This document shows, piece by piece, positions 1 to 64,000 of a DNA stretch of 64,000 nt. Both the position numbers and the translations under genes were made by a program. This DNA is from an endosymbiont of Galathealinum brachiosum. GTDB lineage: Bacteria; Pseudomonadota; Gammaproteobacteria; SZUA-229. How positions within the stretch are numbered: the stretch's first letter is position 1; each line of letters opens with the position of its first letter. The notes under the pieces were generated by a model. That model saw only the letters and a list, made by a program, of their open reading frames with translations, ran no database searches and was not told where the DNA came from. The stretch lies in contig QFXC01000007.1 of assembly GCA_003349885.1 (NCBI GenBank), positions 11,475 through 75,474 of the forward strand. The letters run 5' to 3'.

Positions 1-25
1 AACAGGGGGGCCTTTTTTATTTGTA

Positions 26-102
26 TGGCGGACCGGACGGGATTTGAACCCGCGACCTCCGGCGTGACAGGCCGGCATTCTAACCAGCTGAACTACCGGT
101 CC
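26..102 (-). tRNA. tRNA-Asp (anticodon GTC)
   Basis: Read on the minus strand this folds as a 77-nt cloverleaf: a GGACCGG/CCGGTCC acceptor stem, an anticodon loop with GTC between paired stems, a canonical TTCAAAT T-loop, and an encoded CCA end at 26-28. It follows tRNA-Val by only 2 nt, so both are probably processed from one transcript with hupB. Confidence 0.95.
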
Positions 103-104
103 AG

Positions 105-180
105 TGGTGGGTGATGAGGGAGTCGAACCCCCGACATTCGCCTTGTAAGGGCGACGCTCTACCAGCTGAGCTAATCACCC
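105..180 (-). tRNA. tRNA-Val (anticodon TAC)
   Basis: The minus strand gives a 76-nt cloverleaf: acceptor GGGTGAT/ATCACCC, anticodon loop CTTACAA with TAC, T-loop TTCGACT, and CCA encoded at 105-107. It lies 17 nt downstream of the hupB stop and just upstream of tRNA-Asp, so it is probably cotranscribed with hupB. Val and Asp tRNAs after lon-hupB are a familiar gammaproteobacterial arrangement. Confidence 0.95.
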
Positions 181-197
181 GCCATTTTGTGCGGGCG

Positions 198-470
198 CTA
201 GTTTACTGCATCTTTTAATGCTTTGCCAGGCTTAAATGCTGGAACGTTAGCAGCTTTAATCTGGATCTCTGCGCCTGTTTGTGGATTACGGCCAACACGT
301 GCTGCACGCTGACGTACTAAAAATGTACCAAAACCAACGATAGTTACCTGGTCATTATCTTTTAATGCGCCTGTTACAGATGAAATCACTGCATCAAGTG
401 CACGCCCTGAATCTGCTTTTGATAAGCCTGAGTTATCAGCAATAGCGTCAATCAATTCTGATTTATTCAT
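198..470 (-). CDS. hupB: DNA-binding protein HU
   Basis: A 90-residue protein, the usual HU length. It has the N-terminal helical dimerisation part ([11 protein letters not shown]) and the beta-arm signature [10 protein letters not shown] followed by a basic [15 protein letters not shown] tail. HU is a nucleoid-associated dimer that bends DNA non-specifically. Position immediately downstream of lon is the conserved hupB location and argues for HU-beta rather than IHF. A terminator hairpin separates it from lon, so it has its own promoter in the 452-nt upstream region, and the two tRNA genes follow within 17 nt. ppiD, usually next in this order, would lie beyond the left window edge. Confidence 0.95.
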
Positions 471-854
471 TATAAAATCCTAAATGTTAGTTGTGTTCGT
501 GAAATTAAAGAAACTGTTGTTTCAAGTAAATATATTTTTGTTGTAAAAGCCCGTATCTACCATCTTGTGACTTTTTAAATGAGTCATGCCGCGGAGAAAC
601 TTCACATATCCAGAATCGTCACTTTAAAGCGCACTTTAAATGCCCCTGCTAATCTGACGTTTTGTGGATAGAACTAGCGCAAACTTTATACCAGCCCTGA
701 AAGCACCGTGTCAATGGCTTTTAGCAAATATAGGCTTAAATCAATCAATTAATTTTCTGTCAAGTATAAAAACCCAGCTTTTGTCTGAAAATTGATAAAA
801 AAATTTGATAATTAACTTTATAAGAAGATAAAAATATTTGTTTATTCGAAATAA
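471..854. other. hupB upstream region, no gene seen
   Basis: This AT-rich stretch contains no ORF with coding character. It must hold the hupB promoter (minus strand). I see a GAAAC/GTTTC dyad at about 507-521, but no promoter hexamer pair good enough to call. Confidence 0.5.
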
Positions 855-890
855 AAAAAGCGCATTTATATTGCTATAAATGCGCTTTTT
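855..890 (-). terminator. Rho-independent terminator after lon
   Basis: A perfect 16-bp inverted repeat (855-870 with 875-890) has a 4-nt loop. The GC part is GCGCAT and the arms end in A and T runs, so it could terminate in both directions. It lies 33 nt past the lon stop. Confidence 0.85.
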
Positions 891-922
891 CAGGATTAAA
901 ATCAGGCCTTCAAAGATTAATG

Positions 923-3364
923 TTAATGATGACGTAAATCATCTTCTTTTTTAGACTTTTTTCCTTTAGTACTAGAACCTGCTTCAGATTTTCCCGCCTT
1001 ACCTCTCGGGACTGGCACACTTTGTAAAGCAATTGCCAAAACTTCATCAATCCATCTTACTGGTTTGATTTCCAGTTTTTCAAGAACAGTTTTAGGAATA
1101 TCAGCAAGATCTTTTTCATTTTCATGCGGAATAACGATCGTTTCAATTCCACCACGATGAGCAGCCAGTAATTTTTCTTTCAAACCACCTATAGGCAACA
1201 CTTCGCCACGCAAGGTAATCTCACCAGTCATAGCTACCGTTGATCTCACTGGTATACCTGTCATGGTTGAAACAATAGCTGTGCACATACCAATACCGGC
1301 ACTTGGCCCATCTTTAGGTGTTGCACCCTCCGGCACATGAATATGAATATCTTTATTCTCATAAAAATCATCTTCAAGACCTAATGATTCAGCACGACTT
1401 CTAACCACTGTCATCGCAGCATAAATAGATTCCTGCATGACATCACCCAGTTGCCCGGTAAATGTCTGTTTGCCTTTACCCGGCACAACAGCAGCCTCAA
1501 TACTGAGTAACTCGCCACCTACTTCAGTCCATGCCAGACCGGTTACCTGCCCTACCTGATCATTATCTTCAGCTTTACCATAACGGAAACGAATAACCCC
1601 AAGATATTTTTCCAGATTCTCTGATGTGACAACCACTTTCTTATCATTTGAATTCATCAGAACATCTTTAACAACCTTTCGACAAATTTTAGACATTTCA
1701 CGCTCTAAACTTCGCACTCCAGCTTCACGAGTATAGTAACGAACCGTATCCATAATAGCTTCCTGCGTTACCTCAAGCTCATCATTATTCAGACCATTAT
1801 TCTCCATTTGCTTGGGTAGCAAATAGTTTTTAACAATGTTCATTTTTTCATCTTCGGTATAACCGGGTATACGTATTACTTCCATACGGTCAAGTAATGG
1901 TCCCGGAATATTCATACTGTTTGACGTCGCGATAAACATCACATCTGATAAATCAAAATCAACTTCAAGATAATGATCACCAAACGTATGGTTTTGCTCT
2001 GGATCTAATACTTCTAATAATGCCGAAGCCGGGTCACCCCTGAAATCCTGAGCCATCTTATCGATTTCATCTAACAGGAATAACGGATTACGTGTACCAA
2101 CCTTACTCAGGTTTTGAATAACCTTACCTGGCAGTGAGCCTATATAAGTTCTACGATGACCACGAATCTCCGCTTCATCTCGAACACCACCTAGCGCCAT
2201 ACGTGTGAACTTTCTGTTAGTTGCACGCGCAATAGATTGACCCAGAGAAGTCTTACCAACACCTGGAGGTCCAACTAAACAAAGAATGGGGCCTTTAAGT
2301 TTTTTAACTCGTTGCTGAACCGCAAGATACTCAAGAATGCGCTCTTTAACTTTTTCCAGACCGTAATGATCTTCATCTAGTATTTTTTGCGCTTCATTTA
2401 TATCTTTTGATATCTTGCTACGTTTTTTCCATGGGCAACCCACTAACGCATCAATATAGTTGCGTACAACAGTTGCTTCTGCCGACATAGGCGACATCAT
2501 TTTTAGTTTACTAAGCTCTGAATTAGCCTTTTTCTTGGCTTCAGCACTCAAACCCGCTTTATTAATTTTCTTTTCAAGGTCTTCAATTTCATTAGGTGCC
2601 TCGTCAAGTTCACCCAGCTCTTTCTGAATCGCTTTCATTTGCTCATTCAGGTAATACTCGCGCTGACTTTTTTCCATCTGCTGCTTAACACGACCACGAA
2701 TGCGCTTTTCAATTTGTAACAAATCAATCTCAGCTTCGATCATGCTGAGTAAATATTCCATACGTTTATTAACATTTGAAATACTCAGGATTTTCTGCTT
2801 TTCATCTACTTTAAGCGACATATGAGCAGCAATAGTGTCAGAAAGGCGAGCAGGGTCATCAATTCCGCTAAGAGACGTTAGAATTTCTGGCGGTACTTTT
2901 TTATTGAGTTTTACGTACTGATCAAATACACCCATTATGGAACGAGAAAGCACTTCAAGTTCACGGTCATTTTCATCACCACTGTCTTCTAACAATGTGT
3001 AATCAGCTGTAAAGAAAGGCTCATCATCAAATACAGCATCCACTTTTGCACGGGTTGCACCTTCTACCAGCACTTTAATCGTACCATCCGGTAATTTAAG
3101 CAACTGCAGAATAGTTGAAAGCGTACCAATTTCATGGATATCTTTCATTGATGGATCATCTATTTCTGCACTTTTCTGCGCCACCAGTAATATCTGTTTG
3201 TCTTTTGACATAGCAGCATCAAGTGCCTGTATAGATTTCTCTCGTCCGACAAATAGAGGGATAACCATATGTGGATAAACCACGACATCACGTAATGGAA
3301 GTACAGGAATTTTTCCTTCATACGCTTCCACTATTGATTCAATTTCGTTTTCGGTATCTGACAC
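923..3364 (-). CDS. lon: ATP-dependent protease Lon
   Basis: An 813-residue LonA-type AAA+ serine protease that degrades misfolded and regulatory proteins in the cytoplasm. Order: N-terminal substrate-binding domain ([17 protein letters not shown]), coiled coil, AAA+ module with Walker [10 protein letters not shown] and Walker [10 protein letters not shown], then the protease domain with catalytic Ser in [10 protein letters not shown] and Lys in [10 protein letters not shown]. The C-terminus is Lys/Ser-rich and charged. The start is GTG, supported by a GAGG ribosome-binding site upstream; the next residues SDTEN continue in frame. A sigma-32 promoter lies upstream (3434-3461), matching the heat-shock control of lon. 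It sits between clpX and hupB as in most gammaproteobacteria. Confidence 0.97.
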
Positions 3365-3433
3365 GGATATTACCTCGAGTATTTATTTAGGGGAGGGTAA
3401 TTAGAACCCACCGATATTTAATTCTTTAGAATC

Positions 3434-3461
3434 ACATGGGGGCAGTATGTGAAGCTTCAAG
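3434..3461 (-). promoter_or_regulatory. Sigma-32 (RpoH) promoter of lon
   Basis: Read on the minus strand, CTTGAAG (3455-3461) is separated by 13 nt from CCCCATGT (3434-3441). This matches the RpoH consensus CTTGAAA-N11-15-CCCCATNT nearly perfectly. Transcription would start near 3427, leaving a 5' UTR of about 60 nt before the lon GTG. Confidence 0.85.
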
Positions 3462-3524
3462 GTTGATTAATAAATATTTTTTATGGTTGGCGAGTGGCCC
3501 CATAAATTTTTTGATAATTAAAAC

Positions 3525-3559
3525 TAGCCTGACTGCAACTTACAGATTCAATCAGGCTA
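3525..3559 (-). terminator. Possible terminator after clpX
   Basis: An 8-bp inverted repeat TAGCCTGA/TCAGGCTA (3525-3532 and 3552-3559) with a 19-nt loop lies 20 nt past the clpX stop. On the minus strand it is followed by GTTTTAATT. The long loop and short T run make it a weak candidate. Confidence 0.4.
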
Positions 3560-3579
3560 ACTTACTTTAGTTAGACTTC

Positions 3580-4860
3580 TTACTCAGCGCTAGACGCAGT
3601 TTTTGGTGCTTCATTATTTTCAATCACCATAAACGGCTTGGCCTCTCCATTAATGACACCCTCGTCCAGTACAACCTTGGTGACATTATCCAGCGACGGT
3701 AATTCATACATTGTTTCCAGAAGAATATTTTCCAGAATAGTACGAAGACCACGAGCACCTGTTTTACGCTCCATTGCTTTTTTGGCAACCGCTACAAGCG
3801 CATCATCACGGAACTCTAACTCACAATCTTCCATTTCAAACATTTTGGAATACTGTTTCGTTAAAGCATTCTTAGGCTTAGTTAGTATAGTTACCAGTGC
3901 GTCTTCATCTAGCTCTTCCAGAGTAGCAACTACGGGTAAACGCCCTACAAATTCCGGAATCAGACCATATCGAATCAAATCATCCGACTCCAGATCTTTA
4001 AGAATCTCACCTGTAGATTTAGTATTTTCCTTGCCGCGAACTTCTGCGCCAAAACCAATTCCACTTTTCTCTGAACGGTCACGAATAACCTGATCCAGGC
4101 CCGCAAATGCACCACCGCATATGAAGAGAATATTACCGGTATCAACCTGTAGAAATTCCTGCTGAGGATGCTTACGTCCACCTTGTGGCGGTACTGATGC
4201 AACCGTACCTTCAATTAGCTTCAATAATGCCTGCTGCACACCTTCACCTGAAACATCACGTGTGATTGAGGGGTTATCCGACTTACGTGAAATTTTGTCA
4301 ATTTCATCAATATAAACAATACCCGTCTGGGCTTTCTCTACATCATAATCACACTTTTGTAGTAACTTCTGAATGATATTTTCAACATCTTCACCCACAT
4401 AACCCGCTTCGGTTAATGTCGTCGCATCAGCAATGGTAAATGGCACATTAAGTAAACGTGCAAGTGTTTGTGCTAACAGGGTTTTACCCGAACCGGTAGG
4501 CCCAATTAGCATGATATTACTTTTGGAAAGTTCTACATCGTCTTTCTTATGTTTAACTTCCAGGCGTTTATAGTGATTATAAACCGCCACGGCTAACACT
4601 TTCTTAGCCTGTGTCTGACCAATTACATAATCATCCAGAATTTCTTTAATTTCCTGGGGTTTAGGTAACTTGGTTACTGATGAAGCAGCCTGCTCTTGCA
4701 GCTCTTCGCTGATAATATCATTGCAAAGCTCTACGCATTCATCACAAACGAATACGGAAGGGCCTGCGATCAGCTTTTTGACTTCGTGCTGGCTTTTGCC
4801 GCAAAACGAGCAATACAGCAGTTTGCCCGAATCTTCTTCATTATTTTTGTCGTCACTCAT
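3580..4860 (-). CDS. clpX: ATP-dependent Clp protease ATP-binding subunit ClpX
   Basis: A 426-residue AAA+ unfoldase that selects substrates and feeds them to ClpP. The N-terminal zinc-binding domain has Cys17, Cys20, Cys39 and Cys42 (CSFC...CDEC). The AAA+ core has Walker A GPTGSGKT and Walker [11 protein letters not shown], and the IGFGAE segment matches the ClpP-contacting IGF loop. A GAGGA ribosome-binding site precedes the ATG. It lies between clpP and lon, all on the minus strand. The 313-nt gap to clpP with a terminator inside means it can be transcribed independently of clpP. Confidence 0.97.
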
Positions 4861-5095
4861 GACGTGTCCTCATTCTAGCCCGAAGCTGATAATACATTTC
4901 TATAGCTAATGGTAATTATAGCTACAATTACAATCTATACCTTGCCAATTATCGTAATAAGTTGCAAGAGTATAATTTAAAAGGTTTTTTGATTAAATAT
5001 TACTCAACCATATGATTTTTATGGTTTTGTTCAAAATTTAGGCATCTATTTAACATTTTATTACTTATTAAGTAGAAGATAGCCCAAAATTTAAT
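4861..5095. other. clpX upstream region, no gene seen
   Basis: AT-rich spacer between clpP and clpX. It has no coding ORF. A TATAAT-like hexamer occurs on the minus strand (near 4914-4919), but without a convincing -35 at normal spacing, and I see no sigma-32 pair here. Confidence 0.4.
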
Positions 5096-5120
5096 AAAAA
5101 ACCGCCATTTGGCGGTTTTT
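5096..5120 (-). terminator. Rho-independent terminator after clpP
   Basis: A GC-rich hairpin CCGCC/GGCGG with loop ATTT, flanked by A5-6 and T5 runs, lies about 54 nt past the clpP stop. It separates clpP from clpX transcription, at least in part. Confidence 0.8.
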
Positions 5121-5173
5121 ATTACGTGGTGATATTTAATTACTTTTCAAGTCAGGAAATGCCTGTTTAGCAA

Positions 5174-5818
5174 TTACTCTGACGTTTCTCCACTTCTTTC
5201 TCTTAATACAGAATCAATCATCCCGTATTCAGCTGCATCATCCGCACTCATGAAATTGTCACGCTCAGTATCTTCAGCGATTCGCTCCATTGACTGGCCT
5301 GTATGTTTAGCCAGAATAGAGTTCAAACGATCACGCATTGAGAGTATTTCACGGGCATGAATATCAATATCCGTTGCTTGCCCCTGAAAACCACCTAATG
5401 GCTGATGAATCATTACTCGAGAGTGAGGCAAGGCAAAACGTTTACCATCTGCTCCACCGGCTAATAATAATGCCCCCATACTCGCAGCCTGACCAATGCA
5501 CAAAGTAGACACATCTGGTTTAATGAACTGCATGGTGTCATAAATAGCCATACCTGAAGTAACCACTCCACCGGGTGAGTTTATGTAAATTGAGATATCT
5601 TTATCCGGGTTTTCAGATTCCAGAAATAATAACTGGGCAACAATCAAATTAGCCATATGATCTTCAATCTGACCAACAATAAATATAACTCGTTCTTTTA
5701 ACAGTCTTGAATATATATCATAAGAACGCTCACCACGTGCAGTTTGCTCAACAACCATGGGCACCAGATTATTCTCTAATCCAAGTGCACCCTTACTATT
5801 TTCTGATGTAATGATCAT
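5174..5818 (-). CDS. clpP: ATP-dependent Clp protease proteolytic subunit ClpP
   Basis: A 214-residue serine peptidase forming the tetradecameric chamber that partners ClpX/ClpA. The catalytic triad is visible as Ser113 (GQAASMGA), His138 (MIHQPLGG) and Asp187 (TERDNFMSA). A short N-terminal propeptide precedes the conserved LVPMVVEQ. The ATG has a GGAGAA ribosome-binding site; an overlapping ATG 4 nt upstream is out of frame. It lies between tig and clpX in the canonical order. Confidence 0.97.
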
Positions 5819-5934
5819 TCATTGTTCTCCGGGAACATGGGTTTGCAACATTGAAAACAACGTTACTTGTTTTATATTTAAATTTAAGTTCAACTGATTG
5901 TATGTTGTGACTAGATAAATACAAGTAGGCAAAT

Positions 5935-5965
5935 AAAAAAAGCAGGCTAAAAGCCTGCTTTTTTT
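5935..5965 (-). terminator. Rho-independent terminator after tig
   Basis: Stem GCAGGCT/AGCCTGC (5942-5948, 5952-5958) with an AAA loop, flanked by A7 and T7. It lies 50 nt downstream of the trigger factor stop and could work in both directions. Confidence 0.85.
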
Positions 5966-6015
5966 ATTAACCTGTTTGTTTTTTGAACAAACAAAGCTGA
6001 GTTAAACCCTGATAT

Positions 6016-7320
6016 TTATGCAGGATTTTGAGCTTCAGGGTTCATTAGGTCATGAAAACTTTTAGCTGAGTCTGATACTTTTGCCTGATCAACAATCCAG
6101 TCAACAACCATTTCTTCCATTACTAATGCTTCAATACCCTGCTTTAACTGAGGGTTGCTATTGTAATGATTCACAACTTCTGAAGGATCTTCATAAGTCT
6201 GTGCAATATCTTCAATCTTTGCAGTTACTTTATCTGCTTCAGGTTTGATTTCAGCTTTCTTTACTACTTCACCGATAACCAGACCTAGACCAACACGACG
6301 TTTAGCTTCACCTTCAAATAATTCTTTCGGTAAAGACATACCACCCTGTAACTGACCCGCTTCCATCATCTGCTTTTGTAAATTACCCGCTTCCTGATCA
6401 ATTAGAGCTTTAGGCACAGGCACATCATTTGCTTCTAATAATTTATCTAATACTTCTTTCTTTAGCACTTCAGATAACTTGTTACGTAATTCACGTTCCA
6501 TATTGCCACGAATATCAGACTTCAGCGTATCAATTGAACCATCTTCAACACCAAACGATTTAGCAAACTCTTCATCAATTTCAGGCGCTTTGGGCTCTGC
6601 AACAGTAATAACTTTAGTCGCAAAAGTCGCTTTTTTACCTTTTAGATTTTCTGCATGGTAATCATCAGGGAAGCTCACATCAAAAGAAAACTCTTCGCCA
6701 GCTGATTTGTTTTCCAGTGCTTCTTCGAAACCGGGAATCATACTACCAGAACCTAACACAACAGGAACTGAATCAGCCTGACCGCCTTCAAACTGCTCGC
6801 CATCTACCGAACCATCAAAATTGATAGTCATCTGATCACCGTCTTTAGATGCACGATCAACAACGTCATAAGTTGTACGTTGCTTTAATAATGTGTCGAT
6901 CATAGTATCAACATCACTATCAGCTACTTCAGCCGTTGTACGTTCAACTTCTAACGTAGCGCAATCAACCAGCTCGATTTCAGGATAAACTTCAAATGTT
7001 GCGATAAACTCTAATGGTTTACCCGGCTCCATTGATGTTGGCTCAATAGAAGGGTTACCTGCTGGATTCAGAGACTCCTGAACAACGGCATCACGTAATG
7101 TGTTCTGCATGACTTCACCGACCACTTCCTGAATCACTGATGGGCCATATTGTTTTTTAACAACACTCAAGGGCACCTTACCAGGGCGGAAGCCATCAAT
7201 TTTAACGCGTGAACGCATTGAGTTCAGACGACTGTCTACTTCTTTATCAACAGTTTCGGCTGGAACCTGAATTGTTAATTTACGCTCCAGACCTTCGCCT
7301 GATTCAACAGAAACTTGCAT
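6016..7320 (-). CDS. tig: Trigger factor (ribosome-associated chaperone)
   Basis: A 434-residue protein of normal trigger-factor length. The N-terminal ribosome-binding domain carries the signature GFRPGKVPLSVVKKQYG. A central FKBP-type peptidyl-prolyl isomerase domain lies around residues 160-245, followed by the alpha-helical substrate-cradling C-terminal domain. It binds nascent chains at the ribosomal exit and catalyses prolyl isomerisation. A GAGG ribosome-binding site precedes the ATG. It heads the tig-clpP-clpX-lon-hupB block, and a tRNA-Leu gene lies 150 nt upstream on the same strand, a common gammaproteobacterial context. Confidence 0.97.
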   Translation of the reverse strand: MQVSVESGEGLERKLTIQVPAETVDKEVDSRLNSMRSRVKIDGFRPGKVPLSVVKKQYGPSVIQEVVGEVMQNTLRDAVVQESLNPAGNPSIEPTSMEPGKPLEFIATFEVYPEIELVDCATLEVERTTAEVADSDVDTMIDTLLKQRTTYDVVDRASKDGDQMTINFDGSVDGEQFEGGQADSVPVVLGSGSMIPGFEEALENKSAGEEFSFDVSFPDDYHAENLKGKKATFATKVITVAEPKAPEIDEEFAKSFGVEDGSIDTLKSDIRGNMERELRNKLSEVLKKEVLDKLLEANDVPVPKALIDQEAGNLQKQMMEAGQLQGGMSLPKELFEGEAKRRVGLGLVIGEVVKKAEIKPEADKVTAKIEDIAQTYEDPSEVVNHYNSNPQLKQGIEALVMEEMVVDWIVDQAKVSDSAKSFHDLMNPEAQNPA

Positions 7321-7472
7321 AGTAACCTCGGTAGTACCTGATTAGCTGTTCAAATACAGCCAATATATGGATTATGAATATTATGTAAATTTGAATTACC
7401 CGGAGTAAATAATCACCCCGGGTTTTCAAAAAACTAAGGCGGGAACTCATAATTGAGCCCACCTTATAAAGA

Positions 7473-7557
7473 TGGTGCGAGCGGAGAGACTCGAACTCTC
7501 ACGTCTTGCGACACCAGAACCTAAATCTGGCGTGTATACCAATTTCACCACGCTCGC
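7473..7557 (-). tRNA. tRNA-Leu (anticodon TAG)
   Basis: The minus strand gives an 85-nt class II tRNA: acceptor GCGAGCG/CGCTCGC, anticodon loop TTTAGGT with TAG, a long variable arm, T-loop TTCGAGT, and CCA encoded at 7473-7475. It lies upstream of tig. Confidence 0.95.
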
Positions 7558-7601
7558 TAAGGCGCGGAATTATATAACAAAATTATCAGATGTGAAGCCT
7601 T

Positions 7602-8087
7602 TTATAGATTTTTTTTTGAATGATGCCGCAGAATAAAGAGTTTAAGGCCGTTTAGCCCTTGCTGCTGCACTTTATTCTTTAGAAATCCAGACCACCCAAG
7701 CAGGATTCCAATAGGCCCCAACGCCATTTTGCTCCACTTCCAGAAGCTAAAATGATCAGAATGACGAATTATTTTGCCATTATCGAACTGAAATTCAGCA
7801 AAAATCACATTATTAACTTTTCTACCTGTCTGAGAAAACGTGTAAGTTGCCTCCCAACGAGCAGATCCATGTTTTTCATCAGCCTGAATATCGCTAAATT
7901 TCAGCTCAAAATCTTTCGCTCTGTTACACAGCATATGCCACATAGCACTCACATCATCACCTTTTAAATCATTGAAAACAGGGTCAGAAAAGTGAATATT
8001 TGAAGCATAACACTGCTGCATGCCTTGCCAGTCGAGACTTTGAAAGGATGAATAAAATTCATGTATTAATCGTTCATTTGAGTTCAT
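7602..8087 (-). CDS. SnoaL/NTF2-like fold protein
   Basis: A 161-residue protein whose first about 110 residues match the NTF2/SnoaL-like alpha+beta barrel pattern: an N-terminal helix (LIHEFYSSFQSLDWQGMQ), CYASNIHFSDPVF, then W-E-A-YTFSQTGRKVNNVIFAEFQFDNGKI and the DHFSFWKW strand. The C-terminal 50 residues are hydrophobic then basic. Relatives include small-molecule isomerases and proteins of unknown role, so I assign only the fold. It is divergent from the universal stress protein gene at 8212, separated by 124 nt, and lies 45 nt from tRNA-Leu. Confidence 0.75.
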   Translation of the reverse strand: MNSNERLIHEFYSSFQSLDWQGMQQCYASNIHFSDPVFNDLKGDDVSAMWHMLCNRAKDFELKFSDIQADEKHGSARWEATYTFSQTGRKVNNVIFAEFQFDNGKIIRHSDHFSFWKWSKMALGPIGILLGWSGFLKNKVQQQGLNGLKLFILRHHSKKNL

Positions 8088-8139
8088 TTTTAGACCTTAC
8101 TTTAAGTAATATCAGCAGCAACCCGTCGCAACCAGTAAA

Positions 8140-8166
8140 TTGCACCTACACAATATAAACTATACT
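8140..8166 (+). promoter_or_regulatory. Possible sigma-70 promoter of the Usp gene
   Basis: TTGCAC (8140-8145) and TATACT (8161-8166) are separated by 15 nt, 46 nt upstream of the universal stress protein ATG. The short spacer makes this tentative. Confidence 0.3.
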
Positions 8167-8211
8167 TAACATATATAAAGCATCTCAAATGAATAACATT
8201 GGAGCAGGATT

Positions 8212-8655
8212 ATGAGTGACTACAGCCATATACTGATAGCAATTGACTTCGCCTCATCTGCCGAACAGGTTTTAAACAAAGCACGTGATATTGCAGATCG
8301 TAATAATGCAAAACTCAGCTTACTGCATATTGTTGAATATTTACCACCTATAGACTCTGTCTACGAACCTGTCCTTGCTAATAACTGGATTGTTGATGAG
8401 ACTGAAATGCTGTCACAGGCAAAAGTGTCACTGGAAAAATTTAGTAAGCAGCAAAAATTAATTAATGCTGAATTACATACTGCACTTGGTACACCAAAAT
8501 ATGAAATATCCCAGTTTGTAAAAGACCATCAATGCGACCTGGTTGTTATAGGCTCTCATGGACGACATGGTATTAATATTCTATTAGGTTCAACTGCAAA
8601 TGCAGTTTTACATGAAATGCCCTGCGATATACTGGCTGTTAAAATTGAAAATTAG
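8212..8655 (+). CDS. Universal stress protein (UspA family)
   Basis: A 147-residue single-domain Usp protein: HILIAIDFASSAEQVLNKA at the N-terminus and the nucleotide-binding signature VVIGSHGRHGINILLGSTANAVL near the C-terminus, matching the G-x2-G-x9-G-S/T ATP-binding motif of the family. Family members are cytoplasmic dimers induced by stress, and the exact role varies. GGAG precedes the ATG. It lies 62 nt upstream of the AddB-like gene on the same strand, so they may share a transcript. Confidence 0.9.
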   Translation: MSDYSHILIAIDFASSAEQVLNKARDIADRNNAKLSLLHIVEYLPPIDSVYEPVLANNWIVDETEMLSQAKVSLEKFSKQQKLINAELHTALGTPKYEISQFVKDHQCDLVVIGSHGRHGINILLGSTANAVLHEMPCDILAVKIEN

Positions 8656-8717
8656 AATAAATGCGGTTTGTTAAAATACAGTAAAAATTAATCATCTGGA
8701 TATGTTAATGTCCTCTT

Positions 8718-11528
8718 ATGACATCAGCGCAAACAATTCAGAAAATCAGCATCCCATCAAACGATCATTTCACCCGAACACTGGCTGAAATAATATTACT
8801 CGAATACAAAGATGAACTGCCTGATTTAAACCAGATCTGCATATTTTTACCCAACGCTCAGGCAGTACAACAAATGCGCATTAGCCTGACAAACGTTGCC
8901 CAGCAAACTTTACTTGGCGGTTTTATTGGCAGCCACGCACAATGGCTAAATGAAAATATAAACCCGACAGATTTTTCAAGAAAGCACCTCAATGAATCAG
9001 CGCGGCAACTGTTACTAATTGAAGCCCTCAAACAGCATAGTGATTTATTTTCTATAGAAAATCACTGGCAGATCTGCGACAGTCTGCTTGAATTATTTGA
9101 TGAATTAAATTTAAGTCAGCATCAATGGTTATCGGATTCAACCCCTGTCTGGATTGAAAATCTTCAAAAAGCTTATCAGACCGAACAAAACCTGATACAT
9201 CTAAATCAGGAAGCGAAAATAATTCAAACCCTGTGGCAAGCATGGCAACAGCAACTTAAAGCTTTAAACTTACAGGACGACACAGGAGCGCTTAAGCAGC
9301 AATTACTTTTCGCCATACCAGATCACATGCATAACAAACACTTTTATATAATTGGTATGGAACAGTTCACAGCACTTGAGCTAGCCTGGTGCGATAAACT
9401 ATCACAGGTAGCAAAAGTAACACACGTCACACAGAAAAATGAAACACAGTTACTACAGGACATTTACTCTCAGGAAAAAGACTTTTACCAACGAATACAG
9501 GCATATAAAAACACGAATGGAACGTGTTTTTTAGATAACATAAAACTATATGATGCACAAAGTGCTGAGCAGGAAACACAGGCTGTGGATTTAAAAATTC
9601 GCATGAGTCTATTAAAGGGAAACTCAAATATTGCCGTTGTTACTGAAAATCGTAAACTGGCAAGGCGATTACGTGCACTACTCGAACGTGCAGATGTAAA
9701 CATACAGGACACTGCAGGCTGGGCACTTGCTACAACCAGTTCAGCGACAGTACTCGAACGCTGGTTAGAATGCATTGAGCAGGATTTCGCTTACCAGCCT
9801 TTGCTGGATTTGTTAAAATCACCTTTCTTTTGTGATGCCAATGATTTTGATAACCACTTAAATCTGGTTTATCGTTTTGAGCAGGATATTGTTCTTCATG
9901 AAAATATAGCCAATGATTTAAAACGATTTAAAAATGGTATAAAAAATAGAGCGGAAAGACTTAATTTAAAAAACAGATCAACATCCGAACAACTACTGTT
10001 ATTGCTAAATAAACTTGAAACAGCTTCCAGTGAGTTAACCGCTCTTTTTAAAAGCGATCAACTCTGCACGCCTGAAGTATGGATCAGTCACTTCATAAAA
10101 AGCATTAAAGAACTAGGCATATATCAACAGTTTTCTTCAGATATTGCCGGTCAACGGGTACAGGAAGAGCTTGATAAGTTATCTTACGCTCACCACGCAG
10201 CAAACCCGATTATGAGCTGGCTGGATTTACGCACATGGATTGGCAGCACATTAGAACGCGAACAATTTAAACCACAAAGTCAGTTATCTGCCGTAAAAAT
10301 AATGAACATGCAGCAGGCACAATATTGTCAGTTCGACACATTAATCATTGCCGGCGCGAACATGAAATCATTCCCGGGCAGCGCCAGTCAACACCCGTTT
10401 TTTAATCAATCTGTAAGACAGGCACTACAACTTAAGAACTGGCACCAGAAAAAAGAGAATAATTTTTATCAATTTCAACAATTATTACTGGCCGCTAATG
10501 ATGTACTCATTACATGGCAGGCAGAAAAAAATGGCGAATGGATGCAGGTATCCCCATGGGTTAGTTCTTTACAGGATTTTAGCAAGCATAGTTTCAACCT
10601 CTCTTTACGGGACAATCATCTGGATATTTTATTAAATAAACTAAACCCGGTAACTGATCGCAGCAGAGAATTAATTAACAATATTACAACTGTCAGTCAG
10701 GCACACCCATCTATTAAACCCGGACTAATCCCGGCAGAATATTCAGCATCACGTCATCAACGCTTAATAGATTGCCCATATAAATTCTTTGCCGCTGATG
10801 CATTAAAATTAAAACCATTAGAACAAATTAGTCTGGAATTATTAAAAAGTGAATACGGCGAAAAAGTACACTCAATACTTCATGCTTTTCACCAGCAGTG
10901 TGACAACATGCCTGCTCCTTTCAATGAACCATTAACCTATAACAACAAAGCCAATGCATTGACTCACATAGAAGACCTGTCTCGACAGATATTTAACACA
11001 CAGGCAGAGGACTCTATACAACATAGGGGCTGGTTTGAACGCTGGATGCTTACAGCAGAATCTTATATCGACTGGCAAATACAACGCCAAATCGACTGGA
11101 ACATTTATAAACTTGAAGAGCCCGAAGAAAACACTCTTAGCCCAGAAACAAAACTGGTGGGGCGTCTGGATAGAATTGATAAACAGGGCAATGAACTTTC
11201 TATTATTGATTACAAAACCGGTGGCACGGCTAAACAGAGTGATATTGATCTGGCAGAAAACATCCAGCTCACCAGTTATGCAGCATTAATGGATGATGTG
11301 TGCAATGTTATTTATTTAAAACTGGATAAAGGTGAAACCAAACAGGCAGGAGCATTAGAGGGTGACGCTTTGTCTGATTTAAAAGTTGATGTTTTGAAAC
11401 GACTGGAGACGGTTATTTCTGAAATACGAGAATCTCAACCTTTACCTTCATGGGGTGATTCCCAGGCTTGTGGTTATTGTGATATGAGTGGCTTGTGTCG
11501 TAAGCAGATGTGGGAAGTTGCTGATTAG
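8718..11528 (+). CDS. AddB-like PD-(D/E)XK nuclease / putative DNA repair protein
   Basis: A 936-residue protein resembling the AddB-type subunit of recombination helicase-nucleases. The N-terminal part looks like a helicase-derived domain without a clear Walker A. The C-terminal nuclease domain shows Asp818 (VGRLDRID) and Asp831-Tyr-Lys833 (IIDYKTGG), the PD-(D/E)XK core. Cys686 (DCPYKFF) with Cys918, Cys921 and Cys927 (CGYCDMSGLC) fits the AddB-type Fe-S cluster that clamps the nuclease domain. An AddA/UvrD-like helicase partner is expected immediately downstream but the next gene is convergent sirB2, so the partner is elsewhere or absent. The ribosome-binding site is weak. Confidence 0.85.
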   Translation: MTSAQTIQKISIPSNDHFTRTLAEIILLEYKDELPDLNQICIFLPNAQAVQQMRISLTNVAQQTLLGGFIGSHAQWLNENINPTDFSRKHLNESARQLLLIEALKQHSDLFSIENHWQICDSLLELFDELNLSQHQWLSDSTPVWIENLQKAYQTEQNLIHLNQEAKIIQTLWQAWQQQLKALNLQDDTGALKQQLLFAIPDHMHNKHFYIIGMEQFTALELAWCDKLSQVAKVTHVTQKNETQLLQDIYSQEKDFYQRIQAYKNTNGTCFLDNIKLYDAQSAEQETQAVDLKIRMSLLKGNSNIAVVTENRKLARRLRALLERADVNIQDTAGWALATTSSATVLERWLECIEQDFAYQPLLDLLKSPFFCDANDFDNHLNLVYRFEQDIVLHENIANDLKRFKNGIKNRAERLNLKNRSTSEQLLLLLNKLETASSELTALFKSDQLCTPEVWISHFIKSIKELGIYQQFSSDIAGQRVQEELDKLSYAHHAANPIMSWLDLRTWIGSTLEREQFKPQSQLSAVKIMNMQQAQYCQFDTLIIAGANMKSFPGSASQHPFFNQSVRQALQLKNWHQKKENNFYQFQQLLLAANDVLITWQAEKNGEWMQVSPWVSSLQDFSKHSFNLSLRDNHLDILLNKLNPVTDRSRELINNITTVSQAHPSIKPGLIPAEYSASRHQRLIDCPYKFFAADALKLKPLEQISLELLKSEYGEKVHSILHAFHQQCDNMPAPFNEPLTYNNKANALTHIEDLSRQIFNTQAEDSIQHRGWFERWMLTAESYIDWQIQRQIDWNIYKLEEPEENTLSPETKLVGRLDRIDKQGNELSIIDYKTGGTAKQSDIDLAENIQLTSYAALMDDVCNVIYLKLDKGETKQAGALEGDALSDLKVDVLKRLETVISEIRESQPLPSWGDSQACGYCDMSGLCRKQMWEVAD

Positions 11529-11672
11529 ATTTGTCTCTTACTATTTGGTCTTTGCTGTGGGAGTTCCTGTACAATTTAGTCTTTCGAGGATAGAGCTCTG
11601 TAGTGAGGCCTGCTGGCGTTTTTCACGCTCATTTCTTCATGGGAACGTGAAACTTACCTAAAAACATAAGAC

Positions 11673-12050
11673 TCAACCTATAAACCCATAAACAGACTTC
11701 GTAAGCGCCACAGAAACAATAAACAAAAACACAAGCGATCCCAAAACCCAGGCCCCTAACCGGAGACGAACAGGCCTTCCAGGTTTAAGCGCGAGCATCC
11801 CAAGCCCAATATAAACCAGTAAAGCCACAATCTTAACCTGCAACCACTGATGATCTAAAACCGACCAGTGAAATAGATACAACATAAACAATGCACTGAT
11901 CAACAATGTAGCATCAACCACATGGGGCACTGTTTTAACCCAGCGATTATACAGGAGCGCAGAACCCGTTATCATCAATAGACCACGCAGAAAAAAACCG
12001 CAAAAGGATAAAACAACACAACTAATATGTAAGGTTTTGATCCACTCCAT
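11673..12050 (-). CDS. SirB2-like membrane protein
   Basis: A 125-residue integral membrane protein with about four hydrophobic helices. It starts MEWIKTLHISCVVLSFCGFFLRG, the conserved beginning of the SirB2 family, which also keeps WVKTVPHVVDATLL. The name comes from a Salmonella invasion regulator, but the molecular function of SirB2 is not established. It lies 9 nt downstream of the adenine deaminase gene on the same strand, so they are probably cotranscribed. It is convergent with the AddB-like gene. Confidence 0.8.
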   Translation of the reverse strand: MEWIKTLHISCVVLSFCGFFLRGLLMITGSALLYNRWVKTVPHVVDATLLISALFMLYLFHWSVLDHQWLQVKIVALLVYIGLGMLALKPGRPVRLRLGAWVLGSLVFLFIVSVALTKSVYGFIG

Positions 12051-12059
12051 CTTATAAAA

Positions 12060-14140
<2,081 letters not shown>

Positions 14141-14284
14141 GATATCGCCTTTTTATATTATTTAAGAATATAAGTGTAGTTCTAAAATTTTGCTATGACT
14201 ACAATGGTTGACATCAGCAATATCGAATTCATGAATTATTGTGCAAATCCATACAGATGACACGAGCTAAAAACACAAATGCGA

Positions 14285-16327
<2,043 letters not shown>

Positions 16328-16437
16328 CTAAATATAATTTCATAATCTGTCATTTTCAGATGCCTTATCGAAATCCCTGTGACTTCGGATAATTTGACAG
16401 ATCTCCCCCGAAACAGGAAATATAAATAAGTTAAGAA

Positions 16438-17343
16438 TTAAACGGATTGAGCTTTAATACTTTCAAGATATTTTACTTTCTCACGTAATGCAGTCGCCGA
16501 TTCTTCATCTAATACTTTACGTTGCGCATCACATAAGACGGCATCCAACATGGTTGATAAACTATGAGCACAAATCAACATTTCATCAAGCACATCAGAT
16601 GGATTATCAACCAGATTAGCCTGCATAAAAAAGCTAACACCCTTTGTTTCCATTTCGTTCATATGATCAATTTCAAAAAAGCCGGGTTGCTGAATATTTG
16701 CCATACTAAATTGAATTTTTCTATCTGTTGTCTGATTATGACGGTGAAAAATTTTCATATCGCCGTAATCCAGATGCAGTGCGTAACTGGCACTCAACAC
16801 CTTTTCACCTTTAATTATTTCATCCTGCTGAGCTAGCACATAAACGGATACCACATCATCAATAGCAACATCTACCTGAGGTGTAGCAGATTTCTGCTTT
16901 TTCACTACAGGCTCTTCTGCTGGTATTTCTTCCGCTGCCGGCTCTTCTATTAATGGCTGTTCAATACTTCGAGAACCATCAAAACTTTCATCAGCAGGCT
17001 CAACATCCTTATCCTGTTCACGTTCCGAGTAAGGCTCAGGCTGATATGTTTTTTCTCTAAATGTTTTTTCAGGTGTTGACTGTACTGCTTCATCAAAATT
17101 ATTTTCATTTTGAATATCATCAGCATCATAAGGTGAACTGGACACGACTTTTACAGGGCCAACCCCATGCATCCATTCATTATTTTCGCTTTCCTCTGTT
17201 GCACTAAATGATGGCACATCGTTAGCCGCATCGAGAGGTGAATAATTCTGATCTTTTTTACGTACACGACTAAACAGATATACAGCCACAACAATAACAA
17301 TTGCGACGCCTAATAAAATCCAACGTAAATCATCCATCTCCAT
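16438..17343 (-). CDS. zipA: Cell division protein ZipA
   Basis: A 301-residue essential-type divisome protein that tethers FtsZ to the inner membrane. It has an N-terminal transmembrane helix (residues about 6-24, WILLGVAIVIVVAVYLF) followed by basic residues, a Pro/Glu-rich disordered linker to about residue 160, and a C-terminal FtsZ-binding domain (DDVVSVYVLAQQDEIIKG...DNPSDVLDEML). The domain order is classic ZipA. It starts 10 nt after the smc stop, so translation is probably coupled within a smc-zipA transcript. ZipA is restricted to gammaproteobacteria, which supports the taxonomic placement. Confidence 0.95.
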   Translation of the reverse strand: MEMDDLRWILLGVAIVIVVAVYLFSRVRKKDQNYSPLDAANDVPSFSATEESENNEWMHGVGPVKVVSSSPYDADDIQNENNFDEAVQSTPEKTFREKTYQPEPYSEREQDKDVEPADESFDGSRSIEQPLIEEPAAEEIPAEEPVVKKQKSATPQVDVAIDDVVSVYVLAQQDEIIKGEKVLSASYALHLDYGDMKIFHRHNQTTDRKIQFSMANIQQPGFFEIDHMNEMETKGVSFFMQANLVDNPSDVLDEMLICAHSLSTMLDAVLCDAQRKVLDEESATALREKVKYLESIKAQSV

Positions 17344-17353
17344 TTATAAACCT

Positions 17354-20300
17354 TTACGCACTCTCTACCATTTTTGCAGCTTCTTCAATATCAACTGTTA
17401 CCAGACGTGACACACCTGCTTCACGCATGGTTACCCCACTCATTGTTTCAGCCATTTCCATGGTGACTTTATGGTGAGTAATAAAGATAAACTGAACCGT
17501 TTTCGACATGGCTTTAACCAGTGCACAGAAACGGCCTACATTGGCTTCATCTAAAGGAGCATCCACTTCGTCCAGCATACAGAAAGGTGCTGGATTCAAT
17601 TCAAAGATAGCAAATACCAGCGCAACTGCTGTCAGGGCTTTTTCACCACCAGACATTAACTGTATATGACTAATACGTTTACCCGGTGGACGAGCCATTA
17701 CAACCACACCAGTATCCAGTAAATCATCACCGGTTAATTCAAGGTATGCCTGACCACCACCAAACAGGCGAGGGAACATTTCCTGAATCCGGTTATTTAC
17801 CGACTCATAAGTGTCTTTAAATTTAGAACGAGTTTCCTTATCAATTTTTTCAATCGCAGCTTCCAGAGTCTCCAGTGCTTCGGTTATATCCGTATGTTGG
17901 GAATCTAAATACTCTTTACGTTTACTCTGCTCTTCAAATTCTTCAATTGCCGCCAGATTAATCGGGCCTAAACGAGCAATACGCTGAGCGATTTCTTCAA
18001 CCTTACGTGCCCAGTCATTTATATTCGCTTCACCACCTAACTCTTCTAACAGATCCTCTGCATTAAAGTCAGTTTCTGCAAGTTGTTCCTGCACAGTCTG
18101 GCTACGCACTTTAACTTCAGATGTATTTAAACGAGCCTGCTCTAAACTTGAGCGAATCATCTGTGATTTTTGTTCAACTTCATTACGCTTCTGTTCTAAC
18201 GTGCGCAAACTATTATCAATGGCTTCAACCGAACGACGCGCTTCTGTTAACTGTTCTTCAACCTGTAACCTTTCTTCAAGCAAAACTTCCAGTTCTTCAG
18301 ATTTATCTTCACCCGATTTAACCACCTGTAAACTTCCGGTTAATTCTTCGTGACGTTGCTGTTGAGTTTCCAGCTGACGAGCCATTCGCTCTATATTTTG
18401 TTCGAGATTTCGCTTTAATGTACGTCGCGATTCAATTTGAATTGCCAGCTCATGCACAGACTCACGTTCATTCTGTGCTTTACTACGCGCTTCTAATAAC
18501 TGATTCTGCAGATTTTCACGTTGACCTGATAATTCATCACGTTGGCGCGATAAAGCTTCCATCTGTGTCATGGCTTCATTACGTTTACGACGCGCTGATT
18601 CCATTTCATCCTGCTGACGTTCGATATTTTTAGTGATCTCTACCGACTCTTCCTGCAGGTTCTGGTTACGACTTAATAAATGTTCTAACTTGGTCTGGCC
18701 TGCTGTTAACTGCGCCTGAATCTGTGAACACTGGCTATGGGTATTATTTAACTCAGCCTGCCATTGTTCACGCTGTTGTTCTAAATTCTGTAACTGTGCA
18801 CGGGCATCCTGAATCTGAACCTCAAGTTCTTCCAGTGTCATATCCTGCTCTTCAATTACCTGCTGCAGTTCTTTAATTTCCTGCTCACGGGCCAGCACAC
18901 CTGATTTCTCATCTTTATCACGTGCCACTCGTAACCATGCCTGAGCCAACCAGATACCATCCTTAGTAATAACTGATTCATTCGCAGCCAGGGAAGCGCG
19001 CATTGATAATGCCTGACTTAAATCTTCAGCCACTTTCACGTTTTCAAGAACACCACTTAAAGAAACCGATGATTTAATTTTACTACTCAGGCTATCAGCT
19101 GCACCATTGACCGCAGCAGAATTTGAAGTATCGAATAAGCTTAAATTACCCTCATTCAAATCACCCAACACCTGAGCAACGCTGTCCATACCATCAACAC
19201 AGACCGCCTCAAGATGTGAACCTAAAACCGTTTCCGCCGCTCTTTCCCAGCCCGCATCCACTTCTATATTTTCTGCCAGGCGTGAGTTCTTCGCCAGACC
19301 ATGTTTTTCTAACCAGCCACCCACTGCATTTTCATTTTTACCCAGTGCTGCTTTCTGCAATGCTTCAAGTGAAGCCAGACGACCCCGACTTTCATTTAAC
19401 TGACGACGTAATGCATCTTCATCACGGCCAAACTGGGTAGATAACTCACGCTGATTACGAATTTGTTCAATCACATCAGAAACCTTATCCTGCATTTCTG
19501 ACTTTTTCATTTCCGCCGTTTCGCTTTGCTCACGTAACTGTTCTATCTCGATCTCTAGATCGTCACCCACCAGTTTACGTTTTTCATCTTCAATTTTTTC
19601 ATGGCGTTGCTTCAGCTGAACAACCTGTTTCTCAAGTTGCTCCATACGTGTACGTTCAACCTGAGCTGTTTGAGATGGCTGGGCAGCCTGTTCGTTATGT
19701 GTATCCCATTCAGCCTGCCATTCCTGCATGGCCTGTTCAGCTTCATGTAACGTCTCATTAACCGCCTGTTGCGATTCACGCTGCATTTCGAGTTTAGGCT
19801 CAGCTTCACCCAATACTAAATCAATTTCTTCTAACTGCTCACGATCTGACTGCAATAGCGCCTTAATCTCATTCAGGGCGTTTTCCAGCTCATTTAAATC
19901 ATTTTGTTGGCGACTCAGCATTTCTTTTTCATGCTGAATATTTTGCTCTATACGTGAAATTTCAGAACCCAGACTATAATAACGAGCCTGTACTGCATTT
20001 AACGATTCGTTTTGCTCTACACGTTGTTCACGTAACGTTTCCAGTTCAGACTCAACTGCACGTTGCTCTGCAATCACTTCCTGTAAACGGGTTTCCTGCT
20101 CTTCAATCGCCTGTTCGCGATTTTCCATCTGATCGTGTAATTCTTTCCAGCGCAACGCCAGATGCTCGGCTTTAAAGCGGCGCTCTTCAATTTTTAATTC
20201 TTTATATTTTTCTGCCGTGCGTGATTGGCGTTGTAAACGATCCAGCTGCTTATCAATTTCTTCACGTAAATCATCCAGACGCTCAAGATTTTCACGGGTA

Positions 20301-20857
20301 TGACGAATACGGGTTTCGGTTTCACGGCGACGTTCTTTATATTTAGATATTCCCGCGGCTTCTTCCAGAAATGCACGTAACTCTTCCGGTTTAGCATCGA
20401 TTAAACGGGAGATCATGCCCTGCTCGATAATCGCGTAACTACGCGGGCCTAAACCAGTACCCAGGAACAGGTCAGCTATATCACGACGACGACATTTACT
20501 GCCATTAAGAAAATACTTAGACTGACCATCACGGGTAACTAATCGCTTAGCGGAAATTTCTGTAAAACTGGCATAAGGACCTTCCAGTTTGCCTTCACTA
20601 TTATCAAAAACCAGTTCAACAGAGGCCTGACTAACAGGTTTACGCGAAGAAGAGCCACTAAAAATAACATCCGCCATCGAAGCACCACGTAAGTGCTTGG
20701 CCGATGATTCACCCATTACCCAGCGAACCGCATCTATGGTATTAGATTTACCGCAGCCATTTGGCCCTACGATACCGTTCAGATTGGATGGAAACTCAAT
20801 GGTGGTGGGATCTACGAAAGATTTGAAGCCCGCCAGTTTGATTTTGCTTAAACGCAT
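17354..20857 (-). CDS. smc: Chromosome partition protein SMC
   Basis: A 1167-residue ATPase of bacterial SMC length. The N-terminal half-ATPase has Walker A GPNGCGKSNTIDAVRWVMG; long coiled coils (Glu/Gln/Arg-rich) flank a central hinge around residues 500-660; the C-terminal half has the signature LMSGGEKALTAVALVFA and Walker B FCMLDEVDAPLDE. It acts with ScpAB to organise and segregate chromosomes. Presence of SMC rather than MukB separates this organism from enterobacteria and vibrios. It begins the smc-zipA cluster and is divergent from queF, with 107 nt between. Confidence 0.97.
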   Translation of the reverse strand: MRLSKIKLAGFKSFVDPTTIEFPSNLNGIVGPNGCGKSNTIDAVRWVMGESSAKHLRGASMADVIFSGSSSRKPVSQASVELVFDNSEGKLEGPYASFTEISAKRLVTRDGQSKYFLNGSKCRRRDIADLFLGTGLGPRSYAIIEQGMISRLIDAKPEELRAFLEEAAGISKYKERRRETETRIRHTRENLERLDDLREEIDKQLDRLQRQSRTAEKYKELKIEERRFKAEHLALRWKELHDQMENREQAIEEQETRLQEVIAEQRAVESELETLREQRVEQNESLNAVQARYYSLGSEISRIEQNIQHEKEMLSRQQNDLNELENALNEIKALLQSDREQLEEIDLVLGEAEPKLEMQRESQQAVNETLHEAEQAMQEWQAEWDTHNEQAAQPSQTAQVERTRMEQLEKQVVQLKQRHEKIEDEKRKLVGDDLEIEIEQLREQSETAEMKKSEMQDKVSDVIEQIRNQRELSTQFGRDEDALRRQLNESRGRLASLEALQKAALGKNENAVGGWLEKHGLAKNSRLAENIEVDAGWERAAETVLGSHLEAVCVDGMDSVAQVLGDLNEGNLSLFDTSNSAAVNGAADSLSSKIKSSVSLSGVLENVKVAEDLSQALSMRASLAANESVITKDGIWLAQAWLRVARDKDEKSGVLAREQEIKELQQVIEEQDMTLEELEVQIQDARAQLQNLEQQREQWQAELNNTHSQCSQIQAQLTAGQTKLEHLLSRNQNLQEESVEITKNIERQQDEMESARRKRNEAMTQMEALSRQRDELSGQRENLQNQLLEARSKAQNERESVHELAIQIESRRTLKRNLEQNIERMARQLETQQQRHEELTGSLQVVKSGEDKSEELEVLLEERLQVEEQLTEARRSVEAIDNSLRTLEQKRNEVEQKSQMIRSSLEQARLNTSEVKVRSQTVQEQLAETDFNAEDLLEELGGEANINDWARKVEEIAQRIARLGPINLAAIEEFEEQSKRKEYLDSQHTDITEALETLEAAIEKIDKETRSKFKDTYESVNNRIQEMFPRLFGGGQAYLELTGDDLLDTGVVVMARPPGKRISHIQLMSGGEKALTAVALVFAIFELNPAPFCMLDEVDAPLDEANVGRFCALVKAMSKTVQFIFITHHKVTMEMAETMSGVTMREAGVSRLVTVDIEEAAKMVESA

Positions 20858-20964
20858 TTATAACCCGTAATATCTATTTTTATTTGATGTGTTTTTTTCA
20901 AGCCGCCTAGTATATCAATTTCAATGTATAATGCGGCCAAAATTTACACTTAATAGAGAAACTA

Positions 20965-21354
20965 ATGACTACTCAGCCATCAAAAGAACTGGAAACCTTC
21001 GATAACCCCCGTCCAGAGCGTGATTACACCATCCGCATCCACACACCTGAATTCACCTGCATCTGCCCGAAAACAGGCCAGCCAGACTTCGCAACCATCC
21101 ATTTAGATTATATTGCGGATAAAAAATGCGTAGAACTGAAGTCATTCAAGTTATATATGTGGTCATTCCGTGAACAAGGTGCGTTTCATGAAGATATTAC
21201 CAACCAGATTCTAAGTGATCTGGTTGACGCAACCGACCCTAGATTTATGCGCATTACCGCTGAATTTAATGTGCGTGGTGGCGTTTATACAACCGTGATC
21301 GCTGAACACAGACAGGAAGGCTGGGTTGCTCCTGAGCCAGTGGTTTTACCTTAA
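20965..21354 (+). CDS. queF: NADPH-dependent 7-cyano-7-deazaguanine reductase QueF (short type)
   Basis: A 129-residue T-fold enzyme reducing preQ0 to preQ1 in queuosine biosynthesis. The catalytic Cys lies in [16 protein letters not shown] and the QueF signature is [20 protein letters not shown]. This is the single-domain YkvM type; E. coli has the fused long type of about 280 residues. GAG precedes the ATG. The gene is divergent from smc. A TATAAT hexamer lies at about 20926-20931 (coordinates approximate), without a clear -35. I see no preQ1 riboswitch-like structure in the 107-nt leader region. Confidence 0.93.
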
Positions 21355-21417
21355 AACTATCCACATATCAGAGAATGAGTCAGATCGACTCATTCTCCCT
21401 GAACCACAGACTCCTCT

Positions 21418-22695
21418 ATGACAAAAATCAATGCTCTTCATATCGGAATCGACCTCGGCACATCAGGTGTAAGAGCCTGTGTCATCAACAATAACAAAGC
21501 CTTACTACACACCTGCAAAACCCCGATTCCCTCACCGATCAGGCAGGGCAACGCGATCACACAGGATGCAAATCTCTGGTGGCATGCAACAAATAAAGTA
21601 CTGCGTGATCTATTCAGCAAAATTAATGTTAAAAATGTTAAAGCCATTTCCGTGAATGGCACGTCAGGCACCGTTCTGCTTTGTGATGAACAGGGCAAGC
21701 CTGTGGCCCCGGCCCGGATGTATAACGACGGTTTTTGCACAGAACAGGCTGCCCTTATAAAATCTATTGCCCCTGCAGAAACTGCTGCCCACGGCACCAG
21801 TTCGGGTCTGGCTAAACTACTCTATTTACAGCCGTTATACCCTCAGGCCAGACACCTGTTACATCAGGCAGACTGGATAGTGGGAAAACTCTGTGGCCGT
21901 TTTGATATTAGTGATGAGAACAACGCATTAAAAACCGGTTATGACCCACAAGCCTCAAAATGGCCCGACTGGTTAAATGATTTAAATGTAAATATGGATT
22001 TATTACCCGAGGTTGTTGCACCCGGTACCTGTATTGCACACGTCAGCAAAAGCCTGTTCGGCTTGAATGCTGACTGTCAGATAGTGAGTGGCACCACAGA
22101 CAGCATTGCAGCTTTTATCGCAACGGGTGCAAACAAACCCGGCGATGCGGTAACCTCTCTGGGCAGCACGCTGGTATTAAAAGTGGTTTCAGATAAACCG
22201 GTAACAGCTCTGGAGTTCGGCATTTATAGCCATAAGCTTGGGGATTACTGGTTAGCTGGTGGTGCATCGAATAGTGGCGGCGCAGTATTAGAGCGTTATT
22301 TCGATTCCGCACAAATAAATCAGTTATCCGATTCACTCAAACCTGAGGAACCTACCGGGTTTGATTATTACCCCTTGCTTCAGGCCGGTGAACGATTTCC
22401 TGTCAATGATGCTCAACTTCAACCTCGACTGGAACCAAAAGCAGATACAGAGCTCAAATTCTTTCAGGCGATACTTGAAGGTATCAGCCGGATTGAGCTC
22501 GATGGTTATAACAAGCTACATAAACTCGGTGCTCCTTTTCCTTTGCAGGTTGAAACCACCGGAGGTGGAAGTAAAAATAAAGCCTGGTGTCAGATTCGTG
22601 AACTGGCTTTAGGTGTCGAGGTTAAACAGGCAGAATACAGTGAGGCGTGTTATGGTAGCGCGCTGCTGGCCAGGGCCGGGTTTAATAATAGCTAA
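21418..22695 (+). CDS. FGGY-family sugar kinase, SePSK/XK-1-like (probable D-ribulose kinase)
   Basis: A 425-residue sugar kinase, shorter than xylulokinase (about 490). The N-terminal ATPase motif is IGIDLGTSGVRACVI; further matches are VNGTSGTVLLCDEQGKP, SGTTDSIAAFIATGA, VTSLGSTLVLK and IYSHKLGDYWLAGGASNSGG, with a C-terminal TGGGSKNKAW. These segments resemble the cyanobacterial SePSK and plant XK-1 kinases reported to phosphorylate D-ribulose; that comparison is from memory. Other pentoses remain possible. It follows queF by 63 nt, with no metabolic neighbours that clarify the substrate. Confidence 0.8.
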   Translation: MTKINALHIGIDLGTSGVRACVINNNKALLHTCKTPIPSPIRQGNAITQDANLWWHATNKVLRDLFSKINVKNVKAISVNGTSGTVLLCDEQGKPVAPARMYNDGFCTEQAALIKSIAPAETAAHGTSSGLAKLLYLQPLYPQARHLLHQADWIVGKLCGRFDISDENNALKTGYDPQASKWPDWLNDLNVNMDLLPEVVAPGTCIAHVSKSLFGLNADCQIVSGTTDSIAAFIATGANKPGDAVTSLGSTLVLKVVSDKPVTALEFGIYSHKLGDYWLAGGASNSGGAVLERYFDSAQINQLSDSLKPEEPTGFDYYPLLQAGERFPVNDAQLQPRLEPKADTELKFFQAILEGISRIELDGYNKLHKLGAPFPLQVETTGGGSKNKAWCQIRELALGVEVKQAEYSEACYGSALLARAGFNNS

Positions 22696-22721
22696 ACACC
22701 TGGGTCGAAAACACAAACACC

Positions 22722-22796
22722 GGGATCGGACTCATATTTGATCTAATCATCTTACGGGGTGATTTAAACTCAAGCATCAAATATAACTCCGATCCC
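22722..22796. repeat. Palindromic GGGATCGGAG-type repeat
   Basis: Arms 22722-22741 and 22777-22796 are inverted and match at 18 of 20 positions, with a 35-nt spacer. It begins GGGATCGGACTC and is related to the repeat at 27173-27246. It fills the space between the sugar kinase and cysZ. Confidence 0.75.
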
Positions 22797-22822
22797 TGAC
22801 GACAAATAACGATAGAAAAATT

Positions 22823-23569
22823 ATGATTGGAAATTTATTCAAAGGCTTCGGCCATATTTTTGAAGGTTTAAAACTCATTACTCAACCCGGCTTGCGTCGC
22901 TTTGTATTGATTCCCCTGAGCATTAACATCACTTTATTTGGTGGTGCTACCTGGTATTTATTTATCAAATTTGATGAATGGATGAACAGCCTTTTGCCTG
23001 ATTTCCCCGACTGGTTAAGCTGGCTTGAAACCGCTTTAATCTGGTTATTGTGGCCGCTATTTTCAATTATGATTTTACTGGTTATATTTTATACCTTTAC
23101 TTTTATTGCTAACTTAATTGCTGCACCTTTTAATAGCTTGCTGGCTGAAAAAGTTGAGAAACATTTAACCGGCCAGCCTTTAGATACAGGGCCGAGTTTC
23201 CCAACTTCTGAAATGATTAAACGCAGCATTGCGTCTGAAATAGGTAAGTTATTTTATTTTATTAAATGGTGGATCGTTTTATTTATATTAACGTTGATTC
23301 CAGTCATTAATCTTGCCGCGCCATTTATCTGGATTTTATTTGGTGCATGGATGTTATCGCTGGAATATCTCGACTACCCAATGTCAAATCACAACAAGTT
23401 TTTTAAAGACATTAATAAACAGGCCATATCTAAACGCAGCTTATCATTAGGTTTTGGCGGCAGCGTGATGTTATTCACCAGCATTCCCGTGCTTAACTTT
23501 ATTGCTATGCCTGCGGGTGTTGCAGGCGCCACTTCACTCTGGGTTAAATATGGAGACCAGTTATCGTGA
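22823..23569 (+). CDS. cysZ: CysZ-like sulfate transport protein
   Basis: A 248-residue membrane protein of the CysZ/EI24 family, which mediates sulfate entry for cysteine synthesis. It starts MIGNLFKGFGHIFEGLKLITQPGLRRFVLIP, the conserved CysZ beginning, and has four hydrophobic segments (about 25-50, 65-100, 150-180, 205-235). Conserved LIAAPFNSLLAEKVE and LEYLDYPMSNH also match. It overlaps the slyX start by 4 nt, so translation is coupled. cysM lies about 11 kb away rather than adjacent. Confidence 0.92.
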   Translation: MIGNLFKGFGHIFEGLKLITQPGLRRFVLIPLSINITLFGGATWYLFIKFDEWMNSLLPDFPDWLSWLETALIWLLWPLFSIMILLVIFYTFTFIANLIAAPFNSLLAEKVEKHLTGQPLDTGPSFPTSEMIKRSIASEIGKLFYFIKWWIVLFILTLIPVINLAAPFIWILFGAWMLSLEYLDYPMSNHNKFFKDINKQAISKRSLSLGFGGSVMLFTSIPVLNFIAMPAGVAGATSLWVKYGDQLS

Positions 23570-23793
23570 ATGAGTCGAACGTGACGTTGATAGAAGAAAA
23601 ATTAATTGACCTGGAAATCAGACTCACTCATCAGGAAGACCATATCCTGTCTCTGGATAAAATCATTTACGAACAGGACAAGCTACTCACTGCCCTGCTC
23701 GAAAAAGTAAAACAGATGGATGAGAAGTTAAAGTCCACCGGTGAAAATAATATATTGTCTACTGATGAAGAAACTCCACCACCACACTATTAA
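23566..23793 (+). CDS. slyX: SlyX family protein
   Basis: A 75-residue coiled-coil protein of the SlyX family: IEEKLIDLEIRLTHQEDHILSLDKIIYEQ with heptad spacing, and the characteristic C-terminus ETPPPHY. The function of SlyX is not known. It starts with GTG overlapping the cysZ stop by 4 nt (GTGA), so it depends on cysZ translation. Confidence 0.88.
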   Translation: MNESNVTLIEEKLIDLEIRLTHQEDHILSLDKIIYEQDKLLTALLEKVKQMDEKLKSTGENNILSTDEETPPPHY

Positions 23794-23821
23794 AATCGGT
23801 TTAATTAAGATTTAACAATAA

Positions 23822-24322
23822 CTACAGAAGCTGTTGAAGCGTCCAGTTATTAGATGGTATTTTTTTGCGCGAAAGTTTACCCAGTGTTTTATTTAAAAAG
23901 CTATCTCTGGCGATAAAAGAAATGACCTGTTTTGAGCGCATCCCAAGATGTTTCTGCAGCTTATTAAGCCCGGCATGTTTACGATCTATTTCAAGGCCTT
24001 TTTCTAACATTTTAATACTGCGTTTGCGACTCTTCATATGCCATTCGGCATAAGCCAGATTTAGAAACACATCACCATCCTCTGATTCCAGTCTGGCTGC
24101 ATCCCGGCATAATTCAACACCGGCTCGATCACCACTTAATACACGCGCAAGACCACAGTACGAAGCATATTTATTATGGTAGATATTACTATAAGCTGCG
24201 GCATCGTATGCCAGTTGAAATTGTTGTAATGCCTGTGTGACCGAGTATGCTTTTAAAAAATCAACTCCCCGCACAAAATCTAAACAATAATCGTTTGAAT
24301 GACTCACTATATCTTTGTTCAT
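23822..24322 (-). CDS. TPR-like hypothetical protein
   Basis: A 166-residue protein with helical repeats of the tetratricopeptide type: KAYSVTQALQQFQLAYDAA, YASYCGLARVLSGDRAGVELCRDAARLE, and DGDVFLNLAYAEWHMKSRKRSIKMLEKGLEID, spaced at about 34 residues. The basic C-terminus (RKKIPSNNW) is unlike a TPR. No signal peptide, so it is probably cytoplasmic. It is convergent with slyX and divergent from rimO. TPRs mediate protein binding; no partner is evident. Confidence 0.7.
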   Translation of the reverse strand: MNKDIVSHSNDYCLDFVRGVDFLKAYSVTQALQQFQLAYDAAAYSNIYHNKYASYCGLARVLSGDRAGVELCRDAARLESEDGDVFLNLAYAEWHMKSRKRSIKMLEKGLEIDRKHAGLNKLQKHLGMRSKQVISFIARDSFLNKTLGKLSRKKIPSNNWTLQQLL

Positions 24323-24527
24323 TATTAATTCCCGGTTCTTTTATCATTTTTCCTGAATAATCGTTTTTAATACCGAGGTCTAAGTCAAATTTAACTACAC
24401 CCCTGACATACGCAGGACACGACAATTATGTCACAATTAATTACCTGTGATTTGTTATACCTGTCACAGTGTGGGCAATATTAAGCACATCCTGTTAAAA
24501 TAGATTTTTTAATCACGTTGAAGCTCA

Positions 24528-25868
24528 ATGACTACCCGATCAGATAAAGATACACCGCAAAATTCTAAAAAAGTTGGCTTCATCAGTCTGGGTTGCCCCA
24601 AGGCACTGGTTGATTCAGAACAGATTATTACCAAATTACGCTCTGAAGGTTACGAGATCAGCCCGTCATATGAGGGCTCTGATATTGTGGTGGTGAATAC
24701 CTGCGGATTTATCGATGACGCAGTAGAAGAATCGCTGGATGCTATTGGTGAAGCATTAAATGAAAATGGCAAAGTCATTGTTACCGGGTGTCTTGGTGCT
24801 AAGGGTGATATTGTCGCCACTAACTACCCGCAGGTTTTGGCCGTTACCGGCCCACATGCTGCAGATGAAGTGCTGGAAGCCGTGCATGAGCACCTACCGC
24901 CAGAGCATGACCCATATACCAGCCTGATACCTCCCGCTGGCATTAAACTTACTCCGAAGCATTATGCGTATCTGAAAATTTCTGAAGGCTGCAATCATCG
25001 CTGCACTTTTTGCATTATTCCTTCATTAAGAGGGGATCTGGTGAGCCGCCCGATTGGCGAAGTAATGACTGAAGCTGAAAACCTGGTTAACAGTGGTGTT
25101 AAAGAGTTACTGGTTATTTCTCAGGACACCAGTGCTTATGGTATCGATATGAAATACCAGACAGACTTCTGGAATGGTCGCCCGATTAAAACTAAATTCG
25201 AAGATCTGGCAACTCATCTTGGTGAACTGGGTATCTGGACACGTATGCATTATGTCTACCCTTACCCTCATGTTGATAAAGTAATACCCCTGATGGCTGA
25301 AGGAAAAATTTTGCCTTATCTGGATATTCCCTTCCAGCATGCCAGCCCGAATATATTACGCGCCATGAAACGTCCAGCGAGTTCTGAAAATGTACTCGCA
25401 CGTATTAAAAAGTGGCGTGAGATCTGCCCGGATATTACTTTGCGCAGCACCTTTATCGCGGGTTTCCCCGGTGAAACAGAGGACGACTTCCAGCAATTAC
25501 TGGATTTTCTGGTTGAAGCTGATCTGGATCGTGTGGGCTGTTTTGCATATTCACCGGTAGAAGGTGCTACTGCTAACCATATTGCTGAACAGGTACCTGA
25601 AGATGTAAAACAGGAAAGACTGCAACGCTTTATGGAATGCCAGGCGGAAATCAGTACAAATAAACTCCGTAAAAAAATTGGCCAGACCATGCAGGTAATG
25701 GTGGATGATATTGATGAAGAAGGCATTATCGCTCGCAGTAAAGCGGATGCACCTGAAGTAGATGGCCTGGTATTTGTAGAATCTGATAAACAGTATGAAG
25801 CCGGTACTTTAATTGATGTAAAAATTACAGATTCAAGTGAGCATGATCTGTTTGCTGTTGAGGTTTAA
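24528..25868 (+). CDS. rimO: Ribosomal protein S12 methylthiotransferase RimO
   Basis: A 446-residue radical-SAM methylthiotransferase that modifies an Asp of ribosomal protein S12. N-terminal UPF0004 domain: [19 protein letters not shown] with Cys residues for the auxiliary Fe-S cluster, including [11 protein letters not shown] and VTGCLGAKG. Radical SAM motif [16 protein letters not shown]-terminal TRAM domain from about residue 375 ([12 protein letters not shown]...). RimO rather than MiaB is indicated by the [12 protein letters not shown] signature. It is transcribed alone. Confidence 0.95.
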
Positions 25869-25883
25869 CCAGTCAATTCATGG

Positions 25884-25914
25884 CTCGGGGTTCTTTTCTC
25901 GGGGTCCGATCCTG
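25884..25914. repeat. Degenerate copy of the GGGGTCGG repeat family
   Basis: Its reverse complement contains CGGACCCCGAGAAAAGAACC, resembling 27240-27260 (CGACCCCGAGAGCGAAGAAC) of the nearby hairpin repeat. The inverted partner arm is not clear, so this is a remnant just past rimO. Confidence 0.45.
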
Positions 25915-26008
25915 AGTAAAGGGAGCTGATTTGACTATTATTTACATCAGATCAATACCGCTTAAAATATTTTTTATTACACTTTAATTTTTATAAACGA
26001 AACACACT

Positions 26009-26647
26009 ATGACAACACTTGCTGATACCCGCCGTGAATATGAACATGATAGCCTGAGTAAAAATCAACTAAATGAAAATCCATTTACACAAATGCAGCA
26101 ATGGCTGGAACAAGCTCAAAAAGCCAACTTAAAAGATGCAACAGTGATGACTTTAGCCACTGCCGGTAAAGACGGTATGCCTGATGCCCGCATTGTTATG
26201 CTCAAGCAATTCGATGAATCCAGTTTCTGCTGGTACAACAGTTACGCAAGTAGAAAAGGTCAGCAGATCTCTGAAAACCCTCAGGCCTGCCTGTTATTTT
26301 ACTGGCGCGAGTTTGAACAACAGGTTCGTATACAGGGTAAAGTTGAAAAGTTATCGGCTGAAGAAGCTGATGAGTATTTTCACTCTCGACCTTTAGGTAG
26401 TCAGTTTAGTGCTGCAGCCTCCCAGCAGAGTCATCCCATAAGCTCACGTAAAGCACTGCAGGATAGAGTTGACCAACTTATACAGGATAATCCTGATGCA
26501 GTTAGTAAACCTGATGACTGGGGCGGCTACCGTTTAACGCCTGTCACTTTTGAGTTCTGGCAGGGTCGCGCAAGTCGATTACATGACCGTTTTACTTATA
26601 CTTTAGATGAAGCGGGTAAATGGGTAATAACCCGTTTACAGCCTTAA
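26009..26647 (+). CDS. pdxH: Pyridoxamine 5'-phosphate oxidase
   Basis: A 212-residue FMN enzyme that oxidises PNP and PMP to pyridoxal 5'-phosphate. Family segments: MTTLADTRREYEHDSLSKNQL, DGMPDARIVMLKQFDE, YNSYASRKGQQISENPQACLLFYW, EQQVRIQGKVEKLS, and the C-terminal FEFWQGRASRLHDRFTY with RL-x-R before the C-terminus. Length matches the family. Vitamin B6 synthesis is also represented by pdxJ at 41.7 kb. Confidence 0.96.
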   Translation: MTTLADTRREYEHDSLSKNQLNENPFTQMQQWLEQAQKANLKDATVMTLATAGKDGMPDARIVMLKQFDESSFCWYNSYASRKGQQISENPQACLLFYWREFEQQVRIQGKVEKLSAEEADEYFHSRPLGSQFSAAASQQSHPISSRKALQDRVDQLIQDNPDAVSKPDDWGGYRLTPVTFEFWQGRASRLHDRFTYTLDEAGKWVITRLQP

Positions 26648-26670
26648 TCAGGTATAATCTCTCTACCCAG

Positions 26671-26731
26671 TCGCGAGCTAAAACTCGCTCCTACAGCTGA
26701 ACATCACTGCTGGAGCGAATTTGGTTTACAG
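26671..26731. repeat. REP-like palindrome pair (GTAGGAGCGAG type)
   Basis: Positions 26671-26695, read on the minus strand, give TGTAGGAGCGAG with TTTTAG and CTCGCGA, the form of Pseudomonas-type REP sequences. A partial inverted arm (GCTGGAGCGAATTTGG) follows to about 26725, making a BIME-like pair between pdxH and the next gene. Confidence 0.65.
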
Positions 26732-26756
26732 CATTTCCCCCTGATACGAGTTAATC

Positions 26757-27137
26757 ATGAGTAACAAAATTCTAATTTCCATTGGCAAAGTTAAAATCGA
26801 AGCTGAACTGCTTGATACACCAACTGCTAGAAATATTAAAGATGCCCTTCCTTTTGGCAGTAAAGCACAAACCTGGGGTGAAGAAGTTTATTTTGAAACA
26901 CCCGTTATGGCTGAACTGGAGGATGATGCTAAAGATGTTGTTCAGGCAGGCGAGCTGGCATTCTGGACTGAGGGTGACTGCATTGCAATTGGCTTCGGTA
27001 AAACGCCGGCATCGCAAGGTGACGAAATTCGTCTGGCAACAAAAACCAATATCTGGGCGCATGCGGTGACAGATGTAACACTGTTAAAACCCTGTAAATC
27101 CGGGGATTTTGTTTTTATTGAGATGTTGCAGTCGTAG
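26757..27137 (+). CDS. Cyclophilin-like fold protein (TM1367/DUF369-type)
   Basis: A 126-residue small beta-barrel protein: KILISIGKVKIEAELLDTPTARNIKDALPF, WGEEVYFETPV, DVVQAGELAFWTEGDCIAIGFGKTPAS. This matches the cyclophilin-like family typified by Thermotoga TM1367. Members adopt a cyclophilin fold, but isomerase activity is not established. The ATG follows a REP-like repeat and pdxH by 109 nt. Confidence 0.8.
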   Translation: MSNKILISIGKVKIEAELLDTPTARNIKDALPFGSKAQTWGEEVYFETPVMAELEDDAKDVVQAGELAFWTEGDCIAIGFGKTPASQGDEIRLATKTNIWAHAVTDVTLLKPCKSGDFVFIEMLQS

Positions 27138-27172
27138 GTTTTTACTTTGAATGACTTCTGTGGAATCAAATA

Positions 27173-27246
27173 GGGGTCGGAGTCAGTTTTGACGCTTTGG
27201 CTCAAATATATCTGGATGCGACAGGGTCAAAATTGACTCCGACCCC
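27173..27246. repeat. Palindromic GGGGTCGGAGTC repeat
   Basis: Inverted arms 27173-27192 and 27227-27246 match at 19 of 20 positions, with a 34-nt spacer. Same family as 22722-22796. The GGGGTCGGAGTC ends resemble palindromes I associate with RAYT-type transposases in gammaproteobacteria; no transposase is present in this window. Confidence 0.8.
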
Positions 27247-27327
27247 GAGAGCGAAGAACCTGCGCCGCTCTAAAAAAACAAACCTAACAGGATAATATCG
27301 ATGCAGAAATTGCGACCGATCTTTTCT

Positions 27328-28551
27328 TTAATTATTTTCACGATAATGCTTTAAGAAACGATCCATTTTTTCCATCACGCCATCCATATCTTCTCTGCGT
27401 GATAAAAATACTAATCTAAAGTGATCTGTTTTCGGCCAGTTAAACGCTGTGCCCTGAACCAGTAACACTTTTTCCTGTTGTAACAACTGTAGTATGAATT
27501 TTTCGTCGTCATCAATTTTATAAATTTCAGGGTCAAGTTTTGCAAATAAATACAATGCGCCTTTAGGCCTTACACAACCGACACCCTCTAGCTGGTTCAG
27601 CATTTTCCAGCTGTAATCCATCTGTTCGTATAAACGCCCACCGGGTGCAACCAGCTCATTAATACTCTGATGTCCTCCCAGTGAAGTTTGAATAGCATGC
27701 TGACCCGGCACATTTGAGCACAGGCGCATAGATGCCAGTAACTCCATACCTCCTATAAAATCACGAGCATGATCTTTAGCACCACTAATCACCATCCAGC
27801 CCGCTCGAAAACCCGCTACTCGATAGGCTTTTGATAAACCATTAAAACTGATCATTAATAAATCATCAGCCATTGATGCTAAAGCAATATGCTCTGCATC
27901 GTCATAAATAATTTTATCGTAAATCTCATCCGCAAAAACAATCAGTTCATGTTTACGTGCGATTTCGATTAATGCCTCTAAGGTTTGTTTTGTATAGACA
28001 GCACCGGTTGGATTATTCGGATTAATAATCACAATACCCCGGGTTTTAGAGGTAATTTTACTTTCAATATCGGCTATATCAGGTTGCCAGTCATTCTCTT
28101 CATCACAAAGGTAATGCACAGGTTTACCACCGGATAAACTCACCGCTGCTGTCCATAATGGATAATCTGGAGCAGGGATTAACATTTCATCTTCGTTATT
28201 CAATAACGCCTGCATCGACATAACAATTAATTCACTGACACCATTACCAATGAAAATATCATCAACATCAACATCTTCGGGAAAACCCTTTTCCTGACAA
28301 TATTGCATAACCGCTTTACGGGCGTAATACACCCCTTTGGAATCAGAATACCCCTGACAGTTAACCAGATTACGCATCACATCCTGAATAATTTCATCAG
28401 GTGCACACAGGCCAAAAGGCGCCGGGTTACCAATATTTAACTTGGTAATACGATGGCCTTCTTCTTCAAGTCGTTTTGCTTCCTGTAATACAGGGCCACG
28501 AATGTCGTAACAAACCTGATCAAGTTTGTCGGATTTTAATATGGTGGTCAT
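27328..28551 (-). CDS. alaA: PLP-dependent aminotransferase AlaA-like (glutamate-pyruvate transaminase)
   Basis: A 407-residue class I/II aminotransferase. Close match to the AlaA (YfbQ) group: DKLDQVCYDIRGPVLQEAKRL, TKLNIGNPAPFG, IINPNNPTGAVY, and the PLP-lysine segment SFNGLSKAYRVAGFRAGWM. It would make alanine from pyruvate and glutamate. It is divergent from the small 2-hydroxyacid-dehydrogenase-like gene. Confidence 0.92.
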   Translation of the reverse strand: MTTILKSDKLDQVCYDIRGPVLQEAKRLEEEGHRITKLNIGNPAPFGLCAPDEIIQDVMRNLVNCQGYSDSKGVYYARKAVMQYCQEKGFPEDVDVDDIFIGNGVSELIVMSMQALLNNEDEMLIPAPDYPLWTAAVSLSGGKPVHYLCDEENDWQPDIADIESKITSKTRGIVIINPNNPTGAVYTKQTLEALIEIARKHELIVFADEIYDKIIYDDAEHIALASMADDLLMISFNGLSKAYRVAGFRAGWMVISGAKDHARDFIGGMELLASMRLCSNVPGQHAIQTSLGGHQSINELVAPGGRLYEQMDYSWKMLNQLEGVGCVRPKGALYLFAKLDPEIYKIDDDEKFILQLLQQEKVLLVQGTAFNWPKTDHFRLVFLSRREDMDGVMEKMDRFLKHYRENN

Positions 28552-28626
28552 AAAATTATTAATTGTTCAAAGGTATTTAAGTTATGCCATCATACAAGTT
28601 GCAAATTTATATATAAAGTGATTTTA

Positions 28627-29016
28627 ATGAATATAGTATTAGTCGACAGTGGACAGCTCTCAGGCATGCCTGAGTTTCCTCCCGTTAACCTGCCAAAATT
28701 CGCCTGGTTAGAGTATGTCGACTTAACCGAAGATGGCGTTGATGATCGCTGCTGGCGTGCAGACATTATTATAAGTGTCAATACACCAATTAACGCAAAA
28801 GTTATTAGTGAAACGTTTAAGCTGAAATTATTAATCGCTGCGGGTGATAAAAGCGACCATATAGATTTAGCTGCAGCTAAAAAACGTGGTATTCCCGTTT
28901 GCAATATTCCTGGCTTAACGGGTGATACCCCTGAAAATGCACGGAAAATTGCCGATCAAATTATTGATACAATACATGCCTGGTTAGATGAGAAACCGAT
29001 AAATTTAATTGCTTAA
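28627..29016 (+). CDS. Reduced D-2-hydroxyacid dehydrogenase-like protein lacking the NAD-binding domain
   Basis: About 129 residues. The first 95 match the N-terminal half of the substrate-binding domain of D-isomer 2-hydroxyacid dehydrogenases: MNIVLVDSGQL, WRADIIISVNTPINAKVI, LKLLIAAGDKSDHIDLAAAKKRGIPVCNIPG. The rest (TPENARKIADQIIDTIHAWL) resembles the family's C-terminal return helix. The Rossmann domain and the catalytic Arg, Glu and His are missing, so dehydrogenase activity is not expected. I chose ATG 28627 (MNIVLVDSG) over the upstream in-frame GTG at 28618. It ends just before the Fur-like box. Confidence 0.75.
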   Translation: MNIVLVDSGQLSGMPEFPPVNLPKFAWLEYVDLTEDGVDDRCWRADIIISVNTPINAKVISETFKLKLLIAAGDKSDHIDLAAAKKRGIPVCNIPGLTGDTPENARKIADQIIDTIHAWLDEKPINLIA

Positions 29017-29046
29017 AAACTCTAAATGAGTATAATTCTCATTTAG
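29009..29046 (+). promoter_or_regulatory. Promoter overlapped by a Fur-like box
   Basis: TTGCTT (29009-29014) and a perfect TATAAT (29031-29036) are separated by 16 nt. The -10 sits inside a perfect 9-bp inverted repeat, CTAAATGAG/CTCATTTAG (29022-29030, 29038-29046). Its core TGAGTAT-A-ATTCTCA (29027-29041) fits the 7-1-7 Fur box TGATAAT-N-ATTATCA at 11 of 14 positions, and the TGAGAAT variant at 13 of 14. Predicted TSS near 29043. Confidence 0.7.
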
Positions 29047-29069
29047 AACAACCCTTAAAGAGTTAAAAC

Positions 29070-29258
29070 ATGAACGACCTGATAGAAACATTACTCGACT
29101 GCCCCAATCTGAGCCTGAGATTACTAGACTCCAAAACTGGCCGTTCTGTAAAAACAGTAAACCATGATCAGCTTCAAAAAATGCTAGTAGATCAACAGGT
29201 TAACTGCTCTAAAGACTGTGGAAATATGAGCTGTCAGAATCGCTCAATTGACGATTAA
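29070..29258 (+). CDS. Small Cys-containing protein, predicted iron/Fur-regulated
   Basis: A 62-residue protein I do not recognise. It has an acidic/leucine-rich N-terminus (MNDLIETLLDCPNLSLRLLD), a central SKTGRSVKTVNHDQLQKML segment, and four Cys: Cys10, and Cys47, Cys51 and Cys56 (CSKDCGNMSC) near the C-terminus, suggestive of metal or redox chemistry. No signal peptide. It is not HemP or Bfd by motif. AAAGAG precedes the ATG, and a Fur-overlapped promoter ends 23 nt upstream. The good promoter and ribosome-binding site support a real gene. Confidence 0.7.
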   Translation: MNDLIETLLDCPNLSLRLLDSKTGRSVKTVNHDQLQKMLVDQQVNCSKDCGNMSCQNRSIDD

Positions 29259-29274
29259 AAGTGAAGTTTTGTTA

Positions 29275-29300
29275 GTAGGCGTTAGCTAACAAATATAGCG
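29275..29300. repeat. Truncated GTAGGCGTTAGC-type repeat
   Basis: The sequence GTAGGCGTTAGCT here matches the reverse complement of 62222-62234, the end of a larger palindromic element. Only one arm is visible, between the small Cys protein and aroG. Confidence 0.4.
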
Positions 29301-29372
29301 CGATGCGCAGCAAGTAGTAAAAACTCACAACAGGGGTGGAGCCGTAAAAGGCCGAATTCAACCCCAGACATT

Positions 29373-30428
29373 TTAACCCTTACGCCTATCTCGTACTGCT
29401 TCAGCTAATTCTCTTAACAATACTTCTGTTTCATTCCATGCAATACAGGCATCGGTGATACTCTGCCCATAAGTCAGGTCTTCAATATTTTCGACATTCT
29501 GACGCCCTGCTACCAGGTGACTTTCCAGCATCACACCCATAATATCGCCATTGCCAGCTTTAACCTGCCCCGCAACATCACGACATACATCCAGTTGACG
29601 GTTATGGTCTTTTTCACTGTTTGCATGAGAACAATCAATCATCAGTTTTGTATTTTGCTCACTGCTCTGCAATTGATCGACTGCGTCTTTAACACTCTTT
29701 GCATCATAATTAGGTGTTTTACCACCGCGCAAAATAATATGACAATCCTCATTACCAGTGGTTGAGAAAATGGCAGAATGCCCCTGTTTGGTTAATGACA
29801 TAAATACGTGAGGGCGAGAAGCAGCCTGAATTGCATCAACAGCAACTTTCAATCCACCATCGGTACCATTTTTAAAACCAACAGGACAGGACAAACCGGA
29901 TGCCAGTTCACGATGCCCCTGACTTTCAGTGGTTCGCGCACCGATTGCACCCCAGCTAACCAGATCAGAAACATACTGTGGGCTGATTAGATCCAGATAC
30001 TCGGTTCCTGCAGGTATTCCCATATCGGCAATATCCAGCAACAAACTACGCGCCTGACGCAAACCATGATTAATATTAAAACTGTCATCAAGATGTGGAT
30101 CGTTAATCAAACCTTTCCAGCCAACGGTTGTGCGTGGTTTTTCAAAATAAATACGCATAACAATACAAAGATCGTCAGCTAACTCATCAATTAAAGGCTT
30201 TAAAAGATTGGCGTATTCACGACCGGCCTTTGTATCATGAATTGAACAGGGTCCAACAATAACCAGCAAACGATCACTTTCACCCTGCAATATGTCATGA
30301 ATTGCCTGACGCGCACTGTGAACAGTGTCAGATGCGGCATCCGTCAGTGGATATTCCCGGTGTAGTTCTTCAGGTGGTAATACTTCCTGTAAGCCGGAAA
30401 TGCGTAAGTCGTCAGTTTTATACTTCAT
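29373..30428 (-). CDS. aroG: 3-deoxy-7-phosphoheptulonate synthase (class I DAHP synthase)
   Basis: A 351-residue class I DAHP synthase, first step of the shikimate pathway (PEP + erythrose 4-phosphate). Conserved: LLVIVGPCSIHD, FEKPRTTVGWKGLINDPHLD, WGAIGARTTESQ, ASGLSCPVGFKNGTDGG, IILRGGKTPNYD, IDCSHANS and MLESHL. It is closest to E. coli AroG (Phe-sensitive), but the feedback amino acid cannot be read with certainty. It is transcribed alone, with the HAD gene 80 nt downstream on the same strand. Confidence 0.95.
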   Translation of the reverse strand: MKYKTDDLRISGLQEVLPPEELHREYPLTDAASDTVHSARQAIHDILQGESDRLLVIVGPCSIHDTKAGREYANLLKPLIDELADDLCIVMRIYFEKPRTTVGWKGLINDPHLDDSFNINHGLRQARSLLLDIADMGIPAGTEYLDLISPQYVSDLVSWGAIGARTTESQGHRELASGLSCPVGFKNGTDGGLKVAVDAIQAASRPHVFMSLTKQGHSAIFSTTGNEDCHIILRGGKTPNYDAKSVKDAVDQLQSSEQNTKLMIDCSHANSEKDHNRQLDVCRDVAGQVKAGNGDIMGVMLESHLVAGRQNVENIEDLTYGQSITDACIAWNETEVLLRELAEAVRDRRKG

Positions 30429-30508
30429 GAAAAATTCATTATGGGTTAATTGAGCTGGGCATTATATATGAATCTGAATGATTTTGGAGGCCCCATCCAT
30501 TTTCTGAT

Positions 30509-31195
30509 CTAAGAACTTGCTGATAACCAGTCATTGAGTTGATGCAGGTTAACAAATTGCCTGTCTACTTCCGGCTCATCAATATCCCAGATCTGATCAA
30601 AGCGCTTAATCCAGACCGCATCTATTCCAGCATTTCTGGCTCCCTGAATATCATGTAATGGATGATCACCTACATGAAGTGTTTGAGTCTGATTCACCCC
30701 TGCTTTTTCCATTGCATGATAAAACATAGCGGGATCAGGTTTTGCAGCCTGTACATCTGCTGCAGATATCTGAAAATCAAAAATATCGGATAAACCGGTT
30801 TTACTGATATGTGCATTTCCATTAGTTAAAGCAACTAATGTATAACGAGTTTTCAATTCCGATAATACGGGTAAAACATCATCGAATAACGTGACTTGTT
30901 GTCGTGCCTGATAAAATACGTCAAAAGCGGTTTCTACCCATTCATCCGTATCACCTGTTTCAGTTGCCAGTTGTTTAAGGTGAACACGTCGTGCTGCAGA
31001 CAGGTCATGAATCAGTTCGGGTTGCAGCCGGGTTAACTGTTTACGTTTATCCCTTAATTGATCTATTGAGTAAGCACTGACAATTTCAGGTTTAAATTCG
31101 GCCAACCAGTTATACAGTGTTTGTTCTGCAAATTGAATAGTTGGCATGCACGGCCAGAGTGTATCATCCAGATCAAAACAGATTAACTTATACAT
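30509..31195 (-). CDS. HAD-superfamily hydrolase (C1-cap)
   Basis: A 228-residue haloacid-dehalogenase-like phosphatase. Motif I is CFDLDDTLW (nucleophile Asp8, acid Asp10), motif II LTNGN, motif III Lys in QAAKPDPAMF, and motif IV HVGDHPLHDIQGARNAG. A helical C1 cap lies at residues about 15-95. The set looks like YjjG-type nucleotidases, but the substrate is not determinable. It lies 9 nt downstream of the SPOR gene on the same strand. Confidence 0.85.
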   Translation of the reverse strand: MYKLICFDLDDTLWPCMPTIQFAEQTLYNWLAEFKPEIVSAYSIDQLRDKRKQLTRLQPELIHDLSAARRVHLKQLATETGDTDEWVETAFDVFYQARQQVTLFDDVLPVLSELKTRYTLVALTNGNAHISKTGLSDIFDFQISAADVQAAKPDPAMFYHAMEKAGVNQTQTLHVGDHPLHDIQGARNAGIDAVWIKRFDQIWDIDEPEVDRQFVNLHQLNDWLSASS

Positions 31196-31204
31196 AGGTT
31201 GGCT

Positions 31205-31999
31205 CTAATGCGTAATAACCACGTAAGCAGGGGAGGAAAAAGATTTCTGGAATTCCTTCAATAAAGTTCTGGCCTGATCACGTTTCTCAAACTTACCGAC
31301 CCTGACATTATATTTTGTGGCACCGGAACTAGATACAAAACTACTCACATAAGCATCAAACTGTTTTTCTGATAGTTTATCAATAAAACTACCTGCATTG
31401 CTTTCACTGGCAAACATGCCGGCCTGAATGGAATAGAATCGTGCATTTGATACAGCTTCTACATCAGTTTGATCTACACCATCAGCCTGTAAATTTTTAT
31501 CCGCCTGTTTTTTTCTGGCCGCTTCTTTAATCGCTGCCTGTTTTTTAGCTTCTTCTATTTTCTTTTCAGCTGCCTTTTTCTTATCTGCTAATCTTTTTTC
31601 AGCTGCTTTCTTCTCTGCCTTTTTCTTTTCAGCCGCTTTTCTGTCAGCTTTTTTCTTTTCGGCTATTTTCTTATCTTTTGCTTTCTTGTCTTTTGCTCTT
31701 TTATCGGCAGCCTTTTTTTCTGCCGCTTTTTTATCAGCAGATTCCTTTGCATCTTTTTCTCTATCTATCAAGACATTCTTTTTTTCTGGCTTTAACGTGT
31801 CACCTGCCTGATCAATTTTCACTTTGCCTGCTTCAGAAGTCTGTTTTGTTTGTGCCTTGTCAAACTGATCTGAACGGTCAGACTTAAACAAATTACCAGC
31901 CCCCGTAAAATAACCCAATAAAAAACTAATAACCACAGCCACCACAAAAGCTAAAATTATTTTTTTGATCTGATCTTCATTGATTACAAATACGCTCAT
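31205..31999 (-). CDS. SPOR-domain protein with Lys/Ala-rich helical linker
   Basis: A 264-residue bitopic inner membrane protein. One transmembrane helix at residues about 12-31 (ILAFVVAVVISFLLGYF), then a highly charged KKAAEKKAADK-type region (residues about 75-165) probably forming a long periplasmic helix as in TolA, then a C-terminal SPOR domain (YSIQAGMFASESNAGSFIDKL...VRVGKFEKRDQARTLLKEF). SPOR domains bind denuded septal peptidoglycan, so a division-site role is inferred. The gene lies upstream of the HAD gene and downstream of the IMPase gene by 76 nt. Confidence 0.85.
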   Translation of the reverse strand: MSVFVINEDQIKKIILAFVVAVVISFLLGYFTGAGNLFKSDRSDQFDKAQTKQTSEAGKVKIDQAGDTLKPEKKNVLIDREKDAKESADKKAAEKKAADKRAKDKKAKDKKIAEKKKADRKAAEKKKAEKKAAEKRLADKKKAAEKKIEEAKKQAAIKEAARKKQADKNLQADGVDQTDVEAVSNARFYSIQAGMFASESNAGSFIDKLSEKQFDAYVSSFVSSSGATKYNVRVGKFEKRDQARTLLKEFQKSFSSPAYVVITH

Positions 32000-32075
32000 T
32001 TTTTATTTAATTCTCATTTACTGTTAATTATTTTACTTAAGTGTTTTAATTTATTTTATTCTTAACTTAAGCTGA

Positions 32076-32879
32076 TTATTTTCTACATTCCATTGATGTA
32101 AGATACTTCTGCAACTGTTTAAATAATGAAAGATTAACGGCTGCCATAACCGATCGAGAGTCTAAGGTTTTTTTAAACACGGCATCTCCTCCAAAGGTTT
32201 TTGCGCAACCACCTGCTTCACTTAAGATCAACTGCCCCGCCACATAATCCCAGAGTTTCTGTCCCCCGTGAATATTAATCTGACAGCGTCCTGCAGCTAA
32301 CCAGCACCAGTCTAACGCACCCGAGCCAAAATTACGCTGTGATGCATATGGGTGCTCACGAGAAAGACATACACGCATATCCGGCGTGAGGCGTTTAAAA
32401 TCTATCTGAGCAGTGCACTGATTTAAAGTTTCACGTTCAGTATGACTAACTAATGGCTGACCATTTAACCTGGCACCCTGCCCTTTAATTGCACTGAAGA
32501 TTTCATTTCTATTCGGGTCATAAATTACACCTAAAACAACTTCATTATTGAGAACCAGTGCAATAGAAACCGAAAAAACAGGAATACCACTGGCAAAGTT
32601 ACTGGTTCCATCCAGTGGATCTAAAATCCACAAACCATCAACTGCAGTATCCAGTTGCAACTGCTGTTCCGCTTCGGTCATTTCTTCACCCAGCACCACA
32701 TATTCTGGCCACTGCTGCTGTAAACTCTCAATCATGGCTTTCTGCATTTCAGAATCAGCTTCTGTCACCAGACTACCATCTGATTTAAAACTATAAGCCA
32801 CCTGATTATAACGGGGCATTATTTGCTCAGCAGCATTACGCTTAATGATCTCTTCCAGTTTGTTCAAAATATCTTTCAT
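32076..32879 (-). CDS. Inositol monophosphatase family protein
   Basis: A 267-residue Mg-dependent, Li-sensitive-type phosphatase. Metal and catalytic motifs: VVLGEEMTE, ILDPLDGTSNFASGIP and KLWDYVAGQLILSEAGG. It could be a SuhB-like inositol monophosphatase or a CysQ-like 3',5'-bisphosphate nucleotidase; the nearby cysM and cysZ offer only weak support for the latter. It overlaps the rlmD stop by 4 nt (ATGA), so the two are translationally coupled. Confidence 0.88.
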   Translation of the reverse strand: MKDILNKLEEIIKRNAAEQIMPRYNQVAYSFKSDGSLVTEADSEMQKAMIESLQQQWPEYVVLGEEMTEAEQQLQLDTAVDGLWILDPLDGTSNFASGIPVFSVSIALVLNNEVVLGVIYDPNRNEIFSAIKGQGARLNGQPLVSHTERETLNQCTAQIDFKRLTPDMRVCLSREHPYASQRNFGSGALDWCWLAAGRCQINIHGGQKLWDYVAGQLILSEAGGCAKTFGGDAVFKKTLDSRSVMAAVNLSLFKQLQKYLTSMECRK

Positions 32880-34240
32880 GATTTTTTTAGTTTTTTAGTA
32901 AACAATGCGATTGATTCTACATGAGCAGTATGCGGGAACATATCCATTACCCCTGCCTCTTCTAATGTATAACCATGCTCATGAACCAGCACATGGCTAT
33001 CACGAGCCAGCGTTGCCGGATTACACGAAACATAAACTATACGTTCTGCTTTTAACTTACCAATATACTTCAGCATTTCCATCGCACCGGAACGAGGAGG
33101 ATCTAGTAATATCTTATCGTATTTCTGCCTGACACCCGCTTTATTCAACCAGAGTTCATTTGAAATATCTTTAGATAAATCAGCTGCAAAAAATTCTACA
33201 TTATCAATATTATTTCTAAGGGCATTTTCCCGGGCTTTAATAACCATGCTTTCGCCACCTTCAACACCCGTCACCTGTGCACATTGCTTAGACATTGCCA
33301 GAGTAAAATTACCCAGACCACAGAATAAATCCAGCACTTTATCTTCAGGTTTAAGCTCCAGCATCTGTATTGCTTTTGTCACCATTAACTGGTTTATTTC
33401 ACTATTTACCTGAGTAAAATCATTGACCTGAAATTCTATAGTGACCTGCTGGTCTTTTAATGTATAACTTAAAGCAGGTGGGTTTTCTGGCCACAACGCA
33501 GTAACCGTATCCGGGCCACCTGACTGCAGCATAATTTGAAATTCATATTTTTTAGCAAATTCGATTAAGGCTGATTTATCATTGTCTGACAGATTTTCAA
33601 GGTGACGAAATACCAGTGCGGTTTTTGTATCATCAACAGCGACTTCAATTTGTGGAATAGTCGCTTTTGCATCCATTTTAATTAACAGATCAGATAAATC
33701 ACTAATACGTAGCCCCACCGATTCATGTAAAACAGGACAGTTTAAAATATCGGCCAGAAATGAATTACCTTTTTCACGGAAACCAACCAGCACTTTTTCT
33801 TTTTTAAACACATATTTCACCCCCAAACGAGCTTTTTGCCGATAGTGTTTCAATGGTCCCCTTAAGGGTGGCAGTATTTTATCTGGCTCTACCTGCCCAA
33901 GATGCTGAAACTGCTGCATCAACGCATCCTGTTTACTATGAATCTGAGCCTCATGTTCCTGATGCTGCAGGCTACAGCCACCACATACTGTGAAGTGCTC
34001 ACAAATAGGTTTTACTCTGTCTGCAGATGCTTTTATTACATTTACTGCACGCCCTTCATCGAATTTTTTACTGATACGACTGTATTTAAACTCGACTACT
34101 TCACCGGCCAGGGCAAAATCAACAAACACCACCTTACCTTCATGATGGGCAACCCCTCGACCTTCCGGGCTTAATGATTCTATTTCTACTTCAACCAGAT
34201 CTTCTGGCAGACGAGCCCTGCGTTTTCTTCTTTTTGACAT
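32876..34240 (-). CDS. rlmD: 23S rRNA (uracil(1939)-C(5))-methyltransferase RlmD
   Basis: A 454-residue SAM-dependent RNA methyltransferase. N-terminal TRAM domain (EVEIESLSPEGRGVAHHEGKVVFV), a 4Fe-4S site CEHFTVCGGC with a fourth Cys in ILNCPVL, SAM-binding VLDLFCGLGNFTLAM, and catalytic motif VYVSCNPATLARD with DPPRSG. Length and Fe-S cysteines fit RlmD (RumA). rlmD near barA/gacS and cysM is conserved in gammaproteobacteria; relA, often next, is not present here. Confidence 0.95.
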   Translation of the reverse strand: MSKRRKRRARLPEDLVEVEIESLSPEGRGVAHHEGKVVFVDFALAGEVVEFKYSRISKKFDEGRAVNVIKASADRVKPICEHFTVCGGCSLQHQEHEAQIHSKQDALMQQFQHLGQVEPDKILPPLRGPLKHYRQKARLGVKYVFKKEKVLVGFREKGNSFLADILNCPVLHESVGLRISDLSDLLIKMDAKATIPQIEVAVDDTKTALVFRHLENLSDNDKSALIEFAKKYEFQIMLQSGGPDTVTALWPENPPALSYTLKDQQVTIEFQVNDFTQVNSEINQLMVTKAIQMLELKPEDKVLDLFCGLGNFTLAMSKQCAQVTGVEGGESMVIKARENALRNNIDNVEFFAADLSKDISNELWLNKAGVRQKYDKILLDPPRSGAMEMLKYIGKLKAERIVYVSCNPATLARDSHVLVHEHGYTLEEAGVMDMFPHTAHVESIALFTKKLKKS

Positions 34241-34320
34241 ATAAATAATTCTTTAACGTTTTGTTGATCCAGTTTTAAAAGAACCTGAAACAATCAGATA
34301 GTTTTCTTTCGAATATGTTG

Positions 34321-35217
34321 TTAAGCCGGAAAAACTCCGGTGGATAAATAACGATCACCTCGATCACAGATAATAGAAACAATGACTGAATTTTCTACCT
34401 GTTCACATAATTTTAATGCGGCAGCAACCGCACCACCAGAGGATATACCGCAGAAAATACCTTCTTCTGCTGCTAATCGACGAGTAATATCTTCCGCATC
34501 CTGCTGACCAACATCAATCGTAATATCCACGCGCTTTTCATCAAAAATGCCTGGCAAGTACTCTTTAGGCCAACGGCGAATGCCGGGGATTTTTGAACCT
34601 TCTTCCGGCTGTACACCAACAATTTGTATATCCGGGTTCTGCTCTTTTAAATATCGTGACGTGCCCATAATGGTACCCGTTGTACCCATTGCACTCACAA
34701 AATGAGTCACTTTACCTTTAGTATCACGCCATATCTCAGGCCCGGTACCTTCATAATGCGCAATCGGGTTATCCTGATTATTAAACTGGTCCAGCACGAT
34801 TCCCCTGCCTTCATTTTGCATTTGCAGCGCAAGATCACGGGCTCCCTCCATACTTTGCTCCTGAGTGACACTAATAAGTTCTGCACCGTAGGCCTTCATA
34901 CTCGCACGACGTTCTTCACTCATATTATCCGGCATTATCAGCACCATTTTATAACCCTTAATCGCTGCTGCCATAGCCAGCGCAATACCGGTATTTCCAC
35001 TGGTTGCTTCTATTAATGTGTCGCCGGGTTTAATTTCACCCCGCTCTTCAGCCAGTTTAATCATACTCATAGCCGGGCGATCTTTGACCGAACCGGCCGG
35101 ATTATTGCCCTCAAGCTTAACCAGAACAGTATTATTATTAGGCACCAGACGCTGCAGGCGTACTAACGGTGTATTACCGACAAAGTCTTCAAGCGTCGGA
35201 AATTCTTCAGAATGCAT
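34321..35217 (-). CDS. cysM: Cysteine synthase B (O-acetylserine sulfhydrylase)
   Basis: About 298 residues from ATG 35217. PLP-dependent enzyme forming cysteine from O-acetylserine and sulfide or thiosulfate. The PLP lysine is Lys45 in NPAGSVKDRPA, and the phosphate-binding loop is EATSGNTGIALAMAA; the C-terminus has GISSGGAVAAAL. CysM rather than CysK is suggested by the short length and the IRRWPKEYLP segment. In-frame TTG and GTG codons lie upstream (35235, 35229), but the family starts near MHSEEFPTL. It is convergent-free: rlmD follows by 80 nt, and the TonB receptor is divergent. Confidence 0.93.
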   Translation of the reverse strand: MHSEEFPTLEDFVGNTPLVRLQRLVPNNNTVLVKLEGNNPAGSVKDRPAMSMIKLAEERGEIKPGDTLIEATSGNTGIALAMAAAIKGYKMVLIMPDNMSEERRASMKAYGAELISVTQEQSMEGARDLALQMQNEGRGIVLDQFNNQDNPIAHYEGTGPEIWRDTKGKVTHFVSAMGTTGTIMGTSRYLKEQNPDIQIVGVQPEEGSKIPGIRRWPKEYLPGIFDEKRVDITIDVGQQDAEDITRRLAAEEGIFCGISSGGAVAAALKLCEQVENSVIVSIICDRGDRYLSTGVFPA

Positions 35218-35348
35218 TATAAAAGTCACTTTCAAAATTAGTTTTTATAGTAAAAGCTGCTAGAATCAGCAATATAACTATAAAGTTTCAGGGAATTCAG
35301 AACATTATCACATATTTAGATTAAATCAGTGAGACGTTGTATAACTTA

Positions 35349-37541
35349 ATGAATTCAAAACTCCCCTATTTAAGCCTCCTGCTATTACCAACAGGCCTAT
35401 TTGCAGCAAATTCTGATAACACCCTGTCTATGCTTGGTACTGAAGATATGTACTTTGAAGATATGCCGGTTATCATCTCTGCAACCCGACTTTCCCAGCC
35501 CCTTAAAGAGTCACCTGTAGCGACCACGGTTATTGACCGTCAGATGATTGATGCATCAGGGGCACAGACCATTCCTGATATTTTAAGACTGGTACCGGGC
35601 TTCACGGTCGGATACCTGAACGGAAACCGTCCGGTTGCTACCTATCATGGCCATAGTGATCGATTATCAAATCGAATACAGCTGGTGATAGATGGACGTT
35701 CGGTATATTTGCCTACATTGGCGGGTGTATCCTGGTCTGATCTGGTCGTTAGTATTGATGATATTGAGCGCCTCGAAGTGATTCGTGGCCCCAACGCATC
35801 CACTTATGGTAATAATGCCTTTCTGGCGGTTGTGAGCATTACCACCAAACATGCATCTGAAGACCAGGGACACTATGTTAAAGGCACAGTTGGTTCACAT
35901 GATACCGCCGATGCTATTTACCGTTTCGGTGGTCATGCCGATGATCTTGATTACCGTGTAACTGTCGGCACCAAAAATAATTCCGGCACTGACCTGTTGA
36001 ATGACTTTACAGAAACAGACTATTTTAGCTACCGGCTTGATTATCAGATAGACCTGTCTACACACCTTTTTTATTCAGGTGGTGTACAGGATAGCGAATA
36101 TGGTGATGTGCTGGAAAATAGAGATGATACAGACAACGATGTTGATGTATCAACTGCGTTTCAGCATTTAAAACTTGAGCATAGTTTAGATAATGGCAAT
36201 AGTTTCTCTGTTCAATATTTTTACAATTATACCAAAAGCTTTACTTCTGAATTTTTAACGACCATATCACTTTCAGCTTTGGGACCACCACTCACCAATA
36301 TAGATGACTTCGATATATATGATACGTTTGATTTAGAATCTGAACGTCATGATCTGGAAGCCTCTTATTATTACAATATTGGCGATTCAATACGTCTGGT
36401 TTCAGGTGCTAGTGTACGAACAGACAAAGTAATTGCCGATAATGTGTTTGACCCGAATACGGATAATTCACTATTTCTTTATCGTTACTTTACCCATGGG
36501 GAATTTAGCGTAACAGATGATTTTCTGATTAATGCGGGTTTGATGTATGAAAAAAATGATATTTCAGGTTCAGATTTCGCCCCCAGACTGGCATTTATTT
36601 ACCACTTAACAGACCAGCATAGCTTTCGTCTGAGCGGCTCCAGGGCAACACGTACACCCACGATTTTTGATGAAAATGGTTATGTCGCAGCACAGGAGCA
36701 ATTAACTCAGGATGGTGGTCAGCCACTTGATAACCCGTTATTAGAAAGTGTTCTCGGCGGCGACGTTATTGTTGATCCATTTATTTATACATCCGGCAAT
36801 GTAGATTCAGAAGAAATCACGTCATACGAACTAGGCTGGATGGCCCAGCTTTTAAACAACAAACTGATACTTGATTTCAAAATATTCTCTGATGAAACCG
36901 ACAAGTTAATTGCTGAAGTTGAGTTTATTGGCGATGTGCCCACTGAAAATGTTGATGACCTTTTTGGTCCGACCTACTCCGGAAACGGAGCAAAAGATTT
37001 TGTTAACGCTTACAGCACAAAAACTGAAGGGTTCGAATTTTCCAGTGATTATCATATCTCTAATACCTTGCGACTATATGCCTATTTTGCTTACGTTGAA
37101 CTGGAAGCAAAAATAACTAATGACACGCTTACCGAAGCCAGGCAGAGTCGTGTCGTTGGGCGAGTTGAAGAGTCAACTCCCAGACGAAGTTATGGTGCTA
37201 TGTTAATGAAGCAGTGGGAAAATGATATAAGTACCAGTCTGTCTATTTATCATGTAGGCGATATGGACTGGTTAGATCGTACCCATGATCGAATAAATGC
37301 CAGCCAGTCATTCCGGGATCGCTCAGCAGAAGAATATACAAAAATTGATGTTGTGATACGTAAATCACATAAAACACCCGGGGGACAGGTAGACTTCTCC
37401 TTAATACTGCAAAATCTGGGTGGAACACATTTTGATTACACACGCTCTAATTTCACCGACCCAACACAACAAACTATAGATACACCCGGGAGTGAACAGG
37501 ATCCCAGAGGGTACTTTGAACTTACTTTTAAGTTTAATTAA
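35349..37541 (+). CDS. TonB-dependent outer membrane receptor
   Basis: About 730 residues. Signal peptide MNSKLPYLSLLLLPTGLFA, then a TonB-box-like PVIISATRL, a plug domain (VATTVIDRQMIDASGAQTI, IERLEVIRGPNASTYGNNA) and a beta-barrel ending in an aromatic ELTFKFN. It imports or senses a ligand using TonB energy. I chose ATG 35349 over an upstream TTG (35337) because it gives a clean signal peptide. No Fur-like box is visible upstream, so iron may not be the ligand. It is followed by a periplasmic binding protein and a BarA-like kinase on the same strand. Confidence 0.9.
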   Translation: MNSKLPYLSLLLLPTGLFAANSDNTLSMLGTEDMYFEDMPVIISATRLSQPLKESPVATTVIDRQMIDASGAQTIPDILRLVPGFTVGYLNGNRPVATYHGHSDRLSNRIQLVIDGRSVYLPTLAGVSWSDLVVSIDDIERLEVIRGPNASTYGNNAFLAVVSITTKHASEDQGHYVKGTVGSHDTADAIYRFGGHADDLDYRVTVGTKNNSGTDLLNDFTETDYFSYRLDYQIDLSTHLFYSGGVQDSEYGDVLENRDDTDNDVDVSTAFQHLKLEHSLDNGNSFSVQYFYNYTKSFTSEFLTTISLSALGPPLTNIDDFDIYDTFDLESERHDLEASYYYNIGDSIRLVSGASVRTDKVIADNVFDPNTDNSLFLYRYFTHGEFSVTDDFLINAGLMYEKNDISGSDFAPRLAFIYHLTDQHSFRLSGSRATRTPTIFDENGYVAAQEQLTQDGGQPLDNPLLESVLGGDVIVDPFIYTSGNVDSEEITSYELGWMAQLLNNKLILDFKIFSDETDKLIAEVEFIGDVPTENVDDLFGPTYSGNGAKDFVNAYSTKTEGFEFSSDYHISNTLRLYAYFAYVELEAKITNDTLTEARQSRVVGRVEESTPRRSYGAMLMKQWENDISTSLSIYHVGDMDWLDRTHDRINASQSFRDRSAEEYTKIDVVIRKSHKTPGGQVDFSLILQNLGGTHFDYTRSNFTDPTQQTIDTPGSEQDPRGYFELTFKFN

Positions 37542-37627
37542 ATTGATAAATAGATTATCGGGCTAATAGACATGGCCTGAACCACGCTCATCAAAAGGAA
37601 GAGTGATTTACAGGGAATAAACAAGGA

Positions 37628-38635
37628 ATGAAATTGAAAGGTAGCATTGATAGAGACAAGCAGGGAGTGGTAAAGCCATTACAGCTTCTTGCGTCTTCAT
37701 TATTGTTATATATCTTAAGTTTACTGTTTCTGATAATTCCAGCTGATACTTATGCATCTACTGAAGATAAAAAAATACTCATCGTTTACCAGAAAGCTCA
37801 TGGTTTCAGTCAGCAGCTAATCGATTACATACAAGAAGATGTTTCAGCTAAAGGTTTTCAGGTTAATCATTTAATAATAAAACCGCAGCTTGAAACCGGA
37901 CGGCTTAACCGGATAAAAATTAATCAACACCAGCTACTAATCTCTATAGGTAGTAATACAACAAAAAAACTTCTCGAAGCAGAAATCAATAAACCGATCT
38001 TAAGCGCTCTGGTACCACGCCATATTGCTAACTCACTAAAAGAGGCTTATCCCGAAAAGAAAAACTGGAGCAGCCTTCTTATCGACCAGCCAGTTGAGCG
38101 GCAATTTCATTTAATAAGCGCTATTTTCGGCCCACATAAAAACACGGGCATTCTCGTAGGCCCCTACACTGACGACCTGAAAAAGGCACTAACAAAAGCC
38201 TCAACCAAGTTAGAGCAACATATACAAACTGATAAGATTGAAAGTTCAGATCAATTATCTGCGTCACTAAAAGCTTTAAGTTATTCAGTAGATTTATTAC
38301 TTACGCTTCCTGACCCGGTTATTTATAACAAAAGCACTATTCGTGGAATCCTGCTACTGGCCTACCGTAACAAACTACCCATTATCGGTTTTTCTCAGGC
38401 TTATGTTAAAGCCGGGGCTATTGCAGCCATTTACTCAAAACCAGAACAGGTAAGCAATCAGTTAACCAACATCATTGAATATTTTTTTACTAAACACTCA
38501 TTTGAACAACCTGTTTATTACCCCGAAAAATTCTCAGTTGCATTAAATAAAAATATTGCACGCTCGCTGGGCATTAAGCTGGCAACAAAAAAATCCATAC
38601 TTGATCAGATAATTAAAGCTGAGAAGAACAAATGA
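37628..38635 (+). CDS. Periplasmic binding protein (ABC_sub_bind-like)
   Basis: A 335-residue protein with an N-terminal hydrophobic signal ([25 protein letters not shown]). The fold pattern fits the ABC_sub_bind family (PF04392 type): two lobes with [81 protein letters not shown], and [13 protein letters not shown]. No ABC permease or ATPase is adjacent. It overlaps the kinase start by 4 nt (ATGA), so it is cotranslated, which suggests it is a ligand-sensing partner rather than a transporter component. Confidence 0.82.
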
Positions 38636-41394
38636 GAAACTGGGGCATCAATAAACGGGTCATGTTTTTAGCATTGTTACCCACATTGCTAATTACAGTA
38701 TCACTTGCATCCTATTTTAGCTTTAATCGTTATGCATATATTGAAGAATCACTACATATTAAAGGACAGCTAATAGCTGACAACCTGTCTCCGGCAAGTG
38801 AGTATGGTGTATTTGCGGGCAACCTTGAAATACTTGAAAACCTGATAAACAATACATTGCAGGAAAGTGATGTTACAAACATCACTATTAGCAACCGATA
38901 CAATGAAGTACTCATCAGCCGTACACGTAAAATAACCCCCCCTGAAACCATACTGCCTGTATTTATATCACCGAGAGAATTTACATACACCGCAAGCATT
39001 GTGGGCAGCGATGTTAATCTTTCTGATTACAATGAGCTCTTTACAGAAGATGAATCAGAAGCCACAGCACCTAATAATCTGGGTTATGTACATGTCACTT
39101 TAAGTGATCAGTCTACTCAGGTTCAGCAAGTTGATAGTTTAATAAAAGGTTTTCTTATTACGTTCTCCGGTTTATTTATAACCGTATTCCTGGCCATCAG
39201 TATCAGTCGCAGTGTTGTAAGCCCCATTCAACGGTTAACCGACGCCGTGAAGAAAATTGGACAGGGAGAATTAAATACCCGTATTAAGATAGATACAGGT
39301 GGCGAAATTGGCTCACTTGAAGAAGGTGTAAATAAGATGGCCAGTGAAATGCAACTTATCCGCTCAGATTTACAAAGTCAGGTTAATAATGCCACCGCTG
39401 ATTTAAAGAAAACCCTGGAAGAACTTGAAATTCAAAATATTGAAATAGATCTTGCACGAAATCAGGCTTTATCAGCCAGTAAAATAAAATCTGAATTTCT
39501 TGCCAATATGAGTCATGAAATTCGTACCCCTATGAACGGTGTAATAGGTTTTACAGAATTACTCGGAAAAACGTCTTTGTCCGATGAACAGGATGATTAT
39601 GTAAACACCATACGCAGCTCAGCTAGTAATTTATTAACTATCATTAATGATATTCTTGATTTTTCTAAAATTGAATCAGGAAAGCTCAATATTGAAAACA
39701 TTAATTTCAGCTTAGATGATGTAATGGATGAAATCATAACCATGTTTGCTCCCATGGCTTACCAGAAAAACGTAGAACTAATATACCACCCATCAGTAAA
39801 GCTACCTGAAACTATTCTGGGCGATCCTTCGCGTATTCGACAAATATTAATTAACCTGATAAGTAACGCGGTAAAATTCACTCAAAATGGTCACGTTATT
39901 ATTCGTGTTTTAGTTGAGACTCAACCCAATGAAAATGAGCTTATTCGGTTTACAGTAACCGATACCGGCATGGGGATGGATGACTTAAGTAAACAGCGTT
40001 TATTTACCGCTTTCACTCAGGGCGACACTTCTATTAGTCGAAACTTTGGTGGCACGGGACTAGGGCTTGTAATATCACGAAAACTTGCCGAATTAATGAA
40101 CGGTGAAATTGGTTTTGAAAGCAACTTGAATAAAGGTTCCAGTTTCTGGTTTACTGTACCTCTATCCTCAAATCCACAGCGTAGCTCATCAACTGAAGAA
40201 TCAACAAGGCTTAAAGTCATTTTATTTGAATCCGTAGACCAAAATAGAATTGCTAGTCGCTCCTTACTTAATAGCATGGGTATTGACACTATTGAAACAG
40301 GCCGTTTAGATAAATTACCACAACTGGTAGATGCGGACACTGAACATGAACTTGCTGGCATAGTAGCCGGAATCAGTCGAGTTAATATAAAAAATAATTT
40401 TATGTTGGGCAATCTAGCAAACGCATTACAGTCAACCGGCCTTCCCTACATTACCCTGGCCAGCATATTTGATGTAAATGATGCGCAGGATTTAACAAGC
40501 GCAGGTCTTAAGAACATTATTTATCGCTGTTCTAGAACAAGTCTGCTTAAAAATCAGATTTTCACCTCATTCAGTTCGGACAAGGAAGATACCATTATGC
40601 CATCTGAGAAAATATCAGAAGCAATTGATAAAAAACAGTTATCTCATATTAAAGTATTACTAGTCGATGATAACAAAATAAACCTTAAACTGGCTAAAAC
40701 ACTTCTCGTAATGCATGGTATTCAGGTCATTACAGCCGAAGATGGACAGGAAGCGGTAGAGCAAGCATCCAGACAACATTTTCATTTAATATTTATGGAT
40801 TTACACATGCCGAAATTAAATGGTTTTAGTGCTGCTAAATATATACGTAATACCGATAACCCATGCAAAGAAACAACTATTGTCGCTTTAACTGCTAATG
40901 CGATGCCTGAAGAACAGTTACAGGTTTTTGATTCTGGTATGAATGATATTTTACTTAAACCTATAACTGAACAGCAATTATTTGATGTATTCTCACGCTG
41001 GGTGAACACAGAAAAACATGAAGAAAAAGCGACTGATACCCCTGTTATAACAGATGACATATTTGATAAACAGTTAGGAATACAATTGGCGGGGGGCAAT
41101 GAACAACTCGCTGATGAGTTATTTCCAATGTTAATTAGCGAATTACCGATACACAGGGAAAATTTACTCGCCGCCAGACAAAATAATGATACCGATGATT
41201 TAAAAAAGCATATTCATAAATTACATGGCGGCACAAAATATTGTGGAGTGCCTGCGTTATTAGCATCTTCAGCAAATTTTGAAAATATTATTGATTTAAA
41301 AGAACATAAAAAAATTGATAATGGACTTGATAATGTAATTACTTCAATTGATGAGTTACTTGAGTTCTATCAGAATAATTTTCATACACAATAG
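38632..41394 (+). CDS. BarA/GacS-like hybrid sensor histidine kinase
   Basis: A 920-residue tripartite kinase, the length of E. coli BarA. Order: TM1 (10-30), periplasmic region to about 165, TM2 (172-192), HAMP, coiled coil, HisKA with phospho-His295 ([13 protein letters not shown]), HATPase with [10 protein letters not shown] and [10 protein letters not shown], a degenerate receiver (about 530-640), a true receiver with VLLVDDN and phospho-Asp723 ([11 protein letters not shown]), and an HPt domain with His862 (HKLHGG). The architecture and rlmD-cysM-pdxJ context match the global BarA/GacS regulator that phosphorylates UvrY/GacA. Cotranscription with a receptor and binding protein is unusual. 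Confidence 0.9.
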
Positions 41395-41469
41395 AAATTT
41401 ATATTCTGAAAACACCCTGAAGCAGATACACATTCAGTTTAATTTATTAATTAAGATGAGTACTGCTAT

Positions 41470-41634
41470 GGAACATTTCCCTCGGGGAAAGAACACCGTT
41501 TTTTGGCGCTCTGTCCCCTTAATCCATACCACCAAGAGCTGATAGTGTCGATTATCAATTCTGTAAACCTCTTGATGATTTCAATAAGGGATCGGAGCAC
41601 AAAAAACGCGGTCCATCCCCGAGAGACATATGCC
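41470..41634. mobile_element. MITE-like 165-bp palindromic element, copy A
   Basis: Imperfect inverted arms of about 65 bp (41470-41536 and 41571-41634) surround a 34-nt centre. Shared arm sequence: ACAT-TC-CTCGGGG, CCGTTTTTTGGC, CTGTCCCCTTA and CCACCAAG. All four arms of this and the copy at 50055-50219 align to each other. No ORF is inside. It lies between the convergent kinase and pdxJ genes and may act as a terminator there. No clear target-site duplication. Confidence 0.75.
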
Positions 41635-41700
41635 TTAACAGAGCATAAAATATCATCTAAATAAAACTGTTAACTCCCGCTTCTGACTAATAACTCCTCA

Positions 41701-42441
41701 TCAAAAACGTGCTTCCAGCATCAACTGCTTCATATTACTCACAGCTGACTGCAAACCACAAAATACGGCTTCTGCAATAATTGCATGACCTATATTTAAT
41801 TCCTGAATATGTGGTATTGAAGCGATTGCCTGTACATTATGATAGTGCAAACCATGACCTGCATTTACCTGTAAGCCCAGGTCATGAGCAACTTCTACAG
41901 CTTCAATTATTTTTTTGAGCTGTTTTAACTCTTCATCATTACTTGTTGCATCTGCAAAATGCCCGGTATGAATTTCAATTACCGGTGCCCCACATCGTTT
42001 TGCTGCTTCAATCTGGCTCAGGTCAGCATCAATAAATAAAGAAACCCGGACATCAGCTTCTGCTAATTGCTGACAGGCTTCCTTAATACGACTTTCCTGA
42101 CTGACCACATCCAGACCACCTTCCGTTGTCAGTTCTTCTCTACTTTCAGGTACAAGACAACAATCTCTTGGTTTAATTTTTTCAGCAAAACTCAGCATTT
42201 CTCCGGTAACAGCCATTTCAAGATTCATATGAGTTAAAAGTGAATCTTTCAACATCAGTACATCACTTTCCTGTATGTGTCTACGATCTTCACGAAGATG
42301 AAGCGTTATTGAGTCTGCTCCCGCCTGCTCTGCCTGTAATGCAGCATGCACCGGATTAGGGTAACGTGTACCCCTTGCCTGTCTTAAAGTAGCGACGTGG
42401 TCAATATTTACACCCAGTAAAATTGTGCTTGAATCTGGCAT
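41701..42441 (-). CDS. pdxJ: Pyridoxine 5'-phosphate synthase
   Basis: A 246-residue TIM-barrel enzyme condensing 1-deoxyxylulose 5-phosphate with 3-amino-2-oxopropyl phosphate to PNP. Conserved: [101 protein letters not shown] and [14 protein letters not shown]. Together with pdxH it supplies the DXP-dependent B6 route. It is convergent with the BarA-like kinase and divergent from the cyclase. Confidence 0.97.
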
Positions 42442-42634
42442 TACAGTATCCTGTTTTAATTTGAATGGTTATTTTATTAGAAATACAGGATTGTTTAAAT
42501 AGGACTTACCTATTAATTACTCTTTTCAACCAACCTGTAATATGGAAGTACCCCTACTTCTCTGCTATTGTTCTTAAGGATATATCTATATTTAGATGTC
42601 TGAACAACAAAAATAATATATACAGGGGCAAAGA

Positions 42635-44854
42635 GTGTTTAAACAGAGGATTTTTAGATACAGTCTGGGTTTACTTATTACCTTTATTCTCTTTGCAAAT
42701 GCCAGTGGTATTATTCCCCTTCGATTTGTTGAAACAATGGAAAATCTTTCATACGATTTTCGACTACAGCTTTCACTCCCATCAGAAATTGATAAAAAAG
42801 TCATCATTATTGATATAGATGAAAAAAGCCTTGCAGAAATTGGGCAATGGCCATGGGAGCGAAATGTACTAGGTAATATCGTTAATAACCTGTTCGATTA
42901 TTACAATATAAATGTACTTGGCTTCGATATTCTATTTGCTGAAAAAGATGAAGACCCGAGTGATAAAATTCTTTCACAACTATCAAATAGCACTATTTCA
43001 AGCAGTGCAGATTTTCAGCGTATTATTAATAATAATCAGGACATTATGCACCGCGATGAAAGCCTTGCCAAAAGCCTTGAGAGCAATAATACCGTATTAG
43101 GGATAATTTTTAATAATCATGCTAAACACCTGACTAAAGGTTTATTACCTCCTTCTATCCCTCAGTTCACCCCTGAAATTATTAAGAGCTTTGATTTTTT
43201 AGACCCTTCAGGTTATACCGCTAATATTGACACATTACAAAAGCAGGCGACCTCAGGTGGTTTTTTTGATAACCCTTTAATTGATGAAGACGGTGTATTT
43301 AGACGTGTTCCATTATTACAGTCATATGATGGAAAGTTATACCCTTCTTTAGCACTGGAAATCACACGTCTTTCATTACAGAACAATATTTTAAAACTCG
43401 GTTATGGCTCAAGCGATGAATTTGAAGGCAGTAAGTCTCTGGAATGGGTATATGTCGGTGAAATAGCTATCCCTGTTGATGAGCATTCTGCCGTGATGGT
43501 GCCCTATGTCGGAAAACAAAAAACTTTTGATTATATTTCAGCCGCTGACATTTTAAATAAATCAATTGCTCGAAATTTACTAAAAGACAAAATTGCGATT
43601 TTTGGTACCAGTGCTGCCGGTTTACTTGACCTCAGAACAACACCTCTTGAATCTGCTTATCCTGGTGTGGAAGTTCACGCTAATATAATTCAGGGTATTT
43701 TAGATCAGACCATAAAACACAAACCAGAATATATGATTGGTTTTGAAATTCTTCTGCTTTTCTTACTGGGAATTATATTAACTATCGCATTACCCATGTT
43801 ATCACCCGCCTGGAGCACATTTAGTGCAGCGTTAACAATTGGCGTTATTCTGCTACTGGATAATTACGCCTGGAACCAGCTAATGGTTATTATGCCAATA
43901 GCCTCACCGCTCATTCTAGTTATTATGCTATACATGATGAATATGTCATATGGTTTCTTTGTAGAATCAAGGGGCAAACGCCAGCTTACTCATCTTTTCG
44001 GACAGTATGTACCGCCCGATCTTGTTGATGAAATGAGTCGCAATCTTAAAGAAATTAATCTGGATGGTGAAGTTAGGAAGATGACCGTACTTTTTACCGA
44101 TGTACGTGGTTTCACAAGTATTTCAGAAAAAATGCAACCTAAAGAGCTCACTACCTTTATTAACGCATTCCTGACACCGCTCACCGAAGTTATTCACACT
44201 AACAGGGGCACCATCGATAAGTATATGGGTGATGCCATTATGGCTTTCTGGGGGGCACCATTAAAAGATCCGCAACATGCAAGAAATGCGTTGAATGCTG
44301 GTATGGATATGCTGGTTGCAATAAATAAACTGAACAAACATTTTAAATCAAAGGGCCAGCCAGAAATAAAAATCGGTATCGGTATCAATACAGGTGATAT
44401 GAACGTTGGTAATAAAGGCTCAGAGTTCCGGGTTGACTATACCGTTCTAGGAGACTCCGTAAATCTGGGGTCACGCCTGGAAGGGCTGACAAAAAATTAT
44501 GGTGTCGACTTTATTGTTAATGAGTCAACACGTCACGAGGTTCCCGAGTTTGAATATCGTATGCTGGATATTGTAAAAGTAAAAGGCAAGGATAAACCAG
44601 TTACTATTTTTGAACCGGTAGGTTTAGTTGAAAATGTAGACAAACTGGTGCGTAAACAAATTAAAGAATTTCACCATGCTCTCAAACTATACAAACAACA
44701 GAACTGGGACGGTGCTGAACAGTCACTATTTCAGTTAAGTCAGCAGGAACCTGACAGAATGATTTATAAGATTTATCTGGATAGAATCGCTGTTTTCCGC
44801 GCAAATCCACCTGAAACTAACTGGGATGGTGTGTATACCCACACAAGTAAGTAA
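42635..44854 (+). CDS. CHASE2-domain class III adenylate cyclase
   Basis: A 739-residue membrane enzyme. N-terminal TM (7-29), a large extracytoplasmic CHASE2 sensor (about 35-360, with VIIIDIDEKSLAEIGQWPW and GVEVHANIIQGIL), three TMs (about 368-440), then a class III cyclase domain. Metal-binding Asp489 (LFTDVRGFTS) and Asp533 (DKYMGDAIMAFWG) are present; Lys529 and Thr603 (DYTVLGDSVN) specify ATP, and Asn610/Arg614 are the transition-state residues. So it should make cAMP. The C-terminal 70 residues form a helical tail. GTG start with an AGGGG ribosome-binding site. The HD-domain gene follows after 208 nt. Confidence 0.92.
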   Translation: MFKQRIFRYSLGLLITFILFANASGIIPLRFVETMENLSYDFRLQLSLPSEIDKKVIIIDIDEKSLAEIGQWPWERNVLGNIVNNLFDYYNINVLGFDILFAEKDEDPSDKILSQLSNSTISSSADFQRIINNNQDIMHRDESLAKSLESNNTVLGIIFNNHAKHLTKGLLPPSIPQFTPEIIKSFDFLDPSGYTANIDTLQKQATSGGFFDNPLIDEDGVFRRVPLLQSYDGKLYPSLALEITRLSLQNNILKLGYGSSDEFEGSKSLEWVYVGEIAIPVDEHSAVMVPYVGKQKTFDYISAADILNKSIARNLLKDKIAIFGTSAAGLLDLRTTPLESAYPGVEVHANIIQGILDQTIKHKPEYMIGFEILLLFLLGIILTIALPMLSPAWSTFSAALTIGVILLLDNYAWNQLMVIMPIASPLILVIMLYMMNMSYGFFVESRGKRQLTHLFGQYVPPDLVDEMSRNLKEINLDGEVRKMTVLFTDVRGFTSISEKMQPKELTTFINAFLTPLTEVIHTNRGTIDKYMGDAIMAFWGAPLKDPQHARNALNAGMDMLVAINKLNKHFKSKGQPEIKIGIGINTGDMNVGNKGSEFRVDYTVLGDSVNLGSRLEGLTKNYGVDFIVNESTRHEVPEFEYRMLDIVKVKGKDKPVTIFEPVGLVENVDKLVRKQIKEFHHALKLYKQQNWDGAEQSLFQLSQQEPDRMIYKIYLDRIAVFRANPPETNWDGVYTHTSK

Positions 44855-44859
44855 AGCTT

Positions 44860-44900
44860 ATCTAACTAAAGTAAGCTCGGATTAGCTCACTTTGGTAGAT
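44860..44900 (+). terminator. Possible terminator after the cyclase gene
   Basis: An imperfect 17-bp hairpin, ATCTAACTAAAGTAAGCT against AGCTCACTTTGGTAGAT with a 6-nt loop, lies just past the stop. There is no strong T run (TCTATATATT follows), so termination is plausible but weak. Confidence 0.4.
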
Positions 44901-44977
44901 TCTATATATTAAAAAATAAGCACTATTTCACATATTTCGTGATTTTCTCGTATATTTCCGTTTGTCGCTAAACTGAG

Positions 44978-45020
44978 TGTGATAAATCTCACAGATATTA
45001 TACCAGTCTATTTGTAGGAT
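44978..45020 (+). promoter_or_regulatory. Perfect CRP-type operator with class II promoter
   Basis: TGTGA-TAAATC-TCACA at 44978-44993 is a perfect CRP/Vfr half-site dyad. Its centre (44985.5) lies 41.5 nt upstream of a TSS predicted at 45027 from the -10-like TAGGAT (45015-45020), the classic class II activation geometry. The HD-domain ATG is at 45063. The -10 is not strong, so the operator is better supported than the exact TSS. Confidence 0.75.
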
Positions 45021-45062
45021 TAATCTTACAAAAAGCTAATTGACTAATAACACTCTCTATTT

Positions 45063-46016
45063 ATGAACTCACGTCACTCACAATACGATGTAACCAATAC
45101 AGTAAAAGTCACAGACAGTCAGGCTGTGTGTAATGCGGTGTGTGATATTTTTCATAGTTGTTATCTGGCTGCGGATGATAGCCGTATACGTCAGGCTTTT
45201 GAAGACTTTGATAGTTTATTCGAAGGACATTACAACGGTTTCAACGCCTGTGATACTTTCTACCACGACAAACAGCACACCCTTGATATGACCCTTGCCC
45301 TGGCCAGATTGATTGATGGCCATGAAAGACAAAGTGACCGGGTACATACCTTCGGAGCTAAACTAACCAGTCTGGCGATTATAACCGCTCTATTTCATGA
45401 CTCGGGTTATATACGTAAAACAGATGATCAGAAATTTTATAATGGCGCCCAGTACACGCCTATTCATGTAAGCCGAAGCGCTACTTTTCTAACTAATTAT
45501 CTACATATGATCGGTTTGCCTGAATTTGCTGATATTGCAGCGAATATGGTGCATTACACAGGTTACGAGGTATCGCCCGATCAAATTAAATTACCTGATG
45601 AAAAACTACACTTACTAGGTTATATGCTTGGAACTGCAGATCTCATTGCTCAAATGTCAGACCGCTGTTATCTGGAAAAATGTAAAGAGAGACTGTTTCC
45701 AGAGTTTGAACTTGGAGGCATGACATCAACACAGGATAAAGATGGTAAGTCGATTATTATATTTGAATCTGCAGATGACCTTTTAGCCAAAACACCCACT
45801 TTTTATAATTCTGAAGTTAAAAACCGACTGAATAATTTATTCCAGCAGGTGTATAAATATGCCGAAGCTCATTTTGGTGATGATAATTTATATATAAAAT
45901 ATCTGAATAAAAATATAAGCCATATAGAGTCTCTTATCGAAACCAACAAGCTGGATACACTACACCGGTTACCTCCAGAAAACCCGGGAACCAGTCGTTT
46001 TTTAAATTCTCATTAA
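45063..46016 (+). CDS. HD-domain phosphohydrolase with PDE-like motifs (candidate cyclic nucleotide phosphodiesterase)
   Basis: A 317-residue cytosolic protein. Metal-binding HD residues are in order: His68/His72 (FYHDKQHTLDM), His112-Asp113 (ALFHDSGY), His135, His164 and Asp193 (GTADLIAQMSD). YHDKQHTLDM resembles the YHNxxHAxDV signature of class I cyclic nucleotide phosphodiesterases. There is no HD-GYP signature. It sits directly downstream of an adenylate cyclase and behind a perfect CRP box, so hydrolysis of cAMP is a reasonable inference; another nucleotide is possible. A weak hairpin terminator follows at 46089-46123. Confidence 0.8.
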   Translation: MNSRHSQYDVTNTVKVTDSQAVCNAVCDIFHSCYLAADDSRIRQAFEDFDSLFEGHYNGFNACDTFYHDKQHTLDMTLALARLIDGHERQSDRVHTFGAKLTSLAIITALFHDSGYIRKTDDQKFYNGAQYTPIHVSRSATFLTNYLHMIGLPEFADIAANMVHYTGYEVSPDQIKLPDEKLHLLGYMLGTADLIAQMSDRCYLEKCKERLFPEFELGGMTSTQDKDGKSIIIFESADDLLAKTPTFYNSEVKNRLNNLFQQVYKYAEAHFGDDNLYIKYLNKNISHIESLIETNKLDTLHRLPPENPGTSRFLNSH

Positions 46017-46088
46017 AATACGCTTGAATACATTTCGCGACATATTGGGCAAACACGAATAATTAGCCCGACGACTTCATTCTAGACA

Positions 46089-46123
46089 CTAACCCAACAT
46101 AAAAAATTTAAATGCTGGGTTAG
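46089..46123 (+). terminator. Possible terminator after the HD-domain gene
   Basis: Inverted repeat CTAACCCA/TGGGTTAG with a 19-nt AT-rich interior, followed on the plus strand by CTCGTTTTA. It separates the convergent HD and PQQ-repeat genes. Confidence 0.45.
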
Positions 46124-46129
46124 CTCGTT

Positions 46130-47218
46130 TTACTTTACTGCAAACACTTCACCGTTAACAGAATTGAAAATAACCATTCCACCAGCAATAACAGGTGAAG
46201 AATATATTTTCGAATCTACATTATAACGCCAGCGACGCTTTCCTGTTTCAGCATGCATTGCATACAGATAACCATCGGCACTACCAATATAAACGGTATC
46301 AGATGCGATAACTGGTGATGAAAAAACAGCACTACCCGTTTGATACTCCCAGATACGACCACTTCTTTGTTCATCAAAAGCATAGATATAATTATCTGTA
46401 CTGCCAATATATACCGCTCCATCATATACTGCCGGTGAAGAGAATATTTTACCTGATGTTTTTTTCTTCCATTTTAACTGTCCGGTTTCAATATTTATAA
46501 CATGTAAACGTTTGTCATCTGCTCCCACAAACAGCAGACCATTATGAACAGCTGGTGATGAGTAAATTGCACTGTTCACTGCATACTTCCATTGCTCCTG
46601 TCCTGTCTTTTTATTAATCGCTTTCACATAACCATTCAGTGTACCCACAAAAACCAGACCATTGGAAATGGCTGGTGATGTATAAACTACTGCTTTTGCA
46701 TCAAACCGCCAGATTTCAGCACCTGTGTCAGCATCAACCGCATACACGCCTTTATCTTTACTACCGAAATATACGACACCGTCATCAATCACAGGTGCTG
46801 AATAAATTAAACCACCGGTACGAAATTTCCATTTCATTTGATGACTATCTATATCTACTGCGTACAGATAACCGTCCCAGCTAGCTACATATAAAGTATC
46901 ACCCTGTATTGCAACTGAAGCTTCTACATTATCTTTTGTTTCAAAACTCCATTTTAAATGGCCATCTTCCAGGTCTAATGCATAAACAGACCCGTCTTTA
47001 CAGCCAATGTATACCGTGCCATCAGAAACAATAGGTGATGAATAAACTTTATCCGGAGCCGAATATTTCCATACCAGTTTATCCAGTTTTCGAGGAGCAG
47101 ATGAACTTGTAACACCTGAATGTTGAGGATCTTCACGAAACATCGCCGTTCCCCCACCACATGCAGTGAGTAAACTGGTTAACAGTGCCACTAAAACAAG
47201 AGTAAAACCCTTAAACAT
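46130..47218 (-). CDS. PQQ-repeat beta-propeller lipoprotein (BamB-like)
   Basis: About 362 residues from ATG 47218. I prefer this start because GGAG lies 6 nt upstream of it, within the codons of a longer reading from ATG 47230. It gives a lipoprotein signal MFKGFTLVLVALLTSLLTAC with lipidated Cys20. The rest is about eight tandem repeats of about 40 residues of the PQQ type (VYIGCKDGSVYALDLEDGHLKW pattern), forming a beta-propeller. BamB of the outer-membrane assembly complex has this form, but der and hisS, its usual neighbours, are absent, so it may be a paralogue. It lies upstream of nothing obvious; alr follows on its far side. Confidence 0.85.
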   Translation of the reverse strand: MFKGFTLVLVALLTSLLTACGGGTAMFREDPQHSGVTSSSAPRKLDKLVWKYSAPDKVYSSPIVSDGTVYIGCKDGSVYALDLEDGHLKWSFETKDNVEASVAIQGDTLYVASWDGYLYAVDIDSHQMKWKFRTGGLIYSAPVIDDGVVYFGSKDKGVYAVDADTGAEIWRFDAKAVVYTSPAISNGLVFVGTLNGYVKAINKKTGQEQWKYAVNSAIYSSPAVHNGLLFVGADDKRLHVINIETGQLKWKKKTSGKIFSSPAVYDGAVYIGSTDNYIYAFDEQRSGRIWEYQTGSAVFSSPVIASDTVYIGSADGYLYAMHAETGKRRWRYNVDSKIYSSPVIAGGMVIFNSVNGEVFAVK

Positions 47219-47379
47219 TTTTTGCTCCATATTTAATTATGATTATTCTGAAAAGATCAGATGGAAGTACATTCAGTGCTATCTATAATTTTTTTATTAA
47301 AGATGCCGCCGCCAGCTTTTCCAAGTTTAGACAGACACTATCGGATATAACTATTTAGATCAAGCAAACCCAGAGCCTT

Positions 47380-48438
47380 TTAAAGCAGACGCCCTATATT
47401 ACACAACAGCTCATAAGATATGGTTCCCGCACTCAATGCAACTTCATCAACCGAAATCTGTTTACCCCAGCATTCAACTGAATCACCACATACTGCTTGT
47501 ATTTCTCGTAAATCGACAGCAATAGAATCCATTGAAACACGACCGATTAAATGACAACGCTGGCCATTTACTGCAACAGGTGCTGAAACTGCATGGCGTG
47601 GATACCCATCACCGTATCCAATATTCACAATACCTACCGGCATATCCTCTGGACAAGTCCAGCTATCACCATAACCAACTGTCTGACCTTTTTTTAAATG
47701 ATTAATAGCGATCAGCTCTGCCTGTAAGCTCATAACAGGTTTCAAATGAAGTTCAGCTGCGGTTTTATTTATTATCGGAGATGAGCCATAAAGCATAATC
47801 CCCGGACGCACCCAGTCCTGCCGCATAAATAATTCACTTATAATTGCAGCTGAATTAGAGACACTGGTCTGTGTTTTATATAACTCTGATAGTTTTAAAA
47901 ATCGATTAATCTGAGTCTGATTAGAAATATGCGCCGGTTCATCTGCATTAGCAAAATGCATCATTAAACCCGATTGATCAATCAGTTTAATTTTTTGTAA
48001 ACGTTGATAAGATGACTGCACATCATCGAGCTGAATACCCAGACGCCCCATTCCTGTATTTATTTTTAACCAGACATTAATAGACGATGCCTGTTGATTC
48101 GCTTCTAGTAAATCTATTTGCCAAAGCTGACTAATCGCGGGGCGTAAATCATATTGAATAATTTGCTGTAATTGCTCCTGAGAGGAAAACCCCTGAAAGA
48201 CAGTAATCGATTTATCAACACCATTTTCGCGTAATGCGATTGCCTCTGCTAGCTGAGCCACCGCAAAACCATCTGCTTGCGTTAAACTTTTTGCCACCTG
48301 TAACATGCCGTGACCATAAGCATTTGCTTTTACCACAGGCATAACCTGACTATCAGGTACAATTTTTTTCACTTGTTGAAAATTATGCTGCAGTGCAGTC
48401 AGGTCAATAGAAATGTTTGCAGCTCGATTACTTGTCAT
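47380..48438 (-). CDS. alr: Alanine racemase
   Basis: A 352-residue PLP enzyme making D-alanine for peptidoglycan. PLP lysine Lys37 in MPVVKANAYGHGM; catalytic tyrosine region VNIGYGDGYPRHA; C-terminal VSMDSIAVDLREI. Typical length. It lies 39 nt downstream of dnaB on the same strand; dnaB-alr is a common gammaproteobacterial pair and they are probably cotranscribed. Confidence 0.95.
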   Translation of the reverse strand: MTSNRAANISIDLTALQHNFQQVKKIVPDSQVMPVVKANAYGHGMLQVAKSLTQADGFAVAQLAEAIALRENGVDKSITVFQGFSSQEQLQQIIQYDLRPAISQLWQIDLLEANQQASSINVWLKINTGMGRLGIQLDDVQSSYQRLQKIKLIDQSGLMMHFANADEPAHISNQTQINRFLKLSELYKTQTSVSNSAAIISELFMRQDWVRPGIMLYGSSPIINKTAAELHLKPVMSLQAELIAINHLKKGQTVGYGDSWTCPEDMPVGIVNIGYGDGYPRHAVSAPVAVNGQRCHLIGRVSMDSIAVDLREIQAVCGDSVECWGKQISVDEVALSAGTISYELLCNIGRLL

Positions 48439-48477
48439 AGGATTTTTTTCTATAAGAAGAACTCAATTTGAAATTTT

Positions 48478-49890
48478 TTATTCAAAACCTGCAGATGAAT
48501 ACATTTCAGGACTGTAATTTTCAAATTTGGTGAACTGACCGAGGAAGGTTAATCGTGTCGTGCCTATCGGGCCATTACGTTGCTTACCCACAATAATTTC
48601 AGCAATACCTTTTTCCGGTGTTTCTTCATTATAAACTTCATCACGATAAATAAATACGATGACATCCGCATCCTGCTCAATCGCACCTGATTCACGCAAG
48701 TCTGACATAACCGGGCGTTTGTTTGGTCTTTGCTCCAGACTACGGTTAAGCTGTGATAAAGCAATTACCGGCACTTCAAGCTCTTTAGCAAGCGCTTTCA
48801 AACCACGAGATATCTCAGAAATTTCATTAGTACGGTTTTCAGATGAACCCGCCACCTGCATTAACTGAAGATAATCGATCACGATTAAACCCAGACCATG
48901 CTCTCTTTTCAGACGACGTGCGCGGGCACGTAGGTCTGTCGGTGACAATGCGGGAGTATCATCTATAAAAATCTTCGCTTCAGACAATAAAGAAACTGCA
49001 GATGTTATTCTTGGCCAGTCTTCATCATTTAACTGTCCGGTACGTAAACGATGCTGATCAATACGACCCATTGAGGAGATCATCCTCATAGCCAGCGATT
49101 CAGCGGGCATTTCCATACTAAATATCGCCACGGCTGTTCCCTGAGCAATAGCTGCATTCTCAGCAATATTCATTGAAAAGGTTGTTTTACCCATTGATGG
49201 ACGACCAGCAACAATAACCAGATCGCCTTTCTGCAAACCACTGGTTTGCTCATCAAAATCTTTAAAGCCAGTCGTCACACCTGTCAGTGTACCTTCCTGT
49301 TCAAACAGCATATCTATCTGTTCAACAGTTGTGGTTAATAACTGTTTGATGCCTTTAAAACCACTTCCTGCTCGTTCACCCTGCTCAGCAATGGTAAAAA
49401 CCATGCGTTCAGCCTCGTCCAGCAACTCTTTACTATCACGGCCTTCCGGTTTAAAAGCACTGCCAGCAATATCGGTACCCACTTCAATTAACTGTCTACA
49501 TACTGAGCGTTCATGCACAATGTCTGCATAAGCACGTATATTCGCTGCACTTGGAGTATCTTTTGCCAGCTGGCCTAAATAGGCCAGCCCACCAGCATCA
49601 TCAAGTTCCTGGGTTTTCGATAATTCATCAGAAAGAGTAACCACATCAAAGGGTTTATCAGCGGCTTCTAATTTGGCAATACTGCGAAATATAAGCCGAT
49701 GATCATGTCGATAAAAATCTTCTTCTGTGATTCGGTCTGCTATTTGTTCCCATGCCCGCTTATCAAGCATAAGACCACCCAGCACGGCCTGTTCGCCTTC
49801 TATAGAATGCGGGGGAACTTTTAGATTCTGAATGGGTGCATCAGCGATCTGATAATCATTGCTGCTAGGGTATGTTACTGATTCGGACAT
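48478..49890 (-). CDS. dnaB: Replicative DNA helicase DnaB
   Basis: A 470-residue hexameric helicase of normal DnaB length. N-terminal primase-interacting domain (PPHSIEGEQAVLGGLMLD), linker, RecA-like ATPase with Walker A VAGRPSMGKTTFSMN, Walker B GLIVIDYLQLM and ALSQLNRSLEQRPNKRPVMSDLRESGAIEQDADV. No intein insertion is present. rplI, usually upstream, is not adjacent; instead there is a 418-nt intergenic region with a palindromic element. alr follows downstream. Confidence 0.97.
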   Translation of the reverse strand: MSESVTYPSSNDYQIADAPIQNLKVPPHSIEGEQAVLGGLMLDKRAWEQIADRITEEDFYRHDHRLIFRSIAKLEAADKPFDVVTLSDELSKTQELDDAGGLAYLGQLAKDTPSAANIRAYADIVHERSVCRQLIEVGTDIAGSAFKPEGRDSKELLDEAERMVFTIAEQGERAGSGFKGIKQLLTTTVEQIDMLFEQEGTLTGVTTGFKDFDEQTSGLQKGDLVIVAGRPSMGKTTFSMNIAENAAIAQGTAVAIFSMEMPAESLAMRMISSMGRIDQHRLRTGQLNDEDWPRITSAVSLLSEAKIFIDDTPALSPTDLRARARRLKREHGLGLIVIDYLQLMQVAGSSENRTNEISEISRGLKALAKELEVPVIALSQLNRSLEQRPNKRPVMSDLRESGAIEQDADVIVFIYRDEVYNEETPEKGIAEIIVGKQRNGPIGTTRLTFLGQFTKFENYSPEMYSSAGFE

Positions 49891-50054
49891 AATATTCTTA
49901 CAAACTGGATGGTAGATTAGTTTGCCTTTTCAGGGGCAGGACTGCAATAAACTTTTGACTGAAACTGTATTTATTTTGAGATAAAAAACAGTGCTGTTTG
50001 CAGCCAGATGAAATTTAATCTGTAAATGTACTGATTAATGAAACACCCTGCCAC
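49891..50054. other. dnaB upstream spacer, no gene seen
   Basis: AT-rich DNA between dnaB and the palindromic element at 50055-50219, presumably containing the dnaB promoter on the minus strand. I see no coding ORF or clear promoter hexamers. Confidence 0.4.
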
Positions 50055-50219
50055 GGCACATCTTCATCGGGGGCAGAATGCCGTTTTTTGGCACTCTGTC
50101 CTCTTATTGAGGCCACCAAGTTACTTACGAAGTCTGATCACGACACTTTCGACTCTTGATGGTATGGACTTAGGGGACAGGGCTTAAAAAACAAGACCTT
50201 TCCCCGATGGAGATGTGTT
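50055..50219. mobile_element. MITE-like 165-bp palindromic element, copy B
   Basis: Inverted arms 50055-50120 and 50155-50219 share ACATCT-CATCGGGG, a T6 block in the middle (GTTTTTT), CTGTCC and CCA-CAAG with each other and with copy A at 41470-41634. Same overall length (about 165 bp) and no ORF. It lies between the divergent dnaB and dapE genes. Confidence 0.75.
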
Positions 50220-50299
50220 TAAAAGGTAACAGACAAAACAGACACAAACTGTTTTTGTTTTTTTATTCGTTTATAATCCAGAACTCATTAAAAAATTGA

Positions 50300-51451
<1,152 letters not shown>

Positions 51452-51520
51452 GATATATATATTCTAATAATATCTACAAAAATAAAGAAATAACAGGATA
51501 GTAATAAAAGGGCCAATAAA

Positions 51521-51904
51521 ATGAACCGCGAAAAAGTTGTCTTTAGTTTTTTTATGATTCTCGCACTCACACTCAACTTCGGTTTTTTTGCCGGAGAAGT
51601 TGATAACCCTAGCCATCATAATGTTTACGAATTGTTTGCTGTCATCGTCGTTAACCTGATTGCCACCGTGCTTAAGTTTGGGGATCGCTCACAAATGGGA
51701 GCCATGTTACTGGCAACCAGCCTTGTTGCACTTGTTCAACTCTTTTCCGCTGCTACTGTCTGGGCATATGTCGTCAATATTCAGGGTAACGAGATGACCG
51801 CGGGTACCATGTCCACAATCATTTCATTAAGTGGTGGCGCAATGATCGCTAACTTTATTTCTGTCATACTGCTAATCATTGAAACATCAATGATGCGTCA
51901 CTAA
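51521..51904 (+). CDS. DUF6394-like small membrane protein
   Basis: A 127-residue integral membrane protein with four hydrophobic helices (VFSFFMILALTLNFGFFAG, VYELFAVIVVNLIATVL, MLLATSLVALVQLFSAATVW, MIANFISVILLIIET). The pattern and the GDRSQMGA loop resemble a family (DUF6394) found beside RCK potassium channels; that family name is from memory. It starts 16 nt before the channel gene, so the two are probably cotranscribed and may function together. Confidence 0.7.
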   Translation: MNREKVVFSFFMILALTLNFGFFAGEVDNPSHHNVYELFAVIVVNLIATVLKFGDRSQMGAMLLATSLVALVQLFSAATVWAYVVNIQGNEMTAGTMSTIISLSGGAMIANFISVILLIIETSMMRH

Positions 51905-51920
51905 GCAAACGGGCAAAGCC

Positions 51921-53687
51921 ATGTCACTTGTGACATCACTTATTATGCGCCAGATGCGGGTGCCTATTATTATTTTAATAATGGGTTATGCCATTTCTAT
52001 ACTGGGTATGGTAATCACTCCGGGCATAGATGATCAGGGCAACCCCTGGCATATGAGTTTTTTCGATGCCTTTTATTTTGTAAGTTACACTGCCACAACG
52101 ATCGGTTTTGGTGAAATTCCTTACACACTTACAAATGCTCAGCGCACCTGGGCACTCATCACAATATACCTTACTGTGATTGCCTGGTTTTACTCACTCG
52201 GTAAAATTATTTCATTAGTACAGGACCCAATGTTTCGTGAAGCACTCAAGGAAAATCAGTTTTCACAACAACTGGAACGTATACCCGGTACCTTTATTTT
52301 AATATGTGGATTCGGCGAAACAGGGCACGCACTGGCAAGAGCCCTGACTGAGCGCAATATTCACACCGTTGTTATAGAAGAAAATGACAGACTCATTCAA
52401 ACATTACCTCTTGAGGATTTCCCACTCGTTATCCCGGGTTTTAAAGGGGACGCCAGAGATCCGGAGAAGTTAATACAGGCAGGCTTACAGAACAAAAAAT
52501 GCGCCGCTGTCATTGCCGTAACCGCTTCAGATGAAACTAATTTAAAGATCGCAGTAACCAGTAAATTACTACATCCGGATATTTGTGTTGTATGTCGATC
52601 CGAACTGGAAGAGTACGAAAGCAATATGTTTTCTTTTGGTACTGATTTTGTGATCAACCCGTTTGAAACCTTCGCCAATATATTTGCAATGGCAATGCAC
52701 TCTCCTTCTTTACATTTATTATATGACTGGTTAACCGGTGTGCCTGATACTGACCTAACCAACCCTATCTATGTTAAGGAAGGACACTGGGTTATTTGTG
52801 GTTTTGGGCGTTTTGGACGTGATCTGTACAGTCAACTCCTTAAAAGTAATGTTCAGGTAACGATAATTGATCCCTCGAAAGAAATGCGAGAAAACTTTCT
52901 TAACCGACCTGAAAACAAACATAATGACTTTATTATCGGCACCGGTTTTGATGCGCATACATTAACCGTGGCAGGAATTACTGAAGCAGTCGGTCTAATA
53001 TCAGGCACTGATAACGACACAAACAATCTATCAATTATAATGACTGCACGTGAACTCAACCCTGACCTGTTTATCGTTGCCAGACATAATAAAAAAGCGA
53101 ATGAAAAACTTTTTGAAGCGACGAAAGCTAATATAATCATGCAACCGAGTGAAATAATTGCTCGCAAAATTCGTACCTTATTAGTATCTCCCTTAATGAT
53201 TGCCTTTCTAAATAAAGCACGAAACCAGAACCCTGCCTGGGCAAACGTGACTATTAGCCGAATCATGGGTGCACTGGGTGAATCTGTACCAAGCATCTGG
53301 ACTCTCCATGTAAATGAAAAAGAAGCACGAGCACTCTGTCAGGTATTACGGTTAGGCAGAGTAATACGAGTAGGCAACCTGCTACAAAATCCAAGACAAA
53401 GAGAACACCTGTTAGAAGCAGTTCCATTAATGCTTAAACGAAAACAGAAACTGCTGCTAATGCCTACAAATGACATTGCAATTAAATCGGGTGACCAGAT
53501 ACTCTTTTGTGGCACACCTGGCGCACTTCGCAGTATGCAATGGTCACAAAACGATTTACACAGTCTAAATTACATCATGACCTATGAAGATACCCCGGAT
53601 GCCTTCATATGGAGAAAATTTCATCAGTTTATTAAACGAAATGAACGTCGTAATCGCCCCAGACAGAAACGCCATATAATGAAGTAA
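51921..53687 (+). CDS. Potassium channel protein with two RCK (TrkA-N) domains
   Basis: A 588-residue protein. N-terminal two-TM pore module with the selectivity-filter-like TATTIGFGEIPY, followed by a cytosolic gating part: RCK1 (FILICGFGETGHALARALTERNIHTVVIEE, about residue 120) and RCK2 (HWVICGFGRFGRDLYSQLLKSN, about 285), and a C-terminal TrkA-C-like segment (LLLMPTNDIAIKSGDQILFCG). Both RCK domains keep the GxGxxG nucleotide-binding loop. The filter is TIGFGE rather than the usual TVGYG. Ions and ligand are inferred, not shown. Confidence 0.88.
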   Translation: MSLVTSLIMRQMRVPIIILIMGYAISILGMVITPGIDDQGNPWHMSFFDAFYFVSYTATTIGFGEIPYTLTNAQRTWALITIYLTVIAWFYSLGKIISLVQDPMFREALKENQFSQQLERIPGTFILICGFGETGHALARALTERNIHTVVIEENDRLIQTLPLEDFPLVIPGFKGDARDPEKLIQAGLQNKKCAAVIAVTASDETNLKIAVTSKLLHPDICVVCRSELEEYESNMFSFGTDFVINPFETFANIFAMAMHSPSLHLLYDWLTGVPDTDLTNPIYVKEGHWVICGFGRFGRDLYSQLLKSNVQVTIIDPSKEMRENFLNRPENKHNDFIIGTGFDAHTLTVAGITEAVGLISGTDNDTNNLSIIMTARELNPDLFIVARHNKKANEKLFEATKANIIMQPSEIIARKIRTLLVSPLMIAFLNKARNQNPAWANVTISRIMGALGESVPSIWTLHVNEKEARALCQVLRLGRVIRVGNLLQNPRQREHLLEAVPLMLKRKQKLLLMPTNDIAIKSGDQILFCGTPGALRSMQWSQNDLHSLNYIMTYEDTPDAFIWRKFHQFIKRNERRNRPRQKRHIMK

Positions 53688-53775
53688 ACTTTGATATTTA
53701 ATCAGTAAAACGTCTTCGATATATATATTCTCGCTCAAACTACTCCCACTATTCCTGTAATCATAAACAGGGTTA

Positions 53776-53803
53776 TTGATTACAGGGATATGACTGGTAT
53801 AAT
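53776..53803 (+). promoter_or_regulatory. Sigma-70 promoter of tRNA-Arg
   Basis: TTGATT (53776-53781) and a perfect TATAAT (53798-53803) are separated by 16 nt, ending 12 nt before the mature tRNA 5' end. Predicted TSS near 53810. Confidence 0.7.
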
Positions 53804-53815
53804 TCAGCCAGACTT

Positions 53816-53892
53816 GTCCCCGTAGCTCAGCAGGATAGAGCCACCGCCTCCTAAGCGGTAGGTCGGACGTTCGAATCGTCTCGGGGACGCCA
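53816..53892 (+). tRNA. tRNA-Arg (anticodon CCT)
   Basis: A 77-nt cloverleaf: acceptor GTCCCCG/CGGGGAC, anticodon stem ACCGC/GCGGT with loop CTCCTAA (anticodon CCT), T-loop TTCGAAT, and CCA encoded at 53890-53892. It is a single-gene unit between the channel gene and ppiB. Confidence 0.95.
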
Positions 53893-53975
53893 TATTTATA
53901 CCAGAACCCTTCTCTTAAAAAGTTCAGGTAAAAACCCTGCATGAATATCATGCAATAACAGTAAGAGTAAAAACT

Positions 53976-54476
53976 ATGTCAGATAAAATATGCCTGGATA
54001 CTAATCACGGAAAAATCATTATTGAGCTAAATTCAGAAAAAGCACCTATTTCTGCTGAAAATTTCTTAACTTATGTAAAAGAAGAGTTCTTCAACAATAC
54101 AATTTTTCACCGCGTTATTCCCGGTTTTATGATTCAGGGCGGTGGTTTTATAGAAGGCATGGAGCAAAAAGCAACCAACGCTAATATTAAAAATGAAGCT
54201 GACAATGGCCTTGGCAACAAACGTGGCACACTTGCAATGGCGCGTACACCTGATCCAGATTCAGCTAGCTCTCAATTCTTTATAAACCTTAAAGATAACG
54301 ATTTTTTAAATTACACTGCACCAACCTCTCAAGGCTGGGGTTATGCTGTATTTGGTGAAGTTACTGAAGGCATGGATGTAGTAGACAGCATTGCTCAGGT
54401 AGCAACAGGTAACAACATGGGCCACGGTGATGTTCCTGTTGAAACTGTAATTATCAATAGCGCTACATTGGTATAA
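53976..54476 (+). CDS. ppiB: Peptidyl-prolyl cis-trans isomerase (cyclophilin, PpiB type)
   Basis: A 166-residue cyclophilin without a signal peptide, so cytoplasmic. Conserved active-site segments: [43 protein letters not shown], and [19 protein letters not shown]. It catalyses proline isomerisation during folding. It lies 10 nt upstream of lpxH on the same strand, a common gammaproteobacterial pairing (ppiB-lpxH), so the two are cotranscribed. Confidence 0.96.
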
Positions 54477-54486
54477 AATTCAATAA

Positions 54487-55212
54487 ATGGCAAAACATCT
54501 ATTTATTTCAGATTTACATCTTGCACCTGAACGGCCTGATATTATTCAACTGTTTGTAGAGTTTATGAATAATCAGGCTGCGCAGGCTGAGTCACTTTAC
54601 ATACTGGGTGATCTGGTCGAATACTGGCTTGGAGATGATGATGACGCTGAAGGTCTGAATGCAGCTTTCAACGCCATGAAGAAACAATCAGATAACGGAC
54701 TGAATATTTACCTAATGCACGGTAACCGTGATTTTCTAATGGGTGAAGATCTTGCCAAACGTGCAGGCTGTAAATTAATACATGAACCTTATATTGCCAA
54801 TTTAAATAATAGCCCTGCTCTTTTATTACATGGTGATGTTCTTTGCACTGATGATTTACGTTACCTGGAATTACGAAAAGTATTAAGAAGCTCCGCCTGG
54901 AAGGACGATTTTTTAAGTAAGACATTAGACGATCGTAAACAGATTGCAGAGGGATTACGCCAACAAAGCAAAGATGATACCCAGTCAAAATCCAGTGATA
55001 TTATGGATGTGAATAAAAATGCAGTTATCGATGCATTTATTGATAACCATGTATCACTTATGATACATGGTCATACTCATCGCCCTGCAATACATAATGT
55101 AGACATCAATAATAAACCAGCAAAACGCATTGTACTGGGAGACTGGTATTCTCAGGGCAGCGTACTGGAAATAGATGATTCTAATACTTACCACCTAAGC
55201 CAGATCAGTTAA
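54487..55212 (+). CDS. lpxH: UDP-2,3-diacylglucosamine diphosphatase LpxH
   Basis: A 241-residue calcineurin-like Mn-dependent phosphoesterase of lipid A synthesis, forming lipid X. Metal motifs: LFISDLHLAPERPD, LGDLVEYWLGDDD, MHGNRDFLMG, LLHGDVLCTDD and MIHGHTHRPA. The length fits LpxH rather than LpxG or LpxI. Translated with ppiB. LpxH indicates a lipid-A-bearing outer membrane. Confidence 0.95.
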   Translation: MAKHLFISDLHLAPERPDIIQLFVEFMNNQAAQAESLYILGDLVEYWLGDDDDAEGLNAAFNAMKKQSDNGLNIYLMHGNRDFLMGEDLAKRAGCKLIHEPYIANLNNSPALLLHGDVLCTDDLRYLELRKVLRSSAWKDDFLSKTLDDRKQIAEGLRQQSKDDTQSKSSDIMDVNKNAVIDAFIDNHVSLMIHGHTHRPAIHNVDINNKPAKRIVLGDWYSQGSVLEIDDSNTYHLSQIS

Positions 55213-55268
55213 TTAATTTAACACCTGACTAAACAGCTAATTAATATTTTCTGATCTTTCCATATTTT

Positions 55269-55958
55269 TTAAAAAGCCGCTGTATATTCTTCGTAACCTT
55301 CAGGTTTCAAAAATATTTTTTTATTGAATTTACTTTCTTTAAAATCCTTAAGGAACTTTTCATAACCGCGACTAAAACTAATATGTACAGGTAGCCCCAC
55401 CTTATAATAGTTACCTGAGTGGTACACCTGATCAATCAAAAAACAGGGTGTATGTAACTCTTCAGGTGTGTTTTTTAAAGTTACTACCTGTTGACCTGAT
55501 AAAACCTGCTGGTATTGATAAAATATTTTCATATCTTCAGCATACATATCCTTTACAAGAGATACACGTGTACAAATTTTATCACCTGCAAGCACCTGAT
55601 AACTATATACCTGTTTGTTAGCTACCATAGGTGCTCCCTGCATAGCTTTTTCACCTGCAACAACTTTGAAGTTGAATTCAGGTTGCTGCCATGGGTGATT
55701 TTCTATTTTCAATATAGTTCTGTCTTCATGATTGATGCTATATATTGTTTTTTCCTTAACATTAAACAAAATAAAATCAGCATTATCATCACCATTATCG
55801 ATTCTCAAATACTGCTTATTAACTATATAACGCATAACTTGCGAACCTGCGTCCTGCTCCACTTCATCATAAAATAAAACCAGGCTGTTTATCTCTTTCG
55901 CTGAAGCAGAATAGACAACAAAAAATAAACTTAACAGTGAAAATAAATATTTTTTCAT
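55269..55958 (-). CDS. Secreted hypothetical protein
   Basis: A 229-residue protein with a signal peptide (MKKYLFSLLSLFFVVYSASA), so probably periplasmic. The mature part is beta-rich with alternating hydrophobic residues (LRIDNGDDNADFILFNVKEKTIYSINHEDRTILKIE), which looks like a lipocalin/LolA-like or DUF4412-type sheet, but I cannot assign a family. Two Cys (about 134 and 171) could form a disulfide. It starts 3 nt after the stop of the DUF455 gene upstream on the same strand, so the two are probably cotranscribed. Confidence 0.7.
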   Translation of the reverse strand: MKKYLFSLLSLFFVVYSASAKEINSLVLFYDEVEQDAGSQVMRYIVNKQYLRIDNGDDNADFILFNVKEKTIYSINHEDRTILKIENHPWQQPEFNFKVVAGEKAMQGAPMVANKQVYSYQVLAGDKICTRVSLVKDMYAEDMKIFYQYQQVLSGQQVVTLKNTPEELHTPCFLIDQVYHSGNYYKVGLPVHISFSRGYEKFLKDFKESKFNKKIFLKPEGYEEYTAAF

Positions 55959-55961
55959 CTT

Positions 55962-56765
55962 TTAATTAATCTCCAAAGCATTCAGATCAGCTATTTCTTC
56001 CGCTGTAAATCCTGCCTGCAATCTCGCAATTTCATCGAAGGGGCCACGCAGTGAACCATTCATATAATCCTGAATTAACTGTTTAAACGTATCACGATAA
56101 TTAAGGTTTCTTTTCTCACACAAATATTTATACCAGTGACTACCGATTGCAACATGACCAATTTCATCTTTCTGTATAATTTTCAGATGTGCTATAAATT
56201 CTTCATCCTTTTGCTGGGCCAGTTTTTTTAATATAACCGGTGTAACATCCAGCCCTCTTGCTTCCAGCACTCGCGGCACCAACGCCATGCGTATCATTAC
56301 ATCATGTGCTGTTAACTGTGCCATTTCCCATAAACCGTTATGCGCATCATAGTCACCATATTTTACATCACGCTTATGGATATACGATTCGAGCAAGGTA
56401 AAATGATAAGCTTCTTCCGCTGCCACTTTTAACCAGTCACCATAAAATTCAGACGGCATATCCGTAAAACGATATACCGCATCTAATGCCAGGTTAATTG
56501 CATTGAATTCTATATGCGCCAGAGAATGACATAATATCGCTCTTCCCTTTTCGGTACTTATACTGCGGCGGGAAACATCCCGAGGCGCGACCAGTTTTGG
56601 TAATTTCGGTCGGCCCACTTCAGCTATTGTTTCTGGTACAAATGCTCGATCAATTTCAAGCTCACCGGCACACCAGTCATCATAAAGCGCCTGAGTCAAA
56701 CTCACCTTCTCGGATGGTTTGCAGGCATTCAGACATTCTGCAGTTCGTTGAAATAGTAATGACAT
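55962..56765 (-). CDS. DUF455 ferritin-like protein
   Basis: A 267-residue helical protein of the DUF455 family (ferritin-like diiron fold). Candidate metal ligands: SLAHIEFNAINLALDAVYRF (Glu and His), VAAEEAYHFTLLESYI (ExxH), and QKDEIGHVAIGSHWY (ExxH). The C-terminal RGPFDEIARLQAGFTAEEIADL is a family feature. The reaction is unknown. It lies upstream of the secreted unknown by 3 nt and downstream of a palindromic element. Confidence 0.85.
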   Translation of the reverse strand: MSLLFQRTAECLNACKPSEKVSLTQALYDDWCAGELEIDRAFVPETIAEVGRPKLPKLVAPRDVSRRSISTEKGRAILCHSLAHIEFNAINLALDAVYRFTDMPSEFYGDWLKVAAEEAYHFTLLESYIHKRDVKYGDYDAHNGLWEMAQLTAHDVMIRMALVPRVLEARGLDVTPVILKKLAQQKDEEFIAHLKIIQKDEIGHVAIGSHWYKYLCEKRNLNYRDTFKQLIQDYMNGSLRGPFDEIARLQAGFTAEEIADLNALEIN

Positions 56766-56875
56766 GAGAGATAACTCTTAAAAGTAAATTTTTATCTCAA
56801 AAGGGGGTGAGAAATTATTATTGTTTAATTTTATGCAATGGAATGAAGATTAGTTTATATATTCTTCATGCACTA

Positions 56876-56996
56876 GTAACTGTTCAGGTTACCTCTGAAT
56901 GGCTTCAGATCAAGGCGAAAAATGTGAGCTTACAAATGTAAGTGTCCATTTTTTAACGAAGATATGGAGCCATTCAGAGGTGAGCTGGGCAGTTAC
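56876..56996. repeat. 121-bp palindromic intergenic element
   Basis: Inverted arms 56876-56904 and 56968-56996 share GTAACTG--CAG-T-ACCTCTGAATGGCT at 24 or more of 29 positions, around a 63-nt centre (TCAGATCAAGGCG...). No ORF inside. It lies between the divergent/serial minus-strand genes at 55962 and 57000 and is a candidate MITE; only one copy is visible in this window. Confidence 0.65.
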
Positions 56997-56999
56997 GGT

Positions 57000-57287
57000 C
57001 TATTTAGGTTTCCAGACACCAAATGCATCTTGCGATGGTGGCGGAGCCATTTGCGGTTTCTGCGCTTCCATATATTCAAACACATGAGTCATAAAACCAC
57101 CCAGGTCTTCAAGTGCGTCTTTCTTGTTCATCTGAGGGTTATTAATGTCTGAAAGCATCATACCTGCAGCCGCTACCAGATATTGCATAGCCATAACATC
57201 ATCACTTGTACGTGCATCCTGTTTTTTTAATGCATCTCGCAAATCTTCCATTAACTGGGGCGATAGTTGAATACCGTCATCACTCAT
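57000..57287 (-). CDS. Small conserved-type cytosolic protein of unknown function
   Basis: A 95-residue helical protein without a signal peptide: IQLSPQLMEDLRDALKKQDARTSDDVMAMQYLVAAAGMML, then DALEDLGGFMTHVFEYMEAQ and a Pro-rich tail (MAPPPSQDAFGVWKPK). Codon use looks normal, and the ATG follows AGGAAAAAT on the minus strand. I do not recognise the family and infer no function. Confidence 0.6.
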   Translation of the reverse strand: MSDDGIQLSPQLMEDLRDALKKQDARTSDDVMAMQYLVAAAGMMLSDINNPQMNKKDALEDLGGFMTHVFEYMEAQKPQMAPPPSQDAFGVWKPK

Positions 57288-57391
57288 TTTATTTTTCCTG
57301 AAATTTAGTTCAATATGGGATTATCCGGGTGCATTCTACATGAAATACCCCCTTTATATCATTCCAAATTATCAGGGATTAGAAATTTATA

Positions 57392-57703
57392 ATGTACAAA
57401 CTTTGCGTTTATATACCCACAAGCCACCTACAGCCAGTTAAAACAGCGATGTTTGAGGCTGGTGCCGGACAAATTGGTAACTATGACAGCTGTTGCTGGC
57501 AATCTCTGGGGCAGGGTCAATTCAGGCCACTTAAAGGTAGTCAGCCTTTTATTGGTCAAACAGGTAAGGTTGAAATTGTTGAAGAGTATAAGGTGGAGCT
57601 GGTTGTGAAAGACAGTTTAATCCGGCAGGTGGTTGCCAGTATGAAACAGGCACATCCTTATGAAGAACCCGCTTATGACATCTGGCAACTGACAGACATA
57701 TAA
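57392..57703 (+). CDS. Stand-alone NIF3-insert (YqfO C-terminal-like) domain protein
   Basis: A 103-residue protein matching the PII/CutA-like domain inserted in NIF3 family proteins: MYKLCVYIPTSHLQPVKTAMFEAGAGQIGNYDSCCW, the FRPLKGSQPFIG loop, and MKQAHPYEEPAYDIW with the conserved HPYEEPAY. Stand-alone versions occur in many proteobacteria, and the function is unknown; ligand sensing is suggested from the fold. It is followed by DUF302 and fabV. Confidence 0.85.
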   Translation: MYKLCVYIPTSHLQPVKTAMFEAGAGQIGNYDSCCWQSLGQGQFRPLKGSQPFIGQTGKVEIVEEYKVELVVKDSLIRQVVASMKQAHPYEEPAYDIWQLTDI

Positions 57704-57756
57704 AATACAGTCGATTATGCTAATATTCGCCTTCGCAGATAATTCGGAGAGTCCTT

Positions 57757-58140
57757 ATGTACGGTTTTAATGTAACAATTGATGCAACTATGGAAGAAGC
57801 AGAATCAAAGGTACGCGATGCCCTGGCTACTGAGGGATTTGGAGTATTAACAGAAATTGACGTACAGAAAGTAATGAAAGCCAAGTTAGATATAGACCGA
57901 ACTGGTTATAAAATTCTCGGTGCATGTAATCCTAATTTAGCACACGAAGCAATTGAGGCTGAACCAGATATCGGCCTGCTATTACCCTGTAATGTATTGT
58001 TGCGCCAGGAAGACGGTGGAAAAGTAAATATTGGCTTTATGGATCCTATCGCTGTATTAGGCATGGTTGATAACCCTAAAATTGCAGAAGTTGCACCTAT
58101 GGTACAGGCCAAACTCAAAAATGTAGCAGCTAGCCTTTAA
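57757..58140 (+). CDS. DUF302 family protein
   Basis: A 127-residue protein of the DUF302 family: YGFNVTIDATMEEAESKVRDALATEGFGVLTEIDVQKVMKAKL, LGACNPNLAHEAIEAEPDIGLLLPCNVLLRQEDGG and VNIGFMDPIAVLGMV. The CNP-x-LA and LPCNV-x motifs are the family hallmark. The function is unknown. GGAG precedes the ATG. It lies 53 nt after the NIF3-insert gene and 37 nt before fabV, on the same strand. Confidence 0.88.
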   Translation: MYGFNVTIDATMEEAESKVRDALATEGFGVLTEIDVQKVMKAKLDIDRTGYKILGACNPNLAHEAIEAEPDIGLLLPCNVLLRQEDGGKVNIGFMDPIAVLGMVDNPKIAEVAPMVQAKLKNVAASL

Positions 58141-58177
58141 ATTAATTAACACTTAACACCAAGACGGAAACTATATT

Positions 58178-59374
58178 GTGATCATTAAACCCAAAACTCG
58201 TGGATTCATTTGTACAACAACTCACCCTACAGGCTGTGAAGCTAATGTGGCAGAGCAAATTGCTCGCGTGAAAGTCGATGGCGAAGTTAAAAATGGACCT
58301 AAAAATGTTCTGGTTATCGGCTCATCAACTGGTTATGGCCTGGCTTCACGCATTACATCAGCATTTGGATCTGGTGCAGCAACACTGGGTGTGTTTTTAG
58401 AAAAACCTGCCAAAGAAAAAAAATCCGGATCAGCAGGCTGGTATAACTCTGCGGCATTTGAAAAAGCAGCTCATGCAGAAGGCCTGTATGCCAAAAGCAT
58501 TAACGGTGATGCTTTTTCAAATGAAATGCGCGATAAAGCAATTGAAACAATAAAACAGGACATGGGTAAAATCGATCTGGTTGTTTACTCACTTGCATCG
58601 CCTGTTCGCAAAATGCCTGAAACGGGTGAAGTCATTCGTTCAGTTTTGAAGCCAATTGGTGATGTTTATAAAGCAAGTGCTATCGATACCAGTAAGGACG
58701 TTATCATTGAAGCTGAAATAGACCCTGCTTCAGATGAAGAAATAAAAAATACCGTTACAGTTATGGGTGGTGAAGACTGGGAGTTATGGATTAACGCACT
58801 TAAAGATGCGGATGTTCTGGCTGAAGGTGTTAAGACCGTTTCATATAGCTATATCGGTACAGAGATCACCTGGCCTATTTACTGGCATGGCGCACTGGGT
58901 AAAGCTAAAGAAGATATGGATCGTGCAGCATCATCATTAAGAGAGAGTCTGTCCAGTTTAAATGGTTCAGCTAATATGGCTGTATTAAAAAGCGTAGTCA
59001 CTCAGGCATCTGCTGCCATACCCGTTATGCCTTTATATATTGCAATGGGCTTCAAGGTTATGAAATCACTGGATATACATGAAGGCTGTATTGAACAGAT
59101 CAACCGTATGTTCCGTACCCAGTTATATAAAGACGGTGGAGCAGAGCTTGATGATACTGCCCGTATCCGTATGGATGACTGGGAACTTCGTGATGACGTA
59201 CAGAACAAAGTTAAAGAAGTCTGGCCGGATGTTACAACCGAAAACTTATATGAACTGACTGATTATCAGGGTTATAAAGATGAGTTTTTGAAACTATTTG
59301 GCTTTGGTGTAACCGGTATCGATTATGAAGCCGATGTTGATACACTGGTAGATTTTGAACCTATTACCATCTAA
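58178..59374 (+). CDS. fabV: Enoyl-ACP reductase FabV (trans-2-enoyl-CoA reductase)
   Basis: A 398-residue NADH-dependent reductase closing the fatty-acid elongation cycle. It begins [21 protein letters not shown] (GTG start), has the Rossmann [12 protein letters not shown] motif, and the FabV Tyr-x8-Lys active site in [11 protein letters not shown] (Tyr followed by Lys eight residues later). The C-terminal SNTELLELFGF-type end is present as [12 protein letters not shown]. FabV is a triclosan-insensitive alternative to FabI. A hairpin terminator follows. Confidence 0.95.
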
Positions 59375-59382
59375 ACACTTCC

Positions 59383-59410
59383 GTCATGCCCGAACGTATT
59401 CGGGCATGAC
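59383..59410. terminator. Bidirectional hairpin between fabV and the EamA gene
   Basis: A perfect 12-bp stem GTCATGCCCGAA/TTCGGGCATGAC with a CGTA loop, extended by ACACT/AGTGT, between convergent genes. It has no long T run; it may be a palindromic repeat serving as a terminator. Confidence 0.7.
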
Positions 59411-59425
59411 AGTGTTATGTATCAA

Positions 59426-60301
59426 TCATTTTTTACGTTGTCCAACGTGATAAACCGATTCATAAAACGCCACAGAAACAATAATCAAACCACCAATCAC
59501 AACACCCTTAGTTGGAATCTCACCTATGATAAGCCATGCAAAAGCGGCTGCAGACAAAGGTTGCAAGCAACTAATCATGGCAATTGATTTAGCCGGTAAA
59601 TGCTTAAGACTATAAGATAACAGACTATGGGCAGTCGCCGTACTAATCCCGCCTAAGAGAATAAGCAGTAACCAGTCATTTATTTCAAGAGAAGCCGTTG
59701 CATCTACATCAACAAACATTAACAGCATAATAGAAATAGCAATTACCTGATGTAATATAAGCCCATCTGAGGATACGGTTGAATGTTTATATTTCTGCAA
59801 CAAATTCCGTAGCGAAAAAAGAAAAGCCGATATAACACCCCAAAACACACCTTGCACAGCAGCACTATCAAACTGATTTATGTCATCACCAACCATAATC
59901 ATGACCCCAGCAAAAACAACCAGCGCAGCAATAATATCTGAAACTTGAACACGTTTTTTATTAAACATTGGCTCAAGAAACACCATGATAACCGGATAAG
60001 TAAACAGCGCTAACATACCAATAGCCACAGTTGAAACCTGCATCGAATAATAAAAACTTATCCAGTGCAAACCCAGAATAACACCAACCAGATAAACCCC
60101 TGCATATTCTCTAATACCGTTTAAACGATATGCTCGCTTTCGAGTATATGCAAAAACAAACAGAACAATGGCAGCTATAACACTACGTAACTGAGTAACA
60201 GACACCGCATCAAGCGGAATCAATTTAGAGAACAGGCCATTTAAGGAAAGCAGGAAAACGGCCACATATAAAATACTTAAACCGTGTTTTGAATCTGACA
60301 T
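59426..60301 (-). CDS. EamA/DMT-family transporter
   Basis: About 291 residues from ATG 60301 (MSDSKHGLSILYVAVF). Ten hydrophobic segments in two EamA halves (residues about 7-130 and 145-285), typical of the drug/metabolite transporter superfamily. It contains SVTQLRSVIAAIVLFV and FSLRNLLQKY. An in-frame ATG 33 nt upstream (60334) is possible, but the shorter start better fits the family and neither has a strong ribosome-binding site. Exports small molecules; substrate unknown. Convergent with fabV. Confidence 0.88.
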   Translation of the reverse strand: MSDSKHGLSILYVAVFLLSLNGLFSKLIPLDAVSVTQLRSVIAAIVLFVFAYTRKRAYRLNGIREYAGVYLVGVILGLHWISFYYSMQVSTVAIGMLALFTYPVIMVFLEPMFNKKRVQVSDIIAALVVFAGVMIMVGDDINQFDSAAVQGVFWGVISAFLFSLRNLLQKYKHSTVSSDGLILHQVIAISIMLLMFVDVDATASLEINDWLLLILLGGISTATAHSLLSYSLKHLPAKSIAMISCLQPLSAAAFAWLIIGEIPTKGVVIGGLIIVSVAFYESVYHVGQRKK

Positions 60302-60447
60302 AATATAAGCTGGTAAATAAAAACTGGAATGCATTATAAACTAAAAAACAATATTTAGGCTTTAGTAAATGACCTCAAATTATTTAGAGCACATTATAAT
60401 TAGGCCTATAATTTAAACATACAGAATTTTTAACCTATACTCTACTA

Positions 60448-62112
60448 ATGCAATTAGAAGGCTATTCCAATCTTACCAAGTTTGCCACCGGTGGCATGGC
60501 TGCCGTATATAAAGCTCGCCAGCTGTCATTAAATCGCACTGTCGCCATAAAATTTCTGTCTGCAGAACATTTATGGGATGAAGAGGCCAAGGCATTATTC
60601 GATCAGGAATCACTGGTTATTGCCCAGTTAAATCACCCTAATATCATCCATATTATTGATCGCGGCTTAAATGAGAAAGGTCGCCCCTATTTTGTTATGG
60701 ACTATATACAGGGCAGTGATTTATCTCAGGTCATGCATCAGGAGAAACTAACCCTCAACAGCAAAATAAATCTACTGATACAAATATGCAAAGGTATGGC
60801 AACAGCACATAAAAATGGTGTTATTCACCGTGATATCAAACCTTCAAATTTTGTCGTAGATACAGAAAACCATTTACATATATTAGACTTTGGGATTGCC
60901 TGGATAGCAGCCAGCGGAAAACCGGAAAACATTGTTGGCACACCTGACTACATGTCTCCAGAGCAGTTCACAAACCCCGAGTCAGTTACACAACTGAGTG
61001 ATATATATTCACTCGGTGTCATTATGTATGAGATGTTTTTTGGCACATTGCCACCCGGGAGCCCGGATAAACTAACAACCAGTCTGAGCAACCTGCCCGA
61101 CACGTTAGCACAACTGATTGCTCAGTGCCTTGAAACCAACCCGCAAAAACGCCCAGCGACTGCCGATGAAATTCGTCTTCGATTATTAAAGGTAACAAAA
61201 GGTGCACACCTCAATCAAAATCAGAAATCAGAAGCCGACAAAGCAATAAACAATACTGACAATAAATTTTCATTATTAGATATTATTAAAAAAAATGAAT
61301 TTGGAGCAGTCTATTTATTTGAAGACCTGAGTAGACACAACCTTCTCGTAATAAAAAAACGCACAAAATCTGTTGCCGGATATAATGAAGCGAAAGCACT
61401 CAGCACACATAGCCATGAAAATATCATTAAAATATATGGCACATCAAAAAGCAAACAAACCTTTATCATAGTTATGGAGCATCTTTCGAATGGAAGCCTT
61501 CAGGACAGACTGGTTAGAAAATTTAGTTTAAATAAATTTATTCCCGTAGCTGAGTCTATTTGCAAAGCATTACAGTTTTCTCATAATGAAAACATAACTC
61601 ACGGAAATTTACGCCCTAGCAATATTCTCTACAGCAACAAAAACCATATAAAAATTTCTGATTTCGGTTTAGATGAACATTACGCCACAACTGGAAGCAG
61701 TAATGACTGGTACCAACCAAATGACCGGGGTGGCTCATCAAAAACCCGGGACATGTATAGTGCCGGTGCTATTTTTTACCGCATGCTCACAGGAAAACCA
61801 GTTAAATTTTCAAACAAACGCATACAAAATACTGAAGAATTTGATGGGCTGAATAAAGCCATTAAAAATATTTTACGAAATTTAATGGAAGAAGACACAT
61901 CTAATCATTACCAGTCATTTGATCAGGTTTTACCTGACCTGAATAAACTGAGACAATATGTTAGAACGGACATAGTTACAAAACCTGACTGGTTTAAAAA
62001 AATACTACGAATACTTGGGATACTACTGCTGTTCAATAGTGTGATTTTAGCAATTTATCTTTATTTCAACCCTCAACTGCTTGATGATCTTAGAACGTTT
62101 ATTGGTTTATAA
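60448..62112 (+). CDS. Membrane-anchored Ser/Thr protein kinase with tandem pseudokinase domain
   Basis: A 554-residue protein. Domain 1 (about 5-250) is a Hanks-type kinase with all key residues: glycine loop FATGGMAAVY, Lys35, Glu54, HRDIKPSN (Asp129), DFG (Asp147) and GTPDYMSPEQ. Domain 2 (about 272-500) keeps a lysine (VIKK, residues 303-304) and DFG (405-407) but has HGN (385-387) in place of HRD, so the catalytic base is lost: a pseudokinase. One TM helix (about 518-540) near the C-terminus leaves only about 14 residues outside, so it is tail-anchored with no sensor domain. Neighbours give no clear substrate. Confidence 0.88.
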   Translation: MQLEGYSNLTKFATGGMAAVYKARQLSLNRTVAIKFLSAEHLWDEEAKALFDQESLVIAQLNHPNIIHIIDRGLNEKGRPYFVMDYIQGSDLSQVMHQEKLTLNSKINLLIQICKGMATAHKNGVIHRDIKPSNFVVDTENHLHILDFGIAWIAASGKPENIVGTPDYMSPEQFTNPESVTQLSDIYSLGVIMYEMFFGTLPPGSPDKLTTSLSNLPDTLAQLIAQCLETNPQKRPATADEIRLRLLKVTKGAHLNQNQKSEADKAINNTDNKFSLLDIIKKNEFGAVYLFEDLSRHNLLVIKKRTKSVAGYNEAKALSTHSHENIIKIYGTSKSKQTFIIVMEHLSNGSLQDRLVRKFSLNKFIPVAESICKALQFSHNENITHGNLRPSNILYSNKNHIKISDFGLDEHYATTGSSNDWYQPNDRGGSSKTRDMYSAGAIFYRMLTGKPVKFSNKRIQNTEEFDGLNKAIKNILRNLMEEDTSNHYQSFDQVLPDLNKLRQYVRTDIVTKPDWFKKILRILGILLLFNSVILAIYLYFNPQLLDDLRTFIGL

Positions 62113-62130
62113 AATAATCGAACTGTAAGA

Positions 62131-62234
62131 GTTAGCTTTCGCTGTTGTTTGTTGCGATGTAAAGCATCATCCAGCCACTTTATCTGACTCGTTTCACATC
62201 GTTTTTAATATCGTCAGCGAAGCTAACGCCTACA
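62131..62234. repeat. Palindromic GCGTTAGC-type element
   Basis: Outer arms GTTAGCTTTCGCTG (62131-62144) and CAGCGAAGCTAAC (62215-62227) are inverted; an inner GCGATGT/ACATCG pair nests within. It ends GCCTACA, shared with 29275. It lies between the kinase and DUF503 genes. Confidence 0.55.
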
Positions 62235-62266
62235 ATAAAAAGTATTATTTTTTATTAACGACATAC

Positions 62267-62548
62267 CTACAACCATTCTCTATCAGCAGAAATCAGCTCT
62301 AGCTCCGCATATTCAAGCACTACATTTTCAATTAATCCGTACTGCTTATCCAGATATGATTTATCAACACTTAGAAGACATACGCCTATCACTGATTTTT
62401 GCCAGCTATCCAGTGCATCAACTTCAGCTATAGAGGCATTAAAGCGACTGCTTAATCTATCTTTTAAACTTTTAATCTGACGACGCTTTTCTTTTAAAGA
62501 ATGAGCGTTTGGTATATGAAGATTAAGCTTTATTAATAATATATGCAT
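62267..62548 (-). CDS. DUF503 family protein (YlxP-like)
   Basis: A 93-residue protein: MHILLIKLNLHIPNAHSLKEKRRQIKSLKDRLSSRFNASIAEV is the DUF503 signature (SLKEKR), with WQKSVIGVCLLSVD. A ferredoxin-like fold is expected. YlxP-type proteins lie near ribosome-assembly genes in Firmicutes; function unknown here. Starts with ATG, downstream of the REP-like repeat. Confidence 0.85.
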   Translation of the reverse strand: MHILLIKLNLHIPNAHSLKEKRRQIKSLKDRLSSRFNASIAEVDALDSWQKSVIGVCLLSVDKSYLDKQYGLIENVVLEYAELELISADREWL

Positions 62549-62578
62549 AATTAACTGTTATATTTTTAAACTGCCTGA

Positions 62579-62628
62579 TCGCGACCTTAAGGTCACTCCT
62601 ACATAAAGTAAACATGTAGGAGCTGGAG
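62579..62628. repeat. REP-like palindrome pair (GTAGGAG type)
   Basis: Positions 62579-62603, read on the minus strand, give TGTAGGAGTGACC with TTAAGG and TCGCGA, and an inverted TGTAGGAGCTGGAG begins at 62615. Same class as 26671-26731. Confidence 0.65.
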
Positions 62629-62649
62629 AGTTTAAGACGACATTCCAAA

Positions 62650-64000
62650 TTAAAGGTTATGAATTTCTAAACCGAGCTCTTTTACTGTTTCTTCATTGGC
62701 TGGATTAGTTACCACAGCAACACTGGCATTTTCCGGTTTTAAATACTTTTCACCTACACGCTTCAAGTCTTCCACTGTGACTTTTAAAACGCGCTCTCGG
62801 TAAAGGTGACGCTGTGCCGGCGTACGACCATAAAGTTCATTATGAAAAGCCTGTTTTGCTTCACCAGCAGGTGATCCGGGTTTATCCATACTCCCAATAA
62901 CACCTAATATTGACTCTTCTACCTGTAACTCTGTGTGTTCTTCATTTAATAACCATTCAATTGATTTATCAAAATCATTCAGTGTTTCAGCTAAACGTGG
63001 ATCCCGGTATGAGAAGAACCGGAAACAGGCATTACTGGGTTCATGGCTTGCACCACCACCATAAGCACCACCCTGCTCACGAATTACACGATGTAAGAAA
63101 CCATTTCTCAAAAAACCACCTAATACGGATAGTGCAGCTGCATCTTCATGATTTACACTTACAGTCGGATAAGACTTGGCACTAAAATTAACCTGAGTAC
63201 TGGTTAACCACGCCTGCTTTACCTGATGTTTTACCTCCGGCAAGTTAAATTCGCTTTGTTCAGAATTACCTTTGCCTGACCAGAAAGTTTGAATATCTTT
63301 CTCTAGCTCATTCTGATGATCTTTTTCAGCGATCGTTAAATATTTACGAGGAGCACTTAAAATGTGTTGATGAATATTTTTAAATTTCTCAGCCAGATTT
63401 TTTAGAGCATCATCAGCATCCAAAGAATCATCAAGCTCTTTTAACTGTTTAATACCCTGTAAACCCGACAGGCGATGACTTAATTCTGCCGCTGGACTCA
63501 TGCCACTACTTGCCGCAGTCATTGCCAGGCTATGTCCCTGCCCCGTGACACTTTGCTCTCTTCTTGCTCGCTTCTGCGAGACTAACTCTCGTATTCTTTC
63601 CAGCTCATCAAATCGGGCATTCTCCAGCATTTCAGACATCAGTTCATTTAACTGCTGATGGTTTCTTGCTAGTGCTTTACCCGAAAAAACAAAATGTGCT
63701 TTTATATTCTGTTCATTATCAATTGAACCACGCACACTTGTATAAGAACCGACACCACCACTTACTGCATCCTGCCAGGCCTGTGACTGTAAATAATCTT
63801 TATCACCACAACCTAATTCAGTTAGACAGTATGTATATAAAGGCAGTAAATTTACCAGTTCTTTATCTATATCTGGCAGATCAATAATGATTTGCTGATA
63901 AATTAAACCATTGGTTCCCTGATCAAAAAATGTAGCGTCTAAATCACCTAATGATTTAGAGGTTCCAGTGGGTATCTGCATTTTCGCAGGAACATCTTCA
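62650..64000 (-). CDS. Presequence-protease-like M16 metallopeptidase, C-terminal part (5' end outside the window)
   Basis: The reading frame stays open through 64000 (upstream codons encode EDVPAK), so this is the C-terminal about 450 residues of a larger protein, not a complete gene. Matches the PreP/M16C group: the M16C-associated region (RIRELVSQKRARREQSVTGQGHSLAMTAAS) and a C-terminal M16 domain (QGGAYGGGASHEPSNACFRFFSYRDPRLAETL). In this family the zinc HXXEH site is in the N-terminal half, which lies beyond the edge. Degrades peptides. The strand puts the start to the right. Confidence 0.9.
   Translation of the reverse strand, partial: EDVPAKMQIPTGTSKSLGDLDATFFDQGTNGLIYQQIIIDLPDIDKELVNLLPLYTYCLTELGCGDKDYLQSQAWQDAVSGGVGSYTSVRGSIDNEQNIKAHFVFSGKALARNHQQLNELMSEMLENARFDELERIRELVSQKRARREQSVTGQGHSLAMTAASSGMSPAAELSHRLSGLQGIKQLKELDDSLDADDALKNLAEKFKNIHQHILSAPRKYLTIAEKDHQNELEKDIQTFWSGKGNSEQSEFNLPEVKHQVKQAWLTSTQVNFSAKSYPTVSVNHEDAAALSVLGGFLRNGFLHRVIREQGGAYGGGASHEPSNACFRFFSYRDPRLAETLNDFDKSIEWLLNEEHTELQVEESILGVIGSMDKPGSPAGEAKQAFHNELYGRTPAQRHLYRERVLKVTVEDLKRVGEKYLKPENASVAVVTNPANEETVKELGLEIHNL

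Follow-up and report, generated by a model that had tools for sequence, protein, structure and literature searches.

One gene in the window (the whole 64-kb stretch of endosymbiont DNA that we analysed) is, by all sequence signs, a Fur-boxed and iron-responsive gene, and the 62-residue protein that it encodes is very likely a remote relative of PA4570 from Pseudomonas aeruginosa. The sequence-only reading had suggested an iron-responsive small-protein gene at this position, and the gene proved to be both real and conserved. The features of the locus are given in Table 1.

Table 1. Features of the small gene and of its predicted control region, in window coordinates.
Feature	Position	Strand	Remarks
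-35-like hexamer TTGCTT	29009..29014	+	16-bp spacer to the -10; shares bases with the upstream gene's end
Perfect 10-bp dyad centred on TATAATT, predicted extended Fur-type operator	29021..29047	.	core 21-mer conserved
19-bp Fur-box match AATGAGTATAATTCTCATT	29025..29043	+	1 mismatch; unique in the window
-10 TATAAT within the operator	29031..29036	+	invariant in 5/6 loci
Small protein of 62 aa with Cys11/46/50/55, remote relative of the PA4570 family	29070..29258	+	ORF with ATG start
Residues 1-42, module common with the PA4570 family (a helix, a beta hairpin and the beginning of a long helix)	29070..29195	+	hhalign 94.8%; AF2
C-terminal cysteine cluster C46-x3-C50-x4-C55	29205..29234	+	kept in 5/6 orthologues; modelled as disordered

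The control region had been described as a perfect 9-bp dyad over a TATAAT -10 element. The dyad is present, and its arms are 10 bp long, 1 bp more than claimed: TCTAAATGAG (29021-29030) pairs perfectly with CTCATTTAGA (29038-29047) around TATAATT (29031-29037). The reported one-base departure from the Fur form TGAGAAT-N-ATTCTCA was also borne out, with the 19-mer at 29025-29043 carrying a single mismatch to AATGAGAATNATTCTCATT (18/19 to the IUPAC consensus). This was the sole site in the window with three or fewer mismatches, where shuffles gave an expectation of 0.09, and the 15-mer TGAGTATAATTCTCA has a single exact occurrence across the whole 3.77-Mb genome. The base that departs from TGAGAAT-N-ATTCTCA converts AATAAT into the TATAAT of the -10. 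Its invariance in five loci is as expected if one site serves both Fur and sigma-70, and we infer that this single off-consensus base is dual-use. Because the -10 and the operator share bases, repression by Fur would be direct. The -35-like hexamer agrees with the -35 consensus at just 3/6 positions, and a generic promoter scan returned no promoter at 29009-29036. At the corresponding position, TTGnTT with equal spacing was found in all four genus members that have the gene, and the more distant genome G009 has TTGGCG with 17-bp spacing. Rfam gave no match over 28500-29500.

We found the 21-mer AAATGAGTATAATTCTCATTT (29024-29044) to be letter-identical ahead of the gene in five of the six genomes with an orthologue. 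This identity holds even though synonymous change in the gene approaches saturation, with dS between genus members running from 0.88 to beyond estimate. The box is absent at the sixth locus, that of the G013 orthologue. Exactly one FUR-family protein is encoded in the genome, a Fur equivalog scoring 190 bits against a cut-off of 146. Outside the window, the same genome carries a perfect Fur box, TGATAATAATTATCA (G000 contig 13, 318490-318504; L022), which ends ~62 bp ahead of the start of feoA in a feoA-feoB pair, where FeoB was named by family match and FeoA by size and position only. For work on Fur of this organism, the feoA-feoB box is a useful positive control. Across the genome, the looser 7-1-7 pattern with one mismatch occurred at 61 places compared with 24 for a reversed control pattern, and the genome therefore probably holds real Fur sites. 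Taken together, the conserved box, the lone Fur equivalog and the perfect feoA-feoB box support the predicted Fur control that had been claimed, and we regard such control of the gene as almost certain.

The gene upstream of the operator, at 28627-29016 on the forward strand, encodes a 129-residue protein consisting of a D-2-hydroxyacid dehydrogenase catalytic domain without the NAD-binding domain (PF00389 only). It is possibly a non-enzymatic relic or a regulator. Several genera of the taxonomic family have kept this fragment gene; G004 has an interrupted copy, none was found in G001, and five genomes (G006, G007, G018, G025 and G087) carry it but not the small gene. Because it is interrupted in one genome, not found in another and present alone in five, we rejected it as a partner of the small protein. 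In G006, G018, G025 and G007 (L070, L071, L069 and L072), similar DNA comes after the fragment gene, with neither the box nor the small gene, and in G009 (L006) a ~250-bp stretch of box and gene sits between. Read by eye, the box and the small gene look like a cassette that was gained or lost. There were no iron genes among the window gene's own neighbours, and the genome gave two ferritin-domain matches only, both weak (32 and 27 bits).

Orthologues of the 62-residue protein were found in six genomes among 96 relatives searched: four of the five in the genus, the endosymbiont's own included, and G009 and G013, which belong to other genera of the same taxonomic family. In the contig scan, the three same-genus matches were the MAGs Gammaproteobacteria OB6, N3S-Bin_1 and SZUA-229. 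Pairwise dN/dS was 0.05-0.14 where computable, indicating purifying selection on the open reading frame. The four cysteines with C-x3-C-x4-C spacing are as the sequence-only reading had stated. Three cysteines within 10 residues also arose in 18% of shuffles of equal composition; clustering is not rare by itself, so the evidence lies in conservation rather than in the count. That reading had proposed a check for homologues with conserved cysteines, and these exist: five of the six orthologues retain Cys11, 46, 50 and 55 while the surrounding tail residues vary. In the G013 orthologue (L007, 1102-1272, reverse strand) the gene persists, and the box and Cys46/50/55 are both lost. This one case suggests that the Fur box and the cysteines go together. 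AF2 modelled helices at residues 3-9 and 32-48 and strands at 16-19 and 26-30; the model, built from four sequences, is poor (pLDDT 66, pTM 0.42), with pLDDT below 50 from residue 45 onward. A fold search with this model against the PDB returned no match at E <=0.001.

The protein had been said to belong to no known family, a statement that has to be revised. In NCBIfam, the PA4570 family NF050178 was the sole family at E up to 10, with an E-value of 0.00099. The score of 19.3 bits falls far below the curated cut-off of 100, so we file the window protein as a remote relative only and not as a member of the PA4570 family. The most distant orthologues, G009 and G013, had no NCBIfam match at E up to 1. 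When an HMM was built from 13 PA4570-like proteins, gathered with NF050178's own model and not with the window protein, all six window-family members outranked all 2000 shuffled decoys. With hhalign, the comparison to this set gave 94.8% (P 5.6e-8), residues 1-42 aligning collinearly on 1-42. A second, more divergent set (g2, 13 proteins) gave 16.5%, with decoys scoring higher, and the joint set gave 86%. From the HMM and hhalign results, we conclude that the window protein shares the N-terminal module of PA4570. Pfam matches to eukaryotic families (COE1_DBD, 0.038; COA2, 0.13) were at chance level and below cut-offs, and PDB sequence matches of 15-19 residues (Tako8, WDR5 beta-propeller blades) were judged chance, no stretch passing alone. 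A search of the class-wide sample of 369 genomes with the window-family alignment matched 20 genomes at E up to 0.1, two of which were G000 and G001. The other 18 matches (E 0.0025 to 0.095) mostly lay within long frames or contained stops, and we took them for chance; accordingly, a window-type protein was not found outside its own family in this sample.

Available excerpts of the literature describe PA4570 as a 74-residue hypothetical protein that is co-transcribed with the small RNA rsmW (PMC4950607). They report a canonical Fur site and induction when iron is scarce (PMC13277308), a 22-fold decrease once iron is available with a Fur box after Ochsner 2002 (PMC5145850), and less PA4570 protein at high iron (PMC8534726). 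In airway mucus, PA4570 was up 19-fold, and the growth index there was 1.58 for a transposon mutant and 2.46 for its parent (PMC4597187). PA4570 and sodM fall in one correlated gene set (PMC10473638). The excerpts on PA4570, Fur and iron gave no molecular function for PA4570. The window protein resembles PA4570 in its small size, in residues 1-42 and in the upstream Fur box. In contrast, PA4570-like proteins continue with a helical half where the window protein has a short C-x3-C-x4-C tail, the gene neighbourhood differs, and no rsmW-like RNA was seen downstream of the window gene (no Rfam match).

Among the 369 genomes of the class-wide Gammaproteobacteria sample, 38 matched the PA4570 model at E up to 0.01, with a single match above the cut-off. 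We compared 39 loci, which are 38 of the 39 places from this search plus G091, with G184:C23 left out. A Fur-like 19-mer (at least 16/19) lay within 250 bp upstream at 33 of the 39 loci and in 8 of 1002 control windows drawn from the same DNA stretches. The six loci lacking such a site were L111, L112, L115, L140, L141 and L143, and L112 had only 30 bp of upstream sequence. A cysteine cluster of any kind occurs in 17 of 32 PA4570-like proteins and is missing from 15; judging from these sequences, the cysteine tail is a lineage-specific feature and not a family-wide one. An equivalog-level PA4570 relative (L035, 114.6 bits) has Cys27 and Cys55 only. Some matches cover the N-terminal half of PA4570 alone (e.g. 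G253, G231), with boxes present. Others cover the C-terminal half alone, for example L132 and L134 (G209 and G319; 60 residues) and L130 and L131 (G394 and G179), and these also lie behind Fur boxes. The PA4570-like family thus seems modular, with N and C halves found apart. G001, which carries a window-type orthologue, also encodes a weak PA4570-like C-half protein with several cysteines (L016, 1531-1782, forward strand; E 0.034), whose best upstream Fur-like site is ~850 bp away.

The 115 neighbouring ORFs of PA4570-like genes included nine TonB receptors, six ferritins, four DUF2325 proteins, two ExbB and one FecCD, in a tally without L136 and L143, which had no target frame. For control loci (95 ORFs, in a set that includes ten loci sharing a dehydrogenase), TonB receptors and ferritins were not among the 25 of 113 families listed. 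TonB receptors and ferritins are over-represented beside PA4570-like genes. By phmmer to two genes taken as TonB receptors, TonB-type genes were present at 12 of the 39 loci. Ferritins were present at six, leaving 33 without a ferritin within ~4 kb. Of those six loci, L111, L115 and L141 had no Fur box. In G127, a Fur box, the PA4570-like gene, a bacterioferritin and a second bacterioferritin follow one another on one strand, and in G250 a non-heme ferritin comes after the PA4570-like gene on the same strand. The link to ferritin, seen at a minority of loci, is suggestive. DUF2325, which was met among the neighbours at loci L107-L145, is another small family without a characterised member and may be part of the Fur regulon.

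We propose that the gene is expressed from a Fur-repressed promoter and that its product, a small cytosolic PA4570-superfamily protein, acts as a partner in the iron economy and has a metal-binding tail; we hold this proposal, as a whole, with moderate confidence. With iron plentiful, Fe(II)-Fur would sit on 29024-29044, over the -10, and block RNA polymerase; with iron short, Fur would come off and the 62-residue protein would be made. Its N-terminal 42 residues would bind an iron-economy partner, for which the neighbourhoods of its relatives offer two candidates, a ferritin or bacterioferritin store and TonB-receptor uptake. That the partner is an iron store or an uptake system is a tentative suggestion. 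The C-x3-C-x4-C tail, with Cys11 or a ligand from the partner, would retain or transfer a metal ion, be it iron, zinc or an Fe-S cluster. Metal binding by the tail is plausible, and we give it an even chance. The sequence-only reading, which had suggested a metal-binding or chaperone-like protein, was premature on metal binding. A broader reading, which we consider unlikely, would make the PA4570-like proteins a modular, Fur-controlled superfamily throughout the Gammaproteobacteria in which hairpin and helical modules occur jointly or singly and cysteine tails were gained and lost, serving as partners of ferritins or of TonB uptake in a Bfd-like role without Bfd kinship. In the window lineage, a metal-binding cysteine tail would then have replaced the helical half.

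The site itself could belong to another regulator, or the dyad could be a chance hairpin where the upstream gene ends: the dyad exceeds the Fur core, the box is off by one base, and the Fur site is a prediction. Chance is excluded by the identity across five loci. Moreover, the box is intact where the upstream gene is interrupted (G004) or not found (G001), and a transcript from this promoter would lack part of the hairpin, since the -10 lies inside the dyad. Fur-like sites are also the rule ahead of PA4570-like genes, and we judge a site for anything but Fur to be very unlikely. Acceptance of Fur control leaves room for other roles of the protein. The hairpin-helix module could act as an anti-adaptor or inhibitor of an iron-using enzyme, sparing iron, with cysteines that are redox-active or incidental and bind no metal. 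The region common with PA4570 leaves the tail outside, and the two cysteines of L035 and the 15 proteins lacking the cluster fit this idea; it is opposed by the retention of Cys11/46/50/55 in five of six orthologues amid varying tail residues and, in a single case, by the loss of Cys46/50/55 along with the box in G013. We view iron sparing as a possibility, though a doubtful one.

Bfd (Fer2_BFD, PF04324) is a protein of ~60 residues with four cysteines in the pattern C-x-C ... C-x2-C and is controlled by iron starvation. The window protein shares the size, the number of cysteines and, with its Fur box, the predicted control, so it could be a functional analogue that docks on ferritin and aids iron release, and the gene orders in G127 and G250 and the six ferritin-bearing loci are in keeping with such a role. 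However, it has no Fer2_BFD match, its spacing of C-x34-C-x3-C-x4-C differs, and a Bfd-type 97-residue frame already exists elsewhere in the genome (L151). Because ferritin loci are a minority and half of them boxless, the window gene has no iron neighbours and the genome's ferritin matches are weak, we consider a Bfd-like role improbable. An RNA-binding role of the CsrA/Rsm type would suit the size of the protein, but neither Pfam nor NCBIfam gave a CsrA match at E up to 10, and the predicted H-E-E-H order is unlike that of the CsrA fold. The resemblance in print concerns PA4570, which in the excerpted report is 16-17% identical to RsmA and RsmN yet failed to complement an rsmA deletion (PMC4950607). 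We find this role hardly credible.

PA4570 is one of the genes that respond strongly to iron in P. aeruginosa, with 19- and 22-fold changes in the excerpts of two papers. The orphan PA4570 now becomes part of a widespread family that is nearly always Fur-boxed and often found beside TonB receptors or ferritins, which makes its role testable. With its conserved cysteines, the window protein adds a short natural variant on which the question of metal is easy to test.

Follow-up and report, generated by a model that had tools for sequence, protein, structure and literature searches.

CHASE2-domain cyclases and class I cyclic nucleotide phosphodiesterases (PDEs) are each already known. The class I fold (PF00233; PDE1-11, trypanosome PDEB1 and RhoPDE) acts on 3',5'-cyclic nucleotides, its signature is HDxxHxGxxN (PROSITE PS00126), and in several eukaryotic PDEs it is partnered by a GAF domain. 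A published form of the class I motif consists of H-x3-H with a D/E 25-35 residues further on (PMC4222275). A CHASE2 class III cyclase and a PDE-type gene stand together at the cyaD1 locus of Sinorhizobium meliloti, where the product of the latter, SpdA, is a class III metallophosphoesterase that acts on 2',3'-cNMP and has no activity on 3',5'-cAMP (PMC4222275). Ending the cAMP signal is elsewhere the job of CpdA, a class III cAMP phosphodiesterase from a family unrelated to the protein described below. Finally, NCBIfam lists the Npun_R2479 family (NF045583), named as an HD metalloprotein with no stated function.

The window, by which we mean the whole stretch of 64,000 nucleotides analysed here, carries a cyclase of the CHASE2 kind followed by a PDE-like HD protein (Table 1). 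The arrangement resembles that at cyaD1, except that the PDE-type gene encodes an HD protein with the predicted fold of a class I PDE rather than a metallophosphoesterase. A preliminary description of this DNA had reported the two reading frames as adjacent, and its coordinates for both proved exact. Full-length homologues exist at 37-90% identity, which marks both as genuine, conserved genes. The gap that separates them holds no terminator-like site on the + strand, and its one promoter-like site (44927-44956) is not above chance. Of the conserved upstream flank, we do not count pdxJ as a component of the cyclase-HD system.

Table 1. Features of the cyclase-HD locus and its upstream flank (nucleotide positions in the window; residue numbers within the cyclase).
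Feature	Position	Strand	Details
ABC-type substrate-binding partner of the histidine kinase	37628-38635		conserved flank
Hybrid histidine kinase (sCache_4-HAMP-HisKA-HATPase-REC-Hpt)	38632-41394	+	Pfam; conserved flank, synteny
pdxJ	41701-42441	-	divergent neighbour, conserved upstream flank
CHASE2-domain class III (adenylate-type) nucleotide cyclase	42635-44854	+	GTG start, 739 aa
Cyclase, N-terminal TM segment	residues about 9-32		hydropathy
Cyclase, extracytoplasmic CHASE2	residues 25-381		Pfam PF05226, 7.7e-56
Cyclase, further TM segments	residues about 363-440		hydropathy
Cyclase, cytosolic catalytic domain	residues about 476-660		Pfam Guanylate_cyc, 1.3e-21
Intergenic gap, cyclase to HD gene	44855-45062	+	208 bp, genes co-directional
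PDE-like HD protein	45063-46016	+	ATG start, 317 aa, all-helical

The first gene matches both of its Pfam families well clear of the curated cutoffs. Its CHASE2 domain scored 189.9 bits against PF05226 (Pfam cutoff 26.3) and lies N-terminal to TM segments; together with hydropathy this bears out the claim of an extracytoplasmic CHASE2 sensor ahead of the cyclase domain. The catalytic domain scored 77.5 bits against Guanylate_cyc PF00211 (cutoff 21.9), and its nearest solved structures are bacterial adenylate/guanylate cyclases. It had been said to hold every class III residue for ATP, and all six were indeed found: the two metal aspartates, the ATP-type lysine and threonine, the asparagine and the arginine (D489, K529, D533, T603, N610 and R614) are invariant in 18 of 18 aligned homologues. 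Identity among these homologues is 0.70-0.95 in the catalytic domain versus 0.44-0.85 in CHASE2, the lower conservation of the latter being as expected for a sensor whose input changes.

In the second gene, the YHDKQH motif named in the preliminary description was found as Y67 H68 D69 K70 Q71 H72. Alignment of 20 relatives showed Y67, H68, D69, H72, the H112-D113 pair and D193 to be invariant, as are H135, R138, Q197, D200, Y203, E214 and F247 elsewhere in the protein. When the sister family discussed below is included (35 sequences), H68, H72, H112, D113 and D193 still do not vary. These five are the predicted metal and catalytic residues, D193 being the likely last metal ligand; no conserved Gln was matched with certainty to the glutamine of the PDE nucleotide pocket. 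In one relative (L109), this catalytic core has been lost in frame and the reading frame has stayed open.

Family assignment from the sequence itself was less direct. Comparison with the PDEase_I and HD families had been proposed as a check; in the Pfam search the protein matched HD below threshold (0.081) and PDEase_I not at all. Searches of PDB sequences with phmmer, and with hmmsearch using a profile of its own family, returned no matches. Against NF045583 it scored 46.8 bits (E 2.2e-12) relative to a cutoff of 400, which makes it a relative and not a member. Other kinds of HD enzyme fared no better: the sequence, which reads HDSGYIRKTD from its HD motif, has no GYP motif and no HD-GYP match in Pfam or NCBIfam, and no profile in either collection supported reading it as an HD-GYP protein, a (p)ppGpp hydrolase or a dNTPase.

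It is the predicted fold that brings class I PDEs into view. An AlphaFold2 model built from 20 relatives (pLDDT 91.6, pTM 0.92) was compared with the PDB by Foldseek, and all 50 of the best 50 matches, below which other folds may rank, were class I PDEs (PDE10A, PDE1B, PDE2A, PDE4D), the best at E 1.3e-3 and probability 1.00, with every E-value above 0.001. The matches that VIA listed were likewise all class I PDEs, with Z 17.4 for PDE10A (rmsd 3.4 over 239 residues) and Z 16.8 for the choanoflagellate RhoPDE; both exceed the Z of about 13 that VIA states to be common among unrelated helical folds. The structural matches span residues 5-301, and as a predicted model the HD protein has the catalytic fold of class I PDEs over its full length. 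NF045583, modelled separately (pLDDT 92.7), reached Z 17.5 against a class I PDE. With this sister model Foldseek gave a TMq of 0.45-0.60 for PDEs versus 0.25-0.36 for SAMHD1, dGTPase and cyanamide hydratase, and we set dNTPase-like HD enzymes aside as clearly below the PDEs.

The same sister family supplies a link in sequence. Comparison of profiles by hhalign (99.3%, E 1.9e-20) indicates that the HD family and NF045583 are related, sister families; they have the invariant residues and the predicted fold in common, and NF045583 differs in forming a separate clade (100/100), in being shorter and in the loop that follows the HD motif. When an NF045583-type profile was run against all PDB sequences, class I PDEs came out best (E 0.015), and with a profile of the combined set 55 of 56 matches were class I PDEs, headed by trypanosome PDEB1 (E 0.042). 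Ten of the 35 superfamily members matched Pfam's PDEase_I, the best at 2.4e-5. Of the four such matches in 369 genomes of the class, three are to NF045583-type proteins. Those of the sister sequences take in no more than about the first 46 positions of the profile, from Y-H-N/D-x-x-H through HD, and this aligned stretch maps H68, H72, H112 and D113 onto the acid and metal ligands of PDEs. Sought directly, sequence support for kinship between the window's HD protein and PDEs is sub-threshold; the link is made by way of the sister family and by the predicted fold.

How far does the likeness go? With class I PDEs the HD protein shares the whole-chain predicted fold (Z about 17) and the Y-H-x3-H plus HD metal site, to which the weak profile matches of its sister sequences may be added. 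It differs from them in an identity of about 13%, in being a stand-alone bacterial protein and in a longer spacing from H to HD. In place of the HDxxHxGxxN signature it has HDSGYIRKTDDQ from residue 112; the H68-x3-H72 element is invariant, yet 40 residues separate H72 from D113, outside the published 25-35; and the Pfam gathering score for PF00233 is not reached by the protein, with 2.4e-5 as the best value among its sister sequences. Because signature, spacing and Pfam threshold all fall short, we do not file it as a member of the class I PDE family, even though it most likely acts as those enzymes do. Beyond the motif likeness remarked on originally, it is the whole fold that matches class I PDEs, and the sister-family profiles point the same way, the strict signature being absent.

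We turned to the relatives of the two genes to ask how closely they are tied. At all 23 loci of the window's family with upstream sequence, the HD gene is immediately preceded by the cyclase on the same strand, and the gap between them in 24 relatives is 14-366 bp (median about 154), an adjacency far above chance. The order histidine kinase-pdxJ-cyclase-HD is also seen, with a 21-bp gap, in a single genome from another family (L099). Among 37 genomes of the window's family, 23 have both genes, three the cyclase only, one the HD gene only (at a contig edge) and ten neither (Fisher P 8e-6, kinship uncorrected). L132 has retained the kinase and pdxJ, with the cyclase and the HD gene both cleanly gone, and in L133 a 145-aa cyclase remnant is left and the HD gene is absent. 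Two genomes (L124 and L125) have an intact cyclase without HD, and in a third (L126) a cyclase was found without HD on a contig that ends 833 bp past it. Mostly, then, the two genes are kept or lost together, and the pair itself persists where synteny downstream of it decays.

The partnership is nevertheless not an obligate one. The proposed pairing holds within the window's family and is absent from most distant HD relatives: HD genes that do not belong to the paired clade are mostly unlinked to a cyclase, and HD occurs without an orthologue of the CHASE2 cyclase in genomes of f10, f18, f7 and f182. In the other direction there are the three genomes of the window's family with a cyclase and no HD gene found. 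Paired HD proteins form one clade in the tree (support 92/86), so the pairing arose a single time and was then kept, and many independent origins are rejected. A plasmid-borne origin was also considered and dropped, the one plasmid match being weak (27% identity, Microvirga).

Further afield, 17 of 369 genomes of the class carry the HD family strongly, and a class III cyclase is present in every one of them, versus 221 of the 352 others (P 5e-4, uncorrected). The surroundings of the gene in distant relatives are suggestive of a link to cyclic-nucleotide signalling: in f10 genomes it lies downstream of cNMP-binding, PP2C-like and FHA genes, one relative (L147) has an HD-GAF fusion, and one sister-family gene is convergent with a class III cyclase. 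In the window's own genome we counted five cyclases of class III, along with 23 cNMP-binding matches. No CpdA-type PDE was found in it (best match 23.9 bits, cutoff 225), and CpdA was rejected as its cAMP PDE. Members of the window's family that lack the HD gene are also without CpdA, which means that they can do without a cAMP PDE, and ten distant HD relatives carry a CpdA-like protein as well.

The analysis establishes the genes, their residues, the predicted fold, the pairing and the co-loss; metal binding, catalysis, substrate, direction of effect and physiology we infer. The reading that we favour, and hold to be reasonably probable on sequence and model, is that the two genes make up a signal-on/signal-off unit in which the HD protein hydrolyses the cAMP made by the adjacent cyclase. 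The cyclase would sense a periplasmic cue and make cAMP in the cytosol. The HD protein, soluble and bacterial and belonging to the class I PDE superfamily if that is taken broadly, would bind a metal pair through H72, H112, D113 and D193, with H68 as the likely general acid, and would hydrolyse a 3',5'-cyclic nucleotide, with cAMP the likeliest, to its 5'-monophosphate. Its activity would in this way set the basal level and the decay of the signal that the many cNMP-binding proteins of the cell read. The opposing activities on cAMP that the preliminary description had proposed are to that extent partly supported by sequence and predicted structure.

Where the substrate is concerned, the S. meliloti locus counsels caution on the cAMP reading, as SpdA lacks 3',5'-cAMP activity at a CHASE2 cyclase locus and is a 2',3'-cNMP enzyme (PMC4222275). 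The HD protein might similarly be a hydrolase of the same fold with another substrate (cGMP, a 2',3'-cNMP or some other cyclic or linear nucleotide), tied to the cyclase by shared regulation only. Its active-site loop reads HDSGY where true class I PDEs have HDxDH, the PDEase_I matches of the sister family stop after the start of the profile, and most distant relatives are not linked to a cyclase. We nonetheless regard another substrate as rather unlikely, given that the ATP-type Lys and Thr in every aligned homologue of the partner cyclase favour cAMP over cGMP, that the class I fold is known for 3',5'-cyclic nucleotides and that every genome with a strong HD match has a class III cyclase.

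Two further readings would deny the protein a part in removing the signal. It could bind the signal or the cyclase without degrading anything, as a receptor or regulatory subunit on a PDE-like fold; the (nearly) invariant H135, R138, Q197, D200, Y203 and K206 outside the PDE-like metal site, and the relative whose frame outlived its catalytic core, would suit such a role. Invariance of H68, H72, H112, D113 and D193 in both families is what is expected of an enzyme, and we think a purely binding role improbable. It might instead be an unrelated housekeeping phosphohydrolase in a gene order, from histidine kinase through pdxJ and cyclase to HD, that is merely inherited. The kinase and pdxJ are conserved alongside the pair, the pairing had one origin, and three relatives retain the cyclase with no HD found, all of which would fit. 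Against this stand L132 and L133, where the cyclase has gone or decayed along with the HD gene (in L132 with kinase and pdxJ still in place), the survival of the pair beyond its downstream synteny, and a predicted fold that is that of a cyclic nucleotide PDE; simple inherited synteny is accordingly the reading to which we give the least credence.

The open-access literature that we searched yielded no bacterial class I PDE of this kind and no mention of NF045583 by name. Nor did it describe a stand-alone bacterial protein that has the fold of a class I PDE, comes from a family with no assigned function and is conserved as the partner of a cyclase. We are evenly divided on a broader proposal, namely that class I PDEs have a prokaryotic branch, so far unrecognised, in Gammaproteobacteria and other Pseudomonadota, with members that are in some cases paired with a cyclase or fused to GAF. 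Such a branch would be a main route for ending cAMP signals where CpdA is missing, and a candidate for the origin or the sister group of eukaryotic PDEs. Several class III cyclases occur in many bacteria that have, to our knowledge, no recognised enzyme for removing their product. If the HD family is a cAMP phosphodiesterase, it would fill this gap for part of the Pseudomonadota. A family so far labelled just as an HD metalloprotein would gain a function, and the eukaryotic PDEs that serve as drug targets would have a relative in bacteria. Since the gene pair is conserved, two purified proteins would allow a direct test.

Upstream of the cyclase gene, pdxJ was not found in three relatives (loci L124, across the region tabulated below, L125 and L126), and a gene resembling acpS occupies its position between the conserved flanking kinase and the cyclase. 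At another locus, L109, the HD gene is present as a copy of 177 aa from which residues 57-226, the entire catalytic core, are absent in frame; the genomes listed with a class III cyclase do not include this one.

Two loci, L092 and L096, carry genes for cNMP-binding/rhodanese, PP2C-like and FHA proteins in a row that the HD gene closes. FHA-like, PP2C-like and CHASE2-bearing kinase-like genes adjoin the CHASE2 cyclase orthologue, instead of the HD gene, in L129 and L131, and a stand-alone kinase in the window resembles these kinase-like genes.

A sister-family (NF045583) HD gene also lies beside a class III cyclase, in a compact cluster of a different lineage (L170 and L143) with a Ras-like GTPase; the HD gene and the cyclase are convergent, 45 bp apart. 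In a 592-aa relative (L147 and L171), the PDE-like HD domain is joined to a C-terminal GAF domain, the same two domains as in several eukaryotic PDEs, where their order is reversed.

Coordinates of features in the window and in loci of relatives
Feature	Location	Domain match
Stand-alone Ser/Thr protein kinase	window 60448-62112	Pkinase 1.2e-79
Region with acpS-resembling gene in pdxJ position	L124:5497-8248	
177-aa HD gene copy	L109:7890-8423	
Row closed by HD gene	L092:8007-12410	
GTPase-cyclase-HD cluster	L170:6441-8907	
HD-GAF relative	L147:1282-3057; L171:7848-9623	GAF_2 3e-16; PDEase_I 0.0021
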